Below, piece by piece: positions 1 through 64,000 of a stretch of DNA of 64,000 nt. Source of the DNA: a virus; IMG/VR virus record IMGVR_UViG_3300006923_000018, positions 1-64,000 of that record. One strand, 5' to 3'. Made by a program: the position numbers and the translations under genes. Position 1 is the first letter of the stretch; every line of letters starts with the position of its first letter. Below the pieces are notes generated by a model. That model was not told the origin of the DNA and searched no databases. It worked only from the letters and a program-made list of their open reading frames with translations.

Positions 1-1
1 G

Positions 2-637
2 TGGGAAAATCTGATAACTTCGATAAAAGATTGCGAGATTGCTGCTCGTATCCGCACTTCGAAGGGTCGCACCGTGGTTTCTCAGCTAGTTGCCATGGAA
101 CAGTTTATCGGGGATGCGCGATCCGGTATACTAGAAAATGAATACGGTAGCTTTTTGTCTAACCCGTTCACTGGTGAGGAGACATTCACGTTCACAATTG
201 CACAATACGAGTCATATTGTGCAATCACTGAGTTTGATCTAGAACAATCTGACGGTAGCTACAAGCCACACCGAATGACAACAGCAGGAGCGGCCATCTA
301 TAATGCCTGCATAAAGGCTACACTCTCCTCAGAGGAATCGGTACGTACTGCCAAAGCTTGGGTTCAAGCTCACCCCGTATTGCCTCCAGGGTGTATTCAT
401 ACGGCCAATACATACTCAGGCGGTGGATGGAATTCCAAGAAGCAGCAATATTCGGGCAACGGTCCAGCGATCGCAATATTCAAAGCGGGACTGATAGCAA
501 AGTGCGTAGCACGTGAAGCTACAAAAGCTGAGCAAACACTTGCTAATAACACTTGCCGCATGACTTCCAAGGCTTGGAATTCAAATCCTCAGACTATCGT
601 AAAAATTACACTAACAACCCGTCCAAAGGATAGTTAG
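2..637 (+). CDS. Hypothetical protein, 5'-truncated by the window edge
   Basis: The reading frame is open from base 2 to a TAG at 635-637, so the gene begins before the window; the GTG at 74 and ATG at 95 are only internal start codons. At least 211 residues are visible. They are soluble and mixed alpha/beta in character, with no membrane segment or signal peptide. A Gly/Ser/Asn patch (TYSGGGWNSKKQ) lies near residue 140. I do not recognise the family. It is followed by a strong inverted repeat and then by small genes with CAA-repeat leaders, so it probably belongs to the same plus-strand early operon as the genes at the right end of the window. Confidence 0.75.
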   Translation, partial: WENLITSIKDCEIAARIRTSKGRTVVSQLVAMEQFIGDARSGILENEYGSFLSNPFTGEETFTFTIAQYESYCAITEFDLEQSDGSYKPHRMTTAGAAIYNACIKATLSSEESVRTAKAWVQAHPVLPPGCIHTANTYSGGGWNSKKQQYSGNGPAIAIFKAGLIAKCVAREATKAEQTLANNTCRMTSKAWNSNPQTIVKITLTTRPKDS

Positions 638-644
638 ACGCACC

Positions 645-684
645 GATCAAGCCCGATCGGTCCTATGATCGATCGGGCTTGATC
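645..684 (+). terminator. Perfect 15-bp inverted repeat, probable terminator or operator
   Basis: Arms 645-659 and 670-684 are perfectly complementary (GATCAAGCCCGATCG and its complement) around a 10-nt loop, 8 nt after a stop codon. A T-rich stretch (TGTTTTATTG) follows a few bases later, so intrinsic termination is plausible, but there is no uninterrupted T-run. The arms carry four GATC sites. Confidence 0.6.
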
Positions 685-707
685 TGATCTGTTTTATTGC
701 AACTATT

Positions 708-735
708 CAACAACAACAAACCAGGAAAAATCAAA
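708..735 (+). promoter_or_regulatory. (CAA)n translation leader, copy 1
   Basis: Four CAA triplets are followed by ACCAGGAAAAATCAA, directly ahead of the ATG at 736. The 27-nt string 708-734 recurs exactly at 947-973 ahead of the next gene. Unstructured CA-rich leaders are known translation enhancers; that role here is inference. Confidence 0.5.
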
Positions 736-942
736 ATGAACCCGATAATTGAAATCATCTATATGTGTTTAGTTAGCTACGGATTAGCCGGAGGGGCGCT
801 GTCTATCCCTCTTATGATTATTGGTGATATGCTACCGAATGATAGTCGTGTAGCTGCGGCCATTTGGATGTTTAACCTGAGCACTCTGAGTGCATTGTGT
901 GCTCTGGTGCCAGTTCTATTTATCGGTCTCGCGATATCCTAA
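736..942 (+). CDS. Small two-helix membrane protein
   Basis: This 68-residue protein is almost entirely hydrophobic. Two membrane segments are visible, roughly residues 8-30 and 42-67, with a short polar loop (MLPNDSR) between them. I chose the ATG at 736 because CCAGGAAAAATC stands just upstream and a (CAA)4 tract precedes that. No family is recognised; a holin-like or superinfection-related inner-membrane role is possible but not shown. Confidence 0.6.
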   Translation: MNPIIEIIYMCLVSYGLAGGALSIPLMIIGDMLPNDSRVAAAIWMFNLSTLSALCALVPVLFIGLAIS

Positions 943-943
943 A

Positions 944-972
944 CAACAACAACAACAAACCAGGAAAAATCA
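944..972 (+). promoter_or_regulatory. (CAA)n translation leader, copy 2
   Basis: Five CAA triplets (944-958) followed by ACCAGGAAAAATCA lead into the ATG at 973. From 947 onward it is identical to the leader at 708-734. It lies wholly between a stop codon and the next start. Confidence 0.5.
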
Positions 973-1302
973 ATGTTACCATTCCATAATACTAGGTCTG
1001 ATACATGGCAAAACGACGCGAATACCCAGCGTTTGCTTCGTATTCTATTAGAGAATTCTCCGCGTATGGTGGGGCTGTTTGAGGTAAATGAGAACGGGTT
1101 CATCGACGATAGCGGAGCTTTCTATATCGGGCAGCTAATGCCCCTTCATGCTAGTGAGGAGCTTTCCCATATTCGTAACAGGCGTATAGATCTCGGAGCA
1201 ATCGGAGGTGATCGTTACGTGTTCATGTTGGTCGAAATTAATCAACTTGAGCGCCTTCCCAGATCCATTTTGATCCAACAACAACATAAGGGGCAATCAT
1301 GA
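973..1302 (+). CDS. Hypothetical protein in the CAA-leader operon
   Basis: This is a 109-residue soluble protein with no recognised domain. The ATG at 973 has AGGAA upstream and the duplicated CAA leader. The 3' end encodes a QQQ run with CAA codons, so the coding sequence itself supplies the CAA leader of the next gene, whose ATG overlaps this TGA by four bases (ATGA). That arrangement suggests translational coupling. Confidence 0.6.
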   Translation: MLPFHNTRSDTWQNDANTQRLLRILLENSPRMVGLFEVNENGFIDDSGAFYIGQLMPLHASEELSHIRNRRIDLGAIGGDRYVFMLVEINQLERLPRSILIQQQHKGQS

Positions 1303-1766
1303 CATATATCCCACCGTTTCATGAGCCGGTAGCCGAGGAGCAATCCTATTTTCTACACTTGCGCGTGGTTAAGGCGATTGAAATGTTTCCTGCCTTAAGT
1401 ATGGCGATCAAGTCGCACGATCGAGATCAAGTTCATAAATTGATCCGATCGATCCGTTCAGAGCTATTGGAACTCCTGAACGGATCGATCGGTCTACAAG
1501 TCGGTGAGATCTCCTGCATGCGATATTTCAGCGCTGCCGCTGAACCCTTGACGCAAGTAATTGACGGGAGATGTCTTATTATGCGCAGGCGTTTTCCTGT
1601 GTTGCTGTTTGATCGGTACGTTGCCAAGTCGCGATCAATTGTGGAGAGACTAAGGCGAGATTTGGAAACGATAGGACTATCCGAGCACGATCTAGGACTT
1701 ATGGTAAACGGACACAAACAATGCGAGTACGACATCGATCGCTATCCCGACTATAACCGACTCTAG
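1299..1766 (+). CDS. Hypothetical protein containing a 17-bp inverted repeat
   Basis: A 155-residue protein rich in Arg, Leu and Ile, predicted mostly helical, from an ATG overlapping the previous stop; GGGGCAATC is the ribosome-binding region. No family is recognised. The coding region carries a perfect 17-bp inverted repeat (1445-1461 with 1476-1492) built on CGATCGATC and a cluster of GATC sites, so the DNA may have a second function besides coding. A terminator follows the stop. Confidence 0.6.
   Translation: MTYIPPFHEPVAEEQSYFLHLRVVKAIEMFPALSMAIKSHDRDQVHKLIRSIRSELLELLNGSIGLQVGEISCMRYFSAAAEPLTQVIDGRCLIMRRRFPVLLFDRYVAKSRSIVERLRRDLETIGLSEHDLGLMVNGHKQCEYDIDRYPDYNRL
1445..1492. repeat. 17-bp perfect inverted repeat inside a gene
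   Basis: Arms CCGATCGATCCGTTCAG (1445-1461) and its exact complement (1476-1492) are separated by 14 nt. The RNA would form a strong hairpin inside the reading frame. The core CGATCG also occurs in the inverted repeat at 645-684. Confidence 0.8.
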
Positions 1767-1787
1767 ACCAGCCCAACAACGCACCTA

Positions 1788-1820
1788 AACCCGTTAGACT
1801 AACCTCTAGCGGGTTTTTTT
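1788..1820 (+). terminator. Intrinsic terminator of the left early operon
   Basis: AACCCGTTAG (1788-1797) pairs with CTAGCGGGTT (1806-1815) through one G-T wobble around an 8-nt loop, and runs straight into seven Ts. This is a classic rho-independent terminator, 22 nt after a stop codon. Confidence 0.85.
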
Positions 1821-2037
1821 ATGTTTGGGCCTATTTGTAACTGCTCAGACTGGTGTATGTGAACCGGTTAGACGATTTAACCCGCTTCATGTTATTCGGA
1901 TTCAGAACAGATCGCTGACAGGTGCCTTTATTGACCAGCAAAGCGCGATCCTGTGGTACTGCTCAGGTGCGATCTGCTCAGCTTGTGTCGATCGGTCTCA
2001 GCGATCGTTTGCTCTATAGCTAACTAGGTCACCTAGT

Positions 2038-2109
2038 GAAACGCGTTCTAGTTTCTCCGGAGAAACGTGTTCTAGCTCAGATCAAATTCACCGGAGAAAC
2101 TTGTTCTAG
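2038..2109. repeat. Three operator-like GAAACNNGTTCTAG repeats
   Basis: Copies lie at 2038-2051, 2062-2075 and 2096-2109, all in the same orientation. Each is itself a near-dyad (AGAAAC..GTTCT). The last two extend to a 19-bp match beginning CCGGAGAAAC with one difference. The first gap holds a perfect 16-bp palindrome GTTTCTCCGGAGAAAC at 2051-2066. They look like binding sites for a dimeric regulator. Confidence 0.65.
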
Positions 2110-2426
2110 TTTGTCGGATTCTTGATCTGATCTGAGCCATGGTTTCAGATCAAATTCTCGACACCTACTCAGACGATTTACATAGCTATCTCAGAGGTCA
2201 ATGATCATGAGATACACCCCGATCCAATGGTGATCTGGTTTGCAGAATTGAATAATCAAATACAGTTAGCCTATCCTGGAGTATGTAACTCACTAATTGG
2301 CTGGTGTCGTGAGGGATTGTGATGGATGTGAGGTACTACCGGCCTCCCTGATAAGGTAGTTAGAAAGTAAGTTTTCGAGCAGTTGCATAGTAATCTGTCT
2401 GTACACCTGTCTAAGCAACACTGATT

Positions 2427-2657
2427 TATCAAGCTTCTAACGTGGCTATCAAATTCGCATTCGACACAGATCTAATAGTGGAGGATCTAACTGGACAATT
2501 GGATGATCAGAGATCGTGCCAAGCTATAATCTAAACTGGTCATATCAAAACTATCGGCTTAGGAACTCGATGATCCAAGGTTGCAGAGTCGGACTATCAA
2601 GCATGACTGATCAAGTCGCTGATAGTGGAGTATCAAAGCGGACAACTGAACTATCAA
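2427..2657. repeat. Six scattered TATCAA hexamers
   Basis: TATCAA occurs at 2427, 2447, 2543, 2595, 2631 and 2652, all on the plus strand, several as CTATCAAG. Spacing is irregular, so this could be a loose binding-site cluster or chance in AT-rich DNA. Confidence 0.3.
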
Positions 2658-2820
2658 GCTTGTAAGCGAACTAATCAATGCTTCGGACGATAATCGGGTT
2701 TTCACCTATGTAATCTAATGCCCCACTTCTCATTATATCCCCCGCCGGTAATCAAGGTTCAAAGCCCGTTTTAATCGATTGTGGCCTACATCCGACAATT
2801 TTTTCATCAAATTTTTCAAC

Positions 2821-3011
2821 TATGCAAATCTGAATTTTTTTTCTATGCAAAATTTCAGGGTCATCACTCACTAATCCAGTTTCTAAGCCTAAAGGTTTGT
2901 ACTGTATCGGATGATTTGCATCTATGCAAGTTGCAGAGTTATCTATGCAAAGTGGTAGTTTAAGTATGCAAAATCAAAAGTTTAAGTATGCAAACGTATT
3001 TTGCTATGCAA
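2821..3011. repeat. Seven-copy TATGCAA iteron array
   Basis: TATGCAA occurs at 2821, 2844, 2923, 2944, 2965, 2987 and 3005, all in one orientation. The last five are spaced 21, 21, 22 and 18 bp, close to two helical turns, which puts the sites on one DNA face. The surrounding sequence differs between copies apart from a recurring TAAG or TCTA just before the box. An AT-rich region follows. This is what an iteron origin or a cooperative operator array looks like. Confidence 0.7.
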
Positions 3012-3211
3012 TTGACTGTATCTCATGTTTTTGTTTTGAAAAGTTCTTTTTGGCTCGGTGTTTTTTGTTAAAACCGTAAGAACTGGGCTAATTTTGATTA
3101 ATAATTCGGTTTTATAGCCTAAAGACGTCAATTACTTAAAGTAATTTCTAGATCGTCTCCATAATCGGGGTTTAAAGGGGATAATTTTTTACACCTTATA
3201 TATTATATATA

Positions 3212-3229
3212 TACTACTACGTAGTAGTA
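3212..3229. repeat. 18-bp perfect palindrome in AT-rich tract
   Basis: TACTACTACGTAGTAGTA reads identically on both strands. It follows a run of TA steps (about 3197-3213) and precedes the structured element. It could be a cruciform, a regulator site or a strand-opening region. Confidence 0.7.
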
Positions 3230-3234
3230 GTATT

Positions 3235-3420
3235 AGGCTAGCTGCGCTAGCCTTATACAAACTGATCGTTTGTCTTGTTTGGCAACAAGTTATTTCTGCC
3301 CCTGATGGGGCTATTCGCCTAACATGCCTGTCATTTGTCGCTTCGCTCCAAACGGTTATCAATCCGCTGGGTTGATAACGGCGTTTTTCTTTCCCTTCGG
3401 GGGGCAGAGCCAAGCGAAGT
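3235..3420 (+). ncRNA. Candidate structured RNA or structured DNA element
   Basis: Several complementary pairs are nested here: AGGCTAGC/GCTAGCCT (3235-3242, 3246-3253), CTTGTT/AACAAG (3274-3289), GCCCC/GGGGC (3298-3311), GTTATCAA/TTGATAAC (3355-3362, 3372-3379), TCTGCCCC/GGGGCAGA (3295-3302, 3401-3408) and CTTCGCT/AGCGAAG (3341-3347, 3413-3419). The last two cross, so a pseudoknot is possible. GCGTTTTTCTTT after the GTTATCAA stem could terminate transcription. No protein frame here is convincing. Confidence 0.45.
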
Positions 3421-3492
3421 TATTTAATAATACAATAATTATACTATTAGCTTTTTTGGCTTTTGCTTGTGGGTGTGTCGTCAGTTTTGGTA

Positions 3493-3501
3493 TGTTATAG
3501 T
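3493..3501 (+). promoter_or_regulatory. Extended -10 promoter
   Basis: TGTTATAGT matches the extended -10 consensus TGnTATAAT with one mismatch, and no good -35 is seen, as is usual for this class. A start near 3508 would give a leader of about 20 nt ahead of the GGGGGA ribosome-binding site and ATG at 3527. Confidence 0.45.
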
Positions 3502-3526
3502 CTTGAGCTACTGGGGGATTTACTGG

Positions 3527-3595
3527 ATGAGTTTAGGTGGTCATACGGGGAATACGTATGTTGGGTCATCTGGTGACTGTGTGTATTTTCATTAG
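3527..3595 (+). CDS. 22-residue leader peptide, putative
   Basis: A short ORF (starts MSLGGHTGNTYVG) with GGGGGA eight bases ahead of its ATG. It is the first start after the extended -10 promoter and overlaps the next small ORF. It may be a translated leader controlling the downstream membrane peptide and methyltransferase, or chance. Confidence 0.35.
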   Translation: MSLGGHTGNTYVGSSGDCVYFH

Positions 3596-3680
3596 TGTTT
3601 GTGTGGGATGTTATTTAGCGGTTGAGTGTGTTCTTCGGATTCTCTACTGGTCATTATTTGGGGGTAATTGGTACAGATGA
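3558..3680 (+). CDS. 40-residue membrane peptide
   Basis: This ORF has one membrane helix at about residues 4-24 (LVTVCIFISVCVGCYLAVE). GGGG lies eight bases upstream of its ATG. Its TGA overlaps the methyltransferase ATG (ATGA at 3677-3680), and the methyltransferase has no good ribosome-binding site of its own, so coupling from this ORF is the likely way it is translated. Function unknown. Confidence 0.5.
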   Translation: MLGHLVTVCIFISVCVGCYLAVECVLRILYWSLFGGNWYR

Positions 3681-4606
3681 GTCGTCTAGAGACATCATTA
3701 GGGATGGATGAGTCTGTTGAGACGATTCATCGACCTGGTTGGTTATGCAATCGTTTGGTTCAGGGTGATTGTTTACGCGAGTTGCGTCGAGTGCCGGACA
3801 ATTCTATCCAATTGGTGCTTTGTGATTTGCCTTATGGCACAACAGCTAACGATTGGGATTCTGTAATCTCGTTGCCTATTTTATGGACTCATTACCGTCG
3901 TATTTTGAAGCCTGGGGGTGTAGTTGCGTTAACGGGTCAGGGTCCATTTACGGCCAGGTTAATTTTGAGTAATGAGTCGTGGTTCAAGTATAAAATGGTG
4001 TGGGTAAAGTCGAAGGCTACGAATTTTTTAAATGCGAAGCGTCAGCCGTTGCGCAAGCATGAGGACGTGGTAATTTTTTATGGTTCACGTCCTGTGTACA
4101 ATGTATTGAAGCAGCCGGGAGATCCGTATGACAAGGGTATTCGCAAGAATCAGCTAACTGGTTCTTATGGTGAGTTTAATCCGAGTCATTGTCGTTCTGA
4201 CGGTGGTCGTTATCCGACAGACGTGGTTTATTTTAAGTCATCGGAGTCTGAGGGAACGGTTTACCATCCGACTCAGAAGCCAGTGCAGTTGGGTCGTTAT
4301 TTGGTACGTATGTTTTCTAATCCAGGAGACGTGGTGTTAGACAACTCGTTTGGTTCTGGTTCTTTTCTAGTTTCTGCTTTACTTGAAGGTCGTAATTTTT
4401 ACGGGATTGAATTAAATGATGAGTCGTTTCAATTTTGTTCAAAGCGGACAAGTTGGTTTGACATAGCGCGGAAACGCTTAAAAGAGGCGTGGAAAAGCTT
4501 AGATAGTGTCCATCGGGGTTGGATTACGCGAGTTGGTGAACTACGAGGCCCTGTAGCGCCCGTTAAGGCCCCTACAGCGAGCCCGGCTCCTGAACCTAGC
4601 CCTTGA
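3677..4606 (+). CDS. DNA N6-adenine (or N4-cytosine) methyltransferase, beta class
   Basis: A 309-residue enzyme that transfers a methyl group from S-adenosylmethionine to DNA. Catalytic motif IV is DLPYG (residues 50-54), and the SAM-binding motif, NSFGSGSF, comes later (about 222-230), preceded by HPTQKP. This order defines the beta class of the N6_N4_Mtase family; DLPY favours adenine. No target-recognition extension or partner endonuclease is present, so it is an orphan modifier. The Pro-rich C-terminus (PVKAPTASPAPEPSP) is disordered. The target site cannot be read from sequence, but GATC is dense in the flanking control region. Confidence 0.9.
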   Translation: MSRLETSLGMDESVETIHRPGWLCNRLVQGDCLRELRRVPDNSIQLVLCDLPYGTTANDWDSVISLPILWTHYRRILKPGGVVALTGQGPFTARLILSNESWFKYKMVWVKSKATNFLNAKRQPLRKHEDVVIFYGSRPVYNVLKQPGDPYDKGIRKNQLTGSYGEFNPSHCRSDGGRYPTDVVYFKSSESEGTVYHPTQKPVQLGRYLVRMFSNPGDVVLDNSFGSGSFLVSALLEGRNFYGIELNDESFQFCSKRTSWFDIARKRLKEAWKSLDSVHRGWITRVGELRGPVAPVKAPTASPAPEPSP

Positions 4607-4637
4607 CACCTTTATTCGATTTAAACGTCCTCTAGGG

Positions 4638-4657
4638 GTGTGCTACAGCACGCTTTT
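4638..4657 (+). terminator. Hairpin with short T-run after the methyltransferase
   Basis: GTGTGC (4638-4643) pairs with GCACGC (4648-4653) with one G-T wobble and is followed by TTTTCGTG. A modest intrinsic terminator; partial read-through into the small membrane genes is likely. From 4658 to 4916 I see no gene with a credible start signal. Confidence 0.5.
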
Positions 4658-4916
4658 CGTGTCATCTTCTTAATGCGGCGTATGTTGCGACGAGGATGAG
4701 TAGGATAGGCAGAATGAGTTGTAGGTCTAGTGGGTTTATGAGTTCGAGGTATTGTTGAGCAGAGTACTGAGGATATTTTTGGTACATTTCACTATGTAGT
4801 TTTTGGTAGGGTGTAGGAGTTGCAGTGTGTAGAGTATTTTGTTTTCGTTAGTATTTACAATTTCGAATGTTGGTAATTTTTGAGAGTGGTCTGGGATGAG
4901 TAGGAAGTGGCAGCCG

Positions 4917-5012
4917 ATGAAGTGGAGGGGTATGGTTGAGTACTTAGTATTGGTGGGTGCGTTTTTCATATGTATGGTACTGTGTTTAATCTTAATACAC
5001 GGAATTAGTTAG
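4917..5012 (+). CDS. 31-residue membrane peptide
   Basis: One strong membrane helix (YLVLVGAFFICMVLCLILI) occupies residues 9-27 after a short basic N-terminus (MKWRG). AGGAAG lies nine bases before the ATG. The TAG at 5010-5012 abuts the next gene's ATG at 5013, which supports it being real and coupled. An upstream ATG at 4896 would add seven residues but lacks a ribosome-binding site. Confidence 0.5.
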   Translation: MKWRGMVEYLVLVGAFFICMVLCLILIHGIS

Positions 5013-5246
5013 ATGGAATTAGATGTAAAAGATCCTAAGACGATATTATTAGGAGCGATGGCGTTAGCTGCTGTGAGTGCTGGCGGCAGTTTATTGGGTT
5101 TAACGATAGAGCCTCAGAGTGTAACTGATCTTCGAGTTGAGAAGGGTCATTTGGAGGGTCGTTTATTGTTATTAGAGGGTATAGTGGAGGATTGCGAGTC
5201 TATTTTATCTGAGGCCCGGTCACGTCATTTAAGTAAGGAGGAGTGA
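5013..5246 (+). CDS. Small single-span membrane protein
   Basis: A 77-residue protein with a hydrophobic stretch at about residues 10-30 (TILLGAMALAAVSAGG) followed by a charged helical tail able to form a coiled coil (RVEKGHLEGRLLLLEGIVEDCES). First of three consecutive small membrane genes with overlapping or close starts. The set resembles lysis or membrane-anchoring cassettes, but the recognisable holin and endolysin are elsewhere (59.5-60.6 kb). Confidence 0.6.
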   Translation: MELDVKDPKTILLGAMALAAVSAGGSLLGLTIEPQSVTDLRVEKGHLEGRLLLLEGIVEDCESILSEARSRHLSKEE

Positions 5247-5521
5247 TGTTTCGTTTTGGTTATAAGATAGGTATTTTGCTAATTGTATTGTTAGTGGCGG
5301 GTATTTTCTATTTATCCTTAGCTTCTGGTCAGGAGTTATCTGCTGTTGATCTTGTGGTGTTAGATCCTGAGTTAGAGTCATGTCGAGCAGCTTTAGAGGA
5401 GTGTAGGAATCCGAAGTTAGACGACGGTGGATATTTGGAGGAGTTAGACGCGTTACAGCAGCGGATACAGACGATGCAGTCAGTGCCTGTTGAGCCGGTG
5501 TTGGAGTCTAAGTCTGAGTAG
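5246..5521 (+). CDS. Signal-anchored coiled-coil protein
   Basis: A 91-residue protein with an N-terminal membrane segment (residues 7-27, IGILLIVLLVAGIFYLSLAS) and a soluble, acidic, helical remainder with two cysteines (ESCRAALEEC). The ATG at 5246 overlaps the previous TGA and has AAGGAGGAG upstream. Type II topology with a periplasmic helical domain would fit an i-spanin-like role, but no o-spanin lipobox partner is seen, so this is only a suggestion. Confidence 0.6.
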   Translation: MFRFGYKIGILLIVLLVAGIFYLSLASGQELSAVDLVVLDPELESCRAALEECRNPKLDDGGYLEELDALQQRIQTMQSVPVEPVLESKSE

Positions 5522-5535
5522 TTATTGGGGGAGTG

Positions 5536-5826
5536 ATGTCTGAGGCAGAGAAAGACTTATACATGCGAATTGGCAAGTTAGAGGATGGTATTTCGGACAT
5601 TAAGGTTGAGGGTGCTCGGACCTACAAAGATCTGATTAACCATCACGAGATGGACAAGATCAACTCTGCTTATGTGAAGGTGGCTTTGGAGGAGCTTAAG
5701 GAGGCGACTAGAGACCCGTTAGCGGACAAGGGTATGTTTGGTCGTTGGTTAGCTGATGTATTGACCCCTCAGACGATCGCCATTATTTTAGCTATTTTGG
5801 GTGCTGTAGTGGGTGCGAAGTTGTGA
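5536..5826 (+). CDS. Coiled-coil protein with C-terminal membrane helix (holin-like)
   Basis: A 96-residue protein with an N-terminal helical coiled coil (MSEAEKDLYMRIGKLEDGI) and a C-terminal membrane helix (TPQTIAIILAILGAVVGAKL). This order resembles XhlA-type haemolysin/holin partners. The C-terminal motif PQTxxII-AI is shared with the protein at 43891-44352. GGGGGAGTG precedes the ATG. It is the last plus-strand gene before a convergent terminator. Confidence 0.6.
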   Translation: MSEAEKDLYMRIGKLEDGISDIKVEGARTYKDLINHHEMDKINSAYVKVALEELKEATRDPLADKGMFGRWLADVLTPQTIAIILAILGAVVGAKL

Positions 5827-5828
5827 GT

Positions 5829-5883
5829 GGCCCCGCGCACCGCATTCGAGGTCGGTCGAACAGTTGAGGCCGATGGCGGGGTC
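5829..5883. terminator. Convergent-operon stem-loop
   Basis: GGCCCCGC (5829-5836) pairs with GCGGGGTC (5876-5883) with one G-T, enclosing a smaller TTCGA/TCGAA hairpin (5845-5860). It lies between plus- and minus-strand operons that converge here. No T-run is obvious on the plus strand, so its terminator role is inferred from position. Confidence 0.45.
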
Positions 5884-5890
5884 AAGATCT

Positions 5891-6130
5891 TTATATCACA
5901 GGTGTTGAGAATAGAGTATCGAGTGTTTCTGTCTTGTTGGTTCTCCTGTTGAAGCTCTTGACGGCTTTTTTTTGTGTTGCGCAATAGTGCCCGCTAAGCG
6001 TTCCGCCTGGTCCTGGGACTAATTGCCACCAGGTGACGTATTCGTCGAGGCGTTTTGCCAGCACTATGAATCCTGTCCCTGATTTGCATGGGGCACGCTT
6101 TATCAGTTGTGCGCCATTTTCCAATCGCAT
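5891..6130 (-). CDS. Hypothetical protein, last gene of the minus operon
   Basis: A basic 79-residue protein with no membrane segment; notable pieces are CKSGTGFIVLAKR and WWQLVPGPGGTLSGHYC. AGGAGAAATC precedes the ATG. No family recognised. Confidence 0.6.
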   Translation of the reverse strand: MRLENGAQLIKRAPCKSGTGFIVLAKRLDEYVTWWQLVPGPGGTLSGHYCATQKKAVKSFNRRTNKTETLDTLFSTPVI

Positions 6131-6143
6131 GATTTCTCCTAGT

Positions 6144-6767
6144 TTAGTAGTATGAGCAGACGAGTTCTTTGATCATTTCGTCTATTTCGGTGTCTTTTCT
6201 ATGGAATTTAAGTATGTTGAGCATTTTCTCATTGGTGCCGATGTCTCGGCTAAACCCTGTGGGGCTATTCTTATCTTGAACGAATAGTTGTTTAGGGAAG
6301 GCATGAGCGGCGACCCACATATCTCCAGCGAGTTCATAGATTTGTTGAAGAGTTTTCATATCTGTGTTTTTGGAGATTAGGTTAGGTTCATGGAACATGA
6401 GGTTAAGTGCGTGTTTAGCTTGTAGTGTATTGGGTCCGTCTGGTGAGTCTCCGAAGAGGAAACCGTGAATGAAGTAGAGTATGTCTATTTCTTGGAATAG
6501 TGCTGTGTTTGGTTTATGTGCATATCCAGAGAAGCCGAATACGAATGCGTTGCAGTCGGGCCTTTGTTTATGAAGTTGTTGGAAGAGTTCATTTCCTGCT
6601 GATTGTCCGCCTTGGCTGTCTTCGTAACCAATTTCGAGTAGCAGCATAGCTGGTTGTGAAATTTCATCTTTACTGTTGAGGTCGAACAGTTTTACGTGTT
6701 TGTTGTTTTTGACAAGTTCGAGCATGGCTTGTTCTTGCTGATTGGGGTCTGGGTCGATGTTTCCCAT
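6144..6767 (-). CDS. Hypothetical protein, 207 residues
   Basis: A soluble, mixed alpha/beta protein with no recognised domain. Hydrophobic core strands are visible (PAMLLLEIGY, NAFVFGFSG, ILYFIHGFLFG) and the C-terminus is helical. CGGAGGAATA precedes the ATG, and the start overlaps the upstream gene's stop (TAATG), so the two are probably translated together. Its neighbours are also unknown. Confidence 0.65.
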   Translation of the reverse strand: MGNIDPDPNQQEQAMLELVKNNKHVKLFDLNSKDEISQPAMLLLEIGYEDSQGGQSAGNELFQQLHKQRPDCNAFVFGFSGYAHKPNTALFQEIDILYFIHGFLFGDSPDGPNTLQAKHALNLMFHEPNLISKNTDMKTLQQIYELAGDMWVAAHAFPKQLFVQDKNSPTGFSRDIGTNEKMLNILKFHRKDTEIDEMIKELVCSYY

Positions 6768-7042
6768 TATTCCTCCGTTTCCAGTGGTATGGTTTCTAAG
6801 TGTAGTGCAATTGGGTTAAGGTCTTTTCCGTCGTTAATTATTTCGAAGACTTTAAGAATATAGGTAGCTTGGGCGTTCAGGAGGTCATCGACTTGGAATT
6901 TCTTTTCTCTATAGAGTTTGAGTTCTGTTTTGGCTGCTTCGGTGGCTTTTTCGATTGTTTCTGCTGCTGCCCAGGTTCTGCTAATTCCGGTAGAGTCTGA
7001 GCAGGTGGCGAGGAATCGTTGTCTAGTCGTTGTTTGTGTCAT
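6767..7042 (-). CDS. Hypothetical protein, 91 residues
   Basis: A largely helical soluble protein (TWAAAETIEKATEAAKTELKL) with an acidic tail (ETIPLETEE). AAGGAAAACAAG precedes the ATG, which lies 20 nt inside the previous gene. Ala/Thr-rich sequences of this type resemble small phage accessory proteins, but no family is assigned. Confidence 0.6.
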   Translation of the reverse strand: MTQTTTRQRFLATCSDSTGISRTWAAAETIEKATEAAKTELKLYREKKFQVDDLLNAQATYILKVFEIINDGKDLNPIALHLETIPLETEE

Positions 7043-7319
7043 CTTGTTTTCCTTGGCTTAGTTCTTCTGTGTTTATGAAGAAGATTTTTCCCATAGGGAA
7101 GATGTTATCGAGAAGAAAGATCATGTCTCTGATGTTTGATTTTTCTTTACGGTGTTCTGGCACTTGTGAGAGTTGTTTAATAGCGACGGCGAGTGCTTGT
7201 CCGACGATGTATTGTCCTCTGACGGTATTGAGGAAGTGTGTTGCTGTTTTGTAGATTTCTGGGTCTGGGTGGTCATTGAGTGCATTTAGTGTTTGTGTAG
7301 TTTGTTCATCCGTTTTCAT
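7023..7319 (-). CDS. Hypothetical protein, 98 residues
   Basis: The start MKTDEQTTQ at 7319 is preferred because AAAGGG precedes it; a start at 7415 would add 32 Lys-rich residues and overlap the upstream gene by more than 100 nt without a ribosome-binding site. The protein is helical and soluble with an acidic, Asn/Asp-rich tail. No family recognised. Confidence 0.55.
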   Translation of the reverse strand: MKTDEQTTQTLNALNDHPDPEIYKTATHFLNTVRGQYIVGQALAVAIKQLSQVPEHRKEKSNIRDMIFLLDNIFPMGKIFFINTEELSQGKQDDTNND

Positions 7320-7524
7320 GTTGTTTCCCTTTAATGGCGATAGCTTTGTTGATGTTTTTGATTTTTTCAACAAGGTTGATTCTGGCGTTATCTCTCGCTT
7401 CTTTGCCTTGTTCACCGAATTGTTTATCGAGTAGTTCGAGTTGTTTAAGAAGTCTTGTGTTGTGTCTAAGGATGCTTGCTAGTCCTTCCCTTGTGAGGGT
7501 GTCAGCGAATTGTTGTGGTGTCAT
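7306..7524 (-). CDS. Small helical protein, 72 residues
   Basis: A charged helical protein (LLKQLELLDKQFGEQGKEARDNARINLVEKIKN is its central stretch, split here as LLKQLELLDKQ then a basic region). A coiled-coil or nucleic-acid-associated role is possible. AAAAGGAACAC precedes the ATG; its 3' end overlaps the next start by 14 nt. The 103 nt upstream (7525-7627) hold no gene I can support. Confidence 0.55.
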   Translation of the reverse strand: MTPQQFADTLTREGLASILRHNTRLLKQLELLDKQFGEQGKEARDNARINLVEKIKNINKAIAIKGKQHENG

Positions 7525-7627
7525 GTGTTCCTTTTTCTGAGTATAGTTTTGGTGGGATTTGTAGTTTTGGTTTTAGTAGTATCTGTATGTTTTTGGCGCC
7601 AGCCGTGTAGTTGTCCTCCGCATCCGA

Positions 7628-7885
7628 TCAGTCTTCCGTCTGTTCTGTTGTGGTCTGTGTGTTGTTCAGCCGCCGACGAACAGACAACTTAGTTACAAGG
7701 GCAGCAAGTGCAGTTGCGCCCACATAATGAAAGTCTCGCAGATCAACCGGAGCCCCAAGATCTGCCTCAAGCTTAACGAGCGCTTCGCCCAAGAGTGTTT
7801 CAAGCTCATTATTTAACTGTGAGGTAATTGGCGCCCATGCGTCATTATCTTCAAACAATCGTTTAGTCATTAGTATTGTTTCCAT
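7628..7885 (-). CDS. Hypothetical protein, up to 85 residues
   Basis: Acidic N-terminal half and basic Thr/Gln-rich C-terminus (VRRRLNNTQTTTEQTED). Two starts are possible, 7885 (METILMTKR) and 7870 (MTKRLF); both overlap the upstream gene and neither has a clear ribosome-binding site, suggesting coupled re-initiation. Local G+C and codon use differ slightly from its AT-rich neighbours. No family. Confidence 0.5.
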   Translation of the reverse strand: METILMTKRLFEDNDAWAPITSQLNNELETLLGEALVKLEADLGAPVDLRDFHYVGATALAALVTKLSVRRRLNNTQTTTEQTED

Positions 7886-8066
7886 TTTTAAAGAGGGGTG
7901 TGTCTTTGAACCTGTTGAGTGGTCCTTTTGCGAGTTGGTTGATCTCTTCTTCCCATTTCCAGGGTTTTTCTAGGACATGGAGTATAAGTTCTATGCTTTC
8001 TCCTTTATTGGCAAGTATTCGAATGTAATTAAGTAATTTTCTTGAGATGTAATAATCGTCTTTCAT
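7863..8066 (-). CDS. Hypothetical protein, 67 residues
   Basis: A soluble helical protein (ISRKLLNYIRILANKGESI) with a Trp pair (KPWKWEEE). The ATG at 8066 overlaps the previous gene's stop. No family recognised. Confidence 0.55.
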   Translation of the reverse strand: MKDDYYISRKLLNYIRILANKGESIELILHVLEKPWKWEEEINQLAKGPLNRFKDTPLFKNGNNTND

Positions 8067-8536
8067 TTGGTTTCCTGTTTACTGAGGTTGTGTGGGATCA
8101 TTTGTAGTCGCCAGCCCATTCTGTTGAGGTTGGAGTCGCATGTCATCTTGGTGGCAATGCAGCCAATCTCGACGCCTTCTCCTTCTGGAAGTAGCAGCTT
8201 TTTAAATTCTTGGAATTCGTCCGGGTAGAAGAGTGGGAATTGCTTGTTACTGACATATGCGTGCGTGGAGTCGTTTTGGAGACATTCTAATACGCAGCGT
8301 GCAACCTCGACAACGGCGGCGTCTAGGGGCCGTAGGTCGCCAAAGCCAAAGGCTTCCGCGAGATGTGGGGGGTGCAGGTCAAAGCCTAGCTTGTAGCGCT
8401 GATTTGGCAGAGGGTCTGGGAAGTCGTTTTCTGTTTCCCAGTTATAGTATGGTGTTGTTTCTTCAGTGATTCTGCATTCGAGATCATATTTTTCTAAGAA
8501 TGCTAGGTATTGGTAGGCTATTTTTCTTAGATTCAT
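8063..8536 (-). CDS. Hypothetical protein, 157 residues
   Basis: An acidic soluble protein with a Pro-rich middle (NDFPDPLPNQRYK). GGAGGTGAACG precedes the ATG, a strong start. Two Cys in the C-terminal half and three earlier do not form a clear zinc site. The section coding residues 45-90 is more G+C-rich than its neighbours. No family. Confidence 0.65.
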   Translation of the reverse strand: MNLRKIAYQYLAFLEKYDLECRITEETTPYYNWETENDFPDPLPNQRYKLGFDLHPPHLAEAFGFGDLRPLDAAVVEVARCVLECLQNDSTHAYVSNKQFPLFYPDEFQEFKKLLLPEGEGVEIGCIATKMTCDSNLNRMGWRLQMIPHNLSKQETK

Positions 8537-8826
8537 CGTTCACCTCCGAGTAGGTGAAGAAGTGCTTGGTGGTGTTGATCTATCCAGTAGACCACGAGGA
8601 TACTGATAAGTAGTACAAGGTTTCCTTTTGAGTAGAGGAGCAGTTTGTACCAGGGGATTGTTTTCTGATTTTTTGTTGGTGTTTCTTTTCCCCAATATTT
8701 CCGTTCTCGATTAAGTATTCGAAATTGGTTATCTAAATAATTAGATATTTGTTTAATGAGGTTACGTTGTTTAGTTACTGAGATGTTTTGCGGCTTTGCC
8801 ACGTTTACTAGCTGTATATATTGCAT
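8533..8826 (-). CDS. Basic protein with a C-terminal membrane helix
   Basis: Residues 1-65 are basic and helical (KQRNLIKQISNYLDNQFRI); a membrane span follows (NLVLLISILVVYWID) and a short tail HHQALLHLLGGER. Tail-anchored topology is likely. CTGGAAATATC precedes the ATG. From 8827 to 9101 I find no gene with a ribosome-binding site on either strand; the minus operon may have an internal promoter there. Confidence 0.6.
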   Translation of the reverse strand: MQYIQLVNVAKPQNISVTKQRNLIKQISNYLDNQFRILNRERKYWGKETPTKNQKTIPWYKLLLYSKGNLVLLISILVVYWIDQHHQALLHLLGGER

Positions 8827-9101
8827 GATATTTCCAGGTTTGATTTTAAACAGCGTCGTTGCTGCTCACTCTCTAGGTGCAGAAGCGGCGTTCATCTGAC
8901 CGTGCTGGGGAAAGTTTTTAGGTATGCGCTTTGAACCTGGATTATTCGGCGCATTTTTAGAGGGGCGGTGGGGCTGGGAGTGATGCGGTCTCGTTGGCCC
9001 TTTGGTTAGGTTAGTGTACTGTATGTTTATAGGGGGTGTATTTGTTAGTATCGGAGTGGCATTGGCGGCTAATCTGGCGTCCGCGCTTTGGTCGTTGGAG
9101 T

Positions 9102-10736
9102 TTACTTTGCAGGGTTCTTCGTCGGTCTAACGAGGAGGTCGTCGGCACCGCACTTCATCTCCGTAAGGGGCGGGTTGATCTCCTGCCCCCTGGTGTAGTG
9201 CGTTCTTTTCCTAGTGACTAAGTAGAGGAGTCCGTCTTTTTTCCCAATTCTCCGTTTTGTCCCGAGGATTTGTTCATTTTGCGATGGTTTAAGCACCCAT
9301 CGTTTTGCTTGTCCGTGCGGCACATATTTAAAGGGTACTGGTTGTTTTGGTCTATTATCTCTTTCTTCTTTCTTTTGTTTTTCTTCTTCTTGTTGATCTA
9401 GGTATTGAATTTGTTTGACCCAGGTTCTGAGTCCTCCTTCATCGAGTCTAATGGTATTATTGCGTTTTGAGTTCCTAGATCCTCTTTCTTTCTTTTTTCG
9501 TTTCTTCCTAACTTTTCGTTCAACTACAATGATTTCGCTATTGAGTGCTGCGAGCGCATTAGCTGCCATGACTTCGAATTCCCAGGCTTCAAACTCATTA
9601 TCTTTAAGTTCAACTAATAGCTCTGGTGCTTTTTTGTGATATGACTTGGACTTGGCTGGTGTCAGCGGCATTGGGATATTAATGCTTGACGCGAAAGCAT
9701 TATGTTCTGGTACGAGTTTGTTCCAAGCGTGAACAACCTTATGTTTTACCATCCCGTGCAAGATGATGGATTCATCGAATGGTATCCCTATCGACTTAAC
9801 GGCGGTATAGAGTTGATTTCTATATCCTGGTAAGATTTCCACCTCGGGCTCTACGCTTTGGAATTGGTGTCCTCTTAGGTCTTGTTCAATCTCAGTTTTA
9901 TTGTTCACCTTCACATCTTGCCAAGTAAACATGACTGTTTTTCCATAGAAGGGATGTCCTGGAAGTGGTAGGTCTCCCCATCGAATCAGGCTTTTCCCTT
10001 TCTTGGCTCGGCTTCGGTGTACCTGCTGTAGTGCCCTCATTGATTTGATTGTGATTTCGACTACTTGCGTGCCTGTTTTAAGCCAGTCTGCCAGGACTTG
10101 TAAGTTTCTGACTTTTTCGTGTAAGCTTCTCGCTTCCGCTTCACTGACATCGAGTTTTAGGTTTGCGGCTTTATGTTCTTGTATAAAGTCCATCTTTTGT
10201 ATGACGAGCCAAGCGATGATTTTAGCGGCGTGCGCTATGCTTCCTTCTGCGAAAGATCTGAGAGCATGTATAAGTGCGAAGTCTACGACATACTCATCAC
10301 TTAGAGGATCTGGTATTGTCGCGAGCCATACTGCCATATCTTTGTTTATTGTATCCCATGGGTGTTTGGGGTCATAGAACGAGCTTTTGAGAAGTTCATT
10401 AAAGACGTGATCGGGGCTATGCTCTCCTGCTATCATTAGTGACGAAGCTACGATTAGGAACTTCTGCACTTGTTCCCAGCTAATGAAGTGGTGCTTCATC
10501 TCTTGCATGAGTGAAGTTCCAAAGGCTCCGATATGAAGTAATTTTGCTGTTGGTTGTAGTGATGGGTTTCTTTCTTGTTTCTCAACTAGATCTAAAACTT
10601 CTGCAACAATTTTTGGGATTGCTTCCGTGAGGTCGTATGCGCTGCGCAATAGTTCTGCGTACTGTTTGGTCCCACGCTGCGTTGTTTTCATCTGTTCGAG
10701 GTAGGTGTCTATTATGATCCAGTGATTGCCTTTCAT
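9102..10736 (-). CDS. Large orphan protein with a basic, lysine-rich region (544 residues)
   Basis: This is the biggest gene of the minus operon and I do not recognise it. Residues 1-270 are predicted almost wholly helical (repeated hydrophobic helices such as FALIHALRSFAEGS); the middle has strand-like segments (GKTVMFTWQDV); residues about 410-435 are extremely basic (RKVRKKRKKKERG), followed by a charged coiled coil (DQQEEEKQKKEERDNR) and a beta-rich tail. The basic zone suggests nucleic-acid binding. The start MKGNHWIII at 10736 is chosen over 10868 because the longer form would overlap the methyltransferase-like gene by 115 nt. A 17-nt gap separates the two, so they are co-transcribed. 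Confidence 0.65.
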   Translation of the reverse strand: MKGNHWIIIDTYLEQMKTTQRGTKQYAELLRSAYDLTEAIPKIVAEVLDLVEKQERNPSLQPTAKLLHIGAFGTSLMQEMKHHFISWEQVQKFLIVASSLMIAGEHSPDHVFNELLKSSFYDPKHPWDTINKDMAVWLATIPDPLSDEYVVDFALIHALRSFAEGSIAHAAKIIAWLVIQKMDFIQEHKAANLKLDVSEAEARSLHEKVRNLQVLADWLKTGTQVVEITIKSMRALQQVHRSRAKKGKSLIRWGDLPLPGHPFYGKTVMFTWQDVKVNNKTEIEQDLRGHQFQSVEPEVEILPGYRNQLYTAVKSIGIPFDESIILHGMVKHKVVHAWNKLVPEHNAFASSINIPMPLTPAKSKSYHKKAPELLVELKDNEFEAWEFEVMAANALAALNSEIIVVERKVRKKRKKKERGSRNSKRNNTIRLDEGGLRTWVKQIQYLDQQEEEKQKKEERDNRPKQPVPFKYVPHGQAKRWVLKPSQNEQILGTKRRIGKKDGLLYLVTRKRTHYTRGQEINPPLTEMKCGADDLLVRPTKNPAK

Positions 10737-10753
10737 TACTTTTGCCTGTTGTG

Positions 10754-11545
10754 TTAGATCCCCAGCTTCTCTATGACTAAGTTTATGTATTCGTTGTCCA
10801 CAAATGGATGATGCAGTCCAGAGAGCGTGTAATCTCCCTGGATGCCTTCCACTTTTGTAGATAGCCATTGATTGATATATTTAATGAATGGTAGCGGGAG
10901 ATCTTCTGACGACAGTATGTTTTCATTTATAGCTTCGAGCAGGACTCGTTCAATTCCCCAGAAGTGATAATCAAGTGCTCCGTTATAGAAGACGTTGTTA
11001 TTGGTGAACAGTTCGATATCGGAGATGACCTCATCGCCAAGGCAGGTTGGATAGATATCGACATAGAGGAAATCGAATTCATACCCTTGGCATGTTTCCC
11101 TGCCGTCACCGTGTATGATTTCGAGTTTATTGAAGCCTTCCCTATTACTAAACGAGTTCGTGAAGAAGCTAATGATTCTCTCATCTTTCTCGAACACGGT
11201 AAGTTTAGTAACTGAGGGTTTGGCGATTGTTCTGAGTGCGTAGTGTCCGAGCCCCAGCCCGACTGTTCCGACGTTTCCATTTGAGTATAGGATTGGGAGG
11301 TGTTGTGACTGGCACTCCATCCTAGTAAGGCTCATCCATAGCACTCCGTCTATTCGGAGCACCGGCACGAGCAAATCCCCTATAGCGAAGTGTCTATTTA
11401 GGTAATCATCGAGCACTCCCATGGGGGCTCCGCTGGTGAGTACAATTCCGTCTTGGTCATAGGCTTTGAGATTGTAGAAGTCTGCTTCTTCTCTGACGTA
11501 TTGATTTGTAAATGGATTTCTATCTGCCCATTCTTTGTTATCCAT
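10754..11545 (-). CDS. Class I SAM-dependent methyltransferase-like protein (spermidine-synthase-like)
   Basis: A 263-residue Rossmann-fold protein. Motif I is TVGLGLGHYA (94-103), the acidic end of beta 2 is FEKD (118-121), a HGDGRE segment (145-150) stands where the adenine-contacting acidic residue is expected, and YVDIYP (161-166) forms motif IV. This spacing is typical of spermidine-synthase-like methyltransferases or aminopropyltransferases. The catalytic Asp of true spermidine synthases is not clearly present, so substrate is unknown. It directly precedes the large basic orphan in the same operon, which could be its substrate or partner. Confidence 0.6.
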   Translation of the reverse strand: MDNKEWADRNPFTNQYVREEADFYNLKAYDQDGIVLTSGAPMGVLDDYLNRHFAIGDLLVPVLRIDGVLWMSLTRMECQSQHLPILYSNGNVGTVGLGLGHYALRTIAKPSVTKLTVFEKDERIISFFTNSFSNREGFNKLEIIHGDGRETCQGYEFDFLYVDIYPTCLGDEVISDIELFTNNNVFYNGALDYHFWGIERVLLEAINENILSSEDLPLPFIKYINQWLSTKVEGIQGDYTLSGLHHPFVDNEYINLVIEKLGI

Positions 11546-11597
11546 TGAAAGCTCGGTAGTTGAAGGTTTATTTAGTGTCCGGCGAAAACTTAAAGAC

Positions 11598-12062
11598 TCA
11601 TGTTCCCTCTACTTTGTACAGCGGTATATGATCCCAGAATCGGCACCGGATTAAGTGCTCTTTGACTATTGGCAGATTTGATATCTTGTTCCACAGAAGC
11701 GTGCAGTCGTCCTCTACAGCGCCGTAGAAAGCCCTGGCGTCCCCGCTTCGGAATACAGCAGCAATACCGACTATCAGAGCGGCTTGATCGGTAGACCATC
11801 CGCTGAACTTGTGATCTCCGGCTATCAGTAGCTTACAGAAGCGTCTCACAAAGGTTTCTTTCTGCTCTCTGGACTCCAGGCTCCGCAACTGCTGCATGAC
11901 TATGCTTGGCTCACATTCCATTAGGACATTGATATAGACATCTCTCGCTGTAGGTGCCTTGTTCATGATTTCAACCTCTTCTAATTTCTGTTTGTCTGAG
12001 TCCATTGGTTCAACAATCACTTCAGTGCCCCTGAAGCCTAATGCGGATTCTTCGGTATCCAT
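11598..12062 (-). CDS. Hypothetical protein, 154 residues
   Basis: A soluble, mainly helical acidic protein (N-terminus MDTEESALGF). A GTG two codons earlier (12068) is an alternative start; neither has a clear ribosome-binding site. The middle (FVRRFCKLLIAGDHKFSGW) is basic and helical. No family recognised. Confidence 0.55.
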   Translation of the reverse strand: MDTEESALGFRGTEVIVEPMDSDKQKLEEVEIMNKAPTARDVYINVLMECEPSIVMQQLRSLESREQKETFVRRFCKLLIAGDHKFSGWSTDQAALIVGIAAVFRSGDARAFYGAVEDDCTLLWNKISNLPIVKEHLIRCRFWDHIPLYKVEGT

Positions 12063-12092
12063 CGCCACAAGTGATTCTGAATAATTTGCAGA

Positions 12093-12350
12093 TCATTTGA
12101 TTACTTCCACAGGTATTTGTGGGCGTTCTGCTTCCTCCGATGGCTTGCCTTTGACTAGTTGCTCAACTAATTCAGTCAACTGCCTGACCTCTTTACGGAG
12201 GCACCCCACCTCTTCATAAACATTATCTAGGAACCACGAGTGGTCCTTAACAAGATCATACAACCTCTTGCCATCGGGAGGGTTTCGAACTGCGGCTTCT
12301 ATCTGGTAGATGAAGCGAAACTCTAGGGGGATTTCATTCGGATCTGACAT
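12093..12350 (-). CDS. Small coiled-coil protein, 85 residues
   Basis: Residues 40-70 form a heptad-rich helix (VYEEVGCLRKEVRQLTELVE). The start MSDPNEIPL at 12350 follows GGGGGGCTGAAG and overlaps the upstream gene by 17 nt. Likely an oligomeric accessory protein; no family. Confidence 0.6.
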   Translation of the reverse strand: MSDPNEIPLEFRFIYQIEAAVRNPPDGKRLYDLVKDHSWFLDNVYEEVGCLRKEVRQLTELVEQLVKGKPSEEAERPQIPVEVIK

Positions 12351-12612
12351 CTTCAGCCCCCCATAGGTTCTCAGCGACGTCATCTTCTTCAGTTTCAGTA
12401 CAGACCTCGACGCACTCCCAGTGGGGTATACGTGGCACTCCTGTTACGCTGGTGTGTGTCCACTCCCAATAGTAAATCCGTACCATCTTATTGTTGAGCC
12501 TGGTTGTAAGCTTTACTGTGGTGCCAGTCTCATGTGGGTTGATGTGAATGGCTCTAATATCGGTTATATCTGTATACTTCTTGAGCATCTCAAAGAGTAT
12601 ATGTAGTAGCAT
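12334..12612 (-). CDS. Hypothetical protein, 92 residues
   Basis: A beta-rich protein (VRIYYWEWTHTSVTG) with an acidic tail (TETEEDDVAENLWGAEDV). CAGGAGAACTA precedes the ATG, which overlaps the stop of the 28-residue ORF upstream. No family recognised. Confidence 0.6.
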   Translation of the reverse strand: MLLHILFEMLKKYTDITDIRAIHINPHETGTTVKLTTRLNNKMVRIYYWEWTHTSVTGVPRIPHWECVEVCTETEEDDVAENLWGAEDVRSE

Positions 12613-12698
12613 TAGTTCTCCTGTGGTTGTGTTTTAAACGATGCGTAGGAGAGGTCGCTTCCATCAGCTTCCCTCACGATGCCTACGCTCACCGGCAT
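12612..12698 (-). CDS. 28-residue small ORF
   Basis: The ORF (starts MPVSVGIVREADG) has GGAGGG nine bases before its ATG and its TAA overlaps the next ATG (TAATG). Placement exactly in the gap and coupling on both sides support translation. Function unknown. Confidence 0.45.
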   Translation of the reverse strand: MPVSVGIVREADGSDLSYASFKTQPQEN

Positions 12699-12787
12699 GA
12701 TTTTGGGCCCTCCACAATGGAACTGCACGCTCCGGCTGACTGAGGGGTACGGCCTTCATGCGAGGTTGCAGGATAGTCAGCCGTCAT
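12689..12787 (-). CDS. 32-residue small ORF
   Basis: This ORF (starts MTADYPATSHEG) begins 5 nt after the zinc-ribbon gene's stop, with GAGGAGGG upstream inside that gene's last codons, and overlaps the next small ORF by 10 nt. The chain of overlaps argues for a genuine gene, but the composition is not decisive. Confidence 0.4.
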   Translation of the reverse strand: MTADYPATSHEGRTPQSAGACSSIVEGPKSCR

Positions 12788-12791
12788 GAGA

Positions 12792-13004
12792 TTAAAGGCC
12801 CTCCTCGGGCTCGTAGGCGTTTGGGTCGAGGGGTACGGGCTCTAGACCCTTCGAAGTGCGGTGGATGCGGTTCCAGGCCCCGTGGCACCCTCTACAGATC
12901 GGCTCGCGTTGGCCGTCTACTCGGATCGATGGAACGCGGTCTGGATTGAATGCGATAGGTCGCTGACAACCGGCGCATTCACCGAATGCGATGATGTGGG
13001 GCAT
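12792..13004 (-). CDS. Zinc-ribbon protein
   Basis: A 70-residue protein with two metal-binding knuckles, CAGC (residues 11-14) and CRGC (37-40), followed by HGAWNRIH. The spacing and the phrase NPDRVPSIRVDG are typical of small zinc-ribbon proteins common in phages of high-G+C hosts, usually without known function. AGGAGATAGACA precedes the ATG. It is the promoter-proximal gene of the minus operon. Its local sequence is noticeably more G+C-rich than the rest of the operon. Confidence 0.75.
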   Translation of the reverse strand: MPHIIAFGECAGCQRPIAFNPDRVPSIRVDGQREPICRGCHGAWNRIHRTSKGLEPVPLDPNAYEPEEGL

Positions 13005-13064
13005 TGTCTATCTCCTGCTGTGTGATAGAGTGTTACACAGTATATATACGTATTCGGTTACGAA
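13005..13064. promoter_or_regulatory. Divergent promoter region with operator-like dyad
   Basis: The 78 nt between the minus operon and the MT-A70 gene contain CTGTGT (13018-13023) and ACACAG (13035-13040) as an inverted repeat 11 nt apart, followed by TATATATACG. The AT-rich run could serve as the -10 for either strand. The geometry suggests a shared operator controlling both directions. Confidence 0.4.
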
Positions 13065-13082
13065 TTGACGACAGGGGGTGAT

Positions 13083-13697
13083 ATGGGTGGTTACGAGGTG
13101 GTTTACTGTGATCCGCCCTGGTCGTACACACACAATACCTACTCGGCTCGCGACAATGATGGTATCAAGTCCATAAGCTTGAGTCATGTTACAGATAAGT
13201 ATCCAACGCTCAGCTTGGTTGAGATGATGTGTTGGGATTTGGAATCTATTTTAGCTGATGATGCTTTGATATTTATGTGGGCCACTGGTCCTGTATTGGA
13301 GGAGTCCTTTCCTCTCATGAATTCGTGGGGCTTTTCGTTTATGACGGTTGGGTTTGTCTGGGAAAAGGTAAAGGTGAACCCTGGCTATTACACAATGAGC
13401 AGTTGCGAATACGTGTTAATTGGAAAGCGTGGCACCATTCCTCAGCCGAGGGGGAGCAGGTCTGTTAGACAGTTTCATCAGGAGTTGTCTACACGTCACA
13501 GTGCAAAGCCTGATGAGATTCGCGAACGGATCGAAGAGATGTTTCCAACTCAGAAAAGGCTAGAGATGTTTTGCCGAACGCCAAAAGAGGGTTGGGACAT
13601 ATTCGGAAACGAGGTAGATAGCAGCATAGTCATCCCGAAGCGAAGCCGATTAGAGGTGAAGCGCCTTGGGAGTGTCATGTGGAGGAAGTGGGCATGA
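13083..13697 (+). CDS. MT-A70 family adenine N6-methyltransferase
   Basis: A 204-residue protein with the catalytic DPPW motif (residues 10-13, VVYCDPPWSY) at the N-terminus and the family's later blocks: LIFMWATGP, GFVWEKVK, CEYVLIGKRG and a C-terminal DIFGNEV. These enzymes transfer methyl from SAM to the N6 of adenine, in DNA for the phage members. The ATG at 13083 has GGGGGTGAT directly upstream and is preferred over the TTG at 13065. It overlaps the next gene by four bases. With the beta-class enzyme at 3.7 kb it gives the phage two unrelated adenine methyltransferases. Confidence 0.9.
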   Translation: MGGYEVVYCDPPWSYTHNTYSARDNDGIKSISLSHVTDKYPTLSLVEMMCWDLESILADDALIFMWATGPVLEESFPLMNSWGFSFMTVGFVWEKVKVNPGYYTMSSCEYVLIGKRGTIPQPRGSRSVRQFHQELSTRHSAKPDEIRERIEEMFPTQKRLEMFCRTPKEGWDIFGNEVDSSIVIPKRSRLEVKRLGSVMWRKWA

Positions 13698-13999
13698 GTG
13701 TTGATGATATGCGTAATCGTTTAAAGATAAACCGGAATCCAATTCAGCGTCCTGGTGTAGATCACTGTCTCCGCACGACAGTTTTTGGTGGTCCTGATGC
13801 GTCTCGCGATGTTCGTCTTTATCTTGACAAGGCGAGCTTGAGGCACATGCTGGAGATTGCATCTAAGTCTTCTTTGGAGATGGCTGTTATTAATATGGCT
13901 GGTCTAGAGATTTCTGTCTACCAGGCTGAATCTGGACATACTTATGAGGTGTGGAAGATTGTGGGATTGGCCCCTAAGCCGCTAAGTTTTAGTTTTTAG
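13694..13999 (+). CDS. Hypothetical protein between MT-A70 and terminase
   Basis: A 101-residue protein; GGAGGAAGTGGGC precedes the ATG (ATGA overlap with the previous stop). The core (DVRLYLDKASLRHMLEIA, then a strand-rich C-terminal half ending TYEVWKIVGL) is vaguely like a shortened JAB/MPN-type fold, but no metal-binding His pair is present. I treat it as unknown. Confidence 0.6.
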   Translation: MSVDDMRNRLKINRNPIQRPGVDHCLRTTVFGGPDASRDVRLYLDKASLRHMLEIASKSSLEMAVINMAGLEISVYQAESGHTYEVWKIVGLAPKPLSFSF

Positions 14000-14008
14000 G
14001 GGTGATAT

Positions 14009-15658
14009 ATGGATGTTAATAACTATCATTATTTAATGAGTTCTTTAACGACTCAGTTTCCTTTATTTCGTTTAGCTCTTTCTACTCATCAAAATACTCG
14101 CGGCAAGCCTATTTCGTTTGCTGACAAGCCGTATTTGATTGAGCTTTATACTGAGCTTCCCAAGTTGCCCGGTGCTGATATCCGTAAGGCAGTTCAGACT
14201 GGTTTATCAGAATTGTTTATACAGCTTATTTTAGAGCGTGCAGGCTGGGCGGGTAAAATTACAGCTTACGTCTTGCCTACATTTACAATTAGAGATCGAT
14301 TTGTCCAGAACCGAGTGAACCCGTTACTGGCTTCTATCCCTGCTTATAAGATGCGAGCTACATCGGACGGCAAGGGAGGTCAGGGAAACCTTAAGCTGAA
14401 GCGTTTTGGCAAGGGCGCGATGATGTTTTTGGGCTCTAATACTGTAGCGGATTTTATTGAATTCTCTGCTGATGTTTTAGTTATTGACGAGTTTGATCAG
14501 TGTGATCCTGAGAATCTAGCTAAGGCTCGCGACCGATTAAGGGCTTCTGAGTACCCGCAGATGTTTCGTTTAGGGAACCCAACGTTGCCGCGCACGGGGA
14601 TTAGTCGTCTCTATGAGCAAAGCGATCAGCGGATTTGGATGAGTCGCTGCAACCACTGTAATCATTGGCAGCCGATTGATTGGTTTGCTAATATTATTCA
14701 TCGCAATGATACGGGCGATTGGGCTTTGCGTGACAAAGAGCGGATTGGTTCTAATTTAGATGCTCGACCTATGTGCGTTAAATGCAATCAGCCTTTTGAT
14801 CGTGGCGTGAAGCATGGGGCGTGGGTTGCGCGTCGTCCTTCAGTAGATTGGCGAGGCTACACGGTTAGCCGTCTTGATTGTTTAACTGAAAACTATAAGA
14901 ATTTATTTATGGAATGGATGAGCGGTCAGGGTCAATCTGAGATGCTGTCTACGTTTTACACATCTGTCTTAGGAATTCCGTATGAGCATAGTGGGTCACG
15001 ATTATCAATGGAGGCTTTAAACAACGCATCTGTTGGTGCAGAACTCGATTATGGTGGTGGTGATGCGTATGCTAATGAGGTGGTCACATTAGGCATTGAT
15101 GTTGGTGCAGTATTGAACTGTTCGCTAAGTGTGATGCGAAAGCGTGAAGACGGGACTTTATTACGTGATGCTCGCTATATTGGGGCAGTGCGGACGTTTC
15201 GTGAAGTGTCCGACATAATTCGTCGTTATCATGTTGATTGCTGCATAATCGACTCAATGCCTGAAACGCGCAAGGCTCAAGAGCTTCGTGATGAGTTTTT
15301 GAGTAGTGGATCTTGTCAGGTTTGGCTGTGTAGATTTCATCCGACCCAACGTGTTGGTCAGCAACTTTACGGTCTAAAGATGAATTTCAGGGAACGAGTA
15401 ATTACTGTAGATCGTACACAGGTGTTTGATGCCACATTTGACGATATTAAGCACGGAAGGCGTCGTTTCCCATCTGACATTCAAACAGTTTTCGGGTGGT
15501 CTGCTCAGATGCGTGCCAGCGTTCGTGTGTTGAATGAGGGGAAGGGGCGTATCATTTGGACAGAAGGCAGGAACCCGGATCATTATCGTTTAGCTGGAAT
15601 TTACGACCGCATTGCGTATGATGTTATGGAATACGGTGGTGGATATTTTGCTGCCTAG
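14009..15658 (+). CDS. terL: Terminase large subunit, GpA type
   Basis: A 549-residue packaging motor that cuts concatemeric DNA and drives it into the prohead. The N-terminal ATPase has a degenerate Walker A (QTGLSE, 63-68, where the usual Lys is Leu) and Walker B VIDEF (158-162). Cys pairs CNHC (214-217) and CVKC (256-259) form the zinc site found in GpA-like terminases. The C-terminal RNase H-like nuclease starts at LGIDVGA (Asp 364) and continues with IIDSMPE (Asp 415). Length is normal for the family after allowing for a short N-terminus. No small subunit is adjacent. Confidence 0.92.
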   Translation: MDVNNYHYLMSSLTTQFPLFRLALSTHQNTRGKPISFADKPYLIELYTELPKLPGADIRKAVQTGLSELFIQLILERAGWAGKITAYVLPTFTIRDRFVQNRVNPLLASIPAYKMRATSDGKGGQGNLKLKRFGKGAMMFLGSNTVADFIEFSADVLVIDEFDQCDPENLAKARDRLRASEYPQMFRLGNPTLPRTGISRLYEQSDQRIWMSRCNHCNHWQPIDWFANIIHRNDTGDWALRDKERIGSNLDARPMCVKCNQPFDRGVKHGAWVARRPSVDWRGYTVSRLDCLTENYKNLFMEWMSGQGQSEMLSTFYTSVLGIPYEHSGSRLSMEALNNASVGAELDYGGGDAYANEVVTLGIDVGAVLNCSLSVMRKREDGTLLRDARYIGAVRTFREVSDIIRRYHVDCCIIDSMPETRKAQELRDEFLSSGSCQVWLCRFHPTQRVGQQLYGLKMNFRERVITVDRTQVFDATFDDIKHGRRRFPSDIQTVFGWSAQMRASVRVLNEGKGRIIWTEGRNPDHYRLAGIYDRIAYDVMEYGGGYFAA

Positions 15659-15672
15659 AGCGGTCAGCGAAG

Positions 15673-16317
15673 ATGGACGAGTGGCAAGATTACTGGTTAA
15701 GGATGGAGTCCCGTTCTTCAATTTTGGAGAGGGAGTGTCTTCAGAATATTCATCAGCTAGCAGAGTGGGCGGTTGAGAATACTCGCGGGGATGTGGTGAC
15801 GTGCAGTCCTGGCAATGCGACGAGCGCGTTAGTCATCGGAAATGCAATTCGCGCAAAGTGCCCTAAGTACTGGTTTTATGATACCAGGAATAATTTTAAT
15901 TACTACATTCCTGATTCTGATTATGGCGCTTATGTGTATTCCAAACTGCATAGTTGTGACCCTGACAAGATGGTTGATCTATTCAATTCATTAAACTTAG
16001 GCTTGCCTATATTCAGTAGTGTCTTGAACAGTTTTAATATGGAGATTGAGATTCCCAAATCAATTTCATTTCTGCATATTAATGCAAGCCTTAATGTGTT
16101 GGTAAAGCGATGTTTAGATCTCTTCTATGATAATGTTGAAGAGGGCGGAATAATCGTTTTAGATGATTTTGGCTGGTGGGAAGGATCTCGCCGCGCTTTT
16201 TACAGTTTTTGTTTTAGTCATGGCGAGTATCCGTTGTTGGAGAGGTGTGGATGTAGCCAAGTGTATTGGATAAAGGGTCGCACTCATAATCGCATTAGTG
16301 GTTATAAAATATTGTAA
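15673..16317 (+). CDS. TylF/macrocin O-methyltransferase-like protein, possibly inactive
   Basis: A 214-residue Rossmann-fold protein. The C-terminal half, FLHINASL then VEEGGIIVLDDFGWWEGSRR (about 133-174), matches the TylF family, in which the first segment normally reads LHIDADL and the Asp residues bind the catalytic metal. Here they are Asn and Ser, while the later DD pair is kept. The SAM-binding loop (VTCSPGNATS) is also weak. It lies between terminase and portal, where modification enzymes are unusual. It may be a binding-only derivative, or it may use another chemistry. Confidence 0.6.
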   Translation: MDEWQDYWLRMESRSSILERECLQNIHQLAEWAVENTRGDVVTCSPGNATSALVIGNAIRAKCPKYWFYDTRNNFNYYIPDSDYGAYVYSKLHSCDPDKMVDLFNSLNLGLPIFSSVLNSFNMEIEIPKSISFLHINASLNVLVKRCLDLFYDNVEEGGIIVLDDFGWWEGSRRAFYSFCFSHGEYPLLERCGCSQVYWIKGRTHNRISGYKIL

Positions 16318-16352
16318 CCGCTATGATACTCTGAGTGCTGAAGGGGAAAGAG

Positions 16353-18758
16353 ATGGCAAAGGTCATTGGAACGGGTACTACATTAGTACAGAAGGAAAGA
16401 CCTGTAGTTGGCGGATGGCTCTCTGCGCCATCTGTTCGTAAGCGAAAGGGTTTAATTCCAACTTCTTCAATTAGCTCCACTACCGAAGTCAGTGTGAATG
16501 AAGTTCGCCCTAGCTCTATCCTATCAAATGCAGAGCTATGGTCAGTTTATCGTCGCACCCCAGATGTGCGTGCTGCCGTTGATTCAATTGTCCGGCGGGT
16601 GGCTACATTTGATTGGACGGTAGAGCCAACCGTGGATGCAACAAGCGATTTATATCTACAGGCTCTAGATATTGCTAATCGTACAAAAAGATTCCTGTCA
16701 GCCCCAAATAAGAATGGTGAGACATGGCAGGAGTTAATGACTGCTGCCCTTACAGACTTATTAGTATTTGATGCTGGTGCTATAGAAGTTGTTTTTGATT
16801 CTAAGAAAGAGCTTAAAGAATTAGTTGCTTTACCTGGAACTACAATTCGTCCTGTACTTAACGAACATGGAAGGCTGTTGAAGTATGTTCAGGATATGGG
16901 GGACGGCGGCCTCGGGGGAGCATATCTACGTCAAACCACTAATGGCTCTCCCCCAACCTTCAAGCCTGACGAGCTTGTCATGCTGCAAATGTTTACCAAT
17001 ACTCAGTCTGGTGGATACGGTAATCCATTAATCGAATCATTGGTTAATGAAGTTGTGACGTTGCTTCGTGGTTCTGAGCACATCATGCTTGCGTATGATG
17101 CGGATGAGATTCCTCCTGGGATTTTGGTATTGGCTGGTTTGGCTGGTAATGCTGCTCGTGAGGCTCGTGCAGATCTCCAGAACATGCGAGGGCAGGACCA
17201 TAAGATCCGCGTACTGACAACTCCAGATCCGGCTGGTGCTGGTGCTAAGTGGGTTGAGCTAAGGCACACTCCTAAAGATTTAGAATTCGAGAGCATTATG
17301 CAACAGATCCGCCGTACTGTATGGCGCGTGTTTGGTGTAATGCCTGTTGAGATGGGGGCCTCGGACGCCCTGCCTCGCTCCACTGCACAGATTCAGTTGG
17401 ACGTGTCCACTTCTCATTTAGTTACTCCTATTCTGGAATTGCTACAAGCAAAGATCAACGCTCGAATTATCCCCTTAGTCGTTGGCGATGCAGACCTAAC
17501 AAAGCTCGTCTCATTTAAGTTCGATCGAACAGCCCACCCAACAGCGGAAGATGCTCAGTATTTGTCTCAACGCTATCAGCGTTTAGTCGGAATTGGCGTA
17601 ATGACACGGAACGAGGTCAGAAAAGAGATTGGTCTTCTGCCGATTCTGAATGGTGATGTTCCTACTGTAGACACGGCTCAGGGTCCGGTCCCGCTGGACA
17701 TCTTGGTTAAAGAGGGTCCAGTTGGCGCATTAACCATTGAAGAGCCTTCAGTAGAAGATGAAATTACATCGAATGTTAGCCAGCAAGATATTGAGGACAT
17801 TGGTGACGAGGCTCCTGGCGAAGTGGCATTGTCTAATCGATCGGAGCCATCCTATTTTGGTTATTTGCCAAGTGAATGGCAACCCGAAGGATTCTTTTCT
17901 AAGTATCGGACAATAGAACTAGAGCGCCTTGGCTTTGCAGTTGCTCAGTACGCAAAGTTTGTTCAGCCGTATTGGAGAGAGGCGCGAGACGAGCTTGTCT
18001 CTTCTTTATCTGCTAACTATAAGGATGGAAAAATCTCTGATGAGGCGGCTGCTAATCTCAGGAATGACGTAGGCAGAGCCGTCGATAAGCTAGCTACAAA
18101 GTGGGGCGTGGCGACATACCCGCTTTACCTGGAGGCAGCAAAGATCGCTCATGAATCAGCTTCCAGGTATGTAGATGGAACGATTGAGATTGATTACGAG
18201 TTACTATCTAAGACATTTAACAATAATGCCATGTTTTACCTGACAAATGCTGAGGGGCTGTTGGGTGTAATGAAAACAAAAATGGTTATGTTTATTGATG
18301 CTTTAGTTGCTGATGGTCCTGTAATACGAACTAATCCAAAAACTCCACAGATTAGTGCTCCTAAAGACGTTGAGCCTGGGATGTCGATAGAAGAAATGCT
18401 CGAACGCGCAATACATGCGTGGGATTCTCAGGAGAACCGAATTGAAAATTGGTCAGGAAAACTTGTTGAGCTATCAAATATTGTAGCTGTATCCAGTTTG
18501 TCTTCTGCTGTGCCTTTTACACAAGTTGGCGGCGGCGATGAATGGTATTACGAGTGGGTTGAAGTGGGCGATAACCGCACTTGTTCGACATGTAGATCTG
18601 AAGGCGCGATGGGATTCCGTGCTCTGAGTCAGATCAAGATTCACCCTGGTGGTGGTACTGTATGCGGCGCACGTTGTCGTTGTGTGCTTGTTTTCTGGAA
18701 AAAGAGCGAGGTAGACTCTGGAGTTGCTGAGATTCTGGGGCCTGCTGAGGATGAGTAG
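16353..18758 (+). CDS. Portal protein fused to a MuF-like minor head domain
   Basis: An 801-residue protein. Residues about 40-430 form the portal core (ELWSVYRRTPDVRAAVDS, then ADEIPPGILVL and VFGVMPVEMG), which makes the dodecameric ring through which DNA passes. Residues about 490-800 resemble Mu gpF-like minor head proteins: a helical section and a Cys/His end (CSTC, HPGGGTVCGARCRC). The families are usually adjacent genes; here they are one polypeptide. AAGGGGAAAG precedes the ATG; a GTG 18 nt upstream is less likely. Confidence 0.88.
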   Translation: MAKVIGTGTTLVQKERPVVGGWLSAPSVRKRKGLIPTSSISSTTEVSVNEVRPSSILSNAELWSVYRRTPDVRAAVDSIVRRVATFDWTVEPTVDATSDLYLQALDIANRTKRFLSAPNKNGETWQELMTAALTDLLVFDAGAIEVVFDSKKELKELVALPGTTIRPVLNEHGRLLKYVQDMGDGGLGGAYLRQTTNGSPPTFKPDELVMLQMFTNTQSGGYGNPLIESLVNEVVTLLRGSEHIMLAYDADEIPPGILVLAGLAGNAAREARADLQNMRGQDHKIRVLTTPDPAGAGAKWVELRHTPKDLEFESIMQQIRRTVWRVFGVMPVEMGASDALPRSTAQIQLDVSTSHLVTPILELLQAKINARIIPLVVGDADLTKLVSFKFDRTAHPTAEDAQYLSQRYQRLVGIGVMTRNEVRKEIGLLPILNGDVPTVDTAQGPVPLDILVKEGPVGALTIEEPSVEDEITSNVSQQDIEDIGDEAPGEVALSNRSEPSYFGYLPSEWQPEGFFSKYRTIELERLGFAVAQYAKFVQPYWREARDELVSSLSANYKDGKISDEAAANLRNDVGRAVDKLATKWGVATYPLYLEAAKIAHESASRYVDGTIEIDYELLSKTFNNNAMFYLTNAEGLLGVMKTKMVMFIDALVADGPVIRTNPKTPQISAPKDVEPGMSIEEMLERAIHAWDSQENRIENWSGKLVELSNIVAVSSLSSAVPFTQVGGGDEWYYEWVEVGDNRTCSTCRSEGAMGFRALSQIKIHPGGGTVCGARCRCVLVFWKKSEVDSGVAEILGPAEDE

Positions 18759-18891
18759 CGCTCTAATTATTTTAGTGGAATTCTTTGGATGTATAAATTA
18801 TCAATTACAGGTTATTATCTTGACGTATGAAGTATAATTGGGCTACCGTTTAATTGGTAATTCTATTAGATTTCATTTTAAGGATGACTTC

Positions 18892-20832
18892 ATGAATGAA
18901 AAATCTAGTGACGTTGTGTCTGCATTTTCAGATATTAAGAGCATCAAGCCGGAAATTTGCGAATCTTCTGGTAAGCGCTATCGTGTAATCAATTGTCGTG
19001 AAGAGTTCACTTTGCCTTTGTCTATGAGAAAGTCAACTGTGTTACCTGAAGTAAAAGTTGATGTGGATGCGACGGATGCTCCTGCTGTGGCGGGTGCTCC
19101 AAGTCGTCTTGTTGAGGGTTTGGCTAGTTCTACATCTGTAGACGCTTACGGCACAGAGATGAGTCGTGAGGCGCTTTTCAAGATGAGAGATCAGTTTGAA
19201 CGAGGAGTCCCATTACTTCCTCGTCATAATAATGGTCTCAGTGGTTCAGTGGAGTGGGACCAGGTAATTGGTCGTACCATCCGTGCTGATGTTGAGCGCT
19301 CTAATGTTGCTAGGGCTGCGGAAGGCGGTGATCAACAATATGTATTACGAGTTACTTCATCTCTTTATGATGATGACGACACATCCCGTAAACTGTTAAA
19401 TCGTTTAGCTGCTGGCCAATCAATTGGTCAATCAATTGGCGGATGGTTTATGCAGGTTCGTGTAATAAGTAATGATGAAGATGAGATTGAGCGTGTCATT
19501 GTAGATGACGTGGAGTTAGATCATTTGGCAATTACTCGCGCCCCAGCCAACCCTGACTCAAGTGGTCTTTACGCTTTGCTCAGTAGACTTGATGCTGGAA
19601 TTAAGAAAGCTGAATCCGATTCAGATAAATCAGATCGCCATATTGTTTCTGTGGCCGACAACAATGAAACTGTTACTGTGGTATACAAGAAGCTAGATTC
19701 TGAAGATAATGATAATGATGAAGAGTACGGCACAAACATGTTGAGCACTGATGACGAATCACTAGAGGTTCGCGAGGTTACGAAATTCTCGGACCTACCG
19801 CTTGCGCCTGAAAATGATCGGTGGGGATGGAACACTGAGTCTCAGAATGAGATTCTTGGTCCTGATGGGGATAATTGGGATACATATAAAAAGGCGCATT
19901 TGTGGTTTGATCCCAAAGACGCTGATTCAAAATCTGGTTACAAACTTCCTATTGCCAGGATGTATGGTCCAGAGTTACGAGTTGTTTTCCGGGCTGTTAG
20001 TGCAGCCATGGCAGCGCTAAATGGAGCCCGTGGCGGCGTTGACATCCCTGATGCAGATCGCAAAGGTGTGTATAATCATTTAGTGCGTTATTATAAAGAG
20101 TTTGATAAAGAGCCCCCTGACCTTAAATCAAAAGCTGAGGCGGATGAATTGAGTAAGGTAAACGAATTTGTGGAAAGTTCTAACTTAGAGGACCAGCCTT
20201 CTGTAGAAGAAGTGGTGGATCTCAGTTCTGAAGTTTCCCAACCCGAATCTTGTACTGAAACACAAGATAATCAAGTAGAACTGGCTTCGGTTGACGCTCA
20301 AAGAAGCGCAATACCGGCCAACCCGGTAATAAACTCACATGAGGTAAATGAAATGACTGATTCTGATTTTAATAAGATTCAGGAACTTTTGTCAGCATCT
20401 GTTGGTGGGTTGGCCGAGCGGGTTAAGGATTTGGAAGCGAAGCTTTCTGCCCCAGCACCCGTTGAGCCTGCTCCAGCACCAGTTGATGACGGGGTGAATG
20501 AGAAACTAGAGCGCCGCTTGGCTCAGGCTGAGTCCATGCTTGCTAAAATTGCGGAAAACCCTGTACGTCGAGGACTTGCTAACACAGCATCTCTCCGCGC
20601 CGGACCTGGTGCAACTAGCGAGCTAGACGGCATGATCACTCGTGCTCGTGAAGGTGGTTCGTGTCCATCGCTTTGCGCTATTATGGAACGTCATAAGGAT
20701 GTTCTTGCTGAAGAAAATGGAGTAAGTAAAGTTACTTCTAGTCAGCTTCGTGATCTTCTTGCTGCTGGCCTTCGTGCTGCGGCCAATGATGGTCTAATCG
20801 GTAACTCTGGCCTAACCGCTAGCTGGGAATAA
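18892..20832 (+). CDS. Prohead protease fused to scaffold
   Basis: A 646-residue protein. Residues about 70-235 are an S78/HK97-type serine protease: His in LLPRHNN (about 112), Ser in QSIGQSIGG (about 177-181) and ELDHLAITRAPANP near 225. A central segment (about 300-390, NWDTYKKAHLWFD, PIARMYGPELR, then NHLVRYYKEF) is a domain often attached to phage proteases. The C-terminal part is a coiled coil with a Pro/Ala linker, as in scaffolds. AAGGATGACTTC precedes the ATG at 18892. The protease would cleave the scaffold during head maturation. Confidence 0.85.
   Translation: MNEKSSDVVSAFSDIKSIKPEICESSGKRYRVINCREEFTLPLSMRKSTVLPEVKVDVDATDAPAVAGAPSRLVEGLASSTSVDAYGTEMSREALFKMRDQFERGVPLLPRHNNGLSGSVEWDQVIGRTIRADVERSNVARAAEGGDQQYVLRVTSSLYDDDDTSRKLLNRLAAGQSIGQSIGGWFMQVRVISNDEDEIERVIVDDVELDHLAITRAPANPDSSGLYALLSRLDAGIKKAESDSDKSDRHIVSVADNNETVTVVYKKLDSEDNDNDEEYGTNMLSTDDESLEVREVTKFSDLPLAPENDRWGWNTESQNEILGPDGDNWDTYKKAHLWFDPKDADSKSGYKLPIARMYGPELRVVFRAVSAAMAALNGARGGVDIPDADRKGVYNHLVRYYKEFDKEPPDLKSKAEADELSKVNEFVESSNLEDQPSVEEVVDLSSEVSQPESCTETQDNQVELASVDAQRSAIPANPVINSHEVNEMTDSDFNKIQELLSASVGGLAERVKDLEAKLSAPAPVEPAPAPVDDGVNEKLERRLAQAESMLAKIAENPVRRGLANTASLRAGPGATSELDGMITRAREGGSCPSLCAIMERHKDVLAEENGVSKVTSSQLRDLLAAGLRAAANDGLIGNSGLTASWE
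20353..20832 (+). CDS. Internal in-frame start: scaffold-only product
   Basis: GAGGTAAATGAA stands eight bases before an in-frame ATG (residue 488 of the full protein), giving a 159-residue protein that starts MTDSDFNKIQELL. It begins with the coiled coil (LAERVKDLEAKLSAP) and lacks the protease. Nested protease/scaffold genes with an internal start are known from lambda C/Nu3. Inferred from the ribosome-binding site. Confidence 0.55.
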   Translation: MTDSDFNKIQELLSASVGGLAERVKDLEAKLSAPAPVEPAPAPVDDGVNEKLERRLAQAESMLAKIAENPVRRGLANTASLRAGPGATSELDGMITRAREGGSCPSLCAIMERHKDVLAEENGVSKVTSSQLRDLLAAGLRAAANDGLIGNSGLTASWE

Positions 20833-20843
20833 GGGGCTCTAAA

Positions 20844-21842
20844 ATGACTATGAATCCAAACTGGATGGGCGCATCAGATCCCCGTCGCCGCGAAGCAATT
20901 GAGCGTGCATTGAACGTTACCAATGTTGGTTCTGTATTAATGCAGTCTTACATTAACCGAGTTGTTCAACAGCTTAGCGTTCGAGAATTTGGCGCATGGG
21001 CTACCCTGGACCATCGAACTGGCTCCGGCCTTGCTGCATATATTAACCAGCGCACCCCAGGTGCAGCCGGTGGCGTATGGGTGGCAGACACGGCGGCAGC
21101 TACAGCAGAACAGGGGACGTATGCTCAGGTAACATTCCCGTATAAGACTTTGCTGACGCAAGGTGCTGTTACTCGTAAGGCTCAGGCTGTTGGCGCATCT
21201 TATGGTGACTTGCTTGCAACCTCTATCGCTGGAAAGAGTGAGGACTTTGCCGCTAAGATGGAATCTTCCCTCATCAATGGTGACACTAATGCAACTCCTG
21301 CTGAGATCAATGGTCTTCTAACGCAGATCGATCAGGTAGGTGGACAGGTTATCGCCAATACCAGCGCGGCTGCTGGTGATGATCTAACTCTTGCCCAACT
21401 TGATGCAGCTATTGACGCTGTTCGAGGCAGCGCTTCACGGTCGGACGTTGTGATTTACGGCTCATTCCTTGGAATGCGTAAACTCAATGCCGCACTTCAG
21501 GCGCAGCAGCAGTTTTCCAATATGACGGAAATTGCGGCTGGCTTCAGAGTTCGTACATACGATGGAATCCCAATGGTTACTACCACTGGCATTAACGATG
21601 ACATGGTTTGGAGCGGAACTGCTATCACGGCTACCACCGGTGCAGGTGCAGGCGTTGAGACGACTGCTCTCATTGTCGTTAATAAGCGAGACTGCTGGAT
21701 TGAGGAGCTTACCCCTCTCACCGTCATGCCGCTTGCTAAGACTACGAGCCAAACAGAGTCTTTCGAAATGTTCTGGGACGGAGCGCTGGTTCTTGGTAAT
21801 ACTAAGGGCGCGTCAATTCTCGGTGGTCTAAGCATCGTTTAG
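20844..21842 (+). CDS. Major capsid protein, HK97 fold
   Basis: A 332-residue protein immediately after protease and scaffold. It has a helical N-terminus, then Ala/Gly/Thr-rich strands and the motif QVTFPYKTLLTQGAVTRKA typical of the E-loop/P-domain transition in HK97-like capsids, and ends in strand-rich sequence (NKRDCWIEELTPL). It lacks a long N-terminal delta domain, fitting with the separate scaffold. AAGGGGCTCTAAA precedes the ATG. Codon use is richer in C-ending codons than its neighbours, as expected for the most expressed gene, and a strong terminator follows. Confidence 0.88.
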   Translation: MTMNPNWMGASDPRRREAIERALNVTNVGSVLMQSYINRVVQQLSVREFGAWATLDHRTGSGLAAYINQRTPGAAGGVWVADTAAATAEQGTYAQVTFPYKTLLTQGAVTRKAQAVGASYGDLLATSIAGKSEDFAAKMESSLINGDTNATPAEINGLLTQIDQVGGQVIANTSAAAGDDLTLAQLDAAIDAVRGSASRSDVVIYGSFLGMRKLNAALQAQQQFSNMTEIAAGFRVRTYDGIPMVTTTGINDDMVWSGTAITATTGAGAGVETTALIVVNKRDCWIEELTPLTVMPLAKTTSQTESFEMFWDGALVLGNTKGASILGGLSIV

Positions 21843-21863
21843 GCTGACAATCTTAAGAACATC

Positions 21864-21908
21864 AGCCCTCGGAGCACTTTAGGTTGCGCCGGGGGCTTTT
21901 TCTTTTTA
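21864..21908 (+). terminator. Intrinsic terminator after the major capsid gene
   Basis: AGCCCTCGG (21864-21872) pairs with CCGGGGGCT (21889-21897; one G-T), followed by TTTTTCTTTTT. It would limit read-through from the capsid gene into the connector genes. Confidence 0.85.
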
Positions 21909-21936
21909 TGATATAGTGCAAAGGGAGGAACGACGT

Positions 21937-22257
21937 ATGCCTGCTGCTTTGACCGAAATTCCAGTTAATTATCGTTTTGTATTACGACGGTATGATCGCG
22001 CTCCAGAGATCCCCATGATCTTTGCCACTTATGCGGAAACAACGTATAGCCGAAACCTTAATCTAGAAGGCACCCCGGCTCCTACGATTTTCCTAAAGAC
22101 TATACCTGCTAAAGAACGTGCGCTAAAGCTTGGATGGGTGGACGTTACTAAGGAGTTCAACCTTGAACACTCGCTACCGGAAACTGTAGTGGAAACGGTA
22201 ACGGAAATCGTTGAACCAAAAGTCCGTGCTCGGCGCGGTAGACCTAAGAAAAAATAG
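21937..22257 (+). CDS. Small basic-tailed head protein, unknown
   Basis: A 106-residue protein with strand-rich N-terminal half and C-terminal RARRGRPKKK, an AT-hook-like GRP core that may touch DNA. GGGAGGAACGACGT precedes the ATG at 21937; the earlier GTG at 21916 is not needed. Position between capsid and connector suggests a head-completion or decoration role. Confidence 0.6.
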   Translation: MPAALTEIPVNYRFVLRRYDRAPEIPMIFATYAETTYSRNLNLEGTPAPTIFLKTIPAKERALKLGWVDVTKEFNLEHSLPETVVETVTEIVEPKVRARRGRPKKK

Positions 22258-22260
22258 ACT

Positions 22261-22848
22261 ATGCCAACATTTACAACCCGTCATCGTGTCCGATCACTCC
22301 TTGGCCTTGCCAGTGGTGTCACTGTTCATGATGAACTAATCGATGTTCTTGTAGATGTTGCAGATCAAATGGTATTCGATGAGATTGATTTGCCAGCCGC
22401 AAGCGGTGGCCGAGTAACTGCATTTGATGAATATATTGATATAGATCGTTACGGCGTCAATGAGTTCGCAATTACTAATATGCCATTAGTAAGTGTCGTG
22501 GCAATTACTACTGGTGGAACCAGCGGCACGCTTTTGGATTCCGATAATTATTATTCTACAGCCTGGGGCCAAGTGCGTTTAACTAACAATGAATCTTATT
22601 TTCCGGTTGGTCGCCGTAAAGTATGGATTACATATAAGGCTGGATTTGTTAATATCCCACCTGACCTTTCTCACGCAGCCACGATCATAGCAGTTCATCA
22701 TTTTAATGAAGGGCCACACGTCGGTTTTCAAAGTGAACGATTATCCACTTATAACTATAAACTCGCGAATTTAGGCAATGGTATGACAATGCCGCCAATT
22801 GCTCAGCGCATCTTGTATAAATACCGCAGGGCTTTTGCCCGGCCATAG
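22261..22848 (+). CDS. Head-tail connector (gp6-like adaptor)
   Basis: A 195-residue protein with the usual adaptor pattern: an N-terminal helix pair (TRHRVRSLLGL, DELIDVLVDVADQMV), a central beta section with LVSVVAITTGG, YYSTAWGQVRL and RKVWITYKAGF, and a helical end (PPDLSHAATIIAVHHFNEG). Such proteins form the ring beneath the portal. Confidence 0.8.
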   Translation: MPTFTTRHRVRSLLGLASGVTVHDELIDVLVDVADQMVFDEIDLPAASGGRVTAFDEYIDIDRYGVNEFAITNMPLVSVVAITTGGTSGTLLDSDNYYSTAWGQVRLTNNESYFPVGRRKVWITYKAGFVNIPPDLSHAATIIAVHHFNEGPHVGFQSERLSTYNYKLANLGNGMTMPPIAQRILYKYRRAFARP

Positions 22849-22856
22849 GAGTCATT

Positions 22857-23255
22857 GTGACACAACTAAGAAAACGCAAAAGGCCAGGCGACCGCCTAAC
22901 GGTTCATACTCCCAGCGAAATCGTACACTGTCATCTAGTAGACAATTTTATGGTGGCATCGTGCAAGTCTTCATCAGCCGTTCGAGCACTAAAGCGAAAA
23001 GGGTTTAAGGTTTTTGAAGGCGCCCCCGCGTCAAAGCCAAAGAAGGCAGCCGCTAAATCAAGTCCAAACAAAGAATTAAAGTATGGAATTGAGTTCGATA
23101 TTCTACGCGCAAGTGTTGATGACCTTTGTGATGAGTTATCATCAGGAAGCCATGACGCTCACCTTAAAAACTTGTTAGAATGCGAGAAAGGCTCGAAGGC
23201 GAGAAAGACGGCTATTGAAGCCATAGAATCGAGAATTGCAAAACTAGCCCCGTAG
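22857..23255 (+). CDS. Hypothetical head-module protein
   Basis: A 132-residue basic protein from a GTG start with AGGAG five to eight bases upstream. The N-terminal half (GDRLTVHTPSEIVHCHLVD) is strand-rich; a Lys/Ala/Ser linker (PKKAAAKSSPNK) joins a helical C-terminal domain. It resembles small head proteins that recognise the capsid edge only in position; no family assigned. Confidence 0.6.
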   Translation: MTQLRKRKRPGDRLTVHTPSEIVHCHLVDNFMVASCKSSSAVRALKRKGFKVFEGAPASKPKKAAAKSSPNKELKYGIEFDILRASVDDLCDELSSGSHDAHLKNLLECEKGSKARKTAIEAIESRIAKLAP

Positions 23256-23305
23256 TGAGCATCTGATTTCTATTGCCACTGATGGTTATAGAGGATTTTA
23301 ATATT

Positions 23306-24025
23306 ATGAAAAAGCATATAGTTACTGTAATTGGTGATCACTTTTGCGTGGGTGCTCGGGATATTTGCGGATTTCCCAATCGTCTCCATGTGGAGTTCGG
23401 GAAGTCTTCCGGCCCAATGTATACAGCCGTTCTGGGGCATGGCGTGTCTGGTGGAATCCGCAAGGTGTCAGAAGAGGTGTCATCCGCCATTACAGATGCT
23501 TATTCTTATGATGCTGATGAGTATACAGCCCTGCTCTGGGTTGGTGTTGGAGATCTAAAATCAGGCGGCATCCCATTTAGCGCTTGGGAGAATATGCTAG
23601 ATCATTGCCTTTGCTCTCTCTTGGCTGCTGACATGAACGTATATGTAATCATTCATAACTGGCCTTTTGACGCTTCTTTCTTTGATAAGTCTTGGAAGAA
23701 ATGGGTTATCAAAATTAATGATATTAAAAGAAGGCTTTGTAAAAAGTACGGTATTTGGTTTATACGAGTAGACGTGGAAACAGAAGACTTTGCAGATCTT
23801 TATTCCCTTAAAGCTAAATCGTATCAATATGTCTCTCATCAAATTGCTAAAGAAGTTTGCGCCGGTTTGAAAAAACAATCCGCTTCCGAGGACAGCTTTC
23901 CAGAAGTAGTGCAGCGGCCTTCTCGTAAACGGGTTGATCCTGTTATTGAATCTAATAATAATGAGGAGCAGAACATGAACTTAGTTATTGTGGCTCCAGA
24001 TCGCGTTCGCCACGAAAGGAGATAA
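23306..24025 (+). CDS. SGNH-hydrolase-like fold, catalytic motifs degenerate
   Basis: A 239-residue protein. VTVIGDHFCVGARD resembles SGNH block I (usually GDS), LLWVGVGDLKSGG resembles block III, and the helix before the C-terminus sits where block V would be, but the nucleophilic Ser and the D-x-x-H pair are not clearly present. An acyl-esterase-like role on carbohydrate is therefore unproven. Lies in the head-connector region close to the glycosyltransferase gene. AGAGGATTTTAATATT precedes the ATG at 23306. Confidence 0.4.
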   Translation: MKKHIVTVIGDHFCVGARDICGFPNRLHVEFGKSSGPMYTAVLGHGVSGGIRKVSEEVSSAITDAYSYDADEYTALLWVGVGDLKSGGIPFSAWENMLDHCLCSLLAADMNVYVIIHNWPFDASFFDKSWKKWVIKINDIKRRLCKKYGIWFIRVDVETEDFADLYSLKAKSYQYVSHQIAKEVCAGLKKQSASEDSFPEVVQRPSRKRVDPVIESNNNEEQNMNLVIVAPDRVRHERR

Positions 24026-24026
24026 A

Positions 24027-24497
24027 ATGCGTCCTTCAGTTCTAATAGTTTGTGACAGCATGGATCATGCTTTGTTCAACGACTTGGTATACAAGAAAGA
24101 CTTGTGCATTGTTGGAGAGTGCCCAAAGGAGGGCGCTCCTAAGAAGTACGGCAATACTCCAATCACACTCTTAGATCATAGTGAATTAAATAATTTTAGT
24201 TGGATGAGCGTGGTGAGCGGCAGTTCAGATGGATGCGTTAAACTCCTGAAAGATACTTCTAATCTTACTCATGTAGTAGTGGTGGTAGTGGCTGGCGTTG
24301 CTAGTCCTGCTCTTAAAAAGCTATGCGATAAGGCTCTTTTAATAGAAGTTCATCCTGGCTATTTTGGGATTGTGTCTGCTGAGAATAATACATATGCGCT
24401 AGAGGTGATTGCAGATGGAAAGTCCCCGAAGGCTCCAGCCAAGGCACCTAAACCCGCGAAGGCTCCAGAGCCTGCCCCAGCACCGCCCGCGTCATGA
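24027..24497 (+). CDS. Hypothetical protein with a Lys/Pro/Ala tail
   Basis: A 156-residue protein with Rossmann-like alternation (VLIVCDSMDHALF, HVVVVVVAGVASPALKKL) and a disordered C-terminus (KAPAKAPKPAKAPEPAPAPP). AAAGGAGATAAA precedes the ATG, two bases from the previous stop. The fold could bind a nucleotide sugar or cofactor, which would fit the nearby glycosyltransferase, but no motif proves it. Confidence 0.55.
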   Translation: MRPSVLIVCDSMDHALFNDLVYKKDLCIVGECPKEGAPKKYGNTPITLLDHSELNNFSWMSVVSGSSDGCVKLLKDTSNLTHVVVVVVAGVASPALKKLCDKALLIEVHPGYFGIVSAENNTYALEVIADGKSPKAPAKAPKPAKAPEPAPAPPAS

Positions 24498-25129
24498 TTA
24501 TAAGTAGCGCACAGCGTCGGTTTACAATCATGCGCCTAACAGCGTTTGTTTTGGATGAGATTACATCTAAGGCAACAATGAGTGCAGATCGTCAGCCTGT
24601 CCGTGAATCAATCTTTCAGGTTCGTGTTCATAGCGGCACAACCAATTCCGGCACTGTCCAAATAACCGGATTAGACATAGACGGTAACTCTATCAATGAA
24701 ACTCTTACGTTTACTACAGCTGGCTATAAGCAAACCTCTAAGCGTTATGTAAGTATTAGCGCGGACGGTATTGTAACTACTGGCCTAGCGGATGAGGCGG
24801 CAGTTCCAAATATTGCAATCAAGGCTCTTGGTCCTGATGGTTCTATTCAGAACATATCGTACATAGTAACGAAGGGCTGGCCTGCGATCATGGATAGGAG
24901 TCGTCCTTCTCGTGCTGATTGGAAGGGTGAGATCCCAGGTTCAATGGAAGAGGAGCCAGTCTTCATTATGCTTCAGTGGACTGAAAACTTCTTCCCACGC
25001 GAAGGCGATATTTTTATAGATGATGATACTGCTGAGCAGTTTATTTTAACAGGAACCCCTCTGCTAGAGGGCTACGGTAGAGTTAGTCATTATGCAATCT
25101 GGGCGCAGAGGCGTCAGGGATCTGTATAA
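24494..25129 (+). CDS. Hypothetical beta-rich virion protein
   Basis: A 211-residue protein rich in Thr, Gly and Ile with strand periodicity (SGTVQITGLDIDGNSINETL). The first half resembles an immunoglobulin-like or decoration beta sandwich. The ATG at 24494 overlaps the previous stop; an ATG at 24530 is also possible. Position between head connectors and tail completion genes suggests a capsid decoration or neck protein. Confidence 0.55.
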   Translation: MIISSAQRRFTIMRLTAFVLDEITSKATMSADRQPVRESIFQVRVHSGTTNSGTVQITGLDIDGNSINETLTFTTAGYKQTSKRYVSISADGIVTTGLADEAAVPNIAIKALGPDGSIQNISYIVTKGWPAIMDRSRPSRADWKGEIPGSMEEEPVFIMLQWTENFFPREGDIFIDDDTAEQFILTGTPLLEGYGRVSHYAIWAQRRQGSV

Positions 25130-25163
25130 ACCTTTACTTCATATTTAAATAATTGGAGGTCGT

Positions 25164-28058
25164 ATGCTTGCTATGCGCGGCAAGATTGCGAATGATAAGA
25201 AGCATGATGCGTTAGTAGTTATCCCGACTATTGGCGTTCCCGAGCCCTTCCTTGGTTTTTATAAAAACTTTATTGATTCTCTTAGTCTTAAGGCAAAGAT
25301 TGTAATTTCTATAAACCCTGTAGAGAAGTCTCATGCGGACTTGTCTATTAAGTTAATCAATTCTGTTAATCTACCTGATGGATGCTCTTTGATTATTGAG
25401 CGTGCTGACGGCCCGATAGGTTTTGGTGCGGCTATAAATGCAGGTTTGATTAGAGGAATAAAAGAGGGCGGCCTTCCCAAGTATGTCATTACGGTGAATG
25501 ATGATCTAGTGCTCGCCTCTGGCTGGGACACTGGATTGATTCGCGGTCTTGAGGCAAAGTCCTTTTGCTCTCCTGTTGAGCTTCCTGATTCAGACACCCT
25601 CCTGCGTACCAAGTACGATATTTCTCATATCAATAAGATTGGTCTTGTAGGTCCAGTTACAGATTACGCTGGAGGGATGCAGCAAGTTATAAACAGGAAA
25701 GACCTGGGCTCTAAGAGTTATGCGGACTTTGCTAAGGAGTGGTCCGAGACTCCATTTAATAAAAATGTTCTGATGAGCACTAATCTTGTAGTTGGCCTGT
25801 GTTGCGGGATGAAGCGTGCTTTTATTAAAGACATGCTTTTAGACAACGGCGAATCCTACATTGGTATTTACGATGAGGATTCATTTCCTATCGGCGGGTA
25901 CGAAGACAATGATCTTTGTGTGCGTGCTTCATTAGCTGGGTGGGGAGTTGGCCTTGCGTGGGATGTTTTTGTTGGGCACCTGGGCTCACAAACTTTGAAT
26001 CGATACTTTCCAGATCATCTTCGAGGACGCAAGAATCAGTCGAATTATTACGAGAAGTGGAAAGATATAACTTACAGAAAAGCTAAAAATAAGCTTGTAA
26101 GTGTTTACCGGATAAAGATTTCAACAGTAAACGATCTAATGATGTTGAAGCAAAGCCTGTTGCGCCATTCAGAGATTGTGGACGGTCACGCGATCCTTCT
26201 CACGAATAATCCATTAGATATTATTGATGCTGCTGATTGGGCCGCTTCTGGTGCATCTCTTGATGCTAGAGATCATCAGTTGCTTCATGATTCCAGTAAT
26301 AAGGGTGCCCCTGGTGTTGCCAAGGCATTCAGGTCTTGGGTTCTCGACATTACCAATCAAGATCCCGAGGTCAAAGTTGAGGTATGGCAAAAAGGGTTTA
26401 ATGAGCGGGATGAGCGGAACAGAGCCATCGATATTGCAGAATCCATGAGTCCAGACTGGTGCATATCTATCGATCATGACGAGATTCTAGAAGACCGAAT
26501 TACTAGAGGACACCTTGAACGGTATATGCGTCATCCTGACCCGCTGGTCTCAACTTGGGAACTGGGATGGCTGAACCATTGGGATAGTCCACGTATGTGC
26601 CGCATAGACGGTCCCTGGGGAGACAAGGGGGAGTTCAGAGGGGGGATGCGGGGGTCTAGGCTGTGGCGCGTTCTGAACGGGCAAGAATCGCGAATTCTAA
26701 GCGGGGGTGAAGATGGTCTTCATTGTGGGAATATTCCTCCCTTCTTTCCATCATCTGTTCGCAAGTCCGGTGCGCGATTTAGGCACTTTGGATATTTGAA
26801 GGCAGAAGATCGGTTTAGAAAATATCAGTTTTATCGCAAGCTAGATCCCAATCCCTCCATTTCTGAAGTCGGCGCCCACGATTATAGCCATCTAATTAAT
26901 GAAGAAAAAATGATGATGCGTGTCTACAATCCAACAAACGGTATTGGGCTCCATATGCTAGTATATGAGAAAGAGGAGCCCACCAATATCGCGGCACTCC
27001 TCAACGAGTTGCACGGGATGATGGACCAGATTGTACTGGTGTGGACTGGAGAATGGAATGATGAGGACAAATTTTGGTCTGTTGCTGGGCTCGACGCCCC
27101 ATCCATAGAGGCATGGCCCGCAACGGGACCAAGCCGGGAGTTGGCTCATTACGCGCAAGCACATAACGCTGCCATTATTCATCATCCTCTCGAAAATAAT
27201 ATCGCGCAAGCACGGAATGCTGGCATCAATTACTTAAATCAATTTCATAAAAATGGACTCGGATGGGCTTTATTTCTAGATCCCGATGAGACCTTTTTAG
27301 ATATGCACGATACTGTTACAGCTATGCGCGAGATGGCCCTATCTACTGATGCGTGGGGGTGGCTCTTTAAGTATAGAAATCTTCTACCGGGTGGCGGATC
27401 TTCATCTTCTGAAAGTGTACGCATGGTCAAGCTGGATTCAGCCAAGATTATGCAGATGAACGGAAGAGTTCATGAATCATTTGGGCATTCAATTAAGCGT
27501 CTTCAAGATCTGGGCATTCACCCATCCTTCCAATACGCGCCGTTCTATTCAATCAATGATGGATTAAATCGGACACCAGAACAGAACGCGGCAAAGGTAA
27601 ATCTTTATCGTGGTCTACTGATTGAGGAGCTTGAAGCTAATCCGCTTCAGCCTGGTCCGTGGGTTTCACTGGGACTGCAATACAATAATGACGGAAACCC
27701 CGAAATGGCTAAAGAGTGTTACGAGCGAGCGGTCATTTGCGCCGGGACCAGCTTTTTGCCATTTATGGAGTTGGCACTTTATCATCTTCGTGTTGGGAAA
27801 TCATTACTGAAAGAGGTAGTAACTCGCACAGTAAGTCATCACGATGCCCACAATATTGCTGTGAAGGGCATTGAGATTTTAGACAAGCTGGCCCCAGGGC
27901 AACCCTATATAGAAACTGGTGGCCCTATTGCAAAGGATGCGCTGCTTCCTGATTTTCCATTCAGTGAGTTGATCGATAATATCGAAGAGTCTCAAAACAA
28001 CTCGATAAACGAGAGCGAATCCTTTACCATAGAGGAAGGGGCCGGGCTCCGCGTATGA
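25164..28058 (+). CDS. Three-domain GT-A glycosyltransferase with TPR-like C-terminus
   Basis: A 964-residue protein with three GT2-like domains. Domain 1 (about 10-300) has LVVIPTIG and the metal-binding VNDD (111-114) with a GGYEDNDLCVRA acceptor motif; domain 2 (about 310-600) has ISIDHDE (about 434-440); domain 3 (about 610-820) has NIAQARNAGI and LFLDPDE (about 702-708). Residues 830-920 look like TPR repeats (WVSLGLQYNNDGNPEMAKECYERAV). It presumably transfers sugars to a protein, lipid or DNA-linked acceptor; the acceptor is unknown. GGAGGTCGT precedes the ATG. It sits inside the structural module, between head-connector and tail-completion genes. Confidence 0.85.
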   Translation: MLAMRGKIANDKKHDALVVIPTIGVPEPFLGFYKNFIDSLSLKAKIVISINPVEKSHADLSIKLINSVNLPDGCSLIIERADGPIGFGAAINAGLIRGIKEGGLPKYVITVNDDLVLASGWDTGLIRGLEAKSFCSPVELPDSDTLLRTKYDISHINKIGLVGPVTDYAGGMQQVINRKDLGSKSYADFAKEWSETPFNKNVLMSTNLVVGLCCGMKRAFIKDMLLDNGESYIGIYDEDSFPIGGYEDNDLCVRASLAGWGVGLAWDVFVGHLGSQTLNRYFPDHLRGRKNQSNYYEKWKDITYRKAKNKLVSVYRIKISTVNDLMMLKQSLLRHSEIVDGHAILLTNNPLDIIDAADWAASGASLDARDHQLLHDSSNKGAPGVAKAFRSWVLDITNQDPEVKVEVWQKGFNERDERNRAIDIAESMSPDWCISIDHDEILEDRITRGHLERYMRHPDPLVSTWELGWLNHWDSPRMCRIDGPWGDKGEFRGGMRGSRLWRVLNGQESRILSGGEDGLHCGNIPPFFPSSVRKSGARFRHFGYLKAEDRFRKYQFYRKLDPNPSISEVGAHDYSHLINEEKMMMRVYNPTNGIGLHMLVYEKEEPTNIAALLNELHGMMDQIVLVWTGEWNDEDKFWSVAGLDAPSIEAWPATGPSRELAHYAQAHNAAIIHHPLENNIAQARNAGINYLNQFHKNGLGWALFLDPDETFLDMHDTVTAMREMALSTDAWGWLFKYRNLLPGGGSSSSESVRMVKLDSAKIMQMNGRVHESFGHSIKRLQDLGIHPSFQYAPFYSINDGLNRTPEQNAAKVNLYRGLLIEELEANPLQPGPWVSLGLQYNNDGNPEMAKECYERAVICAGTSFLPFMELALYHLRVGKSLLKEVVTRTVSHHDAHNIAVKGIEILDKLAPGQPYIETGGPIAKDALLPDFPFSELIDNIEESQNNSINESESFTIEEGAGLRV

Positions 28059-28065
28059 GGTAGTT

Positions 28066-28578
28066 ATGTCGATGTCAGTGGATGCCGGTAGTCTAAAGGT
28101 CATAATCTTTAGACTAGACGGCAAGAAGCGCGGCATTAAAAAGGCAAGCCTAATTGCTCTAGAGCGAATGGGTAAGATTCTCCATGCGCGTATTCTAGAG
28201 AATATGTCATACAAGGATCATTCATTATCTGATTTAGCCAGGTTAGATCATCCTTATGCAAAGCAACGTTATGGTGGAATTCAAATCCATAAGCAGAAGC
28301 CCTACGTCGTTCATCAGCAGGGAACACACAACAGCCTAAATCTGAACACTGCTCTTACTGGAAAGTTAATTAAAAGCCGGTATACATATGAGATTAAACT
28401 AGACCACAAGAAAGCCCCATATGCAAAATGGGTTATTTATGGAACTAAGGTAATGTTCGGGCGTAGTGTATTATGGCAAACCGGCGCTGAGAAATCTACT
28501 AGGCGAAAAATGATGAAGGAAGCCATTAAGGTTGTTGGTGCAGAGACAAGATTAAAAGCTGGCATTCGGTTCATATAG
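28066..28578 (+). CDS. HK97 gp10-like tail-completion protein
   Basis: A 170-residue protein with a helical start (LIALERMGKILHARILENM) and a beta-rich basic remainder, the pattern of HK97-gp10-like neck proteins. It precedes the tail terminator, the expected gene order. GAGGTAGTT precedes the ATG. Confidence 0.65.
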   Translation: MSMSVDAGSLKVIIFRLDGKKRGIKKASLIALERMGKILHARILENMSYKDHSLSDLARLDHPYAKQRYGGIQIHKQKPYVVHQQGTHNSLNLNTALTGKLIKSRYTYEIKLDHKKAPYAKWVIYGTKVMFGRSVLWQTGAEKSTRRKMMKEAIKVVGAETRLKAGIRFI

Positions 28579-28586
28579 GAGGACTT

Positions 28587-29000
28587 TTGGCAAATTCAAT
28601 GTTGGACATCTTGCAGATTATACGCGGTCTGCTTTTTGCTGATAGCACCATTACTGGAATGGTTGGTGATGCGATCTATACTTCTCATATTCTTGATGCT
28701 GATGCTGGAACGGCGCCTCTCCCTGCGTATATTATTTCTCTTGATAATGGTACATCAATGTATAATGGACAGGTTCAGTTTCAGGATATTGAGGCTTACG
28801 GTTATTCGCGCATAAGTGCAGCCGAAGCCATGTCCGTTTATCAGGCTGGGTATAATGTTCTCCAGGCTAGTCGTCTCACGCTGGATAATGTTTCAGCCAA
28901 GGGATATATCTACGAAATCAATCGTCCCGATTCAGGTTATAACGATCGGATTAAAGCATGGTTTGTCCGTGGTCGATTCCATGCAGTAACGGCAGGATAA
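28587..29000 (+). CDS. Tail terminator protein
   Basis: A 137-residue protein matching tail-terminator size and gene order (after gp10-like, before tail tube). The N-terminal helix (LDILQIIRGLLFADSTI) and the strand YIYEINRPDSGYND fit gpU/gp17-like proteins, which cap the tail tube and join it to the neck. The TTG at 28587 has GGAGG four bases upstream and is favoured over the ATG at 28599. Confidence 0.65.
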   Translation: MANSMLDILQIIRGLLFADSTITGMVGDAIYTSHILDADAGTAPLPAYIISLDNGTSMYNGQVQFQDIEAYGYSRISAAEAMSVYQAGYNVLQASRLTLDNVSAKGYIYEINRPDSGYNDRIKAWFVRGRFHAVTAG

Positions 29001-29200
29001 TGGAAACTCAGAGCAGTAAACCTTTTAGCGCTACGAATGGTATCTCAACTGATATTTATTGTTGCGGAGAGCCCATCTATAAATTGCGGGCTGGGTTGCG
29101 TATTCTTACTCAGCGATGCACGGCTTTGCCGGATACTTATTTAGATGTAAAGTGTCCCAAGTGTAATAAACGAACCAAGCTGAGAGTTGGTAAAGAGTAG
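29000..29200 (+). CDS. Small Com-like zinc-ribbon protein, first copy
   Basis: A 66-residue protein with a CC pair (residues 21-22) and CPKC (51-54): IYCCGEPIYKLRAG then LDVKCPKCNKRTKLRV. The layout resembles the Com translational activator of phage Mu mom. The ATG overlaps the tail-terminator stop by one base (TAATG). Confidence 0.5.
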   Translation: METQSSKPFSATNGISTDIYCCGEPIYKLRAGLRILTQRCTALPDTYLDVKCPKCNKRTKLRVGKE

Positions 29201-29206
29201 GAATTT

Positions 29207-29569
29207 ATGAGTGTAGAAGATCGGCTAGCCAAGATAGAACGTCACATGCGCGGGATGGATGAGGAGATCAACACTATCTCTTCAATGGTTTCTGCGCCCA
29301 AGTCGGAAGAGCCCCCACCTCATCGCGGCGCTGCGAATCCAGATCAGATCTGGGCCTGCAAGAAGTGCAGTTCACGTCTAGGCTTTTATGATCCGGTAAC
29401 TGATCTATTACGGATTCGGTATAAGGATTTTGTAACGTTTATGCACATTGGTGTTGGTGGATTTGTTCAGGTTTTATGTAGATCTTGCTCCGAAATGAAT
29501 ACGGCTGAATACGAAGGGCGAAGTGAAAATTCATCGCCTGTACCGGAATTGGTTAAACAGTCGGGCTAG
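29207..29569 (+). CDS. Com-like zinc-ribbon protein with coiled-coil N-terminus, second copy
   Basis: A 120-residue protein. Residues 1-30 are a coiled coil (VEDRLAKIERHMRGMDEEI); residues about 48-100 form a ribbon IWACKKCSSRLGFYD then FVQVLCRSCSEMNT, closely like Com, which binds mRNA and activates translation of mom in Mu. No mom-like gene is identified nearby. It lies between tail terminator and tail tube. Confidence 0.6.
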   Translation: MSVEDRLAKIERHMRGMDEEINTISSMVSAPKSEEPPPHRGAANPDQIWACKKCSSRLGFYDPVTDLLRIRYKDFVTFMHIGVGGFVQVLCRSCSEMNTAEYEGRSENSSPVPELVKQSG

Positions 29570-29651
29570 CATCCATTTCCAAACCATGCTATCTTTTCTG
29601 AAGACGCCAGCCAGGTGCTTACCTCTAATTATGAATTAAGGAGACAAGAGC

Positions 29652-30212
29652 ATGCCTCTTAATATACCTACTGGCACAACAAACGACATTTCATTTGGTC
29701 CAGCGCGACTCTTCATCAAGCCCTGGGCTGCTGCGGCCATGGGAACCCCAGACACTGACGTAGGTTACATCAGTGAGGATGGCGTTAGTGTTGAAATTAC
29801 TAGCGAGATGAAAGATATTGTTCAGGGCAATCCTAAGCTTATTGAATATACTTTCAGCCAAACTCAGGGAGTTTCAGTCACTCTAAGCTCGATTGAGTGG
29901 GATTTTAATAATCTTGTCTATGCGCTCGGCGCTGGCGTTACTGCAAACGGTGCTACACTCAAGTATTCTTTTGGTGGAGATCCCCTTGTAAGTTCCGTAG
30001 CGCTCAACATTGAGCACCAGATGGCGGTTACTGGTAATACACTTAATCTTTATGTGTGGAAGGCCGTCAGTGAATCTGGAGTGAGCTTCCCGTTTGGCGC
30101 TGACGAGCATACATTTGAATACAAATGGAAAGCTCAGCGTGCGGACACTGATTGGGGTGGCACCGCCTTGACTTACGAAAAGCAACTGATTCAGATTTTA
30201 CGATCTAGCTAA
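29652..30212 (+). CDS. Major tail tube protein
   Basis: A 186-residue strand-rich protein with repeated TVTL-like periodicity (VSVTLSSIEWDFNNLVYALG), size and place typical of the siphovirus tube subunit. AAGGAGACAAGAGC precedes the ATG. Codon use is more C-ending, as in the major capsid gene. There is no sheath gene, so the tail is non-contractile. Confidence 0.78.
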   Translation: MPLNIPTGTTNDISFGPARLFIKPWAAAAMGTPDTDVGYISEDGVSVEITSEMKDIVQGNPKLIEYTFSQTQGVSVTLSSIEWDFNNLVYALGAGVTANGATLKYSFGGDPLVSSVALNIEHQMAVTGNTLNLYVWKAVSESGVSFPFGADEHTFEYKWKAQRADTDWGGTALTYEKQLIQILRSS

Positions 30213-30288
30213 TCGTTTAGTTTAATCTGGAAGCCTTGTTGGGCTCGTGATATGGTAATAATGCCTAACGATGCCCAAGGAGGTACAG

Positions 30289-30801
30289 GTGCAAGAAGAA
30301 ACAACTAAGATAGATGAAGTTAGCAATCCAGGGTTAGATCTTACTCAGATGCTGGATACTTTAGTCCCCCCAAAAACGGTTACTGTAGTTGATGTGTTTG
30401 GAAATGAGTATGAGACCACTTCGGTCTGCTCAGCAAGATCACAGATTCGGATACTGAGAAAGTTTGAAGAATTGCAGACATTGCCCGCTATTGCAGAGCA
30501 ACTCGGAGACGATATTGCTATTGGCGATGCGGGATCGATCGCTGCCCTCATTGTAAAGGTAGCGTCTGACCCTCAAGTGCTTGGTGGAATTGCCTCAGCT
30601 TTTGAGATTGGTCATCCAAAGACTTACAGTCTTGCTGTTAAAGCTGCTAAGAAGCAAGGATTAAAAGAAATTGAAGATGCTGCGGATTTATTTCCGATTG
30701 AGGAGTTGGTTGCTGCCGTCCTCCCTTTGTTCATGCGTCTGTTACGCAAGAGCGCGACAGCGATAAACGCCCTAACGGGAGCGACGACCCCAGTAGCGTA
30801 G
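30289..30801 (+). CDS. Tail assembly chaperone, first
   Basis: A 170-residue helical, acidic protein between tail tube and tape measure, the constant place of the G/GT chaperones. AAGGAGGT stands four bases before the GTG at 30289, better than the ATG at 30271. A G/GT-type frameshift to the next ORF is possible, because the -1 frame is open upstream of 30813, but I could not find a clear slippery heptamer. Confidence 0.65.
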   Translation: MQEETTKIDEVSNPGLDLTQMLDTLVPPKTVTVVDVFGNEYETTSVCSARSQIRILRKFEELQTLPAIAEQLGDDIAIGDAGSIAALIVKVASDPQVLGGIASAFEIGHPKTYSLAVKAAKKQGLKEIEDAADLFPIEELVAAVLPLFMRLLRKSATAINALTGATTPVA

Positions 30802-30812
30802 AGGGGTTAAAA

Positions 30813-31106
30813 ATGATCCTTGGCGCATTATTGGCGTCTGGTCATTCTCTAGATCAAATCCTTGACATGTCATGGGATCAAATTGGTTTAATGGGGGAGT
30901 GCGTTTTAATACATAAGTATGAAATGCTTAATTCCCTCATTGAACCTGTAATGGTTTCTATGGGTGGTAAGTATAAATCGGGTAAAGTTAATCGTAAAAG
31001 TAGAAAACAGAAAACCAATAAGTCAAAACTTACGCCTAAGCAGCGTGAAGAGTTATTGATTCATCAATTTGCGAGCGCGGGAATCCCGATCGGTGTAAAA
31101 TCGTGA
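30813..31106 (+). CDS. Tail assembly chaperone, second
   Basis: A 97-residue protein: a helical N-terminus (LLASGHSLDQILDMSWDQIG) in the style of T-domain chaperones, then a Lys-rich linker (GKVNRKSRKQKTNKSKL). It has its own ATG after GGGGTTAAAA. Such proteins coat the tape measure during tail assembly. Confidence 0.65.
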   Translation: MILGALLASGHSLDQILDMSWDQIGLMGECVLIHKYEMLNSLIEPVMVSMGGKYKSGKVNRKSRKQKTNKSKLTPKQREELLIHQFASAGIPIGVKS

Positions 31107-31119
31107 CTGGAGAATTTGA

Positions 31120-34100
31120 ATGGCTAAGGCGAACTTAGGCGAGCTTTTAATTAAGATCGGCGTCGATACTAAGAAACTCGATGCCGGTCTTACTGATGCT
31201 GGTAACAGTTTAAAAAGGTTTGGTGTAAGTTCTAGGGCTATTTCTGCTGGTGTTACCGCAGCTTTCGCGGGTATGACGCTCGCAGTGGCGGCGTTCGGGA
31301 AGGCTACTACAGAGGTTGGTGCTGGATTTGAGCAATCAATGGCAACAGTGGGTGCTGTTGCTGGTTCAACAGAGGCTCAGCTTGGCCTCATGGAGACCAG
31401 GGCTCGTGAAGTTGGTCGAAGCACTTTATTTACTGCTCGCCAGAGCGCAGATGCGATGGTTGAGTTTGCTCGCGCAGGCTTTAAGGCTGGTGAAATCATC
31501 TCGGCCACTGAGCCAGCCATTAACCTGGCTGGTGCAACTGCGGCTAATCTGACTAGTGCTGTAAAGGGAGTAGCGGCGGCGCTAAAGGTATTTCAACTCG
31601 ACGCTGGTGAGGCTGCTCGTGTAGCAGATGTTTTTGCTGTAGCCACTCAGAATTCATTGTTTGATTTGCAGGGTTTAATTGATGCTATGAAGTATGGCGG
31701 TCCCGCTGCCGCTGCGTTTGGTCTAAGTATTGAGCAGGGAACTGCCTATATGATGGTCCTGCGAAACTTGGGTTTAGAGGCGAGTCAGGCTGGTGTATAT
31801 CTTCGTCAGATTTTAACTAGCGCGGCCAACTTAACACCAAAGGCTGCTAAGATATTTTCTGCGGTTGGTATATCTGCTGAGGAACTTGACCCAACCATTA
31901 ATCATCTTGACGATATTATTAGAAGACTTGGCGACACTACTGAGCTGAGTGGTAAAAAGATTCAATCTGCGTTTGGAACTCGTGGTGGTCCGATTGTTGC
32001 AGCCCTGGTTAAGCAATATCGTACACTTGGAGAGGAAGGGCTCCATTTCCTTAAGTTTCAAGAACAACTGGCTGAATCCGCAGGCGAAGCGGAAAAGATG
32101 TATATCCGGCAGATTGATACTGTAATTGGCCAGTTTACTATTGCGAAGTCAGCAATGGAAGACTTGTTCATTGCGATGTTCTTTGGATTTAATTTAGAGC
32201 TAAAAGATCTCGGGACTGCATTTGCGGAGCTATTTAACGCAATCCGAATTGAACTTAGTTCGAGTGGTTTCAGTGACTTCGGTGAGCCAATTAACGACTT
32301 CGCTGCCATCCTGAGAAACAACAAAGAGGGAATTGCGAAAGCATTTGTTGGCTTTGCTGAGGCCATTGCTGGTGTCGGAAACGCCCTAAATACGCTATTG
32401 CTTGTACTCCCGCTGGTACTTTTTGTATTTAATAATTTCAAAGGACTGCTCTATGGTCTGGCTACTGGTGGTTTCGTCCTGGCTACTAGCTGGGTAGTTC
32501 AGTTCGCTGGTGGACTCGCGACAACAGGAATTGTTTACGGGCGGTTCACGGGTGCGGTCGCCTACGCAACGGTTGCTCTGGGCGAATTCACAGCAGCGCT
32601 GGCCTTGTCAACGGGCGCTGTGCTGGGGATAGCGGCTGCTATTGGGGTGGTTGTTTACGCGCTATTCCGGTGGAAAACAGCAGAAGAAGATCTCGCAGCC
32701 ATTAGAAATAAGAAAAAGGCACAGAGATACGCTGAGCTTCAGCATCTTACAGATCTGAGGCAGTCTACTGATGCAATGGTCCTCTCTTTAATTGATCGTG
32801 CAGTTAAAGAGAAAACCCTCTCTGAAGAATTAAAGATTCAACTGAGACAGCTTAGCGTCTTAAATCGAAAGCAAATTGAAACGGGATTGGCAGCAGGAAC
32901 TCTGTTTGAAACTTCAGAAAATGCTGTCATGTCTTTGGCTGCTGCCTTTGAGATGCAAAAACAAGGGATGACGGGTGCTGATCGCTATCTTCGTGATGCA
33001 GAAAAGCATCGGCGCGGGTCACTAAAAAGTGCAGCAGACCTAAAGGCTGAAAACGCGACATTAGTTCAGCAGTATGACGCCATTATCAAAAAGCATGAAG
33101 GTACAGCGCTTGCGCAAGCTGCGGTTCGTAAAGAGGCAAGCACGCTTTTTGGTGAAGAGGTAAATAGCACTGAAGATGTCATTCGTGTATATGATAAGCG
33201 CGAAGAAAAGGTGGAGGAATTAATTGGAGGCGCCAACAGGCTCTATGAGGCGCTTAAGATGGGAAAGATAGCTCATGGGTTATCTCTTCATAGTAAATTA
33301 ATCTCCAATATTACTGGAAAAACAGCAAAGCAAGCAAAGGAAGAGAAAAATCTAGCAAATGCAATACTTAAGCGACTAGAGTTTGAGCTTAAGCTGATGC
33401 GGGAGATTGAGAATCTTCGAACCAGGGGCGCAACTACTAGGAAAAACGATTTAGCGGCCAGTATAGAGGCGGCGGAAAAACTATATGCTGCCGAAATAGC
33501 GGCTGCGCTGGAGATGGGCTTAGAAATTGCTGCCATAGAGTCAGATCTGGTAGAAACTATAAGCAATCTTAAGCTTAGATCTCGTCTTGAAACCATTAAT
33601 AAGCTGAAAGATATTGAAGAGGACGCGATTAAAAAAACGCGTTCAATGAGGGAGATGACTCAGGCTGAAGAGCTTCATTCAGAGTATCTCACGGCAGAAG
33701 CAAACTTAGATAGAATTTATCAGTTAGAAGTTGACGCTAATAATTGGAGTTGGGAACTTGCTAAGACATTTGAGGATGCAAAGCTTGCTCTTCAAAGAGA
33801 AGCAATCGCAAAAGCTGAAGAGATACGGCGTAATGACGAAAAGAAGCGTCTTGCTGATATTGAGCGAATCACTACAGAAATAAGCACTAGAGATTTAAAA
33901 GAATCAGAGCGTTTAGCATCTGAAAAGGCTCAGATTTTATCTCAGCTTAAAAGGGACGAGGTAGGCAAGCGGGAAGTTATAGAATCTGATTATGATTATA
34001 GAATTCGGCAGGCCCGAAAGGAGGAACGCCGAAATATAATAGAGTTTATTAATTGGAGAATAAGAAGAGGGCGGGAAGGTGTTAAGCGGATGCTTAATGC

Positions 34101-35649
34101 GGCGAAGGGCAAGGTTGCTCCTTTTATTATAGCTTTATTTGGCAGGGATAAAGAGTCTGATAAATACATGAAGCGTCAGGCTGGAAAAGCCTGGAAAGAA
34201 GCCCTAAAGCTTCAAAGGAAAATGGATCGTCAGGCAACAATAAATGAGCGCCGGAAAAGTAAGGGTAAGCCGGAAAAGGAGTTTGGACGTTTAAAAGAGT
34301 CCGCAAAAGAGGCGGCACAAGGGATTGCACAGATAATGGGTGCGACCTTGGGCGCTGTTGGCGCGGGTGCGGTGAAGGCTGTTGGGATGATGAAGTCTAT
34401 AGCAGGGGCTTTTTCTTCTGTTGTAAGCAAGTTTTCTGGATTCTCATTTAGTCCAGCAGCTATGGCGCAGGAGCTTGCTGCGGCTAAGGCGGCTGCCGAC
34501 GAAGAGGGTGCTGGGTTTAGCTATGCTAAAGAGGCTCGCAAGTATGTAGACGGCCTTGTTGATCAGGCAATTGGCTTTGCAGACGGTTTGGCTAAGGGTC
34601 TTGGTCCTGCACTTGAGCAGATAGCCGAACGTCTACCTGATTTATTAGATGCGATTATTGCAGCAATTCCGAAAGTGGTTCAGGCGATTGTAGATGTACT
34701 GCCTGGGCTTATTATGACCATCATTAACAAGCTTCCCGAGTTATTTTCAGCTTTGGTTAATGGATTAGTTGATGTTGCCTTAGCTCTATTTGATGCTTTA
34801 CCGGAGATGTTGACGCAGTTCCTTAGTGTTGCTCTGCCTGACATGATTACAACTCTTCTAGCAGCAATTCCTAAGATCATTGATGGATTTGTTAAGGCTC
34901 TCCCTGATATTCTTACAGCTATTATTGATTCTATTCCGATAATCATAGAAGCAATTATCATGGGTTTGCCCGATATAGTTATTTCTATAATTAAAGCTAT
35001 TCCAATCATTGTGATTGAACTTATAAAGGCAATCCCAAGGCTAATAGTTGCTATTGTTTGGGGGATACTTAAGGCATTAGGCGCGGTAGTTGGTGAGCTA
35101 GGCAAGATTATTGCAGAGGCTTTTGTTGGCGTGTTTAATTTCTTTAAGGATTGGATGGGGAGTCTCAAGGAGACGTTTAAGGGTGATCCCGAGAAAAGTA
35201 AGTCCCACAAGATTTGGACAACTATAGGAGACATTTTTACTTTAGGGGGTGTATCACGGTGGAAAAAGAATAAGGCGGAAGCATACGAGGAGCTTGGCCG
35301 AGAAATGCCCACTGGCGGGAATGCCTACTCTGGAATCAATTATGTCCCAGCGAATATGCGGGTAAATGTTCATAAGGGTGAAGCCATTATCCCTGCAAGC
35401 CGCAATGCTCAGGGGGATAAAGGGGGCATGAACCGTGCCGCGCCAGCCTCTTACGGAGGGGGTCCGGGTGGCGGCGGCATGGGTCAGCCTATAGATATTG
35501 CAATTATGGCAGAGGGTCGTCTTCTGGACGCGGTTCAGATCACTGCTATGCGTCGTGGTCATGCCCCTGAAATCAAAAGTGAGCTACGTCGCGCATCAGG
35601 TGTGACTGTTGGATTTAATCGTGGATCTTTCGACTATTGGACTAAGTAA
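31120..35649 (+). CDS. Tape measure protein
   Basis: A 1,509-residue protein. The N-terminal domain is a TP901-1-type tape measure core (FEQSMATVGAVAGSTEAQ, then SLFDLQGLIDAMKYGGPAAA). Residues about 410-520 hold membrane-like hydrophobic segments, 650-1000 long coiled coils, and about 1170-1330 a series of short hydrophobic repeats with LPD/IPK turns (AAIPKIIDGFVKALPDILTA). It sets tail length and is ejected with the DNA. GGAGAATTTGA precedes the ATG. Confidence 0.95.
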   Translation: MAKANLGELLIKIGVDTKKLDAGLTDAGNSLKRFGVSSRAISAGVTAAFAGMTLAVAAFGKATTEVGAGFEQSMATVGAVAGSTEAQLGLMETRAREVGRSTLFTARQSADAMVEFARAGFKAGEIISATEPAINLAGATAANLTSAVKGVAAALKVFQLDAGEAARVADVFAVATQNSLFDLQGLIDAMKYGGPAAAAFGLSIEQGTAYMMVLRNLGLEASQAGVYLRQILTSAANLTPKAAKIFSAVGISAEELDPTINHLDDIIRRLGDTTELSGKKIQSAFGTRGGPIVAALVKQYRTLGEEGLHFLKFQEQLAESAGEAEKMYIRQIDTVIGQFTIAKSAMEDLFIAMFFGFNLELKDLGTAFAELFNAIRIELSSSGFSDFGEPINDFAAILRNNKEGIAKAFVGFAEAIAGVGNALNTLLLVLPLVLFVFNNFKGLLYGLATGGFVLATSWVVQFAGGLATTGIVYGRFTGAVAYATVALGEFTAALALSTGAVLGIAAAIGVVVYALFRWKTAEEDLAAIRNKKKAQRYAELQHLTDLRQSTDAMVLSLIDRAVKEKTLSEELKIQLRQLSVLNRKQIETGLAAGTLFETSENAVMSLAAAFEMQKQGMTGADRYLRDAEKHRRGSLKSAADLKAENATLVQQYDAIIKKHEGTALAQAAVRKEASTLFGEEVNSTEDVIRVYDKREEKVEELIGGANRLYEALKMGKIAHGLSLHSKLISNITGKTAKQAKEEKNLANAILKRLEFELKLMREIENLRTRGATTRKNDLAASIEAAEKLYAAEIAAALEMGLEIAAIESDLVETISNLKLRSRLETINKLKDIEEDAIKKTRSMREMTQAEELHSEYLTAEANLDRIYQLEVDANNWSWELAKTFEDAKLALQREAIAKAEEIRRNDEKKRLADIERITTEISTRDLKESERLASEKAQILSQLKRDEVGKREVIESDYDYRIRQARKEERRNIIEFINWRIRRGREGVKRMLNAAKGKVAPFIIALFGRDKESDKYMKRQAGKAWKEALKLQRKMDRQATINERRKSKGKPEKEFGRLKESAKEAAQGIAQIMGATLGAVGAGAVKAVGMMKSIAGAFSSVVSKFSGFSFSPAAMAQELAAAKAAADEEGAGFSYAKEARKYVDGLVDQAIGFADGLAKGLGPALEQIAERLPDLLDAIIAAIPKVVQAIVDVLPGLIMTIINKLPELFSALVNGLVDVALALFDALPEMLTQFLSVALPDMITTLLAAIPKIIDGFVKALPDILTAIIDSIPIIIEAIIMGLPDIVISIIKAIPIIVIELIKAIPRLIVAIVWGILKALGAVVGELGKIIAEAFVGVFNFFKDWMGSLKETFKGDPEKSKSHKIWTTIGDIFTLGGVSRWKKNKAEAYEELGREMPTGGNAYSGINYVPANMRVNVHKGEAIIPASRNAQGDKGGMNRAAPASYGGGPGGGGMGQPIDIAIMAEGRLLDAVQITAMRRGHAPEIKSELRRASGVTVGFNRGSFDYWTK

Positions 35650-38600
35650 TGGGTGGACCTAATTCCTATATCATATTTCCCGAAACAGTATTAACTGGGG
35701 AAAATAATGTTGTAAGTGTTCAACCGAACACTGATGGTGAGTACCCTGGCCAGGGTTCAGCAGATTTAAACAATACGGGATCTCTAACAGTTGTCCAAAC
35801 TGGAACTTATAAGGAAGGAGTTTCAACTTCAGCCAAAAAAACAAATTACCGAGTTTGTGATGCCGGTAGTAATTTTGCTGGTGCAACCTACGGCTGGAAG
35901 CCTTCCACGGACCTAGTTTCTCTTGGTGATGGCGCCTTTTTAGTAGATAGTACGAATGCCTTGGCTGCTGGAGATCTAATTCTCAACAGGATTAGCATTG
36001 GAGATTCTAATAAGTTTGATATCCTAAGCGTAGATTCTAACGATCAATCAGCACTATCCAAATCTATTGCAATTAACTTAAAGAAAGACCTCCACGGCAT
36101 TACTGCTACTGGCGCTACCGTCTGGGCACCGTGGGCAAATGTTGGGGCTGGCACAGTAGGGTCTGGTGATATTTTAATCAATGATGTAGATATACGTGCT
36201 GGAAGCGACATTGTTGTAACTGCAAATGACGGGACAGGAACTTTAGAGGCTGCAATTAATGCAAAGACATGGAAAACTGGGGTGACTGGAGATCTGGCTG
36301 CTGGGACGATGAGGTTGACCAGCGGTGGTTGCAATATCAAGCTTGAGCTAAGTGATAGTGGCGCTACGATTTTAAATGGTCTTGGTGGGGCTGTTTCCCT
36401 AACTCAGTTTGGATATATTACTCTGACGCACGAAACTCATATAGAGATTCGTGGGGCCAATCCTGTCTATATAGGATCTGTATTTGCTGACGGCTATTAC
36501 CAGACCCGTGAATGGTATGGCTATGATGACATGCGGTATTTTTATGCTGAGCATGGTGGAATGCTGACCAAGCCAGGATACGGAGCATGTTCAGTCTTCT
36601 GCAAGTTAGCGATGAGGGAACTTCTATATGTTGCTGAGGCAGCGCCAGGCGAGGGCGAGACAACATCAACTCTTAGAATTTCTTATCATGATGTTCGTTC
36701 TGAGTATGATGATTGGACCAGCACAACAGTAGAGCTTGATAAGGAGTTTGCCACTGGCTTTGGAGATCATAGAGCCGCCTTGCAGGTATGCGCTATGAGG
36801 GACGGGTCTCTGAGGCTACTGACTCAGCAGAATGGCCGTGATTGGGTTTTATGGCATTCTACAGATGGTCTTGTTTGGAATAGAATAAACGACAATATTC
36901 TGAGACGATTTACCACAGATTTAATGCAGGCTTCTCTTTGGCCCAGAATGGATGCCAGTGGTGATTTTCTTAGAATTGCCTGGATGGATTACACGTCAAC
37001 CGGCACTGGAAGTCATGAAGCTCTTACCTATTATCTAAGAACCATTGTTTCGTCGGATGGCGGGGCGTCGTTTACTGAGCCTACCTTTTCACTATCTCCC
37101 TATACAATCAGCGAAGACGGTAAGGGTTCTGATTATTTCATTTGGACAATGGCTGCGCTAGGTGATGAATCTGGGACATTTTATCTACATTTTTCAACTG
37201 GAAGTCTTACACGAAATTTCTATGCTAGGCGTTTAGACGGGTGGGCCGACACGACAATTTTCTTCGCCAATGCTGCTTGGAACACTACTACGCAGGGCGC
37301 ACATCTCGGCGCTGTGCGTGGGCCTGATTATTACTATGTATTCTTTCAGTTTCGTCAGCCCAGCGGAAACCCAAGCGCCGCTTGGATTGCGGAGGGGGCG
37401 AGTATGACGGTTTATGAGATAGATCCCTCTGAACCATTAAGCAGTACAAGTTGGCGCCGGTTGGGGATTAGTGGTCAATGGGATGGGACTTGTAAGTTTC
37501 AGCCAGCCCTCATCAGCTTGGTAAACTGCGGTGACTATATTTCTATGTTTGGTGCTCTAGTAGATAATGATACGGATGCTGCTACACTAGAAGCTGACAA
37601 TACTTGTTATTTAAGATTTGGAAAATGGGATAAGAAACCTATCAAGGAAACTTATCCAGAGTCATTTCAGACCTCGGCCATTGAAGACCTTGTTACCTTG
37701 ACCCATCAGCCGACTCGCACACTGTATCGTTTAAGCTGGAATGCCGCATTTGGGGCACCTGCGCCTGCATCTAATGCAAGTGCTTCATCCGATACTACTT
37801 GGACCAGAGATCGTCATCAGACAACCCAAAGCTGGAATGCGTGGAGATTTAAGCTTGAAGACCAAGCGACTGTAGGCAACTACGGCATCTATACCTTTAG
37901 CGACACTGCTAATTTGACTACTCACAATGCTCCAATATGGGGGGTTACTCCATCTATAGCTAACATAGCTGGAAGCTGTATTGAATGTGAAATGAGAATT
38001 GAACAGATTGAGGAGGGAATACATACAACTGAGATAGTTTTCTTTGGCGTGAAATCGTTTTATGGCACAACTTCAACCTCAACAAGACAGTTAGAGATCG
38101 CACTTTACTTTCATCAAAATGGGTTTGTTGTTTGGGATAAAATTTCAGATTCGTTGGCCACAACCGGAGTGACTGGTTTAGACATGACTGAATTTCATCT
38201 ATTCAGAATGGTGTTCAGGCCAAATCCAGGCACGGACAGTAGTAGATGTCAGATTTGGTATAAACAAATAGGGGATTTTGGAGAAAACGAGTGGGGACAC
38301 ACCCCTGTTTTTACCCCTACCCTTAATTCAGGCCCCGAATCATTTTCTCAGTCTATTCATTTTGGGCACGGCAATGTATCATATGGTAGTACAAAACGAA
38401 TATCACAATGGCGACGGATTGCGGTGCTTGATTATACCGATTGCAATCAGCTTGAAGATGATGATGTCCGATGGCCTGATGAGATGCGAGGCCACCTTGT
38501 AACTCAGAATCCGGTTCTAATTGATAATCATGCGTCTGCTCGCTGGGGCGGCGGCGGCGGAATGGATAATGATTATTTTACAGCCGAAGCTGATAGCAAT

Positions 38601-39677
38601 TATGCAGTTTCTAATGTATTTATTGACTCTCCAAGGATAGAGTGGCGAAGCGAATCTCATGGCGTTGATGAGTTGACTGACGGGCAAATTGTTTTAGTTG
38701 CAGATCCCAATGACGAATTCGCTCGAATTCGCTTTGAGGGAATCGCCTTCTTCAACACCAATTTTCTTAGCACGTTCATCGAATGGTCTGATGACGGAAC
38801 CACATGGGCCTCGGTGGAAGATGCCATTGACACCCCTTTAATAAGTGCTACGATTTATTCTATTGGTGAAAAGTTTTTTATTTTAGATCTTCCGTCTCAA
38901 GGCAAACCCATAATTGGGCAGATGCAGACTAATCAAAATAATACTTACTATCTGCAATTTAAGTCAACTGTAGATGAAACGACTAAATTTTATACTGTAA
39001 AGATTAACAAGCTCGATTATATTGATGGTGACAAGTTTTCTGTATATCTGGATACGGACAAGAACCTAAAAGCATACTTCGGTGATGAGCTTGGTGCTCC
39101 AGTTACGATTCACAGTAATCAATGGGCTTACCGCGCTACTGCTTCTGGTTCGTTTCAGCCTCAAATGTACGGAGTTAGATACCTCCGTTTTACTACCACT
39201 GGAAGTTATCCAAGCGCTGAAGGATATTGGAAAGTTGGCCGGATTGTGCTGGGTCCAGTATTAGATTTGGGTGTTCCCTTAGAGTGGACGCTTGAGAATA
39301 ATCAGCAGCCAAATGTGACAAAGTATCGAACCCGGAGCGCTATTCAGTGGGCCTTTGTGGAGGGTCCGCCACAAAGAACAATCAAAGGTCGCATTGTTGG
39401 TGATGTGAAAGAACAAGAGCGCATGAAGCTACGTTACAGTCTTCAGAAGTATTCAGAATACGAAAAGAAGTCATGCGTTTTAGTCAAAGACAGCACCTCG
39501 TACTATGGTAGTGAATCTGACAGCAATTATACTCGTCAAAACTGCAACCCAGACAATGTAATTCTTGGCAGGATTGCTAATGGAAGTCCACTGGATCAAA
39601 TTGCCTGGTATCAGGATGTGGATGGCATCTGGAAGCAGGCGGGTGACGTTGAAATAGAGTTTACGGAGGAGGTCTGA
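35649..39677 (+). CDS. Large tail-tip protein with sialidase-like propeller and flagellin-IN-like module
   Basis: A 1,342-residue protein directly after the tape measure, where distal-tail/baseplate proteins lie. Near residues 170-250 is a module GDILINDVDIRAGSDIVV ending in ATILNGL, like the IN motif of bacterial flagellins and hook-associated proteins; a close copy is in the next gene. Residues about 390-620 carry BNR/Asp-box-like motifs (HSTDGLVWNRI, SSDGGASFTEP) of sialidase propellers. A lectin-like domain may follow (about 720-950). The C-terminal part should attach to the tail. The start overlaps the previous stop (TAATG). Confidence 0.7.
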   Translation: MGGPNSYIIFPETVLTGENNVVSVQPNTDGEYPGQGSADLNNTGSLTVVQTGTYKEGVSTSAKKTNYRVCDAGSNFAGATYGWKPSTDLVSLGDGAFLVDSTNALAAGDLILNRISIGDSNKFDILSVDSNDQSALSKSIAINLKKDLHGITATGATVWAPWANVGAGTVGSGDILINDVDIRAGSDIVVTANDGTGTLEAAINAKTWKTGVTGDLAAGTMRLTSGGCNIKLELSDSGATILNGLGGAVSLTQFGYITLTHETHIEIRGANPVYIGSVFADGYYQTREWYGYDDMRYFYAEHGGMLTKPGYGACSVFCKLAMRELLYVAEAAPGEGETTSTLRISYHDVRSEYDDWTSTTVELDKEFATGFGDHRAALQVCAMRDGSLRLLTQQNGRDWVLWHSTDGLVWNRINDNILRRFTTDLMQASLWPRMDASGDFLRIAWMDYTSTGTGSHEALTYYLRTIVSSDGGASFTEPTFSLSPYTISEDGKGSDYFIWTMAALGDESGTFYLHFSTGSLTRNFYARRLDGWADTTIFFANAAWNTTTQGAHLGAVRGPDYYYVFFQFRQPSGNPSAAWIAEGASMTVYEIDPSEPLSSTSWRRLGISGQWDGTCKFQPALISLVNCGDYISMFGALVDNDTDAATLEADNTCYLRFGKWDKKPIKETYPESFQTSAIEDLVTLTHQPTRTLYRLSWNAAFGAPAPASNASASSDTTWTRDRHQTTQSWNAWRFKLEDQATVGNYGIYTFSDTANLTTHNAPIWGVTPSIANIAGSCIECEMRIEQIEEGIHTTEIVFFGVKSFYGTTSTSTRQLEIALYFHQNGFVVWDKISDSLATTGVTGLDMTEFHLFRMVFRPNPGTDSSRCQIWYKQIGDFGENEWGHTPVFTPTLNSGPESFSQSIHFGHGNVSYGSTKRISQWRRIAVLDYTDCNQLEDDDVRWPDEMRGHLVTQNPVLIDNHASARWGGGGGMDNDYFTAEADSNYAVSNVFIDSPRIEWRSESHGVDELTDGQIVLVADPNDEFARIRFEGIAFFNTNFLSTFIEWSDDGTTWASVEDAIDTPLISATIYSIGEKFFILDLPSQGKPIIGQMQTNQNNTYYLQFKSTVDETTKFYTVKINKLDYIDGDKFSVYLDTDKNLKAYFGDELGAPVTIHSNQWAYRATASGSFQPQMYGVRYLRFTTTGSYPSAEGYWKVGRIVLGPVLDLGVPLEWTLENNQQPNVTKYRTRSAIQWAFVEGPPQRTIKGRIVGDVKEQERMKLRYSLQKYSEYEKKSCVLVKDSTSYYGSESDSNYTRQNCNPDNVILGRIANGSPLDQIAWYQDVDGIWKQAGDVEIEFTEEV

Positions 39678-42322
39678 TGCCGATTGGGGGTCCAGACTGG
39701 GATGCTCTTGCGTATCGATTTTGGGCAATTGAGGAATTCCGTGAGTTAACAAGTGGTCCGAGGGGAAAGCTTAACGAGCATTGGACTGATCAGATTCGCA
39801 AAGATCCACTTCTCTTGGGAATGCACATGTGTATCGACATGGTTTTCGGTGGTGGTCAACGATTACGTGTATCGACAGATCCCATCACCGCCTATCGCCG
39901 TACTCCAGCTTCTGGTCCTGTCACTGAAATAGTGTACGAGCCCATTTTAATGCAACAGCCAAGAGTCAATCAGCAGTATTCCCTTGGTACTGGATCTTCT
40001 TCTGCTCGTAGTTTCGCAATCTCTTTTGCTGAGAATAATATGAATCCCTATTCAATTATTTCTGAAGGGAGATTCATTGCAGGGTGGGCTGAGGTTTCAT
40101 TACTCATAGGCAATCAAGATTGGGAACTTAGATATGTTTTGATGCTTGGAGACATGAGCGGTGGCGTCACATTTGGTGCCGTAGATGAGATCATAGAAAC
40201 AGAAATTGTAGATCCCCTAGAGACTAGCGACTTATTAATTACTCCTTATACAGTTCAGGCTAATACAGCATTATCAGCTACTTGGTCTGCCCTGTCTACT
40301 GTAATGGCGGGCACTGTCATAGCAGATGACATCAAAATTAACGGGACTGATATTCATACAGGTTCAAATATAGTTGTAACTGCTGGTGACGGTACTGGAA
40401 CATTGGCTGTGGCTATCAATGCCCTTTCTTCTACTACTTCTGTTACCAGCGTTGCTACAAATGGACTCATGACGCTCACGGCTAGAGGTGGTGGGGAAAT
40501 AGATCCCCAAGTCAAACTTGAGTTTACCTCTAATGGAGGACTCATCTTAAATGGCGTGCCTGGGGCTGGCTCCATCACTCAGGCTGGCTCCACTACAGTT
40601 CCAGAGAGTTACGTTGGTTATCGTTATCCTCTTGTTTTCAACAGCCCAGTTAATGTTCCAGCTATTCGTCTATCTGCTGCAACTCCCCCTTATTTTCTAT
40701 GCTGGTTCGCCTCTGATGTTACGCCTTCTACCGTAAATGTTGATGGAGTAGATTATGGCTCAGCCAATCGTTATTATCCATATACCTTTTCTAAGGTGAA
40801 TGACGGAACTGGCGCTAACTATTGGAAAGTAGAATTTTCAACTGGTGATGCGGTTTGGGAGGCTGAGGCGCCTGTAAATGGAGGAATGACGATTTTCCCA
40901 GGAGATATTGTAATAGAGGGGGTTGACATTATGTCGGCTAATCCGAACTTTATTCTTCAGGCTAATGCAAATGGAACAAACATTCTAAATGGGACTTCTG
41001 ACCCAATTCTTGTAAATTCCACCTCATCAGGATGGGTTGCTGCTGATAATGTAAATGCAGGAGTATTAAATCCTGGTGATATTACTGTTCGTGGAGTAGA
41101 TCTCGTAGACAGCGGCTCGGTCAGTGTTCAAGTTGATGATAACTCATCAACTCTTATTGCTGAATTTGCTGAGAGGTATACGGAAACCGGAGTTATAGCG
41201 TTTCATGTGGCACACGGAAGCGGTTACAGAATTCGCCTTCAGTTTGAAGGGGAAGAGGAAAGTGGAATTCAAGATGATGACATAGGGGGACTTCTCCGTT
41301 CACTCATCAATAATGTGTATAACAAAACTGGAGTTATGGCCACCATAACTGGGGGTAAAATCAGTCTTACCAAAACCAACAATACTGATATTGATTTAGT
41401 TACGACTGCGAGGGGCGGCTATATATTAAATGGCGTATGGGGAGAGGTTAAGGCAACAACTCTTGGCGGATGGTCAGACAACACCAGTGTTTTTGTAAGT
41501 GGTTCTCGGGACGGTGGTGCTCCTGATGAGAATATCATTAAAGTTATTAAGCGTTTATGTACCAACTGGAGCACATTGGGCCATCATGGGATTAGCGATA
41601 ATCTCTTTGCTATTGCTGAGTCCAAAATACCTAACATCGCCAAACCAGCAGTCATTGTAAATGGCTCAGGGGGCGCCGATTCCGCCTCTGCGATAGAGTA
41701 TATTGAATCTACGTTATGCGCCAGTTTCCCTATGGTATCAATGGCATGGGGAAACGGTGGCTATGGTCCTGTAGTTACAGATCGAACACGAGGAGGAATT
41801 CGTATGCGATTGGTAGCGGGTCAGGCTCCGTTATTAGATAGATCTACAGCCATTAAGGAAACAGCAAAATCGTCATTAAGTAATCAATTTACGCTTCGCT
41901 ATAATTTTGATCCCGTAACAAATACGCATAATAGTTATGCGTCTAGGGACAGGAACAACAGCACCCTGTGCAGGATTAGCCAGGAGCAGGCAGGATTACG
42001 AGAGCGTGCGGTTATTGATTCTCCTCTTATTTATAGTTCGATTGTGGCTGATTATGTTTTAGACTGGCTTGTAGATCATTTTGCTCTTCCCTCATACTAT
42101 GTTGAGTACGATTGTTTCCAGCCTTTATTTATTACTTTAAACCTTGGTGATAACATCACAATAACTGATTCAGATATTTCTGATTCAGAGATCACAGCTA
42201 CAGTTGAAAAATTAGAGCTAGAGGGTGGCCGGTGTCGAATTGGTGTCCGGTTATGGCTCCTCTACGATAAGCTGGGCGGCGCCGCCGCAGGGATGGCTGG
42301 TTCTCAGTCTGGGAGCATTTAA
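39677..42322 (+). CDS. Tail-tip protein with repeated flagellin-IN-like modules
   Basis: An 881-residue protein with an N-terminal domain (about 1-170) of distal tail type and at least two, perhaps four, IN-like modules: DDIKINGTDIHTGSNIVV (about 215), GDIVIEGVDIMSANPN (about 413), GDITVRGVDLVDSGSVSV (about 470), each with an ILNG-type close. The C-terminal domain (YSSIVADYVLDWLVDHFA, LGDNITITDSDI) resembles tail-hub or baseplate proteins. It overlaps its neighbours by one base on each side (TGATG, TAATG), so the three genes are translationally coupled. Confidence 0.65.
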   Translation: MPIGGPDWDALAYRFWAIEEFRELTSGPRGKLNEHWTDQIRKDPLLLGMHMCIDMVFGGGQRLRVSTDPITAYRRTPASGPVTEIVYEPILMQQPRVNQQYSLGTGSSSARSFAISFAENNMNPYSIISEGRFIAGWAEVSLLIGNQDWELRYVLMLGDMSGGVTFGAVDEIIETEIVDPLETSDLLITPYTVQANTALSATWSALSTVMAGTVIADDIKINGTDIHTGSNIVVTAGDGTGTLAVAINALSSTTSVTSVATNGLMTLTARGGGEIDPQVKLEFTSNGGLILNGVPGAGSITQAGSTTVPESYVGYRYPLVFNSPVNVPAIRLSAATPPYFLCWFASDVTPSTVNVDGVDYGSANRYYPYTFSKVNDGTGANYWKVEFSTGDAVWEAEAPVNGGMTIFPGDIVIEGVDIMSANPNFILQANANGTNILNGTSDPILVNSTSSGWVAADNVNAGVLNPGDITVRGVDLVDSGSVSVQVDDNSSTLIAEFAERYTETGVIAFHVAHGSGYRIRLQFEGEEESGIQDDDIGGLLRSLINNVYNKTGVMATITGGKISLTKTNNTDIDLVTTARGGYILNGVWGEVKATTLGGWSDNTSVFVSGSRDGGAPDENIIKVIKRLCTNWSTLGHHGISDNLFAIAESKIPNIAKPAVIVNGSGGADSASAIEYIESTLCASFPMVSMAWGNGGYGPVVTDRTRGGIRMRLVAGQAPLLDRSTAIKETAKSSLSNQFTLRYNFDPVTNTHNSYASRDRNNSTLCRISQEQAGLRERAVIDSPLIYSSIVADYVLDWLVDHFALPSYYVEYDCFQPLFITLNLGDNITITDSDISDSEITATVEKLELEGGRCRIGVRLWLLYDKLGGAAAGMAGSQSGSI

Positions 42323-42741
42323 TGAGTTTGTTTAGTTACGATCGAAATCAGGCGTCCGCTTTGGACTTGAACACTTTTTCAAATACGATAAAAAGCACAA
42401 TTATTTCAAGTATTCCTGATGAGAAGCTATCTGGAAATGGATTAAGTTTTTCAACAATGGAAATGGCTGACATTGAGGAGGATTTCCAAGCCGGATCTGT
42501 ATCGGATATACCTGACTTAATGCTTGGCTGGAAGGCCAAGATAATGCAACTTGGTACAACTTATTGCCAGGTGGCCAAGTGGGAGGGCCGTACAATCTTA
42601 TTTGTATGGGATTTAGCTATTGTTTCTAATGTTGATGGTCGTCCCCATCTTGAATCGTATGGTGATTTATTAGCTACGATTACATTGACGCATCCTGATG
42701 GAAAAGAGATTTTAGAATATACTGTAAGCGTAGAGGTTTAG
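42322..42741 (+). CDS. Hypothetical tail-associated protein
   Basis: A 139-residue protein with an acidic N-terminus and beta-rich C-terminal half (TTYCQVAKWEGRTILFVWD, ATITLTHPDGKEILEY). The ATG overlaps the tail-tip stop. Its position suggests a small tail or baseplate component; no family assigned. Confidence 0.55.
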   Translation: MSLFSYDRNQASALDLNTFSNTIKSTIISSIPDEKLSGNGLSFSTMEMADIEEDFQAGSVSDIPDLMLGWKAKIMQLGTTYCQVAKWEGRTILFVWDLAIVSNVDGRPHLESYGDLLATITLTHPDGKEILEYTVSVEV

Positions 42742-43548
42742 ATGGATGATATGACTGAAAGCGGGCGTAAGCCTGAAAAGAGACGCGCTGCCAAGCCTGT
42801 GAACGTTTCGCAGCTAAAGTCGCCCCTAGAGCGCATCCGCAAAGAGCCAGAGATGGCCTATCGCTGTTTTCTTTTGTGGGCGATGCAGAATCCACGCAAG
42901 CGTAATCAGGCGGCTGCTGGGCGTGCTATTGAGCGTCATCCAAATGTCGTAATGCAGTGGAAGAAGCGGTGGTCATGGTTAGATCGCGTTGACTCTGTAG
43001 AGCTACCTGATGTTTGCGCTCAGGCTATTTACAGAAAACGTTTTTACGATCGTTATAAGCTTCGGGAATTGATTGAGGTAGAGAAGTATTTGGCAGTTCC
43101 GTTTATGCCGACTACTCCAATTCCGGCAACTGTAGCAGAGGAGGTCCACAAGGCCACTGCTCCGACTCGTCAGGAGCACAAGGAAAAGAAGAGACGTGAG
43201 GAAATGCGTCGGAAGCACAAGGCTCTGGTTGATGGTGCGATCGGTTTGTTGGCTCGTCGTATTGCTTCAGGTGAGATCAAATGCAGCATGAAAGATCTGC
43301 CTATTTTACTGAAGATAAGAAATGAGTATGAGGATAATCATCTTGGTAGCGAGGAGGGCACTGGGTTTATAATTGAAACTGTCCGTGTTAAGCAGGCCAA
43401 GGCGTTAGGTCAGGATATTTTGTCTGCCATGTTAGAAGATGCTCGGGAGTCGGTTGCGATTTTGGGTGCATTAGTTGCGGCTAAAGAGCTTAAGGACCGT
43501 GCTGAGATCATGAATAACGAAACGAGTGCATCTGGGGTGTCATCATGA
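42742..43548 (+). CDS. Small-terminase-like DNA-binding protein
   Basis: A 268-residue protein with an N-terminal helix-turn-helix-like segment (QAAAGRAIERHPNVVMQW followed by KKRWSWLDRVDSVE) of the kind seen in PBSX-type small terminases, then a long basic helix (EHKEKKRREEMRRKHK) and a helical C-terminus. Small terminases recognise pac or cos DNA and feed the large subunit. It starts right after the previous stop, about 27 kb from the terL gene, unlike the usual pairing. A plain DNA-binding regulator is the alternative. Confidence 0.55.
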   Translation: MDDMTESGRKPEKRRAAKPVNVSQLKSPLERIRKEPEMAYRCFLLWAMQNPRKRNQAAAGRAIERHPNVVMQWKKRWSWLDRVDSVELPDVCAQAIYRKRFYDRYKLRELIEVEKYLAVPFMPTTPIPATVAEEVHKATAPTRQEHKEKKRREEMRRKHKALVDGAIGLLARRIASGEIKCSMKDLPILLKIRNEYEDNHLGSEEGTGFIIETVRVKQAKALGQDILSAMLEDARESVAILGALVAAKELKDRAEIMNNETSASGVSS

Positions 43549-43898
43549 GTTTGGATAGGCTTAATGCGGCAGACATTTTAAAATCTATTCCCTGGGAGGG
43601 CCTTTTAGAGTCTGCTGATAATTTTTTAGATGACAAGAATAAGAACGATAATGATTTAGACGAGTTCATTATTGACCAGATTGATGATCGTATTGATTTT
43701 GCCTCAATAATTAATGGTCCTGCTGGTGCGGTTGCTGAGGCTTTAGACGGACCAGTTATTAAGTTAGTTTCATCATTAATTAAAGCTATATCAGGAGATC
43801 CCGAGTCAAGACAGGCGCGGAGAGAGGTAAGGAAATCGCGCAGGGAGGCGCGGAGACTTGCTCGCCAGGAGCGAAAGAAGGCCAGGATTGATGGGTGA
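43545..43898 (+). CDS. Small protein with acidic body and basic tail
   Basis: A 117-residue protein. The first 90 residues are acidic and helical (DDKNKNDNDLDEFIIDQIDD); the last 25 are extremely Arg-rich (RREVRKSRREARRLARQERK). It might pair a capsid contact with DNA or RNA binding. The ATG overlaps the previous stop. No family recognised. Confidence 0.55.
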   Translation: MSLDRLNAADILKSIPWEGLLESADNFLDDKNKNDNDLDEFIIDQIDDRIDFASIINGPAGAVAEALDGPVIKLVSSLIKAISGDPESRQARREVRKSRREARRLARQERKKARIDG

Positions 43899-44352
43899 GC
43901 TAGAATCTAAAGTAGACCGCAACTCTCAGCGCCTTGAAACATTGGAGGAGGACGTGAATACGCTAAAGATTGACGTTGCCAAGGTGCATCTTTCCCTTGA
44001 GCATAGCGATTTTCGTGCTGAAGAACGTTTTAAGTCGTTGTCTACATCTCAGATGGAAGTGAAGGAGATTCTTAAAGAAAGAATGAAGGATGAGGAGAGG
44101 CGTGCGAAAGAGTCTAGAGAGTACCGGGCGAGGCGGGAACAGTTAGAGCTACAAGCTAATCTCGATCGCCAGAAATGGGTAAGAAGCCTAATTAATCCAC
44201 AGACTCTATTTATTATATTTGCAATTATTCTAAGTTTTTTTGGAATGAGGGTCGCAGAGGTTGCTGAAATTGCAAATTTAGCAGGAATTCCGATACCCGC
44301 TAAACAACAAGGGTCAGCGCCGGATGCGTCTGAAGTCGTGGCGCCCGAATAG
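43891..44352 (+). CDS. Coiled-coil protein with C-terminal membrane helix (holin-like)
   Basis: A 153-residue protein with a long coiled coil (VDRNSQRLETLEEDVNTLKI through REQLELQANLD) and a membrane helix at about residues 105-125 (INPQTLFIIFAIILSFFGM). The ATG overlaps the previous gene by eight bases. The PQTxxII-AI helix and coiled-coil order match the protein at 5536-5826, so the two may be distant paralogues. Role unknown; a tail-ejection or holin accessory is possible. Confidence 0.6.
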   Translation: MGELESKVDRNSQRLETLEEDVNTLKIDVAKVHLSLEHSDFRAEERFKSLSTSQMEVKEILKERMKDEERRAKESREYRARREQLELQANLDRQKWVRSLINPQTLFIIFAIILSFFGMRVAEVAEIANLAGIPIPAKQQGSAPDASEVVAPE

Positions 44353-44436
44353 GGTATTCTGGGCGTCATTTTCGCTAAACTGTTGGCGTAAATTGGCTAT
44401 ACCTGCTACGAATGGAGCCTGGAAGGACCGCAAGCC

Positions 44437-45150
44437 GTGATCGTAGAAATCGAAAGATGGCTACAGACTAACGAATCTGACAGACCTCGTTTAGTTGAAG
44501 CCGCAAAAGATATAATAATCGCATTAGTGAGTAAGAGACCAAACTATGCTAATTGGCGCGGTCTGCCTCGATGTGTTGAAATTTGTCCATCATATTTGTC
44601 TAAGAACAAGAATTACAGTCCTCAGACATCTAGAAATGCGTGGTCTGCCTTGAAGGATATTGTTGGTTGGAGTCAGCTTCCGCGTAAACAGGTCCGACGA
44701 ACAATTACTAAGCTTGGGTTCCAGCCAAGGAAACCAAAATACGGCCATCGATATGGTACGCATTTGTTCATTTCTGGCTCGGTGTGGCGCGAACTAAAGA
44801 AGCTGTGTTTTCGGCTAGGACTGCTTAAAAATAAGCGTGCAAAGCCCATTGTGACAAGTATTATTAATAATACTAATAATACTACAACAAAGAAAGAATT
44901 ATCCCCCCCAGCCCCCCAAAGGGGGACGAGGCAGAGCCGAAAGGGTCGTGTTAAGCATCCTAAGTATAATCAAGATTGGAAATCTCTATCCTATCGGGGT
45001 AAGGTAAAACGCCTACTTTTTTACACTATGCAGAAAGAAACGCTGAAAGAGAGCAGAAATACCGAGGGGAATAACGGGGTTGCGTTATATGAGGATAACT
45101 GGGGTCCGCTCGCCGCTTTCAGGGTATACCCGGAATGGGGCATTGGGTGA
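44437..45150 (+). CDS. Hypothetical basic protein, first gene of the replication module
   Basis: A 237-residue basic protein starting at GTG with GGAAGGA nine bases upstream. Residues about 60-125 (TSRNAWSALKDIVGW, KQVRRTITKLGFQPRKPKYG) read like a winged-helix DNA-binding domain; a low-complexity stretch follows (TSIINNTNNTTTKKEL). It could be a replication initiator or regulator because it heads the replication genes, but no family match is evident. Confidence 0.5.
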   Translation: MIVEIERWLQTNESDRPRLVEAAKDIIIALVSKRPNYANWRGLPRCVEICPSYLSKNKNYSPQTSRNAWSALKDIVGWSQLPRKQVRRTITKLGFQPRKPKYGHRYGTHLFISGSVWRELKKLCFRLGLLKNKRAKPIVTSIINNTNNTTTKKELSPPAPQRGTRQSRKGRVKHPKYNQDWKSLSYRGKVKRLLFYTMQKETLKESRNTEGNNGVALYEDNWGPLAAFRVYPEWGIG

Positions 45151-45290
45151 ATTGGCTGGCGATGTAGCCGGATCGGTGTATATTTGGTATATGTGTAATG
45201 TCGGGACGAGGTTTCCCTCCGTCCGGCAACCTTCCTGTTGTTGTGGTGGGTCAGGGTCTTGCGGCCCTGGCCCTCATTACAGGTGATGAA

Positions 45291-46916
45291 GTGGATCAGA
45301 TACGCATCAAAATCGGCAGCGTGATCGGGATTGATGTTCAGCGACTGCCTGACGCTTGCTATCATGAGATTGTGAAGGATTTTACGGTAGAGAATCCTGA
45401 GTACGTGCGTCGTAAGAAGTTCAACCGTTCTCTAAGGAACGTTCCTGAGACGATTGTTCTTTACCGTCATTACAAGAACTGGATTGAGGTTCCTCGCGGC
45501 GCTCTGAGTAGAGTGCGAGAGCTATTAAAACGATACAATTTAAGTCCAATCTTCTTAACTAATTCTGTTGTAACTGAGTCTCACGGCTTTCATCCTATTG
45601 AAGACTTTAATGTAACGTTAAGGCCCTACCAACAACAGGCATTAGAGAGGATGCACAAATGTGTACAAGGCGTAGTCCAGATGCCCTGTGGTGCTGGAAA
45701 GACTGAGCTAGGCTGCGCGGCAATTCTAACCACTGGGGAGTCTGCGGTCATATTGGTCCACACGGACGATATTTACCAGCAGTGGAGGTCTAGGGTCCAT
45801 CGCATGTCTGGGACGGCTCCTAGAGTGGTTTCTGGGACAGCCAAGAGCGATTTGTCCCCCCTGATGCCAGGCGAGGTGTCGGTTTGCATGATCCAGACCT
45901 TAGTTAGTGCTGGTGAGCTAGCGTTTCCGTTAATCAAGAGTGCTGGTGTCGTGCTTACTGACGAGTGTCATCATATTCCTGCACGCACATGGTCAAAGTT
46001 AATGAATGAGTTTCCCGCTCGCTTTCGTTGGGGATTGACGGCTACTCCTGAGAGGAGTGATGGGCTTGGGATTTTGATTGAAAGCATGATTGGCAATTTG
46101 CTTTATAAGATAGATACTAAGGCTTTAATTAAAGAAAACTATTTAATGAGTCCAAAGATTATTCCTGTATGGACAGGCTGGCAGGCGCCGGAGGATTGTT
46201 ATCCATCGAAGGCGAAGTGTCCAGGGTGCAAGAAATGGATCAAATGTGTTGAGTCTCAGCATATAGATGAGCAGGTTTACTGCAACCGCTGCAATCATAG
46301 GCTTCCGTATTCTAGTCAGTTTGAAACTGGCAATTTGAATTACAGCAAAGCTGTTACTGAGATGAGTAACGACAGTTCACGAATAGCGATAATTGTAGAG
46401 CTTGTGAAAGCTGCAACCAGCCACAAGCGAACTGTTTTGGTATTAACTCCGAGAAAATCATCCGTTAATAAGCTTGTTGCGCGATTAAACTGGCAGGGGA
46501 TATCCGTTGTTGGTGTCACATCAGATTTTAAGAAGTCAGAGCGAAAGAAAATGATAGATGATGTGCGTAAGGGTAATGTCAGCGTTTTGGTGGCAACTCA
46601 GCTAGCTGACGAGGGGTTAGATCTCCCTGTCCTAGATTGTGCAATAAACACATCAGCCGGAAGGAACGTGGGTACAGCTAAGCAGCGGGTCGGGCGGACC
46701 TTACGATTAGCAGGTATGCAGCCATTGGTATTCGAGTTAGTCGATTCTGGGGAGTTCGAGGCCCAGTGGCGGGTGAGATCTAACGCCTATAGGAGCGAGT
46801 ATGGTGATTGCGTTCACAGCCTCGAACCACTGGAATTGCCCGATGCGCTAGAGGTGCTGGACGTGGTGGAGAAACCTGGTCGCCATATGTCCTCCGGTCG
46901 CGTATGTAGTGGGTGA
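45291..46916 (+). CDS. SF2 helicase, XPB/Rad25-like, with inserted zinc finger
   Basis: A 541-residue DNA or RNA helicase. Motifs in order: Q-like RPYQQQALE, Walker A MPCGAGKT (about 128-135), DECHH (about 223-227), GLTATP, motif V ATQLADEGLDLP and motif VI QRVGRTLR. A Cys insert (CPGC then CNRC, about 306-340) lies between the two RecA domains. Such phage enzymes assist branch migration or replication fork restart. The GTG at 45291 with AGGTGATGAA upstream is chosen; the ATG at 45198 has no ribosome-binding site and lies in a GGACGAGG/CCTCCGTCC hairpin. Confidence 0.88.
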   Translation: MDQIRIKIGSVIGIDVQRLPDACYHEIVKDFTVENPEYVRRKKFNRSLRNVPETIVLYRHYKNWIEVPRGALSRVRELLKRYNLSPIFLTNSVVTESHGFHPIEDFNVTLRPYQQQALERMHKCVQGVVQMPCGAGKTELGCAAILTTGESAVILVHTDDIYQQWRSRVHRMSGTAPRVVSGTAKSDLSPLMPGEVSVCMIQTLVSAGELAFPLIKSAGVVLTDECHHIPARTWSKLMNEFPARFRWGLTATPERSDGLGILIESMIGNLLYKIDTKALIKENYLMSPKIIPVWTGWQAPEDCYPSKAKCPGCKKWIKCVESQHIDEQVYCNRCNHRLPYSSQFETGNLNYSKAVTEMSNDSSRIAIIVELVKAATSHKRTVLVLTPRKSSVNKLVARLNWQGISVVGVTSDFKKSERKKMIDDVRKGNVSVLVATQLADEGLDLPVLDCAINTSAGRNVGTAKQRVGRTLRLAGMQPLVFELVDSGEFEAQWRVRSNAYRSEYGDCVHSLEPLELPDALEVLDVVEKPGRHMSSGRVCSG

Positions 46917-46989
46917 TGGAGTGTAGCACAACTGGCAGTGCATCCGACTGTTAATCGGAAGGTTGCAGGTTCGAGTCCTGCCGCTCCAG
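46917..46989 (+). tRNA. tRNA-Asn (anticodon GTT)
   Basis: A complete cloverleaf: acceptor TGGAGTG/CGCTCCA (one G-T), D-arm GCAC/GTGC, anticodon stem TCCGA/TCGGA with loop CTGTTAA, T-arm GCAGG/CCTGC with TTCGAGT. The anticodon is GTT and the discriminator G is correct for Asn; CCA is not encoded. It begins at the base after the helicase TGA and ends 13 nt before the nuclease GTG. Confidence 0.95.
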
Positions 46990-47002
46990 TTCAGGAGGCA
47001 GA

Positions 47003-48283
47003 GTGACCCCAAAAATTGTAATCCCTCGCTATGAGGATTGTGAAATCCATGGTCTTCCGTGGGACGCATTTGTTGTTACCAATTCTGAGCGCAGCACATT
47101 GTTGTGCCCGCGCTGGAATTGGTTTCAGTACACTGAGAATCTTAGGCCGCTAGTTACAGATCGGCCTTTACGGATTGGGAGTGCTTGGCACCTCATCATG
47201 GAGTCGGTTTATCGTCATTGGATGGCCCACGATACTGAGTTCGATGATGCTGTATGGACAGATCCCCTTGAGAAAATTGAATCTGATTGGTCTGAGCAGT
47301 CTAAAGTCGGATTAGTGCCAGAGGACGAGTGGCGTACTGACGTGGAGAGGCTAAGCCGCTCCATGTATGGTTACATTCAGTATCGCGGTCGCGCTCCATC
47401 ATCAAAATATCGTATTGTAGCCGTGGAGCAGGCGCTATGCGCTCCAATAATGGAGAAGGACACAGACAATGTATTCTCCCCTGATGCGGCTTTAATGGCA
47501 GAGGAATACGGGTTCAGAGAGGCGCGTACCGGAGAAGGAAAGGATGGTAGGTGTTCTGTAATCCAGAAGCCTTATTACTACATTGGTCGTGCGGATGTAA
47601 TTGTTTTGCACCGAGAAACTGGTGATGCGTGGGTTTTAGACCACAAGTACACAGCTTCGCCTGAATCGTATCGAACGGCATCACTTATTGATTTGCAGAT
47701 GCCTGGTTACTGTTGGATGCTGGACTGGATGCTCAAGAACGGGCATATTGATTTTTCAGGTAGTGGCCGAGTAGGTGGCTATATCTTTGAGGCAACGAGC
47801 AGTGCGCTTGCACGCCATCCGACTTTTCTAAAAAGCGGGAAAATCTCTAAAGCTGCTAATGCTAGGATAGCGAGTTGGAACTTTATTAAGTTTTGCGAAG
47901 ACAATGAAATTGATGTTGCTCCGTATGCTGAGTACATTGAGTCGCTTAAGAAAAGAGTAGACAGAACGCTATATATATCAGATTGGACGCAGATTACTGA
48001 GAATGATATAGTGCGCTGCGCCAAGGAGGCGTATGGGGTAGCGAGGCGGATATCAGATCTGAAGTGGGACGCTGCGTTTGGCGACTTGTCTGATATTAAT
48101 TATAGTCATCCCCGTCTGCCATTGTGTAAGCGTCCAGGTTCAAAGTGCAGATACACAACGATGTGTTTCAGCGAGTCAGCTTATAGCCTGGGCTTTGAGG
48201 TGGGTGATGGTGTTCGTTGGATCACCAACCCTAAGTTTTTATCAAATGACAACAACAAGTTGGAAGAGGAGTTAGGATGGTGA
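47003..48283 (+). CDS. PD-(D/E)XK nuclease, RecB/Cas4-like
   Basis: A 426-residue nuclease. Catalytic motif: Glu 142 (VEQAL), Asp 198 (GRADVIV), Asp 213 and Lys 215 (VLDHKYT), then a QMPGYCWML helix as in RecB-family enzymes. A Cys near the N-terminus (LLCPRW, 35) and three near the C-terminus (CKRPGSKCRYTTMC) could hold an iron-sulfur cluster as in Cas4 or AddB. It probably resects double-strand DNA ends for annealing with the next two genes. The GTG start has AGGAGG upstream. Confidence 0.88.
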   Translation: MTPKIVIPRYEDCEIHGLPWDAFVVTNSERSTLLCPRWNWFQYTENLRPLVTDRPLRIGSAWHLIMESVYRHWMAHDTEFDDAVWTDPLEKIESDWSEQSKVGLVPEDEWRTDVERLSRSMYGYIQYRGRAPSSKYRIVAVEQALCAPIMEKDTDNVFSPDAALMAEEYGFREARTGEGKDGRCSVIQKPYYYIGRADVIVLHRETGDAWVLDHKYTASPESYRTASLIDLQMPGYCWMLDWMLKNGHIDFSGSGRVGGYIFEATSSALARHPTFLKSGKISKAANARIASWNFIKFCEDNEIDVAPYAEYIESLKKRVDRTLYISDWTQITENDIVRCAKEAYGVARRISDLKWDAAFGDLSDINYSHPRLPLCKRPGSKCRYTTMCFSESAYSLGFEVGDGVRWITNPKFLSNDNNKLEEELGW

Positions 48284-49032
48284 CAAATAGTGGAATAGAA
48301 TATTATATGGTGGGGACCAGCGGCATGACGCCGTTGCTGAAGGCGTTTATGTATGGCGATAGCGGTGCAGGCAAGACGTTTACGGCGGCTTCTGCCCCTA
48401 ACCCCATATTTTTATTAACTGAGTCGAATGGATTGAAGAGCATTCAGAATTCAAATCCTGATGCGCTTGTGGCGCTGTGTACTGATATTAACCAGGTTCG
48501 TCAGTTTGTAGCTGCGGCATCTCGTGGAGAATTTCCTGATGAAGTGGAAACAATAGTTATTGATTCTATTACTGAGGTGCAGCGGTTATTTATTGATGAA
48601 ATATTAGCTGCCAAGGGTGATGGCGATAAAAAGATGGAATGGCAAGATTGGGGAGTCATGACGGCTCGTATGATTAAATTTGTGCGTTGCGTGAGAAATC
48701 TGCCGTACAACGTCATTGTAACTGCTCTTTGTGAGTATGCGACTGGTGATGATGGAAGCGTGACTCGGATATTCCCATCATTTCAGGGTAAGAAACTTGC
48801 TAATGACATCTCTCAGTTCTTCAATGTGGTGGGCGTGGTTATTCGTCGTGAGGTTGAGACTGAACATGGGATTGTTATTAAGCGCGGGGTTCTAGTTGAG
48901 GGTCCGTCCCGGTATTTAATAAAGCCGTGTCATCCTCTTGTAGGAATATTGGAGCCCAATGTTTCTCAATGGATAAATGAGTGGAAAGCATCAATTGATT
49001 CAACTGAAGATAAAACTTCAAATTCTAATTAG
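48277..49032 (+). CDS. RecA-like single-strand annealing ATPase, Sak4 type
   Basis: A 251-residue ATPase with Walker A GDSGAGKT (27-34) and Walker B TIVIDSITE (92-100), then MEWQDWG and a strand-rich C-terminus: the Sak4 (short RecA/RadA-like) pattern. These proteins promote annealing or strand exchange with SSB. It overlaps the nuclease by seven bases and precedes the SSB gene, the usual phage recombination cassette. Confidence 0.88.
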   Translation: MVTNSGIEYYMVGTSGMTPLLKAFMYGDSGAGKTFTAASAPNPIFLLTESNGLKSIQNSNPDALVALCTDINQVRQFVAAASRGEFPDEVETIVIDSITEVQRLFIDEILAAKGDGDKKMEWQDWGVMTARMIKFVRCVRNLPYNVIVTALCEYATGDDGSVTRIFPSFQGKKLANDISQFFNVVGVVIRREVETEHGIVIKRGVLVEGPSRYLIKPCHPLVGILEPNVSQWINEWKASIDSTEDKTSNSN

Positions 49033-49041
49033 GGGGAAGTA

Positions 49042-49620
49042 ATGAAAGTTAATCCAGCAGAGTATGATGGGGAAGGCAAAGGCGGCGTCAGAGTTGGCGC
49101 TGTGGGTGCTGGTAGAAAGTTATTGTATGCTGTAGGCTACGAATACCGAGTTTATAACGACAAAGACTGTTTACGAATCAATTTCGTATGTCTTGAGGAT
49201 TATGAAGAAAATAATGATGAGGGGAATGTAATTACCTCTAATTTCTTTCTTACTCCAAAGGCTATTTTTCGTCTCGGCATCTTTGCGAATCGAGTTGGAT
49301 ACAATGATGAGTTTGATCCTATGGATAGCAATTCAATTGAGCGCATAATGTGTATGGCGCCCGTTATTGGCTATGTCGAGATTTCTGAGAATGGTGAGTT
49401 TACAAATCGTACTCTTTCTACAGATCTCGGTAAGTCAAATATGTCTCGCAACAATAATGGAGACCTTGATTTTTCTGAGGATCAGATAAAGTGGATCAGT
49501 AGCGCTGAGGAAAACTGGGAGCGTCTTCAGGCTTGGGGCCTAAAGAAGAAATCTGATGGCGGTTACAATTCCAGCAGTTCTGCTCCTGTTAATCATGATC
49601 TTAGCGACGTGCCGTTTTAG
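49042..49620 (+). CDS. ssb: Single-stranded DNA-binding protein
   Basis: A 192-residue protein with an OB-like beta section (LLYAVGYEYRVYNDKDCLRI) and a disordered tail ending DLSDVPF, the acidic-aromatic tip that recruits SSB partners. It resembles the DUF669-type SSBs of phage recombination cassettes, in line with its Sak4 neighbour. GGGGGAAGTA precedes the ATG. Confidence 0.8.
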   Translation: MKVNPAEYDGEGKGGVRVGAVGAGRKLLYAVGYEYRVYNDKDCLRINFVCLEDYEENNDEGNVITSNFFLTPKAIFRLGIFANRVGYNDEFDPMDSNSIERIMCMAPVIGYVEISENGEFTNRTLSTDLGKSNMSRNNNGDLDFSEDQIKWISSAEENWERLQAWGLKKKSDGGYNSSSSAPVNHDLSDVPF

Positions 49621-49695
49621 TATTAAAGCTGTATTGTGGTTAAATGGATAGGGCGTCTACGGATACCCTGTCTCTTCTTCTACTGGGTAGATTTT

Positions 49696-50082
49696 ATGGA
49701 TAGCAACACAGGTATAGACGAGTCCATTTTTGTTGTTTTAAATACTGAGAATCTGAAGCGGCTATTTGCGTCTTATCAGGGGAACATGGTCTCTAGTGAG
49801 GCTTTTTTCTATATGATGAGGCATGTCAAGCCTGACGGCTATCATATATTGAAAAGCAGTACAGTAATGTCTGAGGAGCCCACAATAATGGAAACCGTGT
49901 GGCTAATATCCTTATTGGAAAATGCTCCGGTTATGACTCAGGTGGTTAATAATGTTCCAGCAACGCGCCTAAAGGTAATTTGCGGCCTAAAAGAGTTCAA
50001 TGATTACATTACGGTATTTACAACAGAGCAGGTCCAGCAGATTGTTTACACTAATTCGTCTGCACGTCAGTGTGCTAACTGA
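49696..50082 (+). CDS. Hypothetical protein between SSB and RuvC-like genes
   Basis: A 128-residue soluble protein; the ATG at 49696 (MDSNTGIDESIF) is preferred to the GTG at 49636, though its ribosome-binding site (GGGTAG) is weak. Its last base overlaps the resolvase ATG. No family recognised. Confidence 0.5.
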   Translation: MDSNTGIDESIFVVLNTENLKRLFASYQGNMVSSEAFFYMMRHVKPDGYHILKSSTVMSEEPTIMETVWLISLLENAPVMTQVVNNVPATRLKVICGLKEFNDYITVFTTEQVQQIVYTNSSARQCAN

Positions 50083-50690
50083 TGGTGTATGTTGGATTAG
50101 ACCCCGGCGCCGAGGGCGCCATAGTTATCTTAAGAGACCGCTGTGCTTACGCTGCGTTTTGGTGGGCGAAGGTACAGCGAAAGGGTCGGCGCGTAATCAA
50201 GCTTCAAATGACAGATATGGACGGAGAGAGCCAATCTGTAATTATTGAACGCTATTCATCAATTGGTTCTATTGTTTCTGAATATTTAGCGGAAAGCGGT
50301 TTTACTGATGGGTATATTTGTTGCGAGGATGTGTACTTAGGCAGAAATGTCCGCACATTAATTGACTTAGCTCGCAACGCGGGCTCGGTGCTGAGCCCCA
50401 TTGAAGAACATTTTGGCCTATCCTCCTCCTATGTCCCCGCTAATGAGTGGCGAGAAACGGTATTAGGTGTGAAAAGAGGCACGAAAAGAGATCAGGTTAA
50501 AAACGCTTCTATGTTATTGATCCCGAGTCGAGTGGACGGTATGCGGAGCCTAATATCTTTATCAGGCTCATCAACGCACATTTGTGATGCGGCAGGAGTG
50601 GCAGAGTATTGTAGAGTAACAACAGGGAGAAACACTAATGGGTCAAAACGATGGTTCCGCCCAGTTATTTTTGGGGCGCAATCGCACTGA
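50082..50690 (+). CDS. RuvC-like Holliday-junction resolvase
   Basis: A 202-residue RNase H-fold nuclease. Acidic residues line up as GLDPG (Asp 7), ICCEDVYL (Glu 82) and HICDAAG (Asp 169, with His 166), the RuvC-type catalytic set. Phage members resolve branched replication intermediates before packaging. The start overlaps the previous gene (TGATGG). Confidence 0.85.
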   Translation: MVYVGLDPGAEGAIVILRDRCAYAAFWWAKVQRKGRRVIKLQMTDMDGESQSVIIERYSSIGSIVSEYLAESGFTDGYICCEDVYLGRNVRTLIDLARNAGSVLSPIEEHFGLSSSYVPANEWRETVLGVKRGTKRDQVKNASMLLIPSRVDGMRSLISLSGSSTHICDAAGVAEYCRVTTGRNTNGSKRWFRPVIFGAQSH

Positions 50691-51066
50691 ACGAGATCCT
50701 GTAAAGCAGGTATTTGATTTTTGGGCATCTAAACAGCGTCGTCCTCACGTTTGCAAGCTCACGAAGGAAAGGCGAGAGCTAATCCATTCCAGGCTTGGGC
50801 TGGGGTATACCCCGGACGATTTGATCCATTTAATTGAATATGCTTACGAGGCTCAGACCGATGAGGCTATGTGGTGGAGAGGCGCTAATCCAATCAAGCG
50901 CTCTTACCTACGATTAGAGAATTTGCTCCGAAAGAATAAACTCGGAGACAGGGTGGAGGCGTCCGCGAATTGGCGCGAGGACATCTCTGGTCCTGCTAAA
51001 ACAGATCCTTCTGCTGTTCGTGACTCATTTGGACCGTTAGAATTTTTTAGAGCAGGTGACAAGTGA
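50638..51066 (+). CDS. DnaD/DnaT-like replisome protein, putative helicase loader
   Basis: A 142-residue protein with the pattern DPVKQVFDFWASKQRRPHV, KLTKERRELIHSRLGLGYT and a DDLIHLIEYAYEAQ helix, typical of the C-terminal domain of phage replisome organisers that load helicase. It overlaps RuvC by 53 bases in another frame and the primase-helicase by four. CAGGGAGAAAC precedes the ATG. Confidence 0.65.
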   Translation: MGQNDGSAQLFLGRNRTERDPVKQVFDFWASKQRRPHVCKLTKERRELIHSRLGLGYTPDDLIHLIEYAYEAQTDEAMWWRGANPIKRSYLRLENLLRKNKLGDRVEASANWREDISGPAKTDPSAVRDSFGPLEFFRAGDK

Positions 51067-60388: not shown

Positions 60389-60607
60389 ATGGATAAATTA
60401 AAATCTCGTAAGTTCTGGTTAGCAATCTTAGGCGCTTTAATGCCAATAGTCGGAGGATATGTGAGTCAGAGCCTATCATTAGAGCAGGCCCTAAGCGCAT
60501 CTAGCGCTGTCCTGATCGCCTATATAGTTGGTCAGGCATATGTTGATGGCAAGGAGAAAGAGTCCGCCCCAGTAAGGCTTTCCCTTCCTAAAGCTAAGGA
60601 AGAGTAA
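60389..60607 (+). CDS. Holin
   Basis: A 72-residue protein with two membrane helices (FWLAILGALMPIVGGYVSQ; ALSASSAVLIAYIVGQAYVD) and a charged C-terminus (KEKESAPVRLSLPKAKEE), the size and pattern of small phage holins, right after the endolysin. GGAGTAATC precedes the ATG. Confidence 0.75.
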   Translation: MDKLKSRKFWLAILGALMPIVGGYVSQSLSLEQALSASSAVLIAYIVGQAYVDGKEKESAPVRLSLPKAKEE

Positions 60608-60648
60608 TCCAGCTAAGGATAACCGCTGACGGTAATCTGGGCGGGTTT

Positions 60649-60719
60649 GTGGTGCAGAATAACAGTTCGGTAATCCCCATTACTAAACCTTGCTTTCTAA
60701 GCGCGTTATTCTGCACCAC
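60649..60719. repeat. Perfect 15-bp inverted repeat, 41-nt loop
   Basis: The arms are exact complements. The loop holds a second hairpin (GTAAT/ATTAC). It may be a terminator-type structure, a recombination or packaging site, or a regulator site. Confidence 0.75.
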
Positions 60720-60879
60720 TCACCCACTTTCCCACCTATATAATCTTATTATTTACTTCAAAAGTCCTCCTGAAAGTGCGCCTTTAAACTGGAATATGGG
60801 ACCGCTTCAAGATTTTACATTTATCATGGTAGTCAAATAACCTGAAATGTGGTATTTGTAGGAGTGTATTCGGAATCAA

Positions 60880-60891
60880 CCGGTGCACCGG
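60880..60891. promoter_or_regulatory. CCGGTGCACCGG palindrome, operator candidate
   Basis: A perfect 12-bp palindrome 21 bp upstream of TATATA (60912-60917), with a related ATGCACC at 60904-60910. Placement suits a repressor site controlling the right early operon. Confidence 0.4.
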
Positions 60892-61033
60892 GGGGCCGAT
60901 CTGATGCACCTTATATATAGGGGACAGGCTAGGATATGGCGACACACCAGCAAAATGCTGTTTCAACCGTCACTTTCAAGCAGTAATCAGAAAGCTTATC
61001 CATTGTAATCTACAACAACAGCAGGAGGGCGCA

Positions 61034-62311
61034 ATGCCTGAAGATAAGACAGAAGAGAAACAAAACATCTCGGGGACAGGAACGCGGATCGATTGGAGTA
61101 CATCTAATTTTAGTATTACTCCGAGTAATTTGCAGGCGCTATGTGATCAGGCGGGTCTGGGGATCAGCATTGATCCAATAGATCTGAATTCGGTTGTTAA
61201 GCGAATCGGAAATAACTATAAGCGAAAGGTGCGCGGTCAGTATGAATTCCAGAGCAAGATCGTAAAAACTGGTGATTCTGATAAGACAATCATATCTGTT
61301 GCCATTTGGGAGCAAGATGAGATCACCGAGGAATCGAAAGCAGAGCACGTTAATCGTCTAGTATGGGATAACATCTCATCTCTCTGGCTTGACACTGGTC
61401 TTAAAAAAGTTGATGAGAATGCTCCGGCTGATGAGCAGCGCACCCAGGCTGCCATCATCGCTGCAACTTCTTATCTGCTCGGAGCAATCCGGCATGACCA
61501 GAAGCATCTCAACAGCACGCAGCTATACTGCTTGTACCTGAAAAGCTATCTCTCTGACAAGTGTATGGCAGTTGGAGTCTTCAATCATCGCTGCAAGCCG
61601 TATTACATCGGTCCTGGTTTTGAAGAGGAGAATTTTCAAAAGTTCTTATCATTTATGGGTAAGCTAACCTCATATTCTGATAAGAATGGTCAGCGATGGT
61701 TGTTCGACTGCACGTATCCCTCCACACAAACTGCAATCAATAATGCAGAGCAGGGCATATCCTGTATGGTAGAGGAGCTTCAGGAGAAGATGAGCGTATG
61801 GCGTAACTCTAAGAACAATGTTCGAGGAGACGCGCTTGCTGAGCGTATTGCTGAGTTTAATGATATTAAATCATTTGCTGGTCTTTTCTCTGATGCGCTT
61901 GAGTGTCAGATGGAGAGCCTAACTTCTGATTTTGATAAATGTCAGAGTATGATCGATCAGGCCATCAAATACCGTGACGCAGGCGCGAGCCCGCGTCTAA
62001 TTAAAGTGTTCCAGCGACTCATTGATCGTCACGATGATAATTGTCCGATGGGATTCGTTATCCCATCAGATGCCCTGCTTAATGTGAGCAAGGTGAAGAA
62101 GCCTAAGATCGGAGTCTTATGCGCTACCGCGTTGAAGGCGCCATCTTATTACAGTCCGTCAGGGTTAGGCGGTAAGGCTCTGAAGGCTTGCGGCTATCAA
62201 GGACGACTGATTGAAACTAAGGCTAAGAATTTCGACGAGGTAATGGAATACGATCTTGTTGTTATGAAGCTTGCTGAGGAAGAAAATCCAGAGGTGGAGG
62301 CGAATAGCTAG
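61034..62311 (+). CDS. Conserved-type phage hypothetical protein, 425 residues
   Basis: A soluble protein with an alpha/beta N-terminal half (WSTSNFSITPSNLQAL, TIISVAIWEQDEI) and a helical C-terminal half (LAERIAEFNDIKSFAGLFSD). I do not recognise a catalytic motif. It is the first and largest gene of the right-hand early operon, with CAACAACAGCAGGAGGGCGC upstream of the ATG, so high early expression is likely. Confidence 0.65.
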   Translation: MPEDKTEEKQNISGTGTRIDWSTSNFSITPSNLQALCDQAGLGISIDPIDLNSVVKRIGNNYKRKVRGQYEFQSKIVKTGDSDKTIISVAIWEQDEITEESKAEHVNRLVWDNISSLWLDTGLKKVDENAPADEQRTQAAIIAATSYLLGAIRHDQKHLNSTQLYCLYLKSYLSDKCMAVGVFNHRCKPYYIGPGFEEENFQKFLSFMGKLTSYSDKNGQRWLFDCTYPSTQTAINNAEQGISCMVEELQEKMSVWRNSKNNVRGDALAERIAEFNDIKSFAGLFSDALECQMESLTSDFDKCQSMIDQAIKYRDAGASPRLIKVFQRLIDRHDDNCPMGFVIPSDALLNVSKVKKPKIGVLCATALKAPSYYSPSGLGGKALKACGYQGRLIETKAKNFDEVMEYDLVVMKLAEEENPEVEANS

Positions 62312-62327
62312 ACAGCTAATCTTATTC

Positions 62328-62360
62328 GACGGGGTGCCCTTTGGTGCCCCGTCATCTTTA
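62328..62360 (+). terminator. Intrinsic terminator or attenuator
   Basis: GACGGGGTGCC (62328-62338) pairs with GGTGCCCCGTC (62343-62353) with two G-T pairs around CTTT, then ATCTTTATTG. It separates the 425-residue gene from the next early genes. Confidence 0.7.
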
Positions 62361-62363
62361 TTG

Positions 62364-62399
62364 CAACAACATTATTTACTACAACAACATTATTTACTA
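62364..62399 (+). repeat. Tandem 18-bp CAA-containing repeat in a leader
   Basis: CAACAACATTATTTACTA is present twice without a gap and followed by CAACAACAGGAGTAATC and the ATG at 62417. It is a variant of the CAA leaders of this operon. Confidence 0.85.
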
Positions 62400-62416
62400 C
62401 AACAACAGGAGTAATC

Positions 62417-62791
62417 ATGCAGGCAATAGCGCTGAAACTTAAATGGACTGAGTATACGGGTCCGCATAGCATAATCAATTCGATGAAAGTGATATTTGAT
62501 CTTGTGGTGGAAGCCTATCATGATGATATTACTTATGATCTTTCATTCCTAACTAAGTATTGCGCTGAATTAGATCTGCCCAATCTTGACAACGAATCAC
62601 TCCGTTGGAGTGTAGGCAATTGTGGTAGTCAGATCGGTATAGTGGAACATGGTGCCGAGTCTCGGTGGACTCATCATTGTGCCTCTTATCTGCACTACGA
62701 AATTCAGTTTTACAAGAACAAGTTTAAGCTTGTCCAGGTGGACGCTCACCTCACTTCCGAGAAGTACATCAATGCTATTGGGGGTATGTAA
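62417..62791 (+). CDS. Hypothetical early protein, 124 residues
   Basis: A soluble protein with several aromatic and His residues (RWTHHCASYLHYEIQFYKN). ACAACAGGAGTAATC precedes the ATG. Its TAA overlaps the next gene's ATG. No family recognised. Confidence 0.6.
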   Translation: MQAIALKLKWTEYTGPHSIINSMKVIFDLVVEAYHDDITYDLSFLTKYCAELDLPNLDNESLRWSVGNCGSQIGIVEHGAESRWTHHCASYLHYEIQFYKNKFKLVQVDAHLTSEKYINAIGGM

Positions 62792-63264
62792 TGTCTAAGA
62801 TCATATCTGATCATCAGCGTATAGCAGGCGCCACCCAGACATCTGAATACTGCGGAGACATCCAATCGCTTGCTCGTACTTATATTGGATTTATTCAGGA
62901 ACATCGCAACAAACAAAATCATCCTTTGGGTAGGCAGTTCTATGTTGCCGATGAGGAGGAAGGTAAGGTTTACCTCTCACTCATTAAAGGCCCCATGGAT
63001 AAGTCGTGGGGCGAGATCCCCCGCAAGCTAAGGCATAAGTTGATGCGGCTGGTAATTGGCAACGTCCAATCTTCTCATGCTCTTTTACTTATTGAGGTAT
63101 TTGAGGTGGTCTATCTAAGCTGTCATGGCTTAAATGATCACTTCATGTGGAGCTTTAAGGTTGGCTCTACATCAGAATCAGATCTGATTTACCAAGATTT
63201 ACCAACAACAACACTTAACATCTGGAAAGAAGGCATAAACTCAGTCGTTTATACCCAAATTTAA
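62791..63264 (+). CDS. Hypothetical early protein, 157 residues
   Basis: A mixed alpha/beta soluble protein (ARTYIGFIQEHRNKQNHP, KLRHKLMRLVIGN). It overlaps the previous stop by one base and has no ribosome-binding site of its own. A 203-nt gap with a promoter follows. No family recognised. Confidence 0.6.
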   Translation: MSKIISDHQRIAGATQTSEYCGDIQSLARTYIGFIQEHRNKQNHPLGRQFYVADEEEGKVYLSLIKGPMDKSWGEIPRKLRHKLMRLVIGNVQSSHALLLIEVFEVVYLSCHGLNDHFMWSFKVGSTSESDLIYQDLPTTTLNIWKEGINSVVYTQI

Positions 63265-63376
63265 TACGTCTAATTTACCGTAATCGGGTTAGTTAGGATC
63301 GCGATTCAATAGAAAAACCTCAAAACGTCGCCTGAAAATGGCGGTTGTAGGCGGGTTTCTATATGTTTACACGTTC

Positions 63377-63405
63377 TTGACAACCACTAACCCTTCGCGT
63401 GTAAT
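63377..63405 (+). promoter_or_regulatory. Sigma-70-type promoter
   Basis: TTGACA (63377-63382), 17 nt, then TGTAAT (63400-63405): a consensus -35 and a one-mismatch -10. Transcription would begin near 63412 and give a leader of about 55 nt to the ATG at 63468. Confidence 0.75.
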
Positions 63406-63467
63406 AATAGGGCATGTTGTCAATTTATTCCTCGCGCGCGACGGCGCTCATAACAACAGGGCAATCA

Positions 63468-63794
63468 ATGGCCACAAAACTATCCCCCACAGTTAGCGCA
63501 ATCCTATGTCATGCGTTCAAGGTATCCATGGACACTGCTCAGATCTGGATCAAGTCTGGTCGTGTCTGTGTTGGCGCTCCATCGGATCACCGTTTGAACC
63601 ATTACGGTCCACGCGTGATCGGAGTTGATAGAACCTTGGAAAATCTAGACGATGGGCTCACCGATCGCTTTGAGATCCGAGTGTTAGTGCCTGATGAATG
63701 CGATCACCTTGTGAGAATTTGGCACACTGTGATCTTTACGCCGCCACCTACTAAGATTTTTAATTCAATTCAACAACAGCAGGAGATCAAATGA
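63468..63794 (+). CDS. Hypothetical early protein, 108 residues
   Basis: A soluble protein (MATKLSPTVSAILCHAFKV, RVIGVDRTLENLDDG) ending in QQQQ, whose CAA and CAG codons again form the CAA leader of the next gene. ACAACAGGGCAATCA precedes the ATG. The N-terminal part could be a helix-turn-helix, but this is weak. Confidence 0.55.
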   Translation: MATKLSPTVSAILCHAFKVSMDTAQIWIKSGRVCVGAPSDHRLNHYGPRVIGVDRTLENLDDGLTDRFEIRVLVPDECDHLVRIWHTVIFTPPPTKIFNSIQQQQEIK

Positions 63795-64000
63795 ATCTAC
63801 AACTAGATCAAACTAAAATAGCAATGAGATTAGTAGAAAAGGTTTTGCATCGTGCTCAAATCCCGCGTCGTGATCTTAGTCCAAATCAGATTCGTCGCCT
63901 GAATATGGATGATCTTGCAAGAGCGGAGCAAATTCTCGCAGTACTCATCTACTCAGGCACACTGCTTGAGATAGATGAGAGTGAGAATTCTCCCGACTAT
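63791..64000 (+). CDS. Hypothetical early protein, 3'-truncated by the window edge
   Basis: Seventy residues are visible (starts MNLQLDQTKIAMRLVEKVLH), helical and charged, open to the last base. The ATG overlaps the previous TGA and has CAACAACAGCAGGAGATCAA upstream. No family recognised from the fragment. Confidence 0.6.
   Translation, partial: MNLQLDQTKIAMRLVEKVLHRAQIPRRDLSPNQIRRLNMDDLARAEQILAVLIYSGTLLEIDESENSPDY

Follow-up and report, generated by a model that had tools for sequence, protein, structure and literature searches.

A conserved three-domain glycosyltransferase fixed among the virion-building genes of an uncultured tailed-phage lineage

What would a phage do with a large glycosyltransferase (GT) whose gene sits between those for the head-tail connector and the tail? 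This question is raised by a locus within a 64,000-base stretch (hereafter the window), which covers positions 1 to 64,000 of an IMG/VR virus record 76,280 bases in length. PHROGs matches support TerL at 14009 and the portal at 16335, both on the same strand as the GT gene, and the surrounding features are listed below, where 'closure', 'gp10-like' and 'terminator' are positional working names and not database calls:

15673..16317, +, TylF-like O-methyltransferase, borderline (PF05711, 22.9 bits against a cut-off of 23.0)
20844..21842, +, major head protein (MCP; phrog_212, 2.3e-14)
22261..22848, +, head-tail adaptor (phrog_442, 1.6e-17)
22857..24497, +, variable slot between the adaptor and 'closure', which holds a sugar-nucleotide and tailoring island in relatives
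23273..24025, +, SGNH-like protein, an SGNH-like frame with catalytic Ser, Asn and His not conserved
24494..25129, +, 'closure' head-tail connector, directly upstream of the GT (homologues in 63 loci)
25164..28058, +, three-domain GT with TPR-like tail, 964 residues (ATG start, AlphaFold2 model, 43-homologue alignment)
28066..28578, +, gp10-like tail-completion protein, directly downstream of the GT (homologues in 59 loci)
28587..29000, +, tail-terminator-like protein (position and conservation)
29652..30212, +, major tail (tube)-like protein (Ig-type PHROG match, 5e-7 and 1.5e-4)

Elsewhere in the window, a single tRNA-Asn (46917-46989) lies between a helicase gene (45198) and an exonuclease gene (47003), and two DNA/RNA methyltransferase-type genes (N6_N4_Mtase, MT-A70) and a ParB-like protein are found at 3668-4606, 13065-13697 and 53502-54257. 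Beyond the right end of the window, a reading of the sequence of record positions 63500-76280 (L220) places an AAA/MoxR-like gene at 1538-2761 of that segment, followed by a VWA-like gene at 2758-4185.

A preliminary description of this locus had proposed that the product combines three GT-A domains, with separate NDD, DHDE and DPDE motifs, and a TPR tail within a head-tail gene cluster. The open reading frame at 25164-28058 on the + strand is a real gene call that begins with ATG and encodes 964 residues. The window GT remained below the curated Pfam cut-offs for Glyco_tranf_2_3, Glyco_tranf_2_4, Glycos_transf_2 and TPR_1, and searches of PHROGs and NCBIfam with this protein returned no match. 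Because its single-sequence Pfam matches were all sub-threshold, we tested the claim of three GT domains through its relatives. Using a 43-sequence alignment, AlphaFold2 predicted three GT-A-type alpha/beta domains followed by a helical tail (mean pLDDT 90.3, pTM 0.88), which are arranged as follows:

25164..26087, +, GT domain 1, GT-A, residues 1-308 (K4CP profile match, invariant D114 and D248)
25497-25505, +, NDD motif of domain 1 (residues 112-114)
25902-25913, +, EDND motif of domain 1
26076..26939, +, GT domain 2, GT-A, residues 305-592 (homology to domain 3)
26472-26483, +, DHDE motif of domain 2 (residues 437-440)
26721-26732, +, HCGN motif of domain 2
26937..27563, +, GT domain 3, GT-A, residues 592-800 (GmaR, SunS and ThuS profile and fold matches)
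27279-27290, +, DPDE motif of domain 3 (residues 706-709)
27465-27476, +, RVHE motif of domain 3
27564..27938, +, helical TPR-like tail, residues 801-925 (TPR profile matches, helices in predicted models)

The motif residues are retained throughout the family. D114 and D248 of domain 1 and D706, D708, E709, H770 and E771 of domain 3 are invariant in all 43 homologues, and 42 of them conserve D437, D439, E440 and E443 of domain 2; the middle residue of the NDD motif is either D or N, with D114 fixed. In close pairs with unsaturated dS, dN/dS was approximately 0.04-0.31 in every GT domain, and the GT is under purifying selection. A Foldseek search with the whole chain matched tandem GT-A polymerases (K4CP and heparosan synthase), SunS/ThuS and ppGalNAc transferases. 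Each domain displays the predicted GT-A fold and the acidic metal motif of the GT2 superfamily, domain 2 doing so through its homology to domain 3, and the window GT is, as recognised by profile and modelled fold, a divergent member of that superfamily. The proposed domain composition is therefore upheld by motifs and model, and the C-terminal part is helical and TPR-like by both profiles and models. No 19-residue Kyte-Doolittle segment of the GT exceeds 1.37, which indicates that the enzyme carries no membrane anchor.

The clearest indication of what the GT may act on comes from domain 3. A profile of domain 3 and the tail matched GmaR (E=2.3e-27), SunS (1.1e-20) and ThuS (1.8e-18). When this part was modelled separately (pLDDT 93.8), the top six PDB matches in Foldseek were all SunS or ThuS (E 4e-12 to 1e-10, approximately 330 columns) and the matches after them stood at E 1e-5, about five orders weaker, with TM-scores that were moderate (0.44-0.56). 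A distant member, L066, matched GmaR as a single sequence (E 5.5e-22) and matched the SunS family TIGR04195 at 3.4e-27, although its 95 bits fall far below the cut-off of 350; the window GT did not match this equivalog and is not filed as SunS. Sequence and fold both relate the phage protein to GmaR and SunS by a GT domain with a C-terminal helical or TPR part. SunS, which is from prophage SPbeta, and ThuS are peptide S-glycosyltransferases with a single GT domain that act on a bacteriocin peptide, and they are the best fold match of domain 3 and the tail as well as a profile match. GmaR of Listeria is a flagellin GlcNAc transferase that joins a GT2 domain to TPRs, which its authors propose recognise flagellin; domain 3 matches its GT domain, the DxD and HE motifs align, and the GT-then-TPR order is shared (PMC9638930). 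GmaR differs in having one GT domain and an antirepressor domain and in acting on flagellin, whereas in the phage protein two more GT domains precede this module and the gene lies in a phage structural block. That GmaR, the closest solved relative, glycosylates flagellin raises the alternative that the phage enzyme favours infection by glycosylating a host protein, such as flagellin, pilin or a protein of defence or transcription, which the TPR-like tail could bind. However, the GT is conserved across phage contigs that range from 43% to 71% G+C, and hence probably across very different hosts, and it is positioned with late genes; we regard a host-protein target as quite unlikely.

The other two domains resemble different enzymes. 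The nearest relatives of domain 1 are enzymes that build polysaccharides: its profile matched the chondroitin polymerase K4CP of E. coli at E=7.9e-15, in an alignment that includes the ED motif. K4CP makes free polysaccharide; like the phage GT it has GT-A domains in tandem, two in its case, but it is without a TPR tail and without a protein-GT domain. Domain 2 finds its relative within the same protein, in domain 3 (hhalign probability 98, E=2.8e-13), and its profile matches GmaR weakly. The full architecture of domains 1, 2 and 3 and TPR tail was recovered in 74 of 91 loci, and in five further loci all of these parts are present, but cross-hits between domains 2 and 3 scramble their apparent order. 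Two loci (L162 and L175) encode a GT without domain 1, and in three (L122, L128 and L130) only domain 3 and the tail are clearly recognisable. Because these reduced architectures retain domain 3 and the tail, we consider that part the constant module of the family. The closeness of domain 1 to polysaccharide GTs, together with matches of distant members to GtrB-like and GT moron PHROGs on this domain, would also fit an enzyme that modifies host surface glycans (O-antigen, capsule or teichoic acid) late in infection and thereby prevents superinfection or keeps progeny from re-adsorbing to debris, and epimerases and methyltransferases of the kind found in the neighbouring slot serve surface glycans as well. 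We consider this reading unlikely, since the GT has no membrane segment, protein glycosyltransferases are the nearest relatives of its domain 3, and it is a co-inherited core gene fixed in the connector block, unlike the patchy morons of serotype conversion.

How firmly the GT belongs to this block is evident from its distribution. Single queries with the GT or MCP recovered only near-identical contigs, and a portal query recovered three relatives at 53-65%, including L011; the family was opened by alignment queries with MCP, GT (60 loci), tail-tube and wider MCP. At 95% identity, 45 distinct IMG/VR loci span the adaptor to the GT, and some contigs are near-duplicates. The preliminary description had named absence from close relatives as a result that would count against it. 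The gene is not absent from them: among contigs that span the site on both sides, the GT is present in 50 of the 53 found with the tube and in all 31 found with MCP, in searches that favour the GT-bearing clade because most of the MCP and tube seed sequences came from it. The candidate view of the GT as patchy cargo was rejected on these counts. By profile-based synteny, nearly all loci share the order adaptor, variable slot, 'closure', GT, gp10-like, terminator and tube, with 'closure' homologues upstream of the GT in most of 63 loci and gp10-like homologues directly downstream in most of 59, and the placement of the GT in a head-tail cluster is borne out by the PHROGs-supported structural genes that flank it. 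Exceptions are L078/L137, where the GT lies upstream of MCP, and L080, L084 and L217/L219, which show small rearrangements of gene order. In L041, L060, L217, L218 and L219, the portal is on the strand opposite MCP and GT, as is TerL in L041/L060; these five loci have a rearranged head module.

The GT has also diverged together with its neighbours. Its median pairwise identity (36.7%) is similar to that of the adaptor (37.9%), portal (38.5%) and 'closure' (31.0%), and MCP and tube diverge more slowly (56%). Pairwise identities of the GT track those of MCP, tube, gp10-like, closure, adaptor and terminator (r 0.69-0.81, p 0.0005), and GT length is conserved across loci. From the motif conservation, identity correlations and low dN/dS, we conclude that each of the three domains has been preserved and that the GT has travelled with the structural block. 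That the GT usually lies next to the same connector genes and keeps its length would also be expected if its main role were that of a structural component or chaperone at the head-tail joint, catalysis being subordinate or lost, and TPR-like tails do mediate assembly contacts. This explanation appears very unlikely, given that every metal motif is retained in 42-43 of 43 homologues, that some loci dispense with domain 1 or clearly retain only domain 3 and the tail, and that L121 possesses the same connector genes with no GT. In that locus 'closure' and the gp10-like gene are immediate neighbours and there is no cargo; L139 and L141 likewise contain head and tail genes and lack the GT, which indicates that the enzyme is not strictly required for assembly.

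The lineage that carries this gene is uncultured. The whole GT protein is absent among 50,697 isolate and reference phage records, and the window GT, its domains and two close homologues yielded nothing at E<=1e-5 against reference phages. Separate parts of L066 (762 residues) match reference phages, over at most 34% of the query and never as the whole architecture. Neither Xylophilus phage Lumi nor Acinetobacter phage TCUP2199, the closest TerL relatives examined, carries a gene this large between MCP and the tail genes. A scan of genome contigs returned two weak loci only, L086 and L087 (26-27%), from Actinomycetes MAGs. These encode very large proteins that resemble GTs in several stretches and are weakly related to domain 1, and phage structural genes were not detected beside them. 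Based on this distribution, the three-domain GT family belongs to an uncultured tailed-phage lineage, in which it is fixed among the virion-building genes. Phage GTs often modify DNA (PMC12619734, PMC13216743), and an enzyme that glycosylates phage DNA bases, as the T4 glucosyltransferases do, would be an alternative. We regard it as most improbable: a PF00303 thymidylate synthase/hydroxymethylase is absent from the 76-kb record (which may be incomplete, and other routes to base modification exist), the GT is in the structural block and not with replication genes, and domain 3 resembles protein GTs.

We also examined the variable slot upstream of the GT as a source of sugar-processing partners, which the preliminary description had seen in the SGNH-like and TylF-like genes. 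Across the loci, the genes lying between adaptor and GT encode 108 non-redundant proteins, of which 28 are NAD-dependent epimerases/dehydratases, seven Methyltransf_23, three TylF and three GDSL, with single matches to UDP-glucose dehydrogenase, DegT aminotransferase and RGP. At least one extra slot gene of at least 90 residues occurs in 37 of the 45 distinct loci, and the nucleotide-sugar epimerase/dehydratase family occurs in 23 of 45, accompanied by a methyltransferase in L011. Identities of the cargo epimerase track phage relationships (r 0.67 with GT, 0.57 with MCP), which suggests that it is exchanged less readily than its presence and absence imply. A reading of the L195 slot finds RmlD- and RmlB-like genes with B12/radical-SAM-like and sulfatase-like proteins; at approximately 12.2-20.9 kb in L195 and L196, a large sugar-nucleotide/radical-SAM-like/sulfatase-like/methyltransferase-like island replaces the short cargo, and the stretch ends before 'closure' and GT. 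The slot of the window holds only the SGNH-like protein and small proteins. Relatives of the SGNH-like protein match GDSL lipase families, but in the window three of its four catalytic residues are lost (Ser replaced by His in GDH, Asn by Gly, His by Ser), which makes hydrolase activity doubtful and weakens the earlier suggestion that the glycan is trimmed. The TylF-like gene lies outside this slot, between TerL and portal, and its close homologue was found only in window-type contigs, which weakens its case as a partner. At the level of the family, the recurrent partner is the epimerase/dehydratase, which about half of the distinct loci, the window among them, lack in the slot.

Taken together, we propose that the GT probably performs cytoplasmic glycosylation of a virion protein during particle assembly, one of the two targets, with the host surface, that the preliminary description had named. 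In the scheme that we infer for its activity, donors, order of steps, acceptor protein and benefit, a soluble cytoplasmic GT would modify a virion protein while the particle assembles. The TPR-like tail would recognise the acceptor, domain 3, as the GmaR/SunS-like part, would place the initial sugar on a side chain, to be followed by further sugars from domains 2 and 1, so that one polypeptide may both prime and extend a short glycan. Where present, the neighbouring epimerases, dehydratases and methyltransferases would supply or tailor activated sugars, and the glycan would probably shield or decorate the particle. A protein acceptor is suggested by homology to GmaR and SunS/ThuS, and GT2 enzymes switch acceptors easily. 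By its position the GT should be expressed with the late genes; location in the late block suggests co-expression and does not specify the target. We advance more tentatively, at somewhat less than even confidence, the fuller proposal of a core, lineage-defining machine in which one enzyme would start a glycan on a virion protein and lengthen it to three sugars, and the variable sugar-nucleotide island would diversify this glycan.

Precedents exist for parts of this scheme. The GT shares with phage virion glycosylation systems that it is phage-encoded and linked to virion genes. In the chlorovirus PBCV-1, A111/114R and A064R each combine three transferase domains in one protein and build part of the capsid-protein glycan (PMC9614988). 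We use the three-domain transferases of chloroviruses (PMC9614988, PMC7019647) as a working parallel with no homology shown, and PBCV-1 differs in being a eukaryotic algal virus with an N-glycan on its MCP and in that the third domain of A064R is a methyltransferase. In the mycobacteriophages Che8, Corndog and Myrna, phage-encoded GTs glycosylate capsid and tail-tube proteins, according to PMC12363180 and PMC12619734, which cite Freeman 2023 and do not describe them as three-domain enzymes. The GT genes of Maravista, a Che8-type phage, lie near the 3' end of its genome (PMC11256854). The phage GT had no sequence match to mycobacteriophage glycosylation GTs in the reference phage collection. 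A full-text literature search found no description of such a three-domain phage system, which is not proof of absence. The earlier remark that virion glycosylation of this kind is not commonly described must therefore be tempered, since it is established in mycobacteriophages, as are three-domain capsid-glycan transferases in chloroviruses. The three-domain phage enzyme itself is a real, conserved and under-described system.

In the papers cited here, phage virion glycosylation is described mainly for mycobacteriophages. If our proposal is true, the trait would be fixed and inherited in a widespread lineage of uncultured phages, in which the GT is as positionally stable as the connector genes and lies beside a changing set of sugar genes. 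Such a lineage would offer a testable case of why phages sugar-coat themselves outside animals, and the enzyme is a candidate three-step protein glycosyltransferase for glycoengineering. That the whole GT is missing from the reference phage records shows how much of phage biology cultivation misses.
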